From positions 1-38,914 of the forward strand of contig JAHBWT010000038.1 in assembly GCA_019636815.1 (NCBI GenBank): a DNA stretch of 38,914 nucleotides, written 5' to 3'. Shown one piece after another: positions 1 to 38,914 of this stretch. The position numbers were made by a program, and so were the translations under genes. The notes below the pieces were generated by a model. It was not told the DNA's origin. It made no database searches and saw only the letters and a list, made by a program, of their open reading frames with translations. Numbering within the stretch: position 1 is the first letter of the stretch; each line of letters begins with the position of its first letter. Source of the DNA: Nitrospira sp. (GTDB lineage: Bacteria > Nitrospirota > Nitrospiria > Nitrospirales > Nitrospiraceae).

Positions 1-573
1 TCCCCGCACGGTCGCGAAGCCCAGGGAATGGTCTCCCCCGAGTACCACGGGAAACGCGCCGCTGGCATAGACATGCCCTACGCCCTTGCTCACTTGATCG
101 AAGGTCTTCTCGATGTTGCCGGGAATTGTAAATACGTCGCCGACATCGCAGATGGACACGGATTCCCGCAGATCCACGCCGAGCTCGAAGCTGTAGGTGC
201 CGTACAAGGCTGAGATCTTACGGATTCCTTGAGGCCCGAATCTGGTGCCTGATCGATATGTCGTCCCGCCATCGAACGGCGCGCCGAGAATAGCCACATC
301 ATATTGGCCGCACTTGCGGACATCTTCGACATAGGGAGCCTTGATAAACGTGTTGATGCCGGCGAAGTGAGGGAGTTCCCCACGACTGAATGTGGGAATC
401 CCGCGATCTTTAATGGAATCGGCACCAGGCAGACCCAATTCGAGGCCTCGTGCGATTTCTTCTTCATATTTCGTGGTCGGCAGCAGCGCCTCGGCTTCCA
501 CCGCATACTTCGCCTCCGGCCCATATTTGTCATGCAATGGAACCTTGCCTTGGTACGTTTTCTTTTTTGCCAT
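1..573 (-). CDS. gdmH: Ureohydrolase-family protein, probable guanidine hydrolase (agmatinase/SpeB-like), N-terminal 191 codons
   Basis: The gene starts at ATG 573 behind an AAAGGAG Shine-Dalgarno site and runs off the left edge, so only the N-terminal part is visible. The reading starts MAKKKTYQGK and carries about 85 residues before the arginase-type fold begins (YDVAILGAPFDGGTT, then SGTRFGPQGIR). The metal-site segment VVLGGDHSLG lies near the cut; the later Asp and His ligands are outside. Arginase-fold enzymes hydrolyse guanidino groups to urea. The long extension, containing LPGADSIKDRGIPTFSRGEL, is unlike classical agmatinases and fits the Ni-dependent guanidine hydrolases (GdmH) described in cyanobacteria and comammox Nitrospira. 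The decisive context is the guanidine-I riboswitch at the head of the operon and the APC permease 85 bases upstream. Likely products are urea and ammonia in the cytoplasm. The family is certain; the guanidine substrate is a strong inference. Confidence 0.8.
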   Translation of the reverse strand, partial: MAKKKTYQGKVPLHDKYGPEAKYAVEAEALLPTTKYEEEIARGLELGLPGADSIKDRGIPTFSRGELPHFAGINTFIKAPYVEDVRKCGQYDVAILGAPFDGGTTYRSGTRFGPQGIRKISALYGTYSFELGVDLRESVSICDVGDVFTIPGNIEKTFDQVSKGVGHVYASGAFPVVLGGDHSLGFATVRG

Positions 574-658
574 GATGACTCCTTTCTACACAATGAATGG
601 ATTCTGACTTTGTGTGAAACTCTCCTTGCGACACGAGACTTGGCGAACCACCTGTCTT

Positions 659-2137
659 TCATTCTTGAGTTGGGGCGGACTCTCTCGGACACATCGATAC
701 GTCGCTTCTTGTCGCTCTCACGACCAAGAGATACAACGTGGTCATTCCTAAAATACTTCCGAGAACCAGCGGCACGGCCCAGAGTTGCCACCAGGGGGCG
801 TTGGGGGAAGTCGCATAGGGACGTGGCCATGCGATATTGACCAATTCAAAAACCGACCACAGAAATGCCGCTGTATTGATCAGTAATCCCCAAACACCCA
901 GCTTCAGGTGGCCTAACGACGGGTCCCAGCGACCTGTGAGACGGGTGTAGAGTCCGACACCCGTGGTCATGGCAAACATGGCGTACAACCCACCCGTGCC
1001 GAACGCCAGCACTGTGGCGACCGCTTCATCATTGAGGCCGAAAAGCAATCCAAGCGTAGCCAGCAGAACTGTAAACAGTACGGCATTATGCGGAGCGCCG
1101 GCGGCGGTGACCCGACTGAGGATGGTCGGCATACTTCCCTCGCGAGCCATAGAAAACACGATACGGGATGTGTACCGGACCATGGAGGATCCACAAGCCA
1201 GGAACGCGATCAGGACGATTGCCAGAAATGGGGTCTCCGCCCACGCTCCAAAGTTGTCGACGATCACAGGTGTGACAGGATCGGACACAGCGCTCGTCTG
1301 TTGTAAGGTATCGCGGTTAAAGCTGAGTGTGAGGGCAGCAGAGTTGAAGAGCACCACACTGCCCACCATGCAGAGAGAGAAAAAGATCGCACGCGGCACC
1401 ATCCGTTTAGGCTCGTGAGTTTCTTCGGCGATGGTTGAGCAGGCATCGAAGCCGATGAACGCCCAACCGGAAATGGCGAGCGCAGCCAGGAACGCGGCGG
1501 TCTGACTGGGGGCGGTTCCTGTTCCAAGATGCGCGAACAGCTCGGTGAATTCATGCTGCTGGAAAAAGAGGAACAGCAGCAGCGCGACACCGAACGAACC
1601 GACGATTTCCGCGTAGACTCCCAGGGAGATGAGGAACTTAAAGACCGAGGCGTGGACGAGGTTGAGGATGGTACAGATCAGCATGAACACCGCTCCCCAT
1701 ATCACGAGGGAGACTCCCGTCCCGCTTGCTGATCCGAAAAAAATAGCCAGCCAGACACCGCCGGTATAGGCGGTCGTGGTAAGCATCGCGATCGTGGAGC
1801 TGACATAGATGGCTCCCGCGTATGTGCCGGTGGTTGCGCCTCCCAGCTGCCTGGCCCATTTGTACGCGCCTCCCGCGATTGGAATCTGCGAAGACAGCTC
1901 CGCATACACGGTCGCGACCAGTAGCTGCATCACCAGACAGAGCGCCAATGCCGCGAACCAACCGCCACCTGTGACAATCGTCTGGACGCCAATGATGGCA
2001 TAGAGCCCCGCTACGGGAGATACGGTTGCGAAGCCGATGGTCAGGCTGTTCCAGAGACTGAGGTTGCGGCGGAGCGTCTCGGGAGCACCGGGAGCGGTAG
2101 CAGAGAGAGCCGTATCCGGACTTTCGTGACTTATCAT
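659..2137 (-). CDS. APC-superfamily permease, candidate guanidine importer
   Basis: This encodes a 492-residue inner-membrane transporter with about twelve hydrophobic segments, from the first helix (IGFATVSPVAGLYAIIG) to a C-terminal helix ending in a short charged tail. The N-terminal pattern NLSLWNSLTIGFATVSPVAG and the segment ELSSQIPIAGGAYKWARQLG are typical of the amino acid/choline/GABA permease branch of the APC superfamily. ATG 2137 is chosen because an AGAGAGG Shine-Dalgarno site lies just upstream and because it forms an ATGA overlap with a short leader ORF. A longer reading from TTG 2248 has no such support. The operon order is riboswitch, leader ORF, permease, ureohydrolase. By sequence alone it would be called an amino acid permease; the guanidine-I riboswitch makes guanidine uptake the best inference. 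Confidence 0.85.
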   Translation of the reverse strand: MISHESPDTALSATAPGAPETLRRNLSLWNSLTIGFATVSPVAGLYAIIGVQTIVTGGGWFAALALCLVMQLLVATVYAELSSQIPIAGGAYKWARQLGGATTGTYAGAIYVSSTIAMLTTTAYTGGVWLAIFFGSASGTGVSLVIWGAVFMLICTILNLVHASVFKFLISLGVYAEIVGSFGVALLLFLFFQQHEFTELFAHLGTGTAPSQTAAFLAALAISGWAFIGFDACSTIAEETHEPKRMVPRAIFFSLCMVGSVVLFNSAALTLSFNRDTLQQTSAVSDPVTPVIVDNFGAWAETPFLAIVLIAFLACGSSMVRYTSRIVFSMAREGSMPTILSRVTAAGAPHNAVLFTVLLATLGLLFGLNDEAVATVLAFGTGGLYAMFAMTTGVGLYTRLTGRWDPSLGHLKLGVWGLLINTAAFLWSVFELVNIAWPRPYATSPNAPWWQLWAVPLVLGSILGMTTLYLLVVRATRSDVSMCPRESAPTQE

Positions 2138-2214
2138 GACAGACCTCTCTGACTTAGCAGCAGGTCTGATTGATCCGGGAGAGAAAGATTTATGGGATGG
2201 GGATTCAATTGCAT
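2134..2214 (-). CDS. Short leader ORF (26 codons) overlapping the permease start
   Basis: A small ORF beginning MQLNPHPINL has a consensus AGGAGG Shine-Dalgarno (2222-2227) seven bases before its ATG. Its TGA overlaps the permease ATG (ATGA at 2134-2137). It sits between the guanidine riboswitch and the permease. The very good ribosome site and the exact overlap suggest translation coupled to the permease, so it may be a regulatory leader peptide rather than a functional protein. It is not similar to anything I recognise, and it may also be chance. Confidence 0.4.
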   Translation of the reverse strand: MQLNPHPINLSLPDQSDLLLSQRGLS

Positions 2215-2220
2215 AGCGAA

Positions 2221-2237
2221 ACCTCCTGCTGGAAGGT
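2221..2237 (-). promoter_or_regulatory. Hairpin masking the leader-ORF Shine-Dalgarno
   Basis: On the minus strand ACCTTC-CAGCA-GGAGGT can form a six-pair stem (one G-U) that buries the AGGAGG of the leader ORF. It lies about 35 bases downstream of the riboswitch core and could be the expression platform for translational control. A preceding hairpin, CATGTAC-TGAG-GTACATG (2254-2271), is followed by GCCTTTT and is a weak terminator candidate. Which one switches cannot be told from the sequence. Confidence 0.4.
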
Positions 2238-2270
2238 GACACCCCCAAAAGGCCATGTACCTCAGTACAT

Positions 2271-2375
2271 GATCTCCCGGGTTTTTATCCCTCCGTGGAG
2301 CCTCGCTATGCGAGACCGAAAACTCTTGGACCAGACACTCCCTCCCGCAAGGAAGGAAGCCGGAACCCTAGTTTT
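2271..2375 (-). ncRNA. Guanidine-I riboswitch (ykkC class I aptamer)
   Basis: The minus strand carries the class I guanidine riboswitch signature in order: CTAGGGTTCCG (2361-2371), CTGGTCC followed by AAGAG (2328-2334 onward), a variable hairpin CTCGC-ATA-GCGAG, and the 3' core ACGGAGGGATAAAAACCCGG with GAGA (2273-2296). Spacing and total length near 105 bases fit the family. The class binds free guanidinium and normally turns on export, carboxylase or hydrolase genes. Here it precedes a permease and a ureohydrolase. Confidence 0.95.
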
Positions 2376-2397
2376 CCTTTTGGAACTATTTCTTGAG

Positions 2398-2426
2398 ATC
2401 TTATTGACTTGCCATACCAAAGTCAA
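2398..2426 (-). promoter_or_regulatory. Sigma70-type promoter of the guanidine operon
   Basis: Reading on the minus strand, TTGACT (2421-2426) and TAAGAT (2398-2403) are separated by exactly 17 bases, placing the start of transcription about 15-20 bases upstream of the riboswitch. The -35 box and spacer are part of an inverted repeat TTGACTT-N9-AAGTCAA (2404-2426) that could be an operator. Confidence 0.7.
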
Positions 2427-2549
2427 GCCTCTCAACGAACACCGCATTCTCACCGGTGACCCCGCATTCCGTGGCCTTCTCTATTCCCTTCTTTCTTCCT
2501 GCTCATCTATCCCGAAGATGGTGATGCTTCATCCCTGGCCTTGCCTCGA

Positions 2550-2579
2550 TTGACTTTTTTTGTCCCTGGCGAGTAGGGT
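2550..2579 (+). promoter_or_regulatory. Possible promoter of the HPF-like gene
   Basis: TTGACT (2550-2555) and TAGGGT (2574-2579) with an 18-base spacer lie about 40 bases before the HPF-like start codon. The -10 box is poor, so this is tentative. Confidence 0.3.
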
Positions 2580-2616
2580 CGATCCTCAAGAGTTTATCTG
2601 TGAGGGAGGTAGCCGG

Positions 2617-2931
2617 ATGCAGATTCAGGTCAATACGGATAACCATATCCACGGACGTGAAGACGTCGTCACCCTTGCCCAGACCAGCGTCGAGGGAGCC
2701 GTCGGCCGATTTCGGGATCGAATTACACGGGTCGAGGCGCATCTCAGTGATACAAACAGCCACAAAACAAAGGGAGATGATATCCGATGTGTACTCGAAG
2801 CCAGGTTGGCAGGCCTCCAGCCCATCGCGGTGAGCCATCAGGCTCCGACCATCGAGCTGGCCTTGAGCGGAGCTGCGGAGAAGCTTGAGCGGTCAGTTGA
2901 GAACACCCTCGGCCGGCTCAAGGATCGATGA
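2617..2931 (+). CDS. HPF/RaiA-like ribosome-associated protein
   Basis: The protein has 104 residues and starts MQIQVNTDNH at ATG 2617, with GGGAGGT six bases before it. The layout resembles the S30AE (HPF/RaiA) domain: an N-terminal strand, a helix (EDVVTLAQTSVEGAVGRF), a strand with IRCVLEARLAG, and a C-terminal helix (AAEKLERSVENTLGRLKDR). Such proteins bind the 30S subunit and stabilise idle ribosomes or 100S dimers. Like short HPF it lacks a C-terminal dimerisation domain. The central sequence is divergent, so ribosome binding is inferred from family resemblance. It is the first gene on the plus strand, divergent from the guanidine operon. Confidence 0.65.
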   Translation: MQIQVNTDNHIHGREDVVTLAQTSVEGAVGRFRDRITRVEAHLSDTNSHKTKGDDIRCVLEARLAGLQPIAVSHQAPTIELALSGAAEKLERSVENTLGRLKDR

Positions 2932-2964
2932 TCTCGCCAACCTCGATCACCAGGAGGTCCATCG

Positions 2965-3438
2965 ATGCGTAAACGACTCCTCGATCCAACTCAGAAACAC
3001 GCGGCATCCGATGACCCCAACTGGTTGAATCTGGACAACCTGGCAGACGTCGAAGTCACCTCGGAAGACCCTGCCCATCCGATTGAAGCCGCACTGCTAC
3101 CCAACCAAGCGTCGGGATGGCGAGCGGGAGGGCGAGGCGAGCAAGCGATCCGACTGTTCTTTCGGTCTCCACAACGAGTTCGCCGAATCCGGCTAAACTT
3201 CGTGGAGGCTGAAACCGAGCGGACGCAAGAATATGTGCTGCGGTGGTCTCACGACGGAGGAAAAACCTTCCACGATATCGTGCGTCAACAGTGGAACTTC
3301 AGTCCCCAAGGGTCGACCTCGGAAACGGAAGATCACCATGTCGACCTTCCTCATGCCACAGCCCTTGAGCTCCGCATCATTCCCGACATCGGCAGGAACA
3401 GAGTTCCGGCATCTCTTGACCAGATGCAAGTAGCATAA
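2965..3438 (+). CDS. Hypothetical protein with discoidin-like beta-sandwich character
   Basis: The protein has 157 residues from ATG 2965, with a consensus AGGAGG ten bases upstream. It follows the HPF-like gene by 33 bases and is probably co-transcribed. There is no signal peptide or membrane segment. The segments VRRIRLNFVEAETERTQEY, VLRWSHDGGKTFHDIVRQQW and ALELRIIPDI alternate hydrophobic residues in the manner of F5/8-type (discoidin) domains, in which a 'substitution of a reference state by observed strain' pattern R-x-R-L-x-F is common. I do not recognise a precise family and assign no function. Confidence 0.7.
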   Translation: MRKRLLDPTQKHAASDDPNWLNLDNLADVEVTSEDPAHPIEAALLPNQASGWRAGGRGEQAIRLFFRSPQRVRRIRLNFVEAETERTQEYVLRWSHDGGKTFHDIVRQQWNFSPQGSTSETEDHHVDLPHATALELRIIPDIGRNRVPASLDQMQVA

Positions 3439-3977
3439 TTTTTCCACAGAATGGCCTGAATAAATTGCGGTAGGATGCCTCTGTGCCTGCGTTGCCGTTC
3501 CGTAGTGGTGACGCCTGGCCCTCCGGCTCCCTCACCGGCTTTTGACTATCACTTCTTGATCCTCATCGTCCCTCCTCTGTCATTACAGGATCACGTCTCG
3601 CAGTTTAGCTTGATACTCGCCCTCGACTCGCCAGCCCTTTGAGTTCCCTGTCGGTCGCCCCGCTGAGTCCGACGGGCTAAATAATAATCTCGTCAGCGCC
3701 AGCCGGTTACGGTACCTACCGTCCAGATGTAAAAGAAAGGAACGGTTTGTCGACGAAACCCTTGCAGCAGCTCGCTGCGATCTCTTACGTGCCTCCTCCT
3801 CGTGACTCCTTGTAAGGGGAATCAAGCCAAGCGCACTGGGCTAGCCTGCAGGGAAGAATGTTAAAACTGTGTAACAAGGTATCAATACGGGCATTCGCCC
3901 ATTGACCACACGTGATAAGCGATTCAGAATAGACGAATTGAGAAGGGAGGGCAGCAGGAGGCCTTTTTATTTGTACG
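3439..3977. other. Intergenic region without a convincing gene
   Basis: This stretch of about 540 bases separates two plus-strand genes. It contains a hairpin repeat also found near 10.26 kb (listed separately) and an imperfect GC-rich inverted repeat around 3509-3545 followed by GGCTTTT, which might terminate the preceding operon. A minus-strand ORF of 80 codons at 3583-3825 is rich in Arg and Ser, crosses the repeat and has no Shine-Dalgarno site, so it is not called. Confidence 0.5.
3640..3676. repeat. Interspersed hairpin repeat, copy 1
   Basis: CCTGTCGG and CCGACGGG form a stem around a loop containing TCGCCCCGCTGAGT. The block from TGAGTTCC to CCGACGGG matches a second copy at 10251-10290 with few changes; the changes at the stem ends are partly compensatory, which suggests the fold matters. 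It looks like a REP-type intergenic palindrome. Confidence 0.55.
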
Positions 3978-4991
3978 ATGAGAATCGCCGTTGCAACCGA
4001 TGCGTGGCATCCTCAGGTCAACGGAGTGGTCCGCACTCTAGGACAAACCGCCAAGTACTTGAAGGAGCTTGGTCATGATGTACAGTTCATCACCCCGCAG
4101 AGTTTTACGACGTATCCTTGTCCGACCTACCCATCAATAAGGCTTGCGGTGTTTCCAACGCGCGGCGTTCGTCATATGCTGCGTGAATTTCGCCCTCAGG
4201 CCATTCATATCGCCACCGAAGGGCCCATCGGCCATGCCGCGAGAGCGTTGAGTCGTCGCCTCTCTCTCCCCTTCACGACGTCGTACCATACGCAGTTCCC
4301 TGAGTACGTTCGCGCGAGGGTTCCATTGCCGATTGATTGGTCCTACGCCTACTTGCGCCGTTATCATAACGGGGCTGTTCGCACGATGGTCGCAACACCC
4401 TCGATGCGGGAGCGATTGGAAACGCGTGGGTTTAAAAATCTGGTCATTTGGGCACGGGGGGTGGACTCGGGCCAGTTTCGCCCCGGCCTAAAGTCCTTTT
4501 TATCCGATCCCAGGCCGATTTCCATGTACATGGGACGGGTGGCAGTTGAGAAAAATCTTGAAGCGTTCTTGGATCTCGATTTGCCTGGCTCCAAGTATGT
4601 TGTGGGGGATGGTCCCGACCTCGAACAATTTCGCTCGCGCTATCCCCGCGTCAAGTTTGTGGGACAGAAGGAAGGACAGGAGCTGACGTCCTACCTTGCT
4701 GCCTCAGACGTGTTTGTGTTTCCCAGCTTGACTGATACGTTTGGCCTTGTATTGCTCGAAGCGATGGCCTGTGGCGTGCCGGTGGCGGCTTTCCCAGTCA
4801 CCGGCCCGATCGATGTGGTCCAACAGGGGAAGACCGGGGTCCTTCATCAAGATCTTCGTCAAGCCGTACTTGAGGCATTGAAGCTTGACCCAGCGGATTG
4901 CGTCGCCTATGCGAAACAGCATTCCTGGCGAAGCTGGACGGAACGCTTCGTGTCGTTCTTGGAGCCGTTCGACGACCGTCGGTGGAGATAA
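3978..4991 (+). CDS. GT4-family glycosyltransferase
   Basis: This 337-residue enzyme is a GT-B fold, retaining glycosyltransferase of group 1. The N-terminal domain begins MRIAVATDAWHPQVNGVVRT, with the glycine loop for acceptor/donor binding. The linker before the C-terminal domain holds MGRVAVEKNLEAF (185-197), whose Arg and Lys contact the donor phosphates. The donor motif PSLTDTFGLVLLEA (249-262) has Thr where many GT4 enzymes have the first Glu, a pattern shared with the SqdX/MgtA and mannosyltransferase branch. This suggests a cytoplasmic enzyme adding a hexose to a membrane lipid. The start at ATG 3978 is the best available, although the nearest AGGAGG (3957-3962) is 15 bases away, which is wide. 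It converges on the lipid-related fusion gene. Confidence 0.85.
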   Translation: MRIAVATDAWHPQVNGVVRTLGQTAKYLKELGHDVQFITPQSFTTYPCPTYPSIRLAVFPTRGVRHMLREFRPQAIHIATEGPIGHAARALSRRLSLPFTTSYHTQFPEYVRARVPLPIDWSYAYLRRYHNGAVRTMVATPSMRERLETRGFKNLVIWARGVDSGQFRPGLKSFLSDPRPISMYMGRVAVEKNLEAFLDLDLPGSKYVVGDGPDLEQFRSRYPRVKFVGQKEGQELTSYLAASDVFVFPSLTDTFGLVLLEAMACGVPVAAFPVTGPIDVVQQGKTGVLHQDLRQAVLEALKLDPADCVAYAKQHSWRSWTERFVSFLEPFDDRRWR

Positions 4992-5120
4992 TAGACCTCG
5001 GCCAGACCGAACAAGGAGCATTCCGATTGTCAGCATCATGATGGCTTTTCAAGCTCTTTCGAGCAAAGTTCGTTTCGATGGAACGATATTCAAGATGATG
5101 TTCGAACGCGTGGAACGTTC

Positions 5121-7433
5121 TCAGTGCTTTTGGCTCATTTCATTCAGGGCATAGGGGGGTAGAAACGCCCGCCATTCTCTTGAAGAGCGCGGCAGATATG
5201 CCTTGATATCTGTGAAGGGATCGGTGAGGAGCTTCACGAACCAGATCATGGATGTCCGGAAATCGTGCAGCCAGGCTAAATAGGCCACGCGGCCCAGCAC
5301 CACGACGAGGGTCAAGCCCCACCACTGTTGGGCGATCACCGGCCACTGCTCAAGGAGCGAGGAGAAGGTCCAGCTGTCGGCCGCCATCATATTCGCCAAG
5401 AGGATCAGGCAGTAGGCGGACACGATCATCGTCTTGTTCGGTGTATTGAACCCAAGCAAAAGCGCTTCTTTATCATGGCAAGGTGGTTCAATCACTGCAT
5501 GTCCGAGCTGCCGAACAAAGAGAGCCGCCAAACTGGCGGTGACTGCCGTCGTCAGATCGGTAAAGATCAGGACGTAACAATAGATGAAGACGCTCGAGCT
5601 TAGGAGGTGGAACAGCTGATTCAGCGGGTGGCTGTGCGATGCAATATGATCATCGTGCTTCCGACGCATGATCTCGGTGTAAAAGGTCTTGAGTGGGCTG
5701 GGTGCCTGTATGACGCTCCCGATCAGTTCCTGGGTGAGTCGTGATTTCATGGCCTTCCTCCGTTCTGGTTGGTCGAGTCCGTCCAGCCACCAGCCATCCT
5801 GTTTCATGCGGGACGCGGCGGCAATCAACTTCGTGTGCAACTCGTCGTAATGTTCAGGCTTGAAAGCCATGTTGCTCAAGCATCGGCCCGTGCCGACCCA
5901 ACTCAGCGTCACGTCCTCCGCGCGCAGATAGTACTGGAGGAGCCAGTTGTATCGACCCGGCTGCTGGAACAGGATCGTCCAGACCGTCGTGAGATTGACG
6001 ATGCGGAGCGGGAGTGCCTGCTCTGCAAATTCGCGGTTGATTGTGGCGGCCCACTCGGTACAGTGTTGGCCGGCCTCATTGTAGAGTTGCGCGGCCTGGG
6101 GCGTGGTCACCCAGCGGAGAAATTCATTCATCGCGCCCATGACATGCGGATGCCCAGAAAAGGTGCCGACCACATAGGCCAGTCGCATAGGGTGAGCCGA
6201 GTCAAACCGGCGCATCAACTCTTTCTTGCCGCAGCACACGCCGATCGGCATGCCGCCACCGACGGTTTTGCCGTAGATCACCACGTCAGCTTGGACGTCG
6301 AAGTATTCTTGCGCACCGCCCGGCGCCAGGCGAAAACCTGAATACACCTCGTCAAAAATCAGCGGAATGTCGCAAGCCGTGCAAACCTCGCGGAGTTGTC
6401 TGAGCCACTGGGCATAGGGTGCATGGGCTCCTTTGGTCTTTCGGATGTCACTCGTCAAAAGGATCGCGTCGCTCGGTGGCGGTGAGTTGGGATGGAACGA
6501 TTGGATCGGGTTGACGATGACACCCGCGATATCTCTTTTCATTCTGCGAATGGCGTCGAGCGAGGCAGGATTGAGATCTTTCAACGTGATGCAGTCGTTG
6601 ATTTCCCGTTCGCTGCCGAGTCCAGGCTGCACTCCGTCCCACCAGCCGTGATACGCACCGGCAAAACACACGATGAACTTGCGACGAGTGTTGAATCGCG
6701 CCAACCGTATCGCCGCCATCACGGCTTCCGTGCCGCTCATGTGAAACGAAACTTCGTCCAGTTTCGAGATAGCCTTCAGCCTCGTGATATTGTCGGCGAC
6801 GATCGGGTGCAGAGGCCCCAACACAGGTCCCAGATCCTTCACACGCTCCCAGCCTTTCTCCATCCATTCCTTATAGCGATCGTACCCGGCGACATTGACT
6901 CCGTAGGAGCCGGTAAGGTCAAGCGACCAATGGCCGTCGATGTCGCGTAGCTTCGGCCCTTCGGATGCGGTTACCACAGAACACAGGTTGAACTTCTCCT
7001 GCATCAGGCGAGCGAACGGGAAGGGAACCCGGCCGGCATCCGTAAACCGCAGATCAGATAGACTGTTACGGATTTCGTTGCTCCAAATGACAGACTTCGG
7101 ATAACGTTTCTGAAAATAGTCGGCCAGGCGATCGAGCGCGCGCTGACGTCTTGCGGCCGTATCATCATCGGCGCCGTCGGCTTTAAAAAAGGTTTCTTCC
7201 GTGTAGGAGTTGGTCTTCACCCAACCGGAGAGGAAGCGGGAGAATATCGGCGTGAATGATCTGGCCCGGAGGATCTGCAGCTCGCGTGCTAGCTTCTTAT
7301 AGAGGAAGATGACGGAGATGGCGATCAGACAGAGTCCCACGATGATTCCGCTGTCGGCCCATAGAAGTCGACACTCTTCCGCCGCGCTCAAGCCCGCACA
7401 TGTCACCCATCTCAGTATGGCGTCGCTCAACAT
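5121..7433 (-). CDS. Membrane-anchored class III PLP aminotransferase fused to an Mpo1/DUF962-like membrane domain
   Basis: The protein has 770 residues; ATG 7433 is supported by AAGGAGG eight bases upstream. Residues 28-46 form one membrane helix. Residues about 130-555 are a fold-type I, class III aminotransferase like glutamate-1-semialdehyde aminomutase: SGTEA (233-237), AYHGWWDG (260-267), IFDEVYSGFR (359-368, Asp361 for the pyridine nitrogen) and the PLP Lys389 in VIYGKTVGGGMPIG. Family members usually stop near 430-450 residues. Here a C-terminal part (about 595-740) continues with HPLNQLFHL, RQLGHAVIEPP and several hydrophobic helices; the His spacing resembles Mpo1/DUF962 proteins, iron-dependent dioxygenases acting on 2-hydroxy fatty acids. 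The gene follows the metallophosphoesterase by 38 bases. A role in amino- or sphingo-like lipid metabolism is inference; the aminotransferase core is certain, the DUF962 likeness moderate. Confidence 0.85.
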   Translation of the reverse strand: MLSDAILRWVTCAGLSAAEECRLLWADSGIIVGLCLIAISVIFLYKKLARELQILRARSFTPIFSRFLSGWVKTNSYTEETFFKADGADDDTAARRQRALDRLADYFQKRYPKSVIWSNEIRNSLSDLRFTDAGRVPFPFARLMQEKFNLCSVVTASEGPKLRDIDGHWSLDLTGSYGVNVAGYDRYKEWMEKGWERVKDLGPVLGPLHPIVADNITRLKAISKLDEVSFHMSGTEAVMAAIRLARFNTRRKFIVCFAGAYHGWWDGVQPGLGSEREINDCITLKDLNPASLDAIRRMKRDIAGVIVNPIQSFHPNSPPPSDAILLTSDIRKTKGAHAPYAQWLRQLREVCTACDIPLIFDEVYSGFRLAPGGAQEYFDVQADVVIYGKTVGGGMPIGVCCGKKELMRRFDSAHPMRLAYVVGTFSGHPHVMGAMNEFLRWVTTPQAAQLYNEAGQHCTEWAATINREFAEQALPLRIVNLTTVWTILFQQPGRYNWLLQYYLRAEDVTLSWVGTGRCLSNMAFKPEHYDELHTKLIAAASRMKQDGWWLDGLDQPERRKAMKSRLTQELIGSVIQAPSPLKTFYTEIMRRKHDDHIASHSHPLNQLFHLLSSSVFIYCYVLIFTDLTTAVTASLAALFVRQLGHAVIEPPCHDKEALLLGFNTPNKTMIVSAYCLILLANMMAADSWTFSSLLEQWPVIAQQWWGLTLVVVLGRVAYLAWLHDFRTSMIWFVKLLTDPFTDIKAYLPRSSREWRAFLPPYALNEMSQKH

Positions 7434-7471
7434 CCTCTCACCCTCCTTCCAGGGACCCATCCGGTCTGTCG

Positions 7472-8329
7472 CTACGCGACGTCGCGGGTGCCTGAGGCGA
7501 CCACAAGATCCTCGTCCGGAAATAGCGATATCCGCTCTCGATCCGCGATGCGTGACCGTTTCAGGCTCGCCACGGTGTCCTCCCAGCGCAGGAGTTCCAG
7601 GCTCCCGTCGTGATGTTCCACCAGCGCGCTGCAACTCTCGACCCAATCGCCGCAGTTGCAATAAATCACATCGTTGAGCTTCGTGATTTCCGGCCGGTGG
7701 ATGTGACCGCAGACGACGCCGTCGACCCCGATGCGGGCGGCCTCGTACGCCACCACCGCCTCGAAATTGCTGATGAACTGCACCGCGTTTTTGACCTTGT
7801 GTTTCAGGAACGCCGCGAGCGACCAGTACGGCAGGTTGGCTTTTCGCCGGGCCCAATGGACGAGGTAATTGGCTTTGAGCAGCCAATCATACAGCCTGGT
7901 GCCCAGCATGGCGATGGCTCTCGAACTGCGAACCACACTGTCGAATTTATCCCCGTGGGTGATCAACAGGCGCCTGCCGTCCGCATTGGTGTGAATCGCC
8001 TCCTCCAGAATATGCACGTTTCCGAAGGTCATGTCGTGATAGTCGCGCAGTAGTTCGTCGTGATTCCCTGGAACGTAGATCACGGTGACCCCGTGCTTGG
8101 CCTTACCAAGGATCGTTCGCAAGACATTGTTGTGGGATTGCGGCCAGTACATCCGCCTCTTCATTTCCCAGATATCGATGACATCCCCGACGAGGTAGAG
8201 AAACTCGCATTCGACGGAGTGCAGGAAGTCGAGTAGGTGATCGGCGCTGCAGCCACGGAAACCTAAATGGACATCTGAAATCCAGATCGTGCGATACGAC
8301 AGCGGACGACTGCGGAGAGACTTACTCAC
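7472..8329 (-). CDS. LpxH-type metallophosphoesterase (UDP-2,3-diacylglucosamine diphosphatase-like)
   Basis: The 285-residue protein shows the full calcineurin-type metal site: SDVHLG (18-23), GDVIDIW (48-54), PGNHDE (87-92), THGDKFD (124-130) and GHIHRPE (208-214). The wide spacing and the HGDKFD variant fit the LpxH/LpxH2-like branch, which hydrolyses UDP-diacylglucosamine to lipid X in lipid A synthesis, though related proteins act on other nucleotide-lipids. The start is GTG 8329 with CCGGAGG eight bases upstream. It is the first gene of a two-gene operon with the PLP fusion, suggesting a shared lipid pathway that need not be the canonical lipid A route. Confidence 0.85.
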   Translation of the reverse strand: MSKSLRSRPLSYRTIWISDVHLGFRGCSADHLLDFLHSVECEFLYLVGDVIDIWEMKRRMYWPQSHNNVLRTILGKAKHGVTVIYVPGNHDELLRDYHDMTFGNVHILEEAIHTNADGRRLLITHGDKFDSVVRSSRAIAMLGTRLYDWLLKANYLVHWARRKANLPYWSLAAFLKHKVKNAVQFISNFEAVVAYEAARIGVDGVVCGHIHRPEITKLNDVIYCNCGDWVESCSALVEHHDGSLELLRWEDTVASLKRSRIADRERISLFPDEDLVVASGTRDVA

Positions 8330-8634
8330 CCGCTAGGCCTCCGGTGGATTGTGGCGCGCACGCGTTCTGCATGGTGAAATGCTAGAACAGGACTATTGCC
8401 TAACGATTACAGTCAGGACAAATTTTGGTGATCAACTGATGAAAATTGAGTAACCGACGCAACGCAGTTGTAACAGTCGGGCTTCCTCATCCCGTCGCTT
8501 GTGCATAGTTGAGTGCATCTGTGGCTCTTCTTGGCCCACGTACCCTTCGATAGGTGCGGAACGAGCGGATTCCGGCAAGAACCAAATAATGCGCCATCCT
8601 TTGGTGTTTGGTTAAGATTCGGTTAACAGTGAGG
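8330..8634. other. Divergent intergenic region
   Basis: About 300 bases separate the divergently transcribed metallophosphoesterase and hydrolase genes, so promoters for both must be here, but no convincing -35/-10 pair stands out. An inverted repeat AACCAAA...TTTGGTT lies at about 8580-8614 next to a GGTTAAC motif just before the hydrolase start. No gene is seen. Confidence 0.4.
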
Positions 8635-9465
8635 ATGTCGGTTGACCCGGAAGGTTGGGCTCCTCAGAATAAGGAGGCTCTTTGCGATTCCGATCGTAAC
8701 AGCGAGGGCTGCAAGATTCTCGTGACTCAGAACGGCACAGCGTTGTCGTCTGCCGACGAACTCCCATCAGAATCGATCACCCTTGTGCTTTTGCCCGGCC
8801 TTGATGGCACAGACGTGTTCTTTCGCCCATTGCTGGCGGCCCTGCCCGAGTGGATATCCCCGGTAGTGGTGCAGTTCCCTCCATCGGGAGCGAACGAATA
8901 CCCCGACTTGCTCGCGGTGGTCCGCAACATGCTGACGGCGATTCGGAGTTACTATGTCCTCGGGTGGTCATTTTCGGGACCTTTGGCGCTCATGTTGGCG
9001 ACAGCCGAGCCGGAAAAGGTTCAGGGCGTAGTTTTAGCGTCCACCTTCGTCCGCCCGCCCCGACGCATCTTTGCACAGTTGCGCTGGGCCGCAATGACAC
9101 CGACGGTGTGGATGATCCGTGTCGGAAAGAGACTGCCGGTTTGGCTTTCGCGTACCTCGACCGACCAGCTTCGACAGGACAAGAGGGAGACCTGGAAACG
9201 CGTAACCGCGCAGATGATCGCGGCACGTATCAGGACACTCCTTGCGGTGGATGCTCGACATGTGTTGAAGCGCTGTCCCTGTCCGGTGCTGTGCGTCGCC
9301 GGGCATGACGACGGGATCGTGCCGTACCGTAATGTTGAGGAAATGGCTCGTGTACGCGAATCGATGCGTGTCCGAATGATCGCCGGTGGGCATTTCGCCA
9401 TCTACACCAATCCAGCTGGCGCATCAGAGGCGATCACGGAGTTCATCATACGGGAGATGGGATGA
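8635..9465 (+). CDS. Alpha/beta hydrolase
   Basis: The 276-residue reading from ATG 8635 shows the alpha/beta hydrolase plan: an oxyanion region LVLLPGLDGTD (50-60), the nucleophile elbow YVLGWSFSGPLA with Ser112, the acid in AGHDDGIVP (Asp225 or Asp226) and the catalytic His253 in GGHFAIY. The elbow reads G-W-S-F-S rather than the usual G-x-S-x-G. The substrate cannot be told; small esters or acyl-lipids are usual. The start is uncertain: the first 45 residues are poorly conserved-looking, and an AAGGAGG at 8669-8675 could serve a later start such as GTG 8720. The stop overlaps the next start (ATGA), so it is translationally coupled to the TPR protein. Confidence 0.8.
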   Translation: MSVDPEGWAPQNKEALCDSDRNSEGCKILVTQNGTALSSADELPSESITLVLLPGLDGTDVFFRPLLAALPEWISPVVVQFPPSGANEYPDLLAVVRNMLTAIRSYYVLGWSFSGPLALMLATAEPEKVQGVVLASTFVRPPRRIFAQLRWAAMTPTVWMIRVGKRLPVWLSRTSTDQLRQDKRETWKRVTAQMIAARIRTLLAVDARHVLKRCPCPVLCVAGHDDGIVPYRNVEEMARVRESMRVRMIAGGHFAIYTNPAGASEAITEFIIREMG

Positions 9466-10187
9466 AGAACATCCATTGGCTGGCCTGTCTGTCACTGGCG
9501 CTCGGCGTCTCCGTTGGAATCGGGCCGGCCTTGGCTCAACGAGACGAGATGCCGCCTGGATATCCGCAATCGCTGGAGGCGGACTTGCATTCTCTCCTTA
9601 ATCGGCTCCGTGAAGGCAAACCATTGCCCGAGCTGCTCGTCCGGCTCTCCTCGACGTACTTCGATTTGGCCGATGATCTGCTGACAGACGACAATAAGCG
9701 CCGCGAGGCGTACCTGGCAGGAGCTAAAGCAGCAGAACAAGCGTTCAATCTGAACGAAAACAACGCGGATGCGCATTTTTTTCACGCGATTAATCTTGGC
9801 AGTGCCGAGCGTCTTCGGGGTATTGCAAACGCCGCACTGGTGGTAAAAGAAATGAAGCGTTGCGCGATGCGAGCGATCGAACTGAATCCCCAACATGCAC
9901 AGGCCCTTCAACTGATGGGCGCGCTGTCGATGGAGTTACCTTGGATTCTAGGCGGTGACGAGAAGAAAGCTCAAGAGTATCTCGAGAGAGCCATTGCGGC
10001 CGACGGAAACTATACCAAAGCACGCATTTTAGTCGCCCGGCTCTACAAGAAACAGGGCCGAATCAACGAGGCCATCACACAGCTGGAAGCTGTCATCCAT
10101 GCCGATAGGCCGCACTACCGCTATGCATGGGAACGCCAGTACAAGCAGGAGGCGGAACTTCTTCTGCACGAGCTCAGGCATCCTTAG
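9462..10187 (+). CDS. Secreted TPR-repeat protein (TatT-like)
   Basis: The protein has 241 residues with a Sec signal peptide (MKNIHWLACLSLALGVSVGI, cleavage likely after PALAQ). The rest is helical with TPR-like units: AYLAGAKAAEQAFNLNENNADAHFF, RCAMRAIELNPQHAQALQLMGAL, AQEYLERAIAADGNYTKARILVARLY and an INEAITQLEAVI unit. The order resembles the TatT component of TRAP transporters and other periplasmic TPR scaffolds, but no TRAP permease is nearby. It overlaps the alpha/beta hydrolase by four bases (ATGA), so the two are made together. Function unknown; a periplasmic binding or assembly role is the safe inference. Confidence 0.8.
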   Translation: MKNIHWLACLSLALGVSVGIGPALAQRDEMPPGYPQSLEADLHSLLNRLREGKPLPELLVRLSSTYFDLADDLLTDDNKRREAYLAGAKAAEQAFNLNENNADAHFFHAINLGSAERLRGIANAALVVKEMKRCAMRAIELNPQHAQALQLMGALSMELPWILGGDEKKAQEYLERAIAADGNYTKARILVARLYKKQGRINEAITQLEAVIHADRPHYRYAWERQYKQEAELLLHELRHP

Positions 10188-10973
10188 GCCATGAACGCGG
10201 CGGTTCGAACAGTGGTTCGGCTTGATGCCTGCCCTTCTGTTTGCCAACCCGCTGAGCTCCATCCTGGTCGCCCGCTGAGTCCGACAGGATAATGACCACG
10301 CTGTGGTCGATGGAGGACGTGAGGAGAGGACGCCTTGACGTTATTCGTCTCTCCCGTGCACCTCGCTCCTAGTTCCCAGATCGGGTGCTTCCATAACATC
10401 CACACGACAAGAAATACCGCGAGAAAAGCGACGAGACTATGGGTCACGTGCAGAGACAACGCACATAATTCGGGATCGTCGATTGATTGTTTAAGCTGTC
10501 TACCGAAACGATCCGCGCACTTCCGTGTTCGGTCGAGCGGTACGCGTCTGCGGAGAGATGCAGCGCGGACGCCCAAGCGAGCCTCTTATGGTGTCCTCCT
10601 TCGTGTGTACTGTGGATGGAACACCATCTTATAATTATTTCATCTCATCGTGCACCTTGACCACTAGGAAAGATCCGAGATCCTTTAGCTTCTGGGGCTT
10701 TTCCGAGTGGTTCCGCTCATAGAGCTCCGGTATCAGTGTGTTGAAGGAAGAGGACCTCTCCTTTGATCCACGGCCGGATATCGCGGGAAAGTACATCCGG
10801 CAGACTGGAGACCGCCATCGCAGCATCCAGGAAGGTCTGGAGAACATATTGCTATCGATCAAAAATCATTGTGAAGGTCAAGGCGGGAAAATTGAGTCGC
10901 GTGTATGGCATGACGACAATCTCTATGCACACAAACGTCTGTTGCTTCCCAATAGCAGGAAAGGAGATGGACG
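10188..10973. other. Gene-poor region with possible remnants
   Basis: Nearly 800 bases without a confident gene. It contains a hairpin repeat (10251-10290). A minus-strand ORF (TTG 10576 down to 10184) includes one plausible membrane helix, HSLVAFLAVFLVVWMLW, but then runs through the repeat and lacks a well-spaced ribosome site. On the minus strand at about 10640-10860 two frames each give protein-like sequence: a segment with LPDVLSRDIRPWIKGEVLF in one frame and LYERNHSEKPQKLKDLGSFL in the other, as though one gene had suffered a frameshift. A decayed gene is possible but unproven. Confidence 0.35.
10251..10290. repeat. Interspersed hairpin repeat, copy 2
   Basis: ATCCTGGTCG and CCGACAGGAT pair around a loop CCCGCTGAGT. 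The segment TGAGCTCC to CCGACAGG matches the copy at 3640-3676, with the core CGCTGAGTCCGAC identical. Both copies lie in gene-free DNA. Confidence 0.55.
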
Positions 10974-11312
10974 ATGACCAGGAAGATCATTGGATTATTT
11001 GACAATCCAACCCAGGCAGAACAAGCAAGGTCCGAAATCATGGCCCTCAACATTCCATCCCTTGATGTTCAGGTCTATGACAAAGCCGGTTTTCAGCTTA
11101 CCGGAGACACAGATACCTCAACCATGGGATTTTGGGAAAGCTTCACAAACACCATAGGCTTTGGTCCATCGAACCAGGCTCTGTACCAGGAGGGTGTTCA
11201 ACGCGGAGGCACGGTTGTGAGTGTCAGAAGCGAGGAGAGTAGGATCGGGAAACTGGGCGACATTTTGAATCGATGCGGAGCTGTGGATGTCGCTACAGGA
11301 GCCGCAGAGTAG
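10974..11312 (+). CDS. YflT/GSP17M-like small stress protein
   Basis: This 112-residue protein starts at ATG 10974 with AAAGGAG eight bases upstream. The opening KIIGLFDNPTQAEQARSEI is the ferredoxin-like start seen in general stress protein 17M-like (YflT) domains: a strand, a short turn, then a helix that samples 'neighbour' residues. A second half-repeat (GGTVVSVRSEESRIGKLGDIL) resembles the C-terminal strand-helix of the same fold. There is no signal or membrane segment. It stands alone between a gene-poor region and a convergent small gene. A stress role is inferred only from the family. Confidence 0.7.
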   Translation: MTRKIIGLFDNPTQAEQARSEIMALNIPSLDVQVYDKAGFQLTGDTDTSTMGFWESFTNTIGFGPSNQALYQEGVQRGGTVVSVRSEESRIGKLGDILNRCGAVDVATGAAE

Positions 11313-11383
11313 CGGACCACCACAAGGCGATCGAGGTGGAAAACCAGATAGGGCAACCTAATTGGAAATAAACTATACGCTGA

Positions 11384-11400
11384 CGCTTGGATTCCAGGCG
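11384..11400. terminator. Possible bidirectional hairpin between convergent genes
   Basis: CGCTTGG-ATT-CCAGGCG forms a seven-pair stem (one G-U) between the two convergent stops at 11312 and 11404. There is no proper T-run on either side, so it is only a candidate. Confidence 0.3.
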
Positions 11401-11403
11401 TAG

Positions 11404-11607
11404 TTATCCATAGGTCTTATATATTTCGCCGAGTTGCAATAAATTGGACTCCGGCTTGTCCAAGAACGTCAGCAGTGCAATCAGCGCCAGACCTGCGAGT
11501 AACCATGCTAACCCGGCGACCCATCGTCTTTGGGAAAAGGCAAACAGACCCATCATGAGCACCACGCCGCCGACGAGCCCGGCAATCCCAGTACCGAATG
11601 AACTCAC
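11404..11607 (-). CDS. Small two-helix membrane protein
   Basis: The protein has 67 residues; GTG 11607 is preferred over the longer reading because GAGGAGG lies five bases before it. It consists of two hydrophobic segments, GIAGLVGGVVLMMGLFAF and WVAGLAWLLAGLALIALLTFL, joined by a short positive loop (SQRRW), and a polar tail ending EIYKTYG. Nothing in it defines a function. It converges on the YflT-like gene. Confidence 0.6.
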   Translation of the reverse strand: MSSFGTGIAGLVGGVVLMMGLFAFSQRRWVAGLAWLLAGLALIALLTFLDKPESNLLQLGEIYKTYG

Positions 11608-11849
11608 CGCGTCCTCCTCACTGCACCGAGACCGCACCGGCGCAGTCTGAAAGGTGGGAAACCCGGCATTGACACCAGCTCACTGCCACGTTCCACTGAG
11701 CCGGTCCATTCGATTATTTTACACCTTCATGCAGGGACGAAACACGCCAAGACCGAGTCTCGGATAGATCTCTCCTTTGTCTGGCTCAAGATAGAATAAT
11801 AAGGAGTATGTTGCCTTCACCCACCCTTAACTTTCTCCAGTCTTTTCTA

Positions 11850-13268
11850 TCAACGACAAGCGAAGTGGCAGTATTCCATCGGGCTTGGCGGAGCGTTCAA
11901 GGCCATTTTAATGGCATCGTTATCGTATCCGAGGTCTTCCAGATCTCTCTGCGCACGGATGAGTTCTTCCTCGGTCACGTACGCGACGGTGTCGGGAATG
12001 CCGGTGTCTTTCAACGAGCGCAGGATGGCACCCAAGGTATCGCGATCTTCCGGCGGCATGTTCGTCCCAAGAGGAAAGTCCAGCCGCCGGCGATAGGGGC
12101 TGTCAAATGTTTCATTCAACGCGCGGATGGTCTTCAATACAAGCCGGTCTTGCTCCCATGGCTGAAGCTTCGGTCCCGCGGAAGGATGGATGGCCAAGAG
12201 CTCCATGAGGGTGATCGCGTTCGTATTCAGCGATCGTCCCACGAATTCCCGTTGTGGCTCGATGGTTGTCACCGTCATTCCGACTTGCTTCGCCACGGCC
12301 TCGACCAGCGCGAAATTGATCATGAAGCTGTATTGCCCCCCGAACTGGCCGTAACACGGTTTTTCCGGATCGTTCAAGACCTTGATGTCAGCAGTCCCCG
12401 CGTCGAAGGCGCTGAACCCAATGGCGTCCGGAGCCAATAGCCGCTTCGCCTCTTTGAGCGTTGCAAAGGCTCCCACATTCACAGGCACTAACACGTCTTG
12501 GTCGATGCGCTGGAGGAACTCGACGATCGTTTTTCGATAGGGCATGTCTTTCCATTCGACCTTGCGGTACTCCTTCTCCCACACCAATTCGTCGAGAAAC
12601 GGCGGAAAGGCCCTGAGTACGTCGAGATCCCTGGCTTGGAACGCCCGGACGAATGCCGACCAATCCTGAATGGTCGCATGCAGTGTTTCGCTGAGGTTGG
12701 GGCGAATATACTCTTCTTCGATCTCGCCTCCGTGTTTTGCCAACAGCTTGGTGGGCAGGTCGTTCCACAGTTCGTTACAGATGATCCGATCGACCGTTCC
12801 ATCGGCTATTCCCATCACCTGCTCTACGGACCCACAATAGGTGTCCACATGATCCCGATGGGCCGCCAGGTCTGAGTGAGCCAGTGCTCCATCCAGCGTC
12901 GGTTGTTCCCAATCGATCATGACATAGCGCAGACGAGGATAGATGAAACCCTGTGTATCGAGTGCCTTGAGATGGCTGAGAAAGCAGGCCGCGAGATTGC
13001 CGTTGCCTGGGCCTAACTCCAGAATTGTCAGCCGATCGGAGGATGACGGCTGGCGACTCCCCGCCTTCTCTCGCTTCGCCACGCGTTCGTAGTAATCGGC
13101 TGCCAGCGCGTGGGCCAGCCGGAAATCCGCCGATGCAAAGGTTTGGTAATAGGATCGGAGCTTGTCCCCTCGCAGCCCATAGAAGAGCCGGTTGAGGTGG
13201 ATCTGCCACTGATCAAGCGGCTTATACTCGCCGATCAGCTGAGGGAGAGCATCAGCGTCTTGCAACAT
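11850..13268 (-). CDS. MidA/NDUFAF7-like (DUF185) SAM-dependent methyltransferase
   Basis: The protein has 472 residues. The SAM-binding loop is LTILELGPGNGNLAACFL (motif I), followed by RLRYVMIDWEQPTLDGAL and the acidic post-motif DRIICNELWNDLP, which matches the NE-x-x-D-x-x-P signature of the DUF185/MidA group. Mitochondrial NDUFAF7 methylates an arginine in complex I subunit NDUFS2; bacterial substrates are mostly unknown. It is somewhat longer than usual (near 380-400), with extra C-terminal sequence (about residues 340-472). ATG 13268 has no good Shine-Dalgarno site, but no better start is apparent. It is transcribed divergently from the secreted protein at 13410. Confidence 0.75.
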   Translation of the reverse strand: MLQDADALPQLIGEYKPLDQWQIHLNRLFYGLRGDKLRSYYQTFASADFRLAHALAADYYERVAKREKAGSRQPSSSDRLTILELGPGNGNLAACFLSHLKALDTQGFIYPRLRYVMIDWEQPTLDGALAHSDLAAHRDHVDTYCGSVEQVMGIADGTVDRIICNELWNDLPTKLLAKHGGEIEEEYIRPNLSETLHATIQDWSAFVRAFQARDLDVLRAFPPFLDELVWEKEYRKVEWKDMPYRKTIVEFLQRIDQDVLVPVNVGAFATLKEAKRLLAPDAIGFSAFDAGTADIKVLNDPEKPCYGQFGGQYSFMINFALVEAVAKQVGMTVTTIEPQREFVGRSLNTNAITLMELLAIHPSAGPKLQPWEQDRLVLKTIRALNETFDSPYRRRLDFPLGTNMPPEDRDTLGAILRSLKDTGIPDTVAYVTEEELIRAQRDLEDLGYDNDAIKMALNAPPSPMEYCHFACR

Positions 13269-13373
13269 GTTTCACATGTGATCGATGAGCGATTGCGTCG
13301 AGTCAACCGGATAGCAGTCGAGATCCTAACAGATGACCCGAAAGAGCCGCAACGGCCGGCTCGGCCACGTGCC

Positions 13374-13403
13374 TTGACAGTCTCACGCCAACCGGTGTAG
13401 CAG
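13374..13403 (+). promoter_or_regulatory. Possible promoter giving a leaderless mRNA
   Basis: A consensus TTGACA (13374-13379) and TAGCAG (13398-13403) are 18 bases apart. The predicted start of transcription coincides with ATG 13410, which has no Shine-Dalgarno site. Confidence 0.35.
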
Positions 13404-13409
13404 ACAGAA

Positions 13410-13979
13410 ATGGTAAGCGGAATATACCGGCCGGCCGGTATCGTCATAGCGGCGCTTCTCTTGTGGAGTGACGTCGCCGCAGCCGAAGAGCTGCCGCTCA
13501 CGGAGAACGTGCCGATCTCCGAGTTTCAAAACCGCACACAAGACGCCGAGGCCTACGATTTTGATGCTCCCCCACAGGGCATGTTCCGCTCAATTACCTT
13601 GGCGGAGGATTTTGAAGAACAACTGGGGTTTCAGCGGACCCACGAGATCGTGCCGGTCAGGCCGACCGAACGATTCGCTGCTGACACCTCAGCAATTTTC
13701 ATCGTGTTTTCGCTGCATCAACACTATCAAGGATTCAAGGTCTTCGGCCGTTGCATGCCCGAACAGGTGGCCGGTGTCGCACCGGGAACGATCGTCAGCG
13801 AGGACGCCATGCATGTCGCCTTGGAGGATGAGAGCGGTTATCTCAAATTGTCACCCCCGCCAGGAGGATGGAAACCCGGTCGATACAAAGTCGAGATTCA
13901 TACCGGCGAGCAAGTCAACGAGATGAGTTTAATGGGCACAATGCGTTTCACCATCGTGGCATCCCAGGTAAAGAAATGA
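13410..13979 (+). CDS. Secreted hypothetical protein
   Basis: The 189-residue protein has a signal peptide (GIVIAALLLWSDVAAAEE, cleavage likely after VAA or AAA). The mature part is predicted to be mostly beta with segments SAIFIVFSLHQHYQGFKVFG, GTIVSEDAMHVALEDESGYLKL and PPGGWKPGRYKVEIHTGEQV. The last resembles the closing strands of Ig-like/CalX-type sandwich domains, in which 'W-x-x-G-x-Y-x-V-x-I' is frequent. I cannot name a family. No ribosome site precedes ATG 13410. The stop lies close to the regulator, which seems to have its own promoter at 14037-14065. Confidence 0.7.
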   Translation: MVSGIYRPAGIVIAALLLWSDVAAAEELPLTENVPISEFQNRTQDAEAYDFDAPPQGMFRSITLAEDFEEQLGFQRTHEIVPVRPTERFAADTSAIFIVFSLHQHYQGFKVFGRCMPEQVAGVAPGTIVSEDAMHVALEDESGYLKLSPPPGGWKPGRYKVEIHTGEQVNEMSLMGTMRFTIVASQVKK

Positions 13980-14036
13980 AGAAACGAGTTGTCGTGCACG
14001 TATCTCTATTCACCTCACCGCACCACTCCGTCCCCT

Positions 14037-14065
14037 GGCACAGCTATTCGAGCACACGATATAAT
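14037..14065 (+). promoter_or_regulatory. Promoter of the sigma54-activator gene
   Basis: A perfect TATAAT (14060-14065) lies 17 bases after GGCACA (14037-14042), which matches the second half of TTGACA. Transcription would start about 25 bases before ATG 14097, supporting that start over an upstream one at 13989. Confidence 0.5.
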
Positions 14066-14096
14066 AACCCGGTTTTCGCTCCCGGAAAGCCTGCCG

Positions 14097-16694
14097 ATGG
14101 CGTCACCTGATACTCTGACTGAGCGGTACCGCGCACTCCTGGACGTTTCGGAATCCATCGCAGTCCATCACGGCTTGACCGAGCTTTTTCGAGACCTAAC
14201 GCACGCGCTGCCTCGCGTCACCGCATGCTCCTCCATCGTTATAGCCTTGCATGACCCCGACCGCAACGTCATGCGGCTGCACCCGTTGGATGCCCTCCGA
14301 CCGGCCTCAGCTTTTCCTGGAATAGAATTCCCGGTCGAAGACGTTCCCGAAGGGTGGGTCTGGCAACATCAGAAGCCGTTCGCCTGCATAAACGTTGAGC
14401 AAGAGGCTCGCTTTCCCAAAGTGATGCCGAAGGCATACCTGACAGGCATCAGATCGTTCTATGCCGTTCCACTCACAACTGCGCACAGGCGGCTTGGCGC
14501 AATGGGCGTCGGAAACCAGGAGCCATATTACAATGAAGCAGTGGAGCTCGACTTCCTGCAACTCGTCGCCAAGCAAGTCGCTGGTGCGATTGATATCACA
14601 CTGAATTTTGAACGTGTGCATCAAGCGGAGCAGGACATGAAGTGTCAGTTCGAGCGGGAGCGCTTGATGCTGGAAATCAACAATGCTGTTGTCGCGCACC
14701 TCAGTCTCCGCGACCTACTCAAAGCCATTTCCCTCAGCCTACGTCGCGTCATTCCACACGACGCGGCCCTGTTAACACTCCACGAGCCAGGGAGCGACCA
14801 ACTTCGTCTCCACGCTCTGGATTTGCAGATGTTTGGCACGGTTCCCTTCGAAGAGGGTGTGTTGATCTCTGTAGAGGACACGCCTGAGGGGCAGGCCATC
14901 ACGTCACGCCGGCCTGTGTTGGTCTGCCCTGTCGTCGACCTCACACGGTTCTCTTCACCCTGGGTTCGGCATGCGGTCGACAACGGAGTCAGGTCTGGAT
15001 GTGCCGTCCCACTTATCTCGCACGATCGAACGCTCGGCGCGCTGAGCGTCGTGAGCTCTTGCGAAAACGCTTTTACAGAGGCCGATTCCAGATTGCTCGC
15101 ACAGTGCTCGAAGCAGATCGCGATCGCCGTGGAAAACGCTCTCAATTTCGAACGGGCGCATCTGGCGGAAAAAGAGATGAGGCGTCAGTTCGAGCGGGAA
15201 CGCTTGATGCTGGAAATCAACAATGCTGTTGTCGCGCACCTTGAACTGCCGGAACTCTTGAAGGCAATCTCCGCCTGTCTCCGTCGCGTCATGCCGCATG
15301 ATCTCTCCGGATTTTGCATCTATGACTCCGCGACCAACCAGTTGCGGGGCCATTTGCTGGACTGCCCGAGCAATCAGGAGTTTGGAGGGATAGGCGACCC
15401 GATTCCGTTGGAAGGCACCCCGGAGGGGTTGGCGTTCACTTCGCAAAAGACCGTTCTGATCAAGACGCTCGACCGTGCAGAGTTTTCCGCTGAGATCATA
15501 CAGCGAGGGGTGGCGGCTGGGCTACAATCCGGCTGCGCGGTTCCTCTCATCGCACACGGGCGAGCGTTAGGCACCCTCAGTGTGGCCAGTCTCCGTCAAA
15601 ATGCCTTCACAGAGAACGACGCGGAGTTGCTCGGCAATATTGGTTTGCAGGTCGCGATCGCGGTCGAGAATGTACTTGCGTATCAGGAAATCGCGAACCT
15701 GAAAGACAAACTAAACAAAGAAAAACTCTACCTCGAAGACGAAATCCGGAGCGAGTTGAACTTCGAGGAAATCATAGGCGAGAGCCCTGCGATCAAGAAC
15801 GTCCTGAAACAGGTCGGCATCGTCGCGCCCACTGACTCCACGGTGTTGATTCTCGGTGAGACGGGCACGGGGAAAGAACTGCTTGCCCGCGCCATCCACG
15901 ATCGAAGCAAGCGACGTGAACGGACCTTCGTGAAACTGAACTGCGCGGCGATTCCCACGGGCCTTCTCGAAAGCGAACTATTCGGACATGAGCGAGGAGC
16001 ATTTACGGGGGCGATCGCCACAAAAGTGGGACGGTTCGAATTGGCGGATGGTGGGACCATCTTCCTCGACGAAGTCGGAGACATTCCCCTTGAACTCCAG
16101 TCCAAGTTACTCCGTGTGTTGCAGGAACAGGAATTTGAGCGGCTCGGCAGCACAAGAACCATCAAGGTCAACGTTCGTCTGCTCGCGGCCACGAACCGGG
16201 ATCTTGCCGAAATGGTCGAGGATACTCGGTTTCGCGCGGATCTGTACTATCGTCTGAACGTCTTTCCCATCGTGAGCCCATCGCTTCGGGACCGCTCCGG
16301 GGATATTCCGCTCCTCGTCCGCTACTTTACGCGGCGGTTCGCTCGGCGAATGGAAAAACGAATCGAGCGAATTCCCTCAGACGCTATGGACACCCTGTGC
16401 CGATATCAATGGCCCGGTAACGTTCGAGAACTGGAGAATTTCATCGAACGAGCCGTGATCCTGTCTCAAGGGGCCGACTTGAGTGTTCCTCTCGGTGAGC
16501 TGAAAACTATGGTACGCGATAGACATCAATCCGTGACAACCCTCCACGCAGCAGAGCGCAACCACATTCTGCGCGCACTCGAAAAAACCAATTGGGTCAT
16601 CGCCGGCCCTTCCGGGGCGGCAACGTTGCTGGGCATGAAACGTTCCACGTTACAATCCAGAATGGTGAAACTCGGAATCTCACGCCCTTCCTGA
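14097..16694 (+). CDS. Triple-GAF sigma54-dependent transcriptional activator (FhlA-like)
   Basis: The 865-residue protein has three GAF domains (about 25-170, 205-350 and 385-528), a short coiled coil (530-552), an AAA+ sigma54-interaction domain and a Fis-type HTH. The AAA+ part is complete: GESPAIK (561-567), Walker A GETGTGKE (587-594), the sigma54-contacting GAFTGA (634-639), Walker B GGTIFLDEVG (652-661) and RFRADLYYRLNVFPI (711-725). The HTH is in HILRALEKTNWVIAGPSGAA followed by GMKRSTLQSRM. The layout is that of FhlA, which senses small ligands through GAF domains. The ligand is unknown. The two linkers between GAF domains are almost identical at DNA level, pointing to an internal duplication. 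ATG 14097 is chosen over 13989 because of the promoter. Confidence 0.92.
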   Translation: MASPDTLTERYRALLDVSESIAVHHGLTELFRDLTHALPRVTACSSIVIALHDPDRNVMRLHPLDALRPASAFPGIEFPVEDVPEGWVWQHQKPFACINVEQEARFPKVMPKAYLTGIRSFYAVPLTTAHRRLGAMGVGNQEPYYNEAVELDFLQLVAKQVAGAIDITLNFERVHQAEQDMKCQFERERLMLEINNAVVAHLSLRDLLKAISLSLRRVIPHDAALLTLHEPGSDQLRLHALDLQMFGTVPFEEGVLISVEDTPEGQAITSRRPVLVCPVVDLTRFSSPWVRHAVDNGVRSGCAVPLISHDRTLGALSVVSSCENAFTEADSRLLAQCSKQIAIAVENALNFERAHLAEKEMRRQFERERLMLEINNAVVAHLELPELLKAISACLRRVMPHDLSGFCIYDSATNQLRGHLLDCPSNQEFGGIGDPIPLEGTPEGLAFTSQKTVLIKTLDRAEFSAEIIQRGVAAGLQSGCAVPLIAHGRALGTLSVASLRQNAFTENDAELLGNIGLQVAIAVENVLAYQEIANLKDKLNKEKLYLEDEIRSELNFEEIIGESPAIKNVLKQVGIVAPTDSTVLILGETGTGKELLARAIHDRSKRRERTFVKLNCAAIPTGLLESELFGHERGAFTGAIATKVGRFELADGGTIFLDEVGDIPLELQSKLLRVLQEQEFERLGSTRTIKVNVRLLAATNRDLAEMVEDTRFRADLYYRLNVFPIVSPSLRDRSGDIPLLVRYFTRRFARRMEKRIERIPSDAMDTLCRYQWPGNVRELENFIERAVILSQGADLSVPLGELKTMVRDRHQSVTTLHAAERNHILRALEKTNWVIAGPSGAATLLGMKRSTLQSRMVKLGISRPS
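14644..14700 (+). repeat. Intragenic duplicated block, copy 1
   Basis: This segment encodes FERERLMLEINNAVVAHL and differs from the block exactly 540 bases downstream at a single position. The flanking GAF-coding sequence is much more diverged. Confidence 0.85.
15184..15240 (+). repeat. Intragenic duplicated block, copy 2
   Basis: This is the second copy of the linker block, 180 codons after the first and in the same frame. The near identity suggests gene conversion or a recent duplication of a GAF unit. Confidence 0.85.
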
Positions 16695-16745
16695 TACCGA
16701 TATTTCGGCACTTACCGATACCTCGGCACTTCCATTATCGGCACG
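16695..16745. repeat. Tandem short palindromic repeats after the activator gene
   Basis: Starting directly after the TGA stop are two 18-base units, TACCGATATTTCGGCACT and TACCGATACCTCGGCACT, and a degenerate third ending TTATCGGCAC. Each unit has the dyad CCGA-N4-TCGG. They could be activator binding sites, transcript-end structures or simple duplication. Confidence 0.6.
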
Positions 16746-17025
16746 CGTCCCCTACTCAGCATTCCCTACTCTTTGATCACGTTCTTATTATGCATGATTT
16801 CAATGATTTGTGTCGCTCATGATCGATCTGCCAGTCTGGAATGGTCCGTGCTCACACAAGACCAGTTAACGCGTAAATTAGGAATGGAGATGAACGGAAA
16901 TAAGAACGAGAAGAAATCAACCAGTGGTACGACGTGGCTCCCGTTGCAGCCTTGCTAAGGGGAAGCGGTTTCCTTAGGCGTGAACGTGCGCGGTGACCCA
17001 TGGGTCCAAGAAAAGGAGAACATCG
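16746..17025. other. Intergenic region
   Basis: No gene is seen between the activator and the methyltransferase. A weak sigma54-like element (TGG-N11-GC, around 16838-16853) is present, but the -12 box is poor. A small ORF at 16773-16958 lacks a ribosome site and is not called. Confidence 0.3.
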
Positions 17026-17742
17026 ATGACATCTGCGAACCGTTATCTGACATCCTGGGAGAGTTATTGGAGCACCTTGAGTGGAGCGCCAGGAGAAATC
17101 TTTTGGGACGCCGATCCGGCTTATGCTGCTCAACAAGATTTAGCGCTGTTCAAGGGCCATGTCGATCCGCAACTCCCGTTGATTGATCTCGGGTGCGGCA
17201 ACGGCACACAAACGCGATTTCTGGCCAATCATTTCGCCAAGGTGATCGGCACAGAGATTGCCCCTGCTGCCGTCCAACTGGCTGAACGGACGAATGGTGC
17301 CGCCAACGTCACATACCGTGTTCTCGATGTGCTTCGACCTGATGATGCAGAGGCTCTCCACGGGGAAATCGGTGATGCCAATCTCTATATGCGAGCGGTG
17401 TTGCATCAGTTGTCGCCGTCGGATCATGCAACTGCCGTTCAGTCGATCGAGCAGTTGCTGGGGGAGAAGGGGATTTTGTATCTGGTTGAACTCTCATCCG
17501 CGGCAGAGCCCTTCTTTGCAAAGCTCATTGCAGAGCATGGACCACCTCCCGGCCTGGCGCGGGTCTTTCAGCATCAGATTACGCCAGGCATGTTGCACGA
17601 AAGGAACCTAAAATCATTGTTTCCTCCGGATCGATTTACGCTGCTCGGAACCGGCCCGAGTCATATTCGCACCGTGCACAATCTTCCAACTGGTGAAGTG
17701 GTCAAAGTCCCAGCCTTCTATGCCATCTTTCGGCGGCGATAG
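17026..17742 (+). CDS. Class I SAM-dependent methyltransferase
   Basis: The 238-residue protein starts at ATG 17026 behind AAAAGGAG, eight bases away. SAM motif I is PLIDLGCGNGTQTRFLANHF (51-70), then VIGTEIAPAAVQLAERT (motif II with the acidic Glu), and a variant of the post-II region in GDANLYMRAVLHQLSP. The C-terminal half (GILYLVELSSAAEPFFAKLI) is like small-molecule methyltransferases of the UbiE/thiopurine type. The substrate is not evident. It precedes the SnoaL-like gene by 68 bases and may share its transcript. Confidence 0.8.
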   Translation: MTSANRYLTSWESYWSTLSGAPGEIFWDADPAYAAQQDLALFKGHVDPQLPLIDLGCGNGTQTRFLANHFAKVIGTEIAPAAVQLAERTNGAANVTYRVLDVLRPDDAEALHGEIGDANLYMRAVLHQLSPSDHATAVQSIEQLLGEKGILYLVELSSAAEPFFAKLIAEHGPPPGLARVFQHQITPGMLHERNLKSLFPPDRFTLLGTGPSHIRTVHNLPTGEVVKVPAFYAIFRRR

Positions 17743-17810
17743 AGTCATTGGATGGAAACGTGCACGGAAATGATGGAATGTCATAAATGGATATGAAGGG
17801 AGGAGTCTGT

Positions 17811-18194
17811 ATGGAGCCGTCGCGCCCACTCACTGTGATTACTCAACTTGTCACTGCGATGAATGCGCAGGACCTGGAAACGGCTATGACCTTGTTTGAG
17901 CCTGGTGCCTCGTTCGTGATGAAGCCCGGCCTGGTGGTCAGCGGAACCGCTGGGATACGTCAAGCTTTGGAAGGGTTCATGGCGTTGAAACCGACGTTAA
18001 CCATCGAAGCCCAGCAAATCGTACAGGCAGGCGATGTTGCGCAGTACTGCGCCCGTTGGAGCATCAAGGGAATCGATCCGACGGGAGCTGCCGTGCAACT
18101 TGGGGGGCGATCCTCCAGCATCTTACGACGCCAACCCGACGGGCGGTGGCTCTTCTTGGTGGATAATCCGTGGGGCACCGACATCGTTGCATAG
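17811..18194 (+). CDS. SnoaL-like (NTF2-fold) protein
   Basis: The protein has 127 residues from ATG 17811, chosen because GGGAGGAG lies six bases before it; a longer start at 17787 has no such site. The pattern is that of an NTF2-like fold: a first helix (LVTAMNAQDLETAMTLFEPG), a strand pair, a second helix (AGIRQALEGFMALKPTLTIE) and curled strands (VAQYCARWSIKGI, LGGRSSSILRRQPDGRWLFL), ending with the typical D-N-P-W of DUF4440/SnoaL proteins. Members are ketosteroid-isomerase-like enzymes or ligand-binding proteins; which applies here is unknown. Confidence 0.8.
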   Translation: MEPSRPLTVITQLVTAMNAQDLETAMTLFEPGASFVMKPGLVVSGTAGIRQALEGFMALKPTLTIEAQQIVQAGDVAQYCARWSIKGIDPTGAAVQLGGRSSSILRRQPDGRWLFLVDNPWGTDIVA

Positions 18195-18234
18195 CTTGGC
18201 CTAAAACCCCAAATCCACAATTACTCCTTGTCGT

Positions 18235-18263
18235 TTGACCCATTCCTGCCCTTCCGCTAGAAT
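18235..18263 (+). promoter_or_regulatory. Sigma70-type promoter of the glycosyltransferase module
   Basis: TTGACC (18235-18240) and TAGAAT (18258-18263) have a 17-base spacer and lie 50 bases before the GT2 start. This is one of the two best promoter matches in the window. Confidence 0.65.
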
Positions 18264-18313
18264 GCCACCCTTAACAATCTCGTCTCCGGCCACTGCCGGA
18301 GTTCTTGCACAAG

Positions 18314-19054
18314 ATGACGCTGCCTTCCAGCCCTTGGGCCTCCGTGATCATCCCGATCAAGGATGAACGGGATAATTTATCTCCCCTCATCGCAAATTTA
18401 TTGAAGGTCATGGATTCTCATGAAGCCTCGAGGGCGCGCCCTTATGAGATCATCTTCGTGGACGACGGGAGCAGCGACGGGAGCGGTGAAGTACTGGACC
18501 GATTGGCGCGCGAACATTCCTGTGTCCGCGTCTTCCACTTTGACCGCAACTATGGCAAGACCTGTGCGCTTGAAGCCGGCTTTCATCAATCAACCGGTGA
18601 CATCATTATCCAGATCGACGGCGACCTTCAGCAGGATAGTGAAGATATTTTGAAACTGCTTCCTCTGACAAGCTCTTACGACGTGGTCTGCGGCTGGAGA
18701 CAGCAGCGACAGGACGGGCTCGTAAAAAAGGCCTCGTCCTTGATCGCCAATCGTGTGCGCAACATGCTGACGCATGACGGGATGCACGATACGGGGTGTC
18801 CTCTCAAGATCTTCCGACGCCCGGTGCTGGAACGTATCCGTCTCTTTGAGGGAATGCACCGCTTCTTCCCCGCGCTCGCCTTGATGCATGGTTTCACCGT
18901 CACCGAAGTCCCGGTTCGGCATTACCCGCGCCTTCATGGGGTATCCAAGTACGGAATGGGGAACCGCCTGTTCACATCTCTCTACGATCTGATCGCCGTG
19001 CGCTGGATGCAGCAACGCGTGCTACGGTATAAATTTAGAGGGCCTGCGTCGTGA
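18314..19054 (+). CDS. GT2 polyprenyl-phosphate glycosyltransferase (DPM1/ArnC-like)
   Basis: The 246-residue enzyme has a GT-A fold: ASVIIPIKDERDNLSPLI at the start, FVDDGSSDGSGEVL for the nucleotide, QIDGDLQQDSEDI for the metal-binding DxD-like site, and CPLKIFRR with a closing HYPRLHGVSKYGM. It lacks the C-terminal membrane helices of GtrB-type enzymes, so it is soluble or membrane-associated like the Dpm1 type. Such enzymes load a sugar onto undecaprenyl phosphate for use by ArnT-like enzymes on the outer face of the inner membrane. ATG 18314 is used; a TTG at 18305 with a nearer GGAG is possible. It begins the three-gene envelope module. Confidence 0.85.
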   Translation: MTLPSSPWASVIIPIKDERDNLSPLIANLLKVMDSHEASRARPYEIIFVDDGSSDGSGEVLDRLAREHSCVRVFHFDRNYGKTCALEAGFHQSTGDIIIQIDGDLQQDSEDILKLLPLTSSYDVVCGWRQQRQDGLVKKASSLIANRVRNMLTHDGMHDTGCPLKIFRRPVLERIRLFEGMHRFFPALALMHGFTVTEVPVRHYPRLHGVSKYGMGNRLFTSLYDLIAVRWMQQRVLRYKFRGPAS

Positions 19055-19122
19055 ATCGATACGACCGTGATAGCACGCCTCGTTTTTTAAGACGACGGTG
19101 ATGTCCGCCTTTCCACCACTTC

Positions 19123-19413
19123 ATGAGCACTGAAACAATCTGGATCGGTATCGGCTTCCTCGGTCAGGGGCTCTTCTTCGGCCGTTGGGTGGTTCAGTGG
19201 ATCGCCTCCGAGCGAAATGCAGAGAGCCGCGTCCCCATCTCGTTCTGGTACATGAGTCTCATCGGCGGACTCATCACACTCACATACGCGATCTACCGAA
19301 TGGACCCGGTGTTTATCGCGGGACAGTCTGTTGGAGCGGTGGTGTATCTCCGAAATCTGGTCCTCATTCACCGTGCGGATCACGCGAAGAACGCGCCGGG
19401 ACCGCAAGCATGA
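19123..19413 (+). CDS. Stand-alone LAB_N (lipid A biosynthesis N-terminal domain) membrane protein
   Basis: This 96-residue protein has three hydrophobic segments: IWIGIGFLGQGLFFGRWVVQW, VPISFWYMSLIGGLITLTYAIY and VFIAGQSVGAVVYLRNLVLI. The patterns GQGLFFGRWVVQWIASE and SFWYMSLIGG are the LAB_N domain signature seen at the N terminus of some lipid-A-disaccharide synthases; the single-domain form often lies between a GT2 and an ArnT-like gene, as here. It is related in shape to PQ-loop/EmrE-sized carriers and may help handle lipid-linked sugars. ATG 19123 has no strong ribosome site, so the start could differ a little. Confidence 0.85.
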   Translation: MSTETIWIGIGFLGQGLFFGRWVVQWIASERNAESRVPISFWYMSLIGGLITLTYAIYRMDPVFIAGQSVGAVVYLRNLVLIHRADHAKNAPGPQA

Positions 19414-19478
19414 GCGGTCCGGCCACGACCTATCGCTCGGCCCCTTCTCTTACTCACGGATAATCACGCCACCCAACC

Positions 19479-21242
19479 ATGGACCGCCCCGCACCTCAGC
19501 CAATCCACCTTGTGCTCCTGCTGCTCTTGTCCGGCCTCCTCTTTTTCGTCGGTCTCGGCAGCATGGGTTTAACCGATCGCGACGAGGGACGAAACGCTGA
19601 AGCAGGCCGTGAAATGTTCGCCTCCGGTGATCTCATCACTCCGACCTTCAACGGCGAACTGCGCGTCGCAAAACCGGTCTTCGTGTATTGGCTGATGACG
19701 GTGTCTTACCAGGTATTTGGTGTGAACGAGTTCGCCGCGCGCGCGCCCTCCGCGTTCTTCGGCGTGGCGTTGATCGCGATGCACTATTTGTTTCTCTCCC
19801 GCCTTCGCGGCCCGACCGTCGGTCTGTTCGGCGCGCTGATGTTGCTGTTGAATATCGAGATACTGGCGTTGGGACGCATGGCCATCACCGATAGCGTGCT
19901 GATCTTCTTCACCACGTTGTCGCTCTATGGGTTCTGGCTCGGTCTCCATGAACAAGGCACCGGGCGCCACTGGATCTGGGGCTTCTATGCCGGAATGGCT
20001 CTTGCCACCTTGACGAAGGGACCGGTGGGATTTGCCGTCCCATTGATCACCGCCCTGCTCTATCTCATCGCCACCCGGCAATGGCTGGTCTTTTGGCAAC
20101 GAGGCGCTCCCATCGCCGGCGCCTTGCTGTTCGTCCTCCTGGCCGGTCCCTGGTATACCGCGATGTTTCTTACCCACGGTGATGCGTACTCCTCCCAGGC
20201 CAAGGTTCACACCGTGGGGCGATTCCTCGCTCCAATGGAAGGGCATGGGGGGGGATGGTGGTTTTATTTTCCCGTGTTGCTCCTGGGCTTTTACCCGTGG
20301 AGCGCTTTTTTACCCGCCGCGGTCTACCGAGCCTATGCGACATGGCGTGAATCTCCCGCTATGTTACACGAGCGGAATGGCTCTCCTGGAGCAAGCGAGC
20401 CGGCGGGATCCGGTCATGAATTGGATTGGTTTGCGGGCCTGTGGGTGATCGGGGTATTCATCTTTTTTAGCTTGTCGTCCACCCGCCTGCCACACTATAT
20501 CGGCCCACTGTTTCCCGCCTGCGCCCTCCTCGCCGCTTCCTATTGGGCTCAAGGTCTGAACAATCCTTCGGCCAAAGGACTTCGCGGATCGATCCACTTC
20601 ATGATGGGGATCGGATATCTGGTCGCAATCGGGTTTGCGAGCGCCCCGTTCCTGTTCCACAAATTTGCCGGGAAGATGGTCAAAGAGTTCCCCCTCGCCA
20701 CCCAGTTCGACCTGGGGGTCGGCCCGTATATCGGCGCGATCATTGTCGTGGCAGCCATGGGGTTCATCGGCTACTTTGGTCTAACCGATGCGAAGCGCCA
20801 CGTTACCTTTGGAGTCGCCGGTGCAGCGCTCGCGAGCGTCTTTCTGCTCGCCATCCTTGCCGTTGTTCCCAGTATCAATCGCTATGCCATCGCGCCGCCG
20901 CAGGAATTGGCCTATGCCGCCGGTCTGAATCTGAAGCCAACGGACCAGTTGATCGCTTTCGGCACGACCAGACCATCAACAGCCTTCTATGCAAGACGCA
21001 CGGTGTTGTTCATTCCATCCAACGAACTCGACCGACTGCGCGCAGCCTTGAGCAAGGAAGGCCGCACGATGATTCTGCTGCCGGAGTCTTTAGAGGATGC
21101 GTTGCCGAAAGAAGCGGCTGAATTTCGACCGATTCTCAAACGGCATGGCTATGTCCTATTGGCTAACGAGCCGATGGTCGACATCCCCCAGGGTACAGGC
21201 ACTGTTCCCTCAACCACACCGCTTACGTCACTTGGGCACTAG
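19479..21242 (+). CDS. ArnT-like glycosyltransferase (GT83/PMT family)
   Basis: This 587-residue integral membrane enzyme opens with a first helix (HLVLLLLLSGLLFFVGLG) and the conserved acidic loop LTDRDEGRNAEAGREM, which supplies the catalytic Asp-Glu pair of GT-C enzymes. The loop DLITPTFNGELRVAKPVFVYWL is also typical of ArnT-like proteins. There are about ten to twelve helices and a C-terminal soluble part (about 480-587). ArnT moves aminoarabinose from undecaprenyl phosphate to lipid A; ArnT-like proteins in other phyla transfer other sugars to lipids, S-layers or pilins. It should use the lipid-linked sugar made by the GT2 gene 0.4 kb upstream. The acceptor is unknown. Confidence 0.88.
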   Translation: MDRPAPQPIHLVLLLLLSGLLFFVGLGSMGLTDRDEGRNAEAGREMFASGDLITPTFNGELRVAKPVFVYWLMTVSYQVFGVNEFAARAPSAFFGVALIAMHYLFLSRLRGPTVGLFGALMLLLNIEILALGRMAITDSVLIFFTTLSLYGFWLGLHEQGTGRHWIWGFYAGMALATLTKGPVGFAVPLITALLYLIATRQWLVFWQRGAPIAGALLFVLLAGPWYTAMFLTHGDAYSSQAKVHTVGRFLAPMEGHGGGWWFYFPVLLLGFYPWSAFLPAAVYRAYATWRESPAMLHERNGSPGASEPAGSGHELDWFAGLWVIGVFIFFSLSSTRLPHYIGPLFPACALLAASYWAQGLNNPSAKGLRGSIHFMMGIGYLVAIGFASAPFLFHKFAGKMVKEFPLATQFDLGVGPYIGAIIVVAAMGFIGYFGLTDAKRHVTFGVAGAALASVFLLAILAVVPSINRYAIAPPQELAYAAGLNLKPTDQLIAFGTTRPSTAFYARRTVLFIPSNELDRLRAALSKEGRTMILLPESLEDALPKEAAEFRPILKRHGYVLLANEPMVDIPQGTGTVPSTTPLTSLGH

Positions 21243-21325
21243 GTTGAAGCAGAATCCTTGATGGTGTTACCGACCGAGTGAGAGCCGCGAGCCCGACTCG
21301 CTGATTCATCCCCCACCAAACGCTA

Positions 21326-22459
21326 CTAAAAGGGCAGCACTCCGCGTGCATCAACGAGAATCAGAGCAGCAAGAGCCAAACCGCCAAGGAGAGCGCTTTC
21401 TTTCACGACAAACCAGCTCGGCGATTTTTCCAGACTTCCCTGCGCTTGCTCAATGGTATTGAGCCAAAACGCCAGACATGTAAACCCCACTGCCGCGAGC
21501 ACGAGGGGTGATGTCGTCATGGCAGCGAGCCCATACGCAATCAGATACAGGGACGTCTTCGCCTGCCAGATTTCTTCAAAACGGTCCCGGAAAATCCAAC
21601 AGGTCCGTCGGATCCATAAACCGGCCATTACGGCTGTTGCACCCAATGCCATGAACAGCAGGCCCACGAATCCCTCATCCATCCTGTGGGACAAAGTCCA
21701 GAGCACGGCCAGGAGCAGCGACGATCCACCCGCCGCATATCGACATCCTTCCAGTATTGAAGTACGCCAGGCTTTGAGTGGTGCCGCAGCGATCGATCCG
21801 CTGAGAATGCCCACGACCGCCCCTCCAACCACGTCCGTCGGGAAATGCGATCCGCGAAGCACGCGACTGAGCGCCACGAATGCCGCGAGACCTATACACA
21901 GCGGACCCCAGGCTGGAAACCGCTTGGTCAACACGGTCGCAACGGCAAAACTGGCCGTGCTGTGCCCGGAAGGGAACGAATCCAGTCCTGATATCCAGGA
22001 GATCGCCATCTGCCAGTCTCCGGAGTGCACAAACTTTGGGCGAGGCCTACCGACGAGGTGTTTCAGAACGTTGGCTACCACGGCGGCAATTCCATGGGCA
22101 AGCAGCGACTGAATCGCGGCGAGCTTGAGCACCCGCTTTTCGAAAGCCCAGGCGAGAGCAAGAAGCAGAATGCTCAGTGACGCGAGACGCCACCCTTGGC
22201 CGATCCAATCTCCCGCATTGCTTGTGAACGCCATCCATGGAATGGTGAGCTGGTCCCAGGGCAGATGCACCGTCACCGATCGGACATACTTGGTGATCGG
22301 CAGATCAAATCGTTCCAATCCGAGAAAGCTGATAACCAGTGCGGCACTGGAACAGCCGAATGCCGCTAGGGGTGAAATCTTTTTGAATGACAACGGAGAG
22401 GGCCGGCCCATGATGACGGGATTCGTATCAGAGACTTCCGGATGTCCTGAACTGGTCAC
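21326..22459 (-). CDS. PAP2-family membrane phosphatase
   Basis: The 377-residue protein holds the three PAP2 motifs: KHLVGRPRP (motif 1), SFPSGHSTASF (motif 2) and SRVLRGSHFPTDVVGG (motif 3, with the nucleophilic His). Several helices surround them and an extra C-terminal set (about residues 230-370) makes it longer than usual. PAP2 enzymes remove phosphate from undecaprenyl pyrophosphate or from lipid A. Next to the GT2/LAB_N/ArnT module a role in recycling the carrier lipid or in lipid A dephosphorylation is plausible. The start is unclear: GTG 22459 (used) or ATG 22411, neither with a good ribosome site. It converges on the ArnT-like gene. Confidence 0.8.
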   Translation of the reverse strand: MTSSGHPEVSDTNPVIMGRPSPLSFKKISPLAAFGCSSAALVISFLGLERFDLPITKYVRSVTVHLPWDQLTIPWMAFTSNAGDWIGQGWRLASLSILLLALAWAFEKRVLKLAAIQSLLAHGIAAVVANVLKHLVGRPRPKFVHSGDWQMAISWISGLDSFPSGHSTASFAVATVLTKRFPAWGPLCIGLAAFVALSRVLRGSHFPTDVVGGAVVGILSGSIAAAPLKAWRTSILEGCRYAAGGSSLLLAVLWTLSHRMDEGFVGLLFMALGATAVMAGLWIRRTCWIFRDRFEEIWQAKTSLYLIAYGLAAMTTSPLVLAAVGFTCLAFWLNTIEQAQGSLEKSPSWFVVKESALLGGLALAALILVDARGVLPF

Positions 22460-22485
22460 CGATCACTCATCGCCGATTACGCGCA

Positions 22486-23610
22486 TCAGGGTATCCAGTC
22501 CGCTAAGAAGACGTTGAACTCCCCCGGAGCGTTGGCGTTTCGATCCGACACCCAGACGAGACGTTTGCCGTCCGGTGAAAACATGGGGAAACTATTGAAA
22601 TGGCCTTCGGTGGTGATCCGCTCCGTGCCCATCCCGTCGTCTCGCACCAGGTACAAGTGGAAACTGGGGCGACCTCCCTCTCCCCTCGTTTCCAGGTTAG
22701 AGGAAAAGATGATGCGTTTCCCGTCGGGGTGAAAGTATGGTGAAAAATTCGACGCGCCGTTTGACGTGACCTGCCTCTTGTCTGACCCATCAGCATTGAT
22801 CACGAAGATTTCCAGCTGACCCGGCTCGACCAGTCGTTGTACCAGCAGTTCCTTGTACTTGGCGATTTCGGCCGGGTCGGTCGGATGAGCCGCGCGGTAG
22901 ACAAGACGCGTACTGTCCGGCGAAAAGAATGCGCCTCCGTCGTAACCCAGGTCATCCGTCAGACGTCGAACGTTGGTTCCGTCCAGATTCATCGTGTACA
23001 GATCAAGATCTCCGTCCTTCACCGACGTCCATACGATGGTTTTCCCGTTTGGCGAGATCGTCGCTTCCGCGTCGTAGCCCGGCGTCGCTGTCAACCGCTG
23101 GAGTTGTTGACCATCGATGCGTACGGAGTAAATGTCATAGTCGTCAAGCGCCCATCGGTACGCTCCGTCCCGCTTCGGTTTCGGCGGACAATCGGGCCCT
23201 GCCGCATGGGTGGAGGAATAGAGCACCCGTCGGTCACCGGGGAAAAAGTAGCCGCACGTTGTCGCTCCCACACCGGTGCTGACCATGCGCGTGGTCTCGC
23301 TTTGCAGATCCATCACGTACATTTGATAACAACCGAGCCCCGCGCCGGCTGGCTTCGACGGACTTGCCTGCGAATCCTTCGACCAGTCATTGGTCGATTG
23401 AAAAATCAGCTTGCTGCCGTCAAAGGAGAAATACGCCTCTGCATTTTGGCGGCCGAAGGTCAATTGACGGATATTGCCCAAATGGCGTTCTGCAGGACCA
23501 GTGGGAGCAATCGTTTCTTTAGGCCGGTCGGCCGTCGCTCCGAATTCTGGGGTGATCATCAGCACACAGAGCCCCAACAGCCAGACTCCGGCCATCTTAC
23601 GACATGTCAT
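22486..23610 (-). CDS. TolB-like beta-propeller protein, secreted
   Basis: The protein has 374 residues. ATG 23610 is chosen because GGAGGT lies eight bases upstream and a signal peptide follows (MAGVWLLGLCVLMITPEFGATA). At least five WD40-like/PD40 blades are visible, each with an SPDGK-like turn: SFDGSKLIFQS, FFPGDRRVLYSS, SPNGKTIVWTS, SPDSTRLVYRA, HPDGKRIIFSS and SPDGKRLVWVS. Such propellers are periplasmic or outer-surface protein-binding scaffolds (TolB) or accessory domains to peptidases. Its start overlaps the stop of the M1-like peptidase by 14 bases, so the two are coupled and may act together. Confidence 0.85.
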   Translation of the reverse strand: MTCRKMAGVWLLGLCVLMITPEFGATADRPKETIAPTGPAERHLGNIRQLTFGRQNAEAYFSFDGSKLIFQSTNDWSKDSQASPSKPAGAGLGCYQMYVMDLQSETTRMVSTGVGATTCGYFFPGDRRVLYSSTHAAGPDCPPKPKRDGAYRWALDDYDIYSVRIDGQQLQRLTATPGYDAEATISPNGKTIVWTSVKDGDLDLYTMNLDGTNVRRLTDDLGYDGGAFFSPDSTRLVYRAAHPTDPAEIAKYKELLVQRLVEPGQLEIFVINADGSDKRQVTSNGASNFSPYFHPDGKRIIFSSNLETRGEGGRPSFHLYLVRDDGMGTERITTEGHFNSFPMFSPDGKRLVWVSDRNANAPGEFNVFLADWIP

Positions 23611-25807
23611 CAATCCGTACCTCCATCGTGTCTTCTTGCCCCGGCCATATCTCCCGTTTCTGGACGGCACCGTCTTGAAAAATGACGTAACTGTGCCACC
23701 CGTAATAAAACAGGAGTCGAGCGACTTTCGCAACCGAGTCGGAAGTCACACCATACATGACCGTGATGACGCTCCCCGGTACGTTCGCCCGATGGCACGA
23801 AAACAGCACGGCCATCGTTGGGCCCTCATACCGCTGTCCATCAATCCGGAATCCAGTATCCCTGAGGGCGGCACGATCTCCACAGGACTCCTGCACCAAG
23901 GATTGGACGGCAGAACCCTGCTGAGCATCGGCAAGTATCAGAACCGAACCATCACGAGGAAGCGCCATACCTTCGAGAGGCGTCACCTTCGTTCTTTGCG
24001 AATCAGGCGGTTCGTGATCCTCAATGCGCGACACGATCTGTTCCAATGGAGAAGCAGCGTCGGAATATGCCCGTATCACCGTCTTGCGTGGATCGGTGAC
24101 ATAGCTGTTCAGCACCGGGGGCAGCTGATGCCTGGCGATCCGACGAAACGTCATCATCCCCGGGTCAAGTTCTACCCACAACGGCTTATTTGGCAGTATG
24201 AGTTCAACGATATTGACGCGAGAAGGGTCCAGCTTCACCGATCTCACTTCCGTGGTGTCCTCCATCACGATATGGATGGGGAGCGCCATCCGATAGGGCT
24301 TCTCGCCCTGCTGAATCCGGAGGGTCAGCTGCCAAGCATCCCGATCTCCACCCTCGCTCACCTTGCGGGCACCGGCGCCTCCGATAGAGACGACGGGGGC
24401 TCCGGACTGCTCGACCCATTGCTCAAAAAACCATCGTAAGTTCGTTCCACTTTCTTGCGAAAAAACTCGCTCGATCGATTCCCAATCCGCCGGTCGATTG
24501 CGATGTCGGCTTACGAATGTCTTGAGACTCCTCCAAAACGCCTCATCTCCGATCTCTTGCCGAAGCAGGTGAAACACAAAAGCCGATTTCTGATACCCGA
24601 TCGCATTATCCTTCTCATCGTGCTTTCTCAGAAACCGGGACACCGGGTAATCGTCTTCGGGCTTCACGTAGAGATTGAATCCCTGGAGCATCATCCGTCG
24701 CTGCTCCAAGGCTTGGCGGTCATCCTGAACCAATTCATGCCAATAGTAATTCGCCAGGTAGGTCGTCAGTCCTTCAACCCAGTTGCCATGACCGTCTCGG
24801 TTGAACACCGAATTCCCGATCCACGAATGCACGATCTCGTGGCCCAGGGCATAGGGCTGCACATAGCGCCGCCTAATGCTGCCGCTGCCGAGGAGCGTGA
24901 AGGACGGCATACCAAGACCGCTCGCGAAAAAGTTCTCCACCACGGCGAATTTCTCAAAAGGATACTCGCCGAGTATCCGAATATACGCGTCGAGATATTC
25001 CGCGGTCGCATCAAGATACTCATCCGCCAAGGCGGCATTATCCGGCAAAAAATAGGTTTGAAGTTCGATCCGCTGTCCCGTCGAAGCGCTCCATTCTCTT
25101 GATTTGGCCACGAACTTGTTGGCAACGAGTGTGAACGCTTCAGACCCCTCCCCAACGACCCACATTGAAGAGACCATGCCGGCGGTTGCGGTCTCCGCGA
25201 CTTTCCGCCCCGATCCAACCACGGTCCAATCAGCCGGCATCACAGCCGTCACCCGATAGGTGCTGAAAGAATCTGCGAGATCCGGGTACCATTGGCTTTC
25301 ACCGCTTAAATACACACCCTCAGGGCCGACATGTCCCGCGGTTTCGCTGGGTGTGACAAACCGCAAGTGACGGGGTTCTCGCGGAGGGTCGTTGATCGGC
25401 CCGTGGTAGACCCAGACTAACGTCACGTTGCGGCCATGCTCCTCGGGGAGCATGACGACGATCCGCTGCGCGGAAGAATCAGGGCTCTGGACTGTCGTAA
25501 AGGAAACGGGCTGGATTGACGTCTCTTGCCCAAGCGCCGCCGATGATGCTCCCACTGCAATTGATTCGACCAGCAACGTCCGTGCAAGCGTGAAACTGAC
25601 GGACTTAACCTGCTCATCGACCTCGAGTTCGATCCGGTCCTTAGCCGCCACCTCGTGAGTCGCCGGAGTAAGCTCGACCGAAAGATCGTGGTGGACCAGA
25701 ATACCATCGACACTCACGGGTAGGGCCCGCGCATCCTGGAGGAGGGCGGCGAGGATGATGAGAAGAACACCAAGGTACGAGCCGGTGATCCGTTTTCTGA
25801 TACACAT
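23597..25807 (-). CDS. Atypical M1-like (gluzincin) metallopeptidase, secreted
   Basis: The 736-residue protein has a signal peptide (YLGVLLIILAALLQDARA) from ATG 25807. The zinc site is HEIVHSW (His323, Glu324, His327) with the third ligand in NWVEGLTTYLA (Glu345), so the spacing is HExxH-17-E, one shorter than in most M1 enzymes. The exopeptidase motif GAMEN is missing: at the usual place one reads ENFFASGLGMPSFTLLG. After the catalytic domain come a beta-rich part (about 440-560) and a C-terminal 170 residues with VLILADAQQG and MYGVTSDSVAKVARL. It is probably an endo- or non-classical peptidase of the M1 clan. It precedes the coupled TolB-like gene. Confidence 0.82.
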   Translation of the reverse strand: MCIRKRITGSYLGVLLIILAALLQDARALPVSVDGILVHHDLSVELTPATHEVAAKDRIELEVDEQVKSVSFTLARTLLVESIAVGASSAALGQETSIQPVSFTTVQSPDSSAQRIVVMLPEEHGRNVTLVWVYHGPINDPPREPRHLRFVTPSETAGHVGPEGVYLSGESQWYPDLADSFSTYRVTAVMPADWTVVGSGRKVAETATAGMVSSMWVVGEGSEAFTLVANKFVAKSREWSASTGQRIELQTYFLPDNAALADEYLDATAEYLDAYIRILGEYPFEKFAVVENFFASGLGMPSFTLLGSGSIRRRYVQPYALGHEIVHSWIGNSVFNRDGHGNWVEGLTTYLANYYWHELVQDDRQALEQRRMMLQGFNLYVKPEDDYPVSRFLRKHDEKDNAIGYQKSAFVFHLLRQEIGDEAFWRSLKTFVSRHRNRPADWESIERVFSQESGTNLRWFFEQWVEQSGAPVVSIGGAGARKVSEGGDRDAWQLTLRIQQGEKPYRMALPIHIVMEDTTEVRSVKLDPSRVNIVELILPNKPLWVELDPGMMTFRRIARHQLPPVLNSYVTDPRKTVIRAYSDAASPLEQIVSRIEDHEPPDSQRTKVTPLEGMALPRDGSVLILADAQQGSAVQSLVQESCGDRAALRDTGFRIDGQRYEGPTMAVLFSCHRANVPGSVITVMYGVTSDSVAKVARLLFYYGWHSYVIFQDGAVQKREIWPGQEDTMEVRIDDMS

Positions 25808-25817
25808 CAGAAAGCTT

Positions 25818-26603
25818 TTAACACTCGCGGCACACGAGTACAAGCTGGATCGCCGTCAAAAGGCGATCGAGATCAACCGGCTTCATGAGGATTTCTTGAG
25901 GTCCTAAGTCCCAGGCTTTTTCAAGTAATTCTTCGTTCTGGCTCCCCGTCATGATGATGATGCCGCCAGGATACTCCTTCTCGCGCAGAGCGCGAAGCAC
26001 CTCAATCCCCGGAATACCAGGCATGATCATGTCGAGCAGAATGGCATCCGGCGGTGTATCGCCTACGATCTGAAGTGCATCATGCCCATTTTTAACGCCG
26101 AGCGCCCGATACCCTCGGAGGCTCAGAAATTGGACGAGGAGATCGCAGACGAGAGGCTCGTCATCAACCACCAAGACCGACTCGTCGATTTGCTCAATAT
26201 ATGGACCGTTTCCTGGTGGAGATGAGGCGATAGCCGGCTGCACCGACTGCTGCGTGATTCGATTCACCACCTCAACGAGAACATCAAGTGACAGTCCTCT
26301 CCTGATAAAATCGGTCGCCCGTAAAGCTCGCGCTTGATTCTCCTGTATTTCAGTCGCTCCGCCTCCCAGGATGATCACCGGCGCATGGGGGGCGATGGCT
26401 CGGATCTCCTTCAAGACCGTGAGTCCATCCATTTCCGGCATTCGCAAATCCAACAGAGTCACGCGAGGATCGGAGGTACGGAATAGACGAAGTCCTTCTC
26501 GCCCACTGGTCGCGGTGATGACATGATATCCTTGTCTGGTGAACACGCTCTGCAACAGATCACAATTCATCTGGTCATCGTCTACGATCAAGAGGTTGAT
26601 CAT
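25818..26603 (-). CDS. Double-receiver (REC-REC) response regulator
   Basis: The 261-residue protein has two receiver domains and no output domain. REC1 (about 3-115) keeps VDDDQ and phosphoacceptor Asp52 in LLDLRMPEMDG but has a GGGAT stretch where the Thr/Ser switch lies and Arg-Arg (DFIRRGLS) where the conserved Lys should be, so its signalling is likely altered. REC2 (about 142-255) is canonical: VVDDEP, Asp191 in LLDMIMPG, IIIMTGS and Lys241 in LMKPVD. Such proteins work as phospho-relays or as scaffolds for other regulators. ATG 26603 (AGGA upstream) is used. No kinase is nearby, and the next gene downstream begins 11 bases after its stop. Confidence 0.85.
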   Translation of the reverse strand: MINLLIVDDDQMNCDLLQSVFTRQGYHVITATSGREGLRLFRTSDPRVTLLDLRMPEMDGLTVLKEIRAIAPHAPVIILGGGATEIQENQARALRATDFIRRGLSLDVLVEVVNRITQQSVQPAIASSPPGNGPYIEQIDESVLVVDDEPLVCDLLVQFLSLRGYRALGVKNGHDALQIVGDTPPDAILLDMIMPGIPGIEVLRALREKEYPGGIIIMTGSQNEELLEKAWDLGPQEILMKPVDLDRLLTAIQLVLVCREC

Positions 26604-26691
26604 CCCGGCACATCCTATTTCATTGTGAAGCATGGCTCGCCTTCAGAGAAGGGTAGCATGAGGAGAAGGATAAGAGAAGAAAACGCGTGGT

Positions 26692-27627
26692 TTACAGGGA
26701 AGAGATTCGTTGCCCAAACAAAGCCGCCACGAATGCCTCGGCATTAAAGTCCTGCAAGTCATCAGCCGCTTCTCCGACACCGACCAAACGGAGGGGTAGT
26801 TTCAGTTCATCGGCGATCGCCACGACGATGCCGCCCCGTGCGGTCCCGTCCAGTTTCGTCAGTGCAAGCCCTGTGACCCCCACCGCCTCGTGAAACTGCC
26901 GGGCTTGGGCTAAGGTGTTTTGTCCGAGGGTGGCATCCAAGACCAGCAACACTTCATGCGGCGCTCCAGGCAACTCCTGGCCGATCACTCGCTTCACTTT
27001 CCGTAGTTCATCCATGAGGTTCGACTTGGTGTGTAACCGCCCGGCGGTGTCGATCAGGACGACGTCGATCTTTCTAGCCTTGGCCGCAACAATCCCATCG
27101 AACGCAACTGCCGCAGGATCGGCCCCGTGGCGTTGACGAATCACCTCCGCTCCGACCCGGTCTCCCCAAACCTGGAGTTGATCAATGGCGGCTGCGCGGA
27201 AGGTGTCTCCCGCAACAAGGAGCGTTCGGTGCCCGGCCTGTCTCATTCGCTGCGCAATCTTGGCAACCGTCGTCGTTTTCCCGACACCGTTGACGCCGAC
27301 GACTAAGACAACAAATGGCTTTGGCCCGTCGTGCATGAGCTGATCAATCGTAGGGCCGGAGACGGGTTTCAGGATGCTATAGAGCGACCGGCTAAGCACA
27401 TTCTGCAGCCCTTCCGGAGTTTGCGCATCAGCCCCTCGTGTTTCTTCGCTGACCTGTCGAAGAAGCCGATCAACGACCCGAGCGCCAAGGTCGGCAGTGA
27501 GTAACGCGCCTTCAAGCTCTTCCAGCAGCTCTTGGTCCGGTGTGCGTCCAAGGAATCGATCAAGCGACTGCTGCATGACATTGCGTGTCTTGCCCAACCC
27601 GTCGCTGAGCCGCTGAAACCATCCCAT
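26692..27627 (-). CDS. ftsY: Signal recognition particle receptor FtsY
   Basis: The 311-residue protein is an SRP GTPase with the NG domain almost complete: an N domain with LLEELEGALLTADLGARVV, then G1 GVNGVGKTTT (111-120), G2 DTFRAAAIDQLQVWG (141-155), G3 DTAGRLHTKSN (193-203) and TKLDGTARGG for G4. It receives SRP-bound ribosomes and hands nascent chains to SecYEG at the inner membrane. The acidic A domain of E. coli FtsY is absent, as in many bacteria. ATG 27627 follows a GGGAGGT and overlaps nothing: YbeY ends at 27630. The order phoH, ybeY, ftsY is compact. Confidence 0.95.
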   Translation of the reverse strand: MGWFQRLSDGLGKTRNVMQQSLDRFLGRTPDQELLEELEGALLTADLGARVVDRLLRQVSEETRGADAQTPEGLQNVLSRSLYSILKPVSGPTIDQLMHDGPKPFVVLVVGVNGVGKTTTVAKIAQRMRQAGHRTLLVAGDTFRAAAIDQLQVWGDRVGAEVIRQRHGADPAAVAFDGIVAAKARKIDVVLIDTAGRLHTKSNLMDELRKVKRVIGQELPGAPHEVLLVLDATLGQNTLAQARQFHEAVGVTGLALTKLDGTARGGIVVAIADELKLPLRLVGVGEAADDLQDFNAEAFVAALFGQRISSL

Positions 27628-27629
27628 CG

Positions 27630-28124
27630 TCAACGTACCTCCCTCTGCCGTTGAGGAGCAGAACGGATCAATCGAGGCGCCGGCGAAATCATCTGAAAAA
27701 CTTTCTGCTCGCGACGTGACATTCGCGCCGCTTCACGTGGACCACGCTCATGATCGTACCCGCAGAGGTGAAGCACGCCATGGATCAACAGTGTTGCCAG
27801 TTCAACGTTAATCGATCGCCCGACCTCCCGAGCTTGGCGAACCGCGGTCGGCAACGAAATGACCACATCCCCCAGCATATTCGTCGCAGGGCCTTTCCCC
27901 TGGGGTAGGACGGCTTCCCGAACGGCGAATGCCAACACATCGGTCACTCGATCCTGTTTGCGATATTCACGATTCAATCGCCGTATCCGAGCATCCCCTA
28001 TCAATTCCACACTCAATTCCGACCTCGCCTCTCCGACAGCCGTCAAGATACGTTGAGCCAGATGCTTAAAGGAAGATTGTCGGACGGTGTGCCGCACAAG
28101 GCTCACCCGGAGATACACTGCCAT
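27630..28124 (-). CDS. ybeY: Endoribonuclease YbeY
   Basis: The 164-residue protein has the signature HGVLHLCGYDHE (115-126), giving the three zinc-binding His residues (115, 119, 125), and the upstream TNMLGDVVISLP typical of the family. YbeY is a single-strand RNase needed for 16S rRNA 3'-end maturation and ribosome quality control. The N-terminal part (SVELIGDARIRRLNREYR) matches the YbeY fold. The C-terminal tail is longer than usual and basic. Its ATG overlaps the PhoH stop by one base (TAATG), so translation is coupled. Confidence 0.95.
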   Translation of the reverse strand: MAVYLRVSLVRHTVRQSSFKHLAQRILTAVGEARSELSVELIGDARIRRLNREYRKQDRVTDVLAFAVREAVLPQGKGPATNMLGDVVISLPTAVRQAREVGRSINVELATLLIHGVLHLCGYDHERGPREAARMSRREQKVFQMISPAPRLIRSAPQRQREVR

Positions 28125-29191
28125 TAATGAGAACGTCCGGCGTGGTCGACAGCCGGTGAAACGGCTGTGGCTGATTTGCGCGACATAGAAGATCGACGCT
28201 GCGGAGATGAGAGTGGCCCGTGAGCTGATCGTGATTTACCGCCGCTTACCGTCTGATGGCGATCGTAGGCCTTGATGATGTCTTGAACGAGTCGATGCCG
28301 CACGACATCTTTCTCATCGAAGTAGATGAAGGCAATCCCTTCAATATCACGCAGAACCTCCTTCACTTGTATGAGGCCGGACACTCGGTCATTGGGGAGA
28401 TCCACCTGCGTGATATCGCCGGTGACGACCACCTTGGAATGGAATCCCAGCCGAGTGAGAAACATCTTCATCTGCTCAGCCGTCGCGTTTTGCGCTTCAT
28501 CTAGAATCACAAAGGAATCGTTCAACGTTCTCCCACGCATGAACGCCAGGGGCGCAATCTCAATATCACCTCTCTCGATCAGCCGATTGGCCCTTTCCAC
28601 GTCCATCATGTCAAACAGCGCGTCATAGAGCGGTCGCAGATATGGATTCACCTTTTCGTAGATGTCACCTGGCAGGAAGCCGAGTTTCTCGCCTGCTTCG
28701 ACCGCAGGTCTGGCGAGAATGATCCTGCTCACCTCCTTGTTGATCAAGGCACTCACAGCCATGGCCATGGCCAGATAGGTCTTCCCGGTGCCGGCCGGTC
28801 CGATGGCGATCACAATGTCATGCTGCTCGATCGCTTCAATGTAGGCTTTCTGAGTCGGGGATTTCGGTCCGACGAATCGCTTTTTCGTGATGATCATCGC
28901 CGACTTGCCGAGCACGTCCCTGAGCGGCGCTTCGGGAGTTCGGCGTAAGGCGCCGAGCGCGTGGGTCACGTCTTCGGCTTGAAGTGCAATGCCTTCGTTG
29001 GTCAGAGAGGCGAGTTCGAGGAGGATCCGTTCCGCCTGACGGACAGGCTCAGGTAGGCCATCCAAGGTGAGTTCTTCACCACGTGCGGAAAGCCGTACAC
29101 CCAGCTCGTCTTCGATCAGCTTGAGATGTCGGTCATGGTAACCGAACAGGACGGCGGTATTGGTGCCTTCTCGTAGTTTGAGCTTACGCAC
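28124..29191 (-). CDS. phoH: PhoH-like ATPase
   Basis: The 355-residue protein is a PhoH/YbeZ-type ATPase. An N-terminal KH-like part (about 10-85) precedes the core: Walker A GPAGTGKT (131-138), ARPAVEAGEKLGFLPGD (160-176), LNDSFVILDEAQN (Walker B, 223-235) and TGDITQVDLP. The protein pairs with YbeY in RNA handling. The last 40 residues are Ser/Arg-rich and variable. It begins at GTG 29191; the in-frame TAG 21 bases upstream excludes a longer form. The GGGAGGAG (29205-29212) is farther from the start than usual. A promoter is seen at 29229-29258. Confidence 0.93.
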   Translation of the reverse strand: MRKLKLREGTNTAVLFGYHDRHLKLIEDELGVRLSARGEELTLDGLPEPVRQAERILLELASLTNEGIALQAEDVTHALGALRRTPEAPLRDVLGKSAMIITKKRFVGPKSPTQKAYIEAIEQHDIVIAIGPAGTGKTYLAMAMAVSALINKEVSRIILARPAVEAGEKLGFLPGDIYEKVNPYLRPLYDALFDMMDVERANRLIERGDIEIAPLAFMRGRTLNDSFVILDEAQNATAEQMKMFLTRLGFHSKVVVTGDITQVDLPNDRVSGLIQVKEVLRDIEGIAFIYFDEKDVVRHRLVQDIIKAYDRHQTVSGGKSRSAHGPLSSPQRRSSMSRKSATAVSPAVDHAGRSH

Positions 29192-29228
29192 GTGCTCGAG
29201 GTGATCTCCTCCCTACATCACGTGTGGA

Positions 29229-29258
29229 ATTCTAACAGACATGAAAAAGGTGACACAA
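29229..29258 (-). promoter_or_regulatory. Promoter of phoH-ybeY-ftsY
   Basis: On the minus strand TTGTGT (29253-29258) and TAGAAT (29229-29234) are 18 bases apart, about 40 bases upstream of the PhoH start. Confidence 0.5.
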
Positions 29259-29278
29259 GCGGCCATGATGTGCGTGGA

Positions 29279-30268
29279 TCAGGCGCCGGGAGGCTTGACT
29301 GGAATCGCCGCAGTCAAGGTCAGGTCGAATTCCTGCGTGGCCAGTCCGCCATGCCCATCTTTTGCAACGACTTTGACGCGAAACGTTCCCCGTTGATCTG
29401 CCGGAATCTGCCATCCAATATGGCCTGTGCCCGAATTGATAGTCATACCGGGGGGAGCCATCTCCAAGTGATAGGTCAATGGATCGCCATCCGGATCAAG
29501 CGCGGTTACCGAGTAGTCGAACCGCCCTTGAACAGCTGCAGCGGGAGGAGTCGATACGATTGTTGGGCCACTATTGCTTAATATAAGTGGTTCAGACTTC
29601 GAAGAATGTGCGGAGCCGGCAGGATCACTGGCTGTCACTTCAACCGCAATCCTATCAGGAGCGACAAACCCGGCTGTGTCGAGAAAGGAATCTTCTCCTT
29701 CTTTGATGACCGTATCATTGCGATACCATTTGTAGGTCAAGTCAACGCGATCATGATCGGGATCGCTTGCATCAACTTCAACCTCCAGCTTGTCCCCGGC
29801 TCGAGCGGCCTGTGGGGTCAGTGAAATGGTCATCACTCTCGGAGCGGTATTCCCAACCGCCACACTCTTCGTTCGATACGCTCGGCCTTTGTTCGCACCA
29901 TCGGTTGGAATAATTTCCACCGCCACCGTCTGGCCACGCCTCAATAGGTCAGCCGGCAACGTGGCGTTGGTTTGATTCGCAAGGGGAGCGTCGTCCACGT
30001 ACCACTGGTATTCGAACGAGACCGCTTCGCGCTCAGGATCCTGCGCATCGACCTGAACCTCGACCGGTCCGGTGAGTGAAATGGGGTCGGCAAGGATCTT
30101 GGCCGAGGTGATGACAGGAGGCTGATTGCCTTTGGCGGGCGCCTCGGTAGGATCAGGAGAAGATCCGCCGGTACACGAGCTGTTGAAAACGAAGACACAG
30201 ACACCCAGAACGAGAAACAACGGTCGCGTGACACGTGAGCACCACGTATGCACGTCGGTCACGAGCAT
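29279..30268 (-). CDS. Lipoprotein-like protein with Ig-like/cadherin-type repeats
   Basis: The 329-residue reading from ATG 30268 has a hydrophobic export segment (PLFLVLGVCVFVFNSSC), whose Cys may be lipidated although the -3 residue is Asn rather than Leu. Three repeats follow of about 90 residues, each starting with a Pro-rich linker and containing VDAQDPEREAVSFEYQWY, VDASDPDHDRVDLTYKWY and TALDPDGDPLTYHLEMAPPG. The D-x-D-x-D loops point to calcium binding as in cadherin-like and PKD/He_PIG domains. It lies just downstream of PilY1 and may be a surface partner of the pilus. The start is not supported by a strong ribosome site. Confidence 0.75.
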   Translation of the reverse strand: MLVTDVHTWCSRVTRPLFLVLGVCVFVFNSSCTGGSSPDPTEAPAKGNQPPVITSAKILADPISLTGPVEVQVDAQDPEREAVSFEYQWYVDDAPLANQTNATLPADLLRRGQTVAVEIIPTDGANKGRAYRTKSVAVGNTAPRVMTISLTPQAARAGDKLEVEVDASDPDHDRVDLTYKWYRNDTVIKEGEDSFLDTAGFVAPDRIAVEVTASDPAGSAHSSKSEPLILSNSGPTIVSTPPAAAVQGRFDYSVTALDPDGDPLTYHLEMAPPGMTINSGTGHIGWQIPADQRGTFRVKVVAKDGHGGLATQEFDLTLTAAIPVKPPGA

Positions 30269-30359
30269 CGACACCGGTTCGTTGCGACCTTGGTGGTCGT
30301 GGCCCCGATGACCCGGAGCCACGGCCTGTTTGTCGGGACTATGGATCGATCGAGGTCCA

Positions 30360-33300
30360 TCAATCTCTCTGATGCACCCAGCTGACGAATCGACTGTAGA
30401 AGTCCCCGACGCTCGCAAGTTGCGTCGTGGTATTGCTGTTACTCATCTGTGACATCAGGGTCGCTCCCTCATTCCCCACGTGGACAGAGAGAGCCGACGC
30501 CATGCCGACCCCGAGGGAGACCTTCGTCGTCACATTCGTGTTGCTGCCGGAGGTCGACGTCCCGATCACCGGCGACGTAGACGCAGTGCCAGTCTTGTAG
30601 AACAGCGCATAGAGATAACTGGTTCCTTCCGAGCCGCAGAAATCGGATGTCGGGGCAAACGTTGGAAAGAATATGGTTCCTCCGAAGAGAGCCGGGTTCA
30701 CAACCGACCGCTCGGCGGAGTAATTGGTTGAGATGCCGCCGTTGACGATAGTGGACGGCCCAGGCAAGGTGACGCGCCACCCATCCTTCGATGCGACCAA
30801 GCCGATCATTGAGGTCGTATCCGTCCCATCGACTGTTGTGACACTCGGATTCGTCGGATCCGTCACCTGGTTCGTCGAGCCGCTACAGACGATGCAGACC
30901 ACCACGTTCGTCGCGTCGACAAGGTCGTTCGTATGACAACTGGTCGTGCTGACCTCTGTACAACCGGTCATCACCTTGTCTTTCATGCCATAAAGACGCT
31001 GAATACTGTTATCGACCTTGTCGGAGTTCCCGAGATATCGTCCTGTTCCAAAGAAGACCCACACCTGATTGCTGTCGTCGATCGTCCACGTTGGGGCGGC
31101 AGTCGGGGGGCCCACCTCAACCGTTCCCAACACCGGGTCGTTGAAGGTATCGATCATTTCGGTCGGCGTACGATTCACCCCGTTCGCGATTCCCCAACTC
31201 GTCGGCATGCAGGGCGCGGCCGCACAGCGCAGGGCAAGGCGATACATCTTGCCTCTCCATGGCAAGGCCCCGTCGTGCGCGGTACGTCCTGCATAGACAA
31301 CGTCGGTCCTGAAATCGAGGTCCTTATCTGCCGAGACCAATGGGCCTACGAACGATCGCCAGGTTCCCATTTGCATTCGAGTCACGTTGACATTGGCGAC
31401 ACCGGGCCCGGTGGCCAAATCTACCGTGTAGAGAGCCGCGGTCTGTGGCTGGGGCCGAGCAGGGAGTGGCGGAGCAGGGTCTGGCGGAGCAGAGAGATCA
31501 GCTTGATAGCCGTTCGGCCCTGACCCGAAGACGGCATACCATTTCTCATTGATCTGACTGGTGCTGGCATCGGCATCGGGATTGGCACGGACCACGGTCG
31601 GTGTGCTTGTCGTCAAGCCAAGGTCGACATCGGAAAACGTCCAGAGGAGTTTCGGATCGACTTCGGGATTCGTAATATCGAGCACGAAGAAAGCGCTGTA
31701 GAACGTGCGTGGGACACCACCGATGTTGACTGTCATGGGAGGTGCACCCGACCCCGCGGCACAATTCCCGCAGCTGCCTCCCAGACGGAACCCCCCGATC
31801 AAGACGGTTCCCCACCCACCAGGATGATCAGCATCCGGCGTAAAGATTCTGACGTCTGCAACGGTCGGCTTTAAGTCGACATAATACACGTGTGTGTAGT
31901 CGGTCCTGGCCAGCCATTGCAGTTGCGGGAGCAACTGCATGGGAACGAATCCCCACAACTCGGCGCCCAGGTTCGGTCCACTTGAGTTATTCGTCGGATT
32001 CTTGGTAAACCACCCATGCTCGACGGTTCCCGGAGTCGCAGGATCGTCTCCTCTATGGTAGAACCCACCGTTGAAGGCATGCAGCATGCCGTCGTTCGCT
32101 CCCAAGTAGATCACCTGACGCCTATTGCGGTACTGCTGAAAGAACGCGTTATAACTTGCATCACCGTAGACCAGATCGAACCTGGCGGTCGGCGCAGCGA
32201 CAATGGTCGGTGTCGAGTGAATCGCGTCGCCCAGTTTCCACACCTTGAACGTTCCGCTCCCGATCGGCACCTCGACCATCCTGGTACGCAGGCCTGGCAC
32301 CTCGTCCCCTCGGATGAAGTTGATGAGATTCATCGCGTTGCTGCTTCCCGAGCATGCATCGCCCGGATAGCGAAGATAGTCTCTCAGCGCCGCGCAGCTG
32401 GCTGGGCTGAAGTCAATTTGCTCAGTCGGATCAACGACTCCGTTATTATTCGGATCGACCCAAGTAAAGATTTTGCGCGAGGCGGAAGGAGTATCGGCGA
32501 GTTCCGCGCCCGCTTCCCAGATCGGCTTGATGTTCTTCAGATCGTCGCCGATGACGGTCGGCACCGCGCTGTCGGCGACTCCGTCACCGTTGGCATCAGT
32601 AAACTTATCAACCAATACTTTTCTGTAGGTCGGGCTGGATGGATCGTTGTCGAATCTCGTCGTGACGATCAGGTCGGTCTTGTAGTCAAGCACTCCATCC
32701 TTCACGGTGTCTTCTCGGAAGTTTCCGAAGCCATCGACGAACAGACCGTGGGCATAACCGGTCCACTTGACGCTCGCCCCCCCTTGTCCGATGTCGCTGG
32801 TGAAGAAGTAGGCCTGGTAGATCGACCCCTCACCCGTCGATGACGAGGAGAGCACCGATACCGACGTACCCGACGCGCTTTTCCGCAAAATTGCCGTGAT
32901 CGTGGCCATCAACCGGTCCTGCAGATCATCGACATTCGAGGACTCAAAGTAATTGTCGGGAATCCCGTCACTGCCCTGTGCCCCGGTCGCATTGATGACC
33001 TTGTCCCATTCGGAAGTCTGGTCGGGAAGGTTATTTCCATTTGAATCTTCAAATCCTCCGAGCAGCGCCGCTTTCATGAGCAATTCACGGCCGGTGATCG
33101 CGCCGAAGGCGTAGAAGCTATAGAAGTTGATATTTTGGAGCCCGGGCAGGCATCGGCCGGTCTCCCCCAACACCGCGATCGTGCCGTTCGCCGTGCCGTT
33201 GCAGGGCCGGAGATCGGTGGTATGGGCCCAGTAGGCCACGTCGTCCAGATAGTGCGTGCCATTGGTGAATCCTTGGGCATTGTAGTCGGTTCGGTGCTGT

Positions 33301-34790
33301 TTCAGGAGCACGCTGGGCGGCGTCGCCGGATCGTTGTTACAGGTATTTCCAGGATTATTCGCATAAGGCACGCCCCGATTCCCGGTGCAGAAGGTGCCCG
33401 CATAGGGCTGCGCGTTCGTATTGGCATAATTCTGGATGCTTAGAGGAATGTTCAGGTCCTGGGTCGGCTCACCATCCGTCACGAGCAAGACAAACGTCTT
33501 GCAGCAGGACACCTGAACGGAGTTCGTGGCCCAAGCCGGCGTGTGGTTGCTGCCGAAGAAGTAGGGATCACGGCCGCAGGCGTTGGTGATATACCCCGGA
33601 GGACACACTTCGCTTCCCGTCAAGGAGCTGATTTCGTTGGTTCCTATGGAACCGGCACCATTGCCTTTGAAGGCCACGCCGGGCGAATAGGCGATAGGAT
33701 AGACATACGAACTGGTCTGGTAGGCCGAATTGATCTGGGCCACGTAGCGGACCGTTTCATACAGAGATTCGGCGAGCGGCGTCCAGGTCGACGGAAAGGT
33801 TTCCTGAACCGCGTCCAGCATGGCCGCAGTGTTCGTATTGAACGTCTTCACCGTCGAGCTGTCGAAGCCGATGGTTTGGCGCGAACCGGCCCCCACCAAC
33901 ATACGTCCCCCATCGCCCGCTGTCGGCGACTTAAACTCGAACAGACCAAACCGAGCTTGGGGGCCAACCTGCTGGATGATGCCGGTCGGCTCCGAGTCCC
34001 TGACGATCCTGAGCCAATACTGAGTTTCAGCAAACCCGTCTCCATCAGTGCAGGTCGTCGCGGTATCGCCGGGCGTGGTCGCGTCGTTATCGATGCAGAA
34101 ACTGCCCCCCATCCCGTTGATGCCGCCGCGGTATTGAATATAGATCGTCCCAGGAGTTCCCGGGGTTGCAGCCGTCGGGATTCGATTCTGATACCCGTTC
34201 ACGCCCGCACTCGGGAGCGTCACCGCGAAGTGGCCGCGCGAGGCGACGTCGAACCGCTGTTGGGCCTTGATCGTAATCTTGGCCGGATTCCCGCTGGGCG
34301 GACAGGTCCCGTCGGCCGCTCTGGTCACGGCGCAGTCGCCGCCCGACATAGACTTCTTCAGGGCATCGATCCGGAGAAAGGTCGCCCAGTTCAAGAGGTT
34401 GCCGTCCCACTGCGTCGTAGCGGGACAACCGGAAGCGACCGTGGCTTTCTTTGCCGCTTCCTCGAAACGCGAGTTCGTCGTATTGTAGGTGTAGCAGGCC
34501 AGCGAATCGAACAACCCGCCGTAGGTCGTGGACGCCACGAAATTCTGATTGACCGGAGTGATCCCGCCGCCAGCTAAGACGCCGCACCACGTCGCATCGC
34601 AGGCCCGCAACGCCATGCTGCCGGAGTTATCCAGCAGGAGGATGATATTCGGCGCCACCTGTTCCGAGATGAAGGGCGGAACAGAGTAGTACTGGTCCAT
34701 CGTCTGCGCCAGCCCTGCGCCAGGCCCAGCCAGGCATCCGACGAACAGACCCATGACGGCTCCACGAACTGCGAGGTTCCGGCGATTCAT
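30360..34790 (-). CDS. pilY1: Type IV pilus tip/biogenesis protein PilY1
   Basis: The 1476-residue protein begins with a signal peptide (GAVMGLFVGCLAGPGAGLAQ). A von Willebrand A domain follows, with the MIDAS motif DNSGS (54-58) and a later acidic ligand in LLVTDGEPTQDL. The C-terminal half holds the PilY1 beta-propeller; VIYLGANDGMLHAFNGGFY is its hallmark. Two EF-hand-like calcium loops are visible, in WVDPNNNGVVDPTEQIDF and DANGDGVADSAVP. PilY1 is at the pilus tip, promotes extension and mediates adhesion and surface sensing. AAGGAGGG precedes ATG 34790. The N-terminal part is Cys- and Asn-rich, suggesting disulphide bonds. Length is in the upper range for PilY1. Confidence 0.93.
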   Translation of the reverse strand: MNRRNLAVRGAVMGLFVGCLAGPGAGLAQTMDQYYSVPPFISEQVAPNIILLLDNSGSMALRACDATWCGVLAGGGITPVNQNFVASTTYGGLFDSLACYTYNTTNSRFEEAAKKATVASGCPATTQWDGNLLNWATFLRIDALKKSMSGGDCAVTRAADGTCPPSGNPAKITIKAQQRFDVASRGHFAVTLPSAGVNGYQNRIPTAATPGTPGTIYIQYRGGINGMGGSFCIDNDATTPGDTATTCTDGDGFAETQYWLRIVRDSEPTGIIQQVGPQARFGLFEFKSPTAGDGGRMLVGAGSRQTIGFDSSTVKTFNTNTAAMLDAVQETFPSTWTPLAESLYETVRYVAQINSAYQTSSYVYPIAYSPGVAFKGNGAGSIGTNEISSLTGSEVCPPGYITNACGRDPYFFGSNHTPAWATNSVQVSCCKTFVLLVTDGEPTQDLNIPLSIQNYANTNAQPYAGTFCTGNRGVPYANNPGNTCNNDPATPPSVLLKQHRTDYNAQGFTNGTHYLDDVAYWAHTTDLRPCNGTANGTIAVLGETGRCLPGLQNINFYSFYAFGAITGRELLMKAALLGGFEDSNGNNLPDQTSEWDKVINATGAQGSDGIPDNYFESSNVDDLQDRLMATITAILRKSASGTSVSVLSSSSTGEGSIYQAYFFTSDIGQGGASVKWTGYAHGLFVDGFGNFREDTVKDGVLDYKTDLIVTTRFDNDPSSPTYRKVLVDKFTDANGDGVADSAVPTVIGDDLKNIKPIWEAGAELADTPSASRKIFTWVDPNNNGVVDPTEQIDFSPASCAALRDYLRYPGDACSGSSNAMNLINFIRGDEVPGLRTRMVEVPIGSGTFKVWKLGDAIHSTPTIVAAPTARFDLVYGDASYNAFFQQYRNRRQVIYLGANDGMLHAFNGGFYHRGDDPATPGTVEHGWFTKNPTNNSSGPNLGAELWGFVPMQLLPQLQWLARTDYTHVYYVDLKPTVADVRIFTPDADHPGGWGTVLIGGFRLGGSCGNCAAGSGAPPMTVNIGGVPRTFYSAFFVLDITNPEVDPKLLWTFSDVDLGLTTSTPTVVRANPDADASTSQINEKWYAVFGSGPNGYQADLSAPPDPAPPLPARPQPQTAALYTVDLATGPGVANVNVTRMQMGTWRSFVGPLVSADKDLDFRTDVVYAGRTAHDGALPWRGKMYRLALRCAAAPCMPTSWGIANGVNRTPTEMIDTFNDPVLGTVEVGPPTAAPTWTIDDSNQVWVFFGTGRYLGNSDKVDNSIQRLYGMKDKVMTGCTEVSTTSCHTNDLVDATNVVVCIVCSGSTNQVTDPTNPSVTTVDGTDTTSMIGLVASKDGWRVTLPGPSTIVNGGISTNYSAERSVVNPALFGGTIFFPTFAPTSDFCGSEGTSYLYALFYKTGTASTSPVIGTSTSGSNTNVTTKVSLGVGMASALSVHVGNEGATLMSQMSNSNTTTQLASVGDFYSRFVSWVHQRD

Positions 34791-34847
34791 GGCTCCCTCC
34801 TTACTTCCTCATTCCTCAACTATCTTGTGCAAGAATCCTTCACACAA

Positions 34848-35195
34848 TTACCGGGGCAAAAAGATGATCATCCGGTTGATCTTATCGTTGCGCTCCTTCG
34901 CCACGCGGTACTTCACTTCCGCCGTGACAACGATCGAGCCGGGACCGATCTCGTTCCCCCTGTCGTCCAGGATGATCGCATCGGGTACCAGGCTGAAGGT
35001 CCTGCCGTCGATCTCAAACGTCGTTTGATGGACGGCCGTGATGGTTCCGCTCTGATACCCGACCGTCATCATCGGAGGTTGTTGATCCGCGCGAGTCGTC
35101 CCGGGAGCCAGGCCGATCATCGTTCCAATTCCCAAGACGAGCACCAGCGCTGCTGCGCGCCGGTTGCTGTGTGTGCCCACCTCCGTTCTGATCAT
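34848..35195 (-). CDS. Small secreted protein in the pilus operon
   Basis: The 115-residue protein (ATG 35195, with GGAGG eight bases upstream) has a signal peptide (AAALVLVLGIGTMIGLAPGTTRA) and a beta-rich mature part: GYQSGTITAVHQTTFEIDGR, PDAIILDDRGNEIGP and SIVVTAEVKYRVA. It sits between PilX and PilY1. Position suggests a PilY1 helper similar in role to PilY2 of Pseudomonas, but I see no sequence proof and give it no name. Confidence 0.75.
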   Translation of the reverse strand: MIRTEVGTHSNRRAAALVLVLGIGTMIGLAPGTTRADQQPPMMTVGYQSGTITAVHQTTFEIDGRTFSLVPDAIILDDRGNEIGPGSIVVTAEVKYRVAKERNDKINRMIIFLPR

Positions 35196-35243
35196 GGATC
35201 TGGCCTCCATTCACTTAATTCCGACTGCACGCGCACTCCTGCG

Positions 35244-35855
35244 CTACAGGAAGCGCGCTTGGCACGTATCGCCGGACACGAGACATTGATAGACGGCGAT
35301 GACACGACTGGTCGTACCCGTTGCCGCATTCACCGCTTGGCAATCGATGCGGTAATAACTGTCCGTGGCCGGAGTTTGGGAGTCTCCCGCGGTATTTTGC
35401 GAGCCCGAACGAATCTTGACGAACTGCTTGTCGATATCGCCGTTGACCACGTAGTTATTGACGTTCATCGTGATGTTCGGTGCGGGCACCACTGGGGCAA
35501 TGCCCCACGCGACATCCGGATTGTTCGAGTCGAAATTGATTTCCTGCCCCAAGATAACCGCATTGGCCGCCGGAACCGGTCCATTCGGCTCGATGAGCGT
35601 CGGAGGAACCGCTCCCATCTCGATCGTTTGCTGGATGACCTTGACCCCCATGCCCACGCAGGATTCAGCCGCGTCCGCTCCTTCTTCCACCATGCGCATG
35701 GCCCCGGCCGTCGAATTTTCCAGGCCGGTCATCGTCAGGGCTGCAACACCCAGCACTCCGGTCATCAGCATGATGATCATGACCGTCATGAACGACACGC
35801 CCCGCTCATCCATGGCGTGCCGCCTGACACGCTCCAACGTCCTGCTTCGCTTCAT
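35244..35855 (-). CDS. pilX: Minor pilin PilX-like
   Basis: The 203-residue protein begins with a basic leader and DERGVSFMTVMIIMLMTGVLG, a class III pilin-like hydrophobic helix directly after a Gly. The Glu at +5 of mature pilins is missing (Thr here), as in some PilX proteins. The helix continues into AMRMVEEGADAAESC, the usual PilX pattern of an amphipathic N-terminal helix. It follows PilW by two bases and precedes the small secreted gene. It probably joins the tip complex with PilV, PilW and PilY1. Confidence 0.8.
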   Translation of the reverse strand: MKRSRTLERVRRHAMDERGVSFMTVMIIMLMTGVLGVAALTMTGLENSTAGAMRMVEEGADAAESCVGMGVKVIQQTIEMGAVPPTLIEPNGPVPAANAVILGQEINFDSNNPDVAWGIAPVVPAPNITMNVNNYVVNGDIDKQFVKIRSGSQNTAGDSQTPATDSYYRIDCQAVNAATGTTSRVIAVYQCLVSGDTCQARFL

Positions 35856-35857
35856 CG

Positions 35858-37099
35858 TTACGACCTTTGGTTTCTGAGCTCGACCGTCCGTGTCAGGACC
35901 CGTCTCCTGAACTGCAGATAGTCTTGCTGTTGAGCCGTCGTATTGTTATCGCCGGAAGTAAAGACTCCAGTCGCATGATTGTGATCGCTGATGGTGAGGA
36001 TCGTATTGGTGTTTTGCACCAGTGTCGACATCCCTTCGCCCATCCCTTGGTCGGTCCTTGTCTGTCTGGCCACGATGCTGACCTGGGCCATCCTGATCTT
36101 GTTCGTTGTCATCTTGGGGTTCGGAGGAAGGAACCAATTGATGTCGGTCAAAAAGTCTCCCTGATCGAACGAATTGGACCCGTTCATATCGTCAATGGCG
36201 CCGTCCGGGTCCCCGGAATTGATATTGATATTGCAGCCGTCACAGGCATAGGCGAGTTGGAGGTCTTCCACTCCGTCCATAATCGGAATGCAATTCGTTG
36301 CTCCGGCTTGATTGCAGTTCGGCGGTCCGCCGACACCAACCGGAGCCACCCCTCGAACCAAACAAGGCGCGTTTCCCTGACAGAGATTATTAGGGTCCGG
36401 AGGAGGAATCACCTGGTAGGTGATACATTGGAGCAAATAGACCTGTGTACCGGCTCCAAACGTCGCTGGCGCGGGGATGGGAGGGCTGAGGGTTAGTTCG
36501 ACGCTCCCCGCCGGATCCGCCACAATGCGTGACCCGGCCACACCGGCCACTGTCACCGACATCCCGGTCAGCGCCGGCGATCCGCCGGGAAATGCAGCCC
36601 CCATCCCGGTCGTCGCACCGTTAACCAAAGGAAGGGTGGTAATCGGCTGACCTGGACCGCCGATGGTCCCAGGCGCCGGAGGAAAGAGCTGCCACAATGG
36701 CCCTACTGCGTCGATCGAATTGGTCATCGGCACGACCATTGATATTCGATCCGGCCCAGAGTCGGGGCCAGTCGGAGTGTTGTCAAACGGAACCAGAGCC
36801 GCAGGCGTTCCATTCACGACGCAGTTGCCGACTGGCCCGCCCATCAGACCTTGCATGCCGAACCCGGCGAGCTTGAGGTCTGCGGTGATCATGTCAAGCC
36901 CGTTCCTCGCGGTCGACTGGGTATTCACAACCTGGTTGGTGATTCTCGCCGTCTTTTGTGTGACCGTGAGAGCCCCCAGCCCGGCGGCAATGATCGCCGC
37001 AGTCATCATGGTCGCCACCATAATCTCGGTGAGGGTAAACCCTCGTTGGCTGGCGATGCTTCGTTCCCCTGGCTCATGTCTCATCGGCACACTGATCAT
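35858..37099 (-). CDS. pilW: Minor pilin PilW-like
   Basis: The 413-residue protein shows the prepilin signal RGFTLTEIMVATMMTAAII, with PilD cleavage between Gly and Phe and Glu at +5. A region with QSTARNGLDMITADLKLAGFG is the PilW signature. The globular part is long and Pro/Gly-rich, with Cys pairs (TYQVIPP...LCQGNAPC and AYACDGCNI). GAGGAG lies six bases before ATG 37099. It belongs to the operon running from FimT/GspH-like to PilY1. Confidence 0.88.
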   Translation of the reverse strand: MISVPMRHEPGERSIASQRGFTLTEIMVATMMTAAIIAAGLGALTVTQKTARITNQVVNTQSTARNGLDMITADLKLAGFGMQGLMGGPVGNCVVNGTPAALVPFDNTPTGPDSGPDRISMVVPMTNSIDAVGPLWQLFPPAPGTIGGPGQPITTLPLVNGATTGMGAAFPGGSPALTGMSVTVAGVAGSRIVADPAGSVELTLSPPIPAPATFGAGTQVYLLQCITYQVIPPPDPNNLCQGNAPCLVRGVAPVGVGGPPNCNQAGATNCIPIMDGVEDLQLAYACDGCNININSGDPDGAIDDMNGSNSFDQGDFLTDINWFLPPNPKMTTNKIRMAQVSIVARQTRTDQGMGEGMSTLVQNTNTILTISDHNHATGVFTSGDNNTTAQQQDYLQFRRRVLTRTVELRNQRS

Positions 37100-37117
37100 G
37101 CTCGCTCCTCAGTCGCC

Positions 37118-37630
37118 TTATTCGGGAACAAGGGTCGTCTGAAAACTGACGCTCCTGAGCCGTTGTCCGGCGCCCCGATCATTCCATTGCACCCGCACAA
37201 CCACCTCCCTTGCACCCAACAATGGATTCGCCGGAATCGCATTGCTCACCTGTACACTACCCTGCACGTTCGTGAGGTTCGATGCCATCACCAAGGTGCG
37301 CCATTGAGCACAATCGCCTTGAACGACTCGGGCGATGGTGATCGGAGTGGGCTTGGTCACCCCGGCCGGTGGCATAGTCGGCACCGCGGCACAGGTTCCT
37401 GCTCCGACCGTCTGAATGTCGTGATATGCCCAGGCATACTGACGGTTACCCTGAATGCGTTCCATCATGTCCGAGGCAATGTTCGTCACGACGGAGAGAT
37501 CGTTGGCATCGACGTTCTTGGTAAACGCCAGGCCTTGCATGGCCGCCATGCCCATCACGCCCACACCGAGAATCGCGGCCGACACCATGACTTCCACGAG
37601 CGTGAATCCTTCTTGATTTCCGCGCTTCAT
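37118..37630 (-). CDS. pilV: Minor pilin PilV-like
   Basis: The 170-residue protein has the prepilin start MKRGNQEGFTLVEVMVSAAI, cleaved after Gly, with Glu at +5 and the PilV-type continuation ILGVGVMGMAAMQGLA. ATG 37630 is preferred over the upstream reading because of the short basic leader and AGGTG six bases before it. Other PilV-like segments are SDMMERIQGNRQYAW and VVVRVQWNDRGAG. It is followed after 18 bases by PilW. Confidence 0.88.
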   Translation of the reverse strand: MKRGNQEGFTLVEVMVSAAILGVGVMGMAAMQGLAFTKNVDANDLSVVTNIASDMMERIQGNRQYAWAYHDIQTVGAGTCAAVPTMPPAGVTKPTPITIARVVQGDCAQWRTLVMASNLTNVQGSVQVSNAIPANPLLGAREVVVRVQWNDRGAGQRLRSVSFQTTLVPE

Positions 37631-37650
37631 CGTATCACCTGCTTTACTCT

Positions 37651-38163
37651 CTACTGGTTCCGCACACAGGGATTGATTTGTGTGGTACACCAGGTAACTT
37701 TGCCGGACGGAGCCAGCGAGATCGAATAGATCAAATTCGGGTCGCGGACGCTTTGCAGCTGAATCGTCTGCGTCGCCAAGGGAGTCGTACTCAAGCCTCG
37801 GGGTGTAAATCCGATCGGCTGAGCCGGTAAGGGGAGTACGAATGTGACGTTGAGTGGGAATGTTTCGACACCCAGAGGAGCCGTGAATGTCACTCCGTTT
37901 TGGCCGGAAGGGAGCGGATTCCCAGGGGTGACGGTGATCATTGCATTGCGACTGATGGCCGCCGACCGTGCAAACACCAGGCGGTTATACAGGCTGGTGG
38001 TCGTCTGATAGAGCTCATGGCGAGCGTACATCAACGTGAAATTGGGAACGGCCAGCGCCGCCGCAATCCCGATGATGACGATGACGATCATGATCTCCAG
38101 CAGCGTAAAGCCTTGCTGGTTCTTCTTGACTCGTGGAGTAGCTGTCTGTTTTTGACACAACAT
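37651..38163 (-). CDS. GspH/FimT-type minor pilin
   Basis: The 170-residue reading from ATG 38163 has a prepilin start KKNQQGFTLLEIMIVIVIIG and the GspH/FimT pattern YQTTTSLYNRLVFARSAAISRN. The C-terminus carries a Cys pair (TWCTTQINPCVRNQ). FimT/FimU-like pilins prime the pilus with PilV, PilW and PilX. The start is not settled: ATG 38163 has no Shine-Dalgarno site and TTG 38241, with GGAG nearby, would give a leader of 69 residues, which is too long for the family. It is the first gene of the operon. Confidence 0.85.
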   Translation of the reverse strand: MLCQKQTATPRVKKNQQGFTLLEIMIVIVIIGIAAALAVPNFTLMYARHELYQTTTSLYNRLVFARSAAISRNAMITVTPGNPLPSGQNGVTFTAPLGVETFPLNVTFVLPLPAQPIGFTPRGLSTTPLATQTIQLQSVRDPNLIYSISLAPSGKVTWCTTQINPCVRNQ

Positions 38164-38449
38164 GGCGTTTGCTGATCGAGCAAGGGGCGTGCCGCTCGAG
38201 GAGATACATCGACTCCTGTTAACTAATTGATTTCTCGACAATGCTCTCCGGTTGAAACTCTTCCACCTCGGCCACTTTTAGTGCCCGAGAACGACAATTT
38301 TCGGCTGGAACGTTGGACGGTTTTTGTACACAAGAGCGGCGATGGAGGATTGAGAACGCTTGGGTGAGCGCTACGGTAGACAGCGAAGAGTCGGGACAAC
38401 GGGCATCCTATGGGGTAGGATTCAATCTGCACAGATAAGAGAAGATCGT

Positions 38450-38770
38450 ATGCCACGAGAGTGTCGCAAGGTCCAACGGTATGCCGTCCAGCTTCCCTGC
38501 TCATTTGGAAGCAATGACGACATGTCGGACGCAACCGTTTTAAACCTTTCGGCACAGGGGTGCGTTATGACGGCGGATCGACTACCGCCTGCTTCGACCT
38601 ATGTCTTGTTGGAGATCGATCTCTTAAACGGCGAGGCGCCCGCTAGTATTGAGATCGCCGGAGTTCGCTGGGTTTCAGGACATCGATGCGGGTTGGAATT
38701 TATCCGAGTTTCACCCGATACGCTGATGAAGCTGAAAACGTTTGCATTGGTACTGGAGCAGACTTCCTAA
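38450..38770 (+). CDS. PilZ-domain protein
   Basis: The 106-residue protein is a single PilZ domain. The c-di-GMP-binding pattern is present: RKVQR (Arg6-Arg10) and NLSAQG (Asn32-Gly37), plus the strand WVSGHRCGLEFI. It should bind c-di-GMP and act on a partner, here presumably in pilus assembly or motility. It is transcribed divergently from the minor pilin operon and converges on the PilB/GspE-type gene. ATG 38450 follows an AAGAGAAG rather than a strong ribosome site; a longer form from 38360 is unlikely. Confidence 0.85.
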   Translation: MPRECRKVQRYAVQLPCSFGSNDDMSDATVLNLSAQGCVMTADRLPPASTYVLLEIDLLNGEAPASIEIAGVRWVSGHRCGLEFIRVSPDTLMKLKTFALVLEQTS

Positions 38771-38805
38771 TCGATTCGGCCGGTTCGTTGTCCTCCAATA
38801 CAGAA

Positions 38806-38914
38806 CTACTTGATCGCGACGGCCCGGACTTGACGGTATGTCGTAAGGCCCTTCAGCACTTTCTGAATGCCGTTTTTCAGCAGTGTGACCATTCCATCCC
38901 GCATCGCGACGCTG
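38806..38914 (-). CDS. PilB/GspE-type ATPase, C-terminal end only
   Basis: Only the last 35 codons are inside the window, ending in TAG at 38806-38808. They read SVAMRDGMVTLLKNGIQKVL and KGLTTYRQVRAVAIK, matching the C-terminus of type II/IV secretion ATPases, in which 'DG...L...G..K...G.TT..EV' is conserved. The gene would extend pilus or secretion filaments by ATP hydrolysis and fits beside the minor pilins. The short length limits certainty, and GspE cannot be excluded. Confidence 0.6.
   Translation of the reverse strand, partial: SVAMRDGMVTLLKNGIQKVLKGLTTYRQVRAVAIK

Follow-up and report, generated by a model that had tools for sequence, protein, structure and literature searches.

In a 38,914-nucleotide stretch of Nitrospira DNA (hereafter, the window), we found a set of genes whose products very probably replace membrane lipids that contain phosphorus with lipids that do not. 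We put a probability of roughly 0.6 on the reading that this locus is a phosphate-limitation lipid-remodelling module, in which the PlcP-Agt pathway would be combined with an undescribed branch producing a phosphorus-free aminolipid. The PlcP-Agt part is well supported by homology, and what the membrane PLP protein of the cluster produces we infer from its domains and neighbors.

The locus comprises three intact reading frames, which lie where the original prediction had placed them and whose domain content was borne out by Pfam and by a folded model. A GT4 glycosyltransferase gene of the glycosyl-diacylglycerol synthase type (positions 3978–4991, forward strand; 337 aa) converges on the gene of the membrane PLP protein (5121–7433, reverse strand; 770 aa), which combines a helix at the N terminus with a class-III aminotransferase and, at the C terminus, an Mpo1-like domain. 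A metallophosphoesterase gene of the PlcP type (7472–8329, reverse strand; 285 aa), annotated as LpxH-like, is the first gene of the apparent operon. Its stop codon is separated by 38 bp from an ATG at 7433, which is preceded by a GGAGGG-type ribosome site. Because of this site, and because relatives of the PLP protein in three genomes (G005, G010, and G029) start at the matching position, we took ATG 7433 as the real start; a 921-aa open reading frame was rejected as the true protein since its start lies within plcP. Judged by spacing and direction, the PLP and phosphoesterase genes appear to form one operon. Next to them lie a divergent alpha/beta hydrolase gene (8608–9465, forward strand; Pfam Abhydrolase_6), a neighbor conserved in Nitrospira (69–72% identity in L035, L037, and L038; neighbor cluster 10, 8 loci), and a following gene for a TPR-repeat protein (9462–10187, forward strand; Pfam TPR), conserved in some Nitrospira (64–73% identity in L037 and L038).

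The phosphoesterase had been predicted to be an LpxH-type UDP-diacylglucosamine hydrolase, which our comparisons contradict. It scored 49.8 bits against the LpxH model TIGR01854 (cut-off 190.35), a superfamily-level match, and shared 28.8% identity with Escherichia coli LpxH over 118 aa only, as opposed to 51.9–52.8% with the PlcP-position protein of Pseudomonas aeruginosa (one comparison, both directions) and 48.5% with the Sinorhizobium meliloti PlcP reference. These two references, which share 46.6% identity with each other, are records that we take to be PlcP from their gene neighbors (LuxI/LuxR genes in S. meliloti; a GT4 and a cyclase gene in P. aeruginosa). The full set of metallophosphoesterase residues (D-H, GD, GNHD, H, and GHxH) is present in the window protein; GNHD occurs in all aligned PlcP-like relatives and GNRD in E. 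coli LpxH. Both identity and a tree group the protein with PlcP, far from LpxH. An LpxI is encoded elsewhere in the same genome (LpxI_C, 172.7 bits, G000:C143), so the phosphoesterase is not the sole UDP-diacylglucosamine hydrolase, a point that the original prediction had marked for checking; LpxI was also found in 38 of the 39 genus- and order-level genomes searched, and the PlcP-type gene was present in 5 of 59 genomes and absent from 54. By sequence, the protein is a PlcP-type phospholipase C, predicted to recycle phospholipids under phosphate limitation. We retained the idea that the locus serves lipids other than lipid A, with a PlcP-type enzyme in place of the LpxH-type hydrolase. Annotation pipelines name PlcP proteins 'UDP-2,3-diacylglucosamine diphosphatase', and the analysis corrects this common misannotation.

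The GT4 gene, convergent and two genes from plcP, is the neighbor expected of PlcP (agt or btaBA). Pfam recognized GT4 domains in its product, which was 47.6% identical over 328 aa to the GT4 at the Agt1 position adjoining PlcP in a P. aeruginosa record (L128), in agreement with its earlier designation as a lipid-type enzyme. Homology argues strongly for an Agt-like, lipid-type GT4, the usual partner of PlcP. The Nitrospira PlcP and Agt identities are comparable to those accepted for Methylosinus against Pelagibacter references in PMC9239053 (51% for PlcP and 43% for Agt). The locus recurs in four further genomes, whose GT4 copies are 76–82% identical; in one of them (G007), the GT4 lies on a separate contig, next to a piece of the PLP gene that encodes its C-terminal part. 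A partial GT4 is also present in a genome (G008) that lacks both the PLP protein and PlcP.

Conservation of the block, likewise anticipated, was confirmed within the genus: the PLP protein and PlcP were found in the same 5 of 35 Nitrospira genomes and were adjacent in all five, with a GT4 also present in each. Since the two genes share the same five genomes and are adjacent in every one, the arrangement is not due to chance. A gene resembling the PEMT gene of N. moscoviensis occurred in one of these five genomes and was rejected as part of the core module. The PlcP-Agt pathway of Sinorhizobium, Roseobacter, Pelagibacter, P. aeruginosa, and Methylosinus uses the same two enzyme families (48–53% identity), and the Nitrospira locus resembles it in having a GT4 nearby and a degenerate Pho-box-like element upstream of plcP. 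It differs in that the GT4 is convergent, in that a membrane aminotransferase–Mpo1-like gene lies between GT4 and plcP, and in its host, Nitrospira.

In the PLP protein, the AlphaFold2 model (mean pLDDT 81) has a long helix near the N terminus, followed by a class-III aminotransferase fold and then by a helical domain at the C terminus. The helix (residues 25–57; 7263–7361, reverse strand) is probably membrane-spanning, and the enzyme as modeled is probably membrane-bound. The aminotransferase domain (about residues 149–545; 5799–6989, reverse strand) was identified by Pfam (PF00202, 109.9 bits, E = 1.6e-31); Lys389 and Asp361, the putative PLP residues by homology, are invariant in 43 aligned sequences including that of the window. 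Its top Foldseek match was the aminotransferase domain of MycA from mycosubtilin synthase (6kfm; TM 0.84, normalized to target), the closest solved relative by both sequence and fold. The aminotransferase core is GSA-like, and the protein scored 168.3 bits against TIGR00713 (HemL, glutamate-1-semialdehyde aminomutase), below the cut-off of 527.3. The fold, the PLP lysine, and the GSA-like core are common to MycA and glutamate-1-semialdehyde aminomutase; unlike these, the PLP protein is free-standing, has membrane segments and an Mpo1-like domain, shares 22–27% identity with them, and stands in a lipid neighborhood. One scan returned at least 567 relatives of the aminotransferase, generically annotated, with hosts that include N. 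moscoviensis and Bradyrhizobium and Methylobacterium species.

The C-terminal domain (residues 575–770; 5124–5711, reverse strand) is helical, was modeled with a pLDDT of 88, and contains His, Asn, and Glu residues that are invariant across 46 sequences. Its resemblance to Mpo1 is faint: the domain scored 18.9 bits and two stand-alone relatives 22.3 and 22.7 bits against PF06127, all below the cut-off of 24, and hhalign with one annotated Mpo1-like protein gave a probability of 12.6% (E 0.0023). No solved structure resembled it at E ≤ 0.001. With the Mpo1 family, which is named after a 2-hydroxy fatty acid dioxygenase with an iron-dependent cleavage reaction, it shares the spaced His and Asn, a GH-x3-E motif, and the form of a small helical protein; it differs in being below the Pfam cut-off, longer, tied to an aminotransferase, and equipped with an extra C-terminal K-x2-TDP-x2-D motif.

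We compared 84 loci (85 in some counts), mostly proteobacterial. The Mpo1-like part was fused to the aminotransferase in 17, and encoded by a separate nearby gene in 61; the remaining 6 loci are cut by contig ends. A PSD-type (phosphatidylserine-decarboxylase) gene was present at 63 of 67 unfused loci and at none of the 18 fused ones (set of 85); all nine non-Nitrospira genomes tested had a second PSD copy, and two Nitrospira genomes tested had one PSD each. Because fused loci lack PSD and the tested Nitrospira have only one, no single complete pathway is common to all loci. Methyltransferase or DUF3419 genes occurred at 32 of 84 loci (family search, one representative per cluster), and DUF3419 genes, which we take to be BtaA-type, stood together with methyltransferase genes near the aminotransferase at five. 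To our knowledge, the BtaA/BtaB pathway involves no aminotransferase; unlike it, the window block contains no BtaA/BtaB-type gene. This betaine-lipid (DGTS) pathway is described as fed by PlcP-derived diacylglycerol (PMC4796936).

A GT4 match of any kind was found at 67 of 84 loci. Among 37 genomes searched, PlcP was present in 0 of the 10 that have a PHP-like-GT4 fusion at the locus and in 25 of the 27 that lack it there, so the fusion seems to stand in for PlcP; neither was found in one Zoogloea genome and at one contig-cut locus. The label 'PHP-like' is tentative: nine long GT4 fusions contain DxHCH and GGSDDH and a further one (L105) a weaker DFHLH, motifs that we read as marks of a PHP domain. 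For five long fusions, Pfam returned just a sub-threshold PHP_C match in L105. The L058 protein, included in the same run, was not PHP-like.

These observations suggest the following route. PlcP would release the phospho-headgroups from membrane phospholipids, which frees phosphate and leaves diacylglycerol, and the Agt-like GT4 would transfer a sugar (glucose or glucuronate) onto the diacylglycerol; both steps are strong by homology. As PlcP with an Agt-like GT4 constitutes a known phosphate-limitation pathway, we expect a glycolipid (MGDG or GADG). The PLP fusion may in addition give rise to an aminolipid: starting from a product of this route, the aminotransferase and Mpo1-like domain may form another lipid that has nitrogen but no phosphorus, as a replacement for phosphatidylethanolamine or phosphatidylcholine, and in relatives the trimming and methylation of the headgroup may fall to a second PSD and to nearby genes for lipid N-methyltransferases or of the BtaA/BtaB type. 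A bolder version, which we advance tentatively and consider rather doubtful, is a widespread undescribed pathway to a phosphorus-free, N-methylatable aminolipid, in which the membrane aminotransferase and an Mpo1-like oxygenase partner would add an amine to a headgroup derived from diacylglycerol, the phosphatidylethanolamine/phosphatidylcholine mimic would be completed by N-methyltransferases together with a second PSD paralogue, and diacylglycerol would come from PlcP or, where this is missing, from the PHP-like-GT4 fusion. If the overall proposal is right, PlcP-Agt remodelling reaches nitrite-oxidising Nitrospira, many Proteobacteria possess an undescribed step in lipid metabolism whose hallmarks are the membrane aminotransferase, the Mpo1-like protein, and the additional PSD, and a generically annotated aminotransferase acquires a role in an unrecognized class of phosphorus-free membrane lipid; the named hosts above make the proposal testable.

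Alternatively, the locus may make glycolipids only, with the aminotransferase-Mpo1 protein serving catabolic salvage of ethanolamine/serine lipids or headgroups. The GSA-like core fits such a role, as does the Mpo1 family, which is named after a fatty-acid dioxygenase whose role is degradative. In addition, PlcP-Agt by itself is a complete known pathway, as described in PMC4796936 and PMC8528852. We nevertheless consider this unlikely, given that the enzyme is probably membrane-bound and is linked to biosynthetic second PSD, N-methyltransferase, or DUF3419 genes. Quite unlikely, too, is that the aminotransferase-Mpo1 pair acts on an acyl chain (e.g., beta-keto to beta-amino acyl) for an acyl-amino lipid, the headgroup genes being unrelated. 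The MycA domain, the closest solved relative of the aminotransferase, aminates a beta-keto acyl chain that is bound to a carrier, the name of the Mpo1 family refers to 2-hydroxy-palmitic acid, and the Nitrospira neighbor hydrolase has a sub-threshold Thioesterase match (22.2 vs 26.4 bits); however, no acyl carrier protein or ketosynthase was recognized among the recurring neighbor clusters, some of which were scanned against family models. An LpxH variant for lipid A with incidental neighbors, as the pipeline annotation and weak TIGR01854 match would have it, is highly improbable and was rejected, being contradicted by the sub-cut-off score, the LpxI genes, the patchy occurrence, and the grouping with PlcP.

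The PlcP-Agt module with an aminolipid branch was also considered against the literature. Among the matches listed (most subscription papers and all preprints were outside the scope), no paper joined DUF962 with an aminotransferase and lipid or Mpo1 dioxygenase with bacteria and an aminotransferase, none by title paired Mpo1 with an aminotransferase, and neither 'class III aminotransferase' nor Nitrospira appeared. Judging by their titles, none of the matches for plcP, aminotransferase, and lipid dealt with remodelling of bacterial lipids, and no listed match combined aminotransferase, phosphatidylserine decarboxylase, glycosyltransferase, phosphate starvation, and membrane lipid. The word 'aminotransferase' is absent from the main text of PMC9239053 and PMC11631085 and was not found in that of PMC5193443, which describes an Agt homologue.

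Upstream of plcP lies a Pho-box-like array of three 7-mers in 11-bp phase, CGGTTAC-N4-TTTTCAT-N4-TGATCAC (8428–8456, reverse strand), which matches 11 of 12 scored positions, a score that 0.41% of 1961 stretches of 270 bp, drawn at random from the same loci, also reach. The classical Pho box had two matches with 3 mismatches in the window (3.1 expected by chance) and none at the locus. A degenerate Nitrospira motif reached 10/12 at 7 of 10 loci, and this Pho-box-like motif was not found upstream of Nitrospira PstS-like genes. Across the comparison set, Pho boxes occurred around the aminotransferase start at 18 of 85 loci versus 1 of 85 mononucleotide shuffles and, on the sense strand only, upstream of 17 of 72 aminotransferase genes versus 13 of the 202 regions that precede other genes, counts that are inflated by related Bradyrhizobium loci. 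None was found upstream of PSD genes (0/56) or cluster-6 methyltransferase genes (0/16). These data hint at PhoB control in some of the Proteobacteria and, less strongly, in Nitrospira. As an uncontrolled observation, PstS-, PhoU-, Ppk-, and Ppx-type genes were seen near some of the loci.

Three ORFs make up the locus: a GT4 gene (3978-4991, + strand), a gene for a PLP fusion protein (5121-7433, - strand), and a calcineurin-type phosphoesterase gene (7472-8329, - strand), the last two running in the same direction with 38 bp between them. The phosphoesterase had been read as LpxH-type in the original prediction, and proteins like it carry the database name UDP-2,3-diacylglucosamine diphosphatase. 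However, it failed the LpxH model (49.8 bits, with 190.35 needed), and E. coli LpxH matched it at 28.8% identity over 118 aa. GNHD is the motif in the window protein and in the relatives aligned with it, whereas E. coli LpxH has GNRD at that place. The phosphoesterase showed 51.9-52.8% identity (two directions) to the protein adjoining a GT4 gene in the P. aeruginosa record, which we take to be PA3219, and 48.5% to the protein adjoining LuxI/LuxR genes in the S. meliloti record, presumably SMc00171; both names are assumed, in part from gene order. Mutual identity between these two reference proteins was 46.6%. One study places PA3219 at 46-47% identity to two characterised PlcPs (PMC8528852). 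Judged by its sequence, the window protein is PlcP-like.

The window GT4 was 47.6% identical over 328 aa to the GT4 adjoining the P. aeruginosa PlcP and is, on this homology, Agt-like. Published work names an agt-type gene as the commonest plcP neighbor (PMC4796936) and states that GADG in Methylosinus requires plcP-agt (PMC9239053). In the P. aeruginosa locus (L128), a short gene annotated as Mpo1-like lies at 7438-7755, one cyclase gene past the plcP-agt pair. A search for another lpxH or lpxI revealed LpxI_C elsewhere in the window's genome, and among 39 genomes searched in the genus and order it occurred in 38. Together with the PlcP-like and Agt-like assignments, this bears out the proposal that the locus concerns lipids other than lipid A. 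As the supposed LpxH is a PlcP, half of the locus corresponds to a known system, in which PlcP would cleave phospholipids to diacylglycerol and Agt would glycosylate the diacylglycerol, as follows from the named families. The other half, an aminotransferase and an Mpo1-like protein, is an enzyme pair that recurs but is uncharacterised, in a strong lipid and phosphate context; no description of this pair came up among the papers listed in the literature searches. What the analysis establishes is gene content, homology, co-occurrence, and motif statistics; the aminotransferase-Mpo1 unit may make an additional nitrogen-bearing lipid.

The start of the PLP fusion was taken as the ATG at 7433, which has a ribosome site directly upstream and gives a 770-aa protein; a longer listed ORF was not adopted because it extends into the phosphoesterase gene. 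A class-III aminotransferase domain was identified by Pfam, which also gave a weak Mpo1 resemblance at the C-terminus (PF06127, 18.9 bits against a cut-off of 24). The structure prediction gave an N-terminal helix of 33 residues, followed by a good fold for the aminotransferase part and by a C-terminal domain made of helices. The top fold match was the aminotransferase domain of MycA (6kfm), which also ranked first by sequence among solved structures. In two Nitrospira genomes (L035, 9691-9969; L036, 18099-18377), the N-terminal segment occurs again as a separate 92-aa copy (42-43% identity) between plcP and the aminotransferase gene, which suggests a partial duplication.

The neighborhood proved to be conserved: the PLP fusion and the phosphoesterase have full or partial copies in the same five of 59 genomes of the order, all belonging to the window's genus (5/35). 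The fusion is full-length in the window's own genome (G000) and in G005, G010, and G029, and the copy in G007 is split by contig ends. At a threshold of E 1e-40, a search of 39 genomes (23 of the genus, G029 outside the set) detected the GT4 in G000, G005, G007, and G010; G008 carries a partial GT4 at a contig edge, without the other two genes, and the GT4 of G029 was found in its locus, L037. The conserved block often extends to a divergently oriented alpha/beta hydrolase gene and a gene for a TPR protein, and blastp of the window genes outside the block against four 20-kb neighbor loci returned no match of interest.

A scan of a genome collection gave at least 567 relatives of the PLP fusion. 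Eighty loci chosen among them were analyzed, to which the window and a further four Nitrospira loci were added (85 in total; 84 where L036, on the same contig as L046, was left out). Going by record titles, the 80 loci are mostly proteobacterial, the others being labelled Nitrospira, Candidatus Binatia, Rokubacteria, Holophagae, and Vicinamibacteria. The Mpo1-like part was fused in 17/84 loci, a separate gene within the locus stretch in 61, and unseen in six, all with a contig end close to the aminotransferase gene. Fused proteins formed one clade (16 of 43 tips, support 1.0; FastTree, midpoint-rooted). A PSD-type gene was present in 63/85 loci, namely 63/67 unfused and 0/18 fused ones; the gene is missing from four unfused loci, L038, L085, L106, and L121, each of them ending at a contig edge, and L038 is really a truncated Nitrospira fused gene. 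Two PSDs per genome were found in all nine non-Nitrospira genomes tested and one in both Nitrospira genomes tested. Any GT4 match (phmmer, E 1e-5) occurred in 67/84 loci and a PlcP-like gene (>120 bits) in 24/84. Methyltransferase or DUF3419 genes lay within 8 kb in 32/84 loci, or 27/84 without cluster 28, with families assigned from one representative per cluster: PEMT (PF04191) in six loci, a PmtA-like methyltransferase in 16 (162.9 bits, below its 390 cut-off), and cluster 28 in five, which matches Pfam RrnaAD and which we assume to be PmtA-like. Five loci (L053, L054, L055, L057, and L104) have a DUF3419 (BtaA-type) gene with a methyltransferase gene beside it, close to the aminotransferase; we take these to be BtaA and BtaB, and betaine-lipid genes therefore occur in the same neighborhood.

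The PSD and methyltransferase neighbors fit a headgroup amine, and a full headgroup pathway is put forward tentatively (probability roughly 0.3, the remainder going to rival readings). Placement of the amine on the acyl chain instead would agree with the resemblance of the aminotransferase to MycA and with a sub-threshold thioesterase match in the neighboring hydrolase.

PlcP was sought in 37 genomes behind the 80 loci, chosen by us and possibly incomplete. Where the locus encodes a long GT4 protein that begins with a PHP-like part, PlcP was found in 0/10 genomes, against 25/27 of the others (Fisher p 2e-7, inflated by relatedness and MAG gaps); two genomes have neither PlcP nor the fusion at the locus, one a Zoogloea MAG (L093) and the other behind a locus at a contig edge (L121). 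The long GT4 proteins of about 900 aa (L059, L060, L063, L065, L076, L081, L091, L106, which is cut by the contig end, and L119) combine the PHP-like motifs DxHCH and GGSDDH with a GT4 part, and their gene adjoins the aminotransferase; the motif in L105 is weaker, and leaving it out gives 0/9. They look like a replacement phosphoesterase-glycosyltransferase, and the absence of PlcP where they occur suggests that both a phosphoesterase and a GT4 are required for the aminotransferase route.

Phosphate control was assessed with Pho boxes matching at least 11/14 positions. Near the aminotransferase start, a box on either strand was found in 18/85 loci, compared with 1/85 mononucleotide-shuffled regions. 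On the sense strand, with ten Nitrospira loci and three cut loci left out, it preceded 17/72 aminotransferase genes and was present in 13 of the 202 regions upstream of other recurring genes (p 2e-4). This background includes Pho genes such as ppk, and several of the Bradyrhizobium loci are closely related. Sense-strand boxes also preceded 20/65 GT4, 4/16 PlcP, and 7/59 Mpo1-like genes, and neither PSD (0/56) nor cluster-6 methyltransferase genes (0/16). In Nitrospira, a search of the window showed the classical box to be missing from the locus. Nitrospira plcP is preceded by a triple of TCAY-type units on an 11-bp phase, scoring at least 10/12 in 7/10 loci (4.6% of random windows) and at least 11/12 in 4/10, including the window (0.41%); a stricter TGTCAY score reached 13/18 in 5/10 loci, one at another site (2.6%). 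Among 102 genes of nine Nitrospira loci, a set without the window's own plcP, triples of at least 11 occurred before plcP only (three cases), and no PstS-like gene reached 10. PstS-type (7/84), PhoU-type (6/84), Ppk-type (9/84), and Ppx-type (6/84) genes lie near the locus, as counts without a chance control.

Elsewhere in the window, 30360-34790 (- strand) encodes a probable type IV pilus protein of 1476 aa that contains a PilY1 beta-propeller domain (PF05567); it adjoins a putative Ig-domain protein (29279-30418). The 901-aa product of 13989-16694 (+ strand) is likely a sigma-54 activator, as it carries GAF domains together with a domain for sigma-54 interaction. Upstream of the GT4 gene, 2965-3438 (+ strand) encodes a protein of 157 aa that has a discoidin-like domain of the F5/8 type C.
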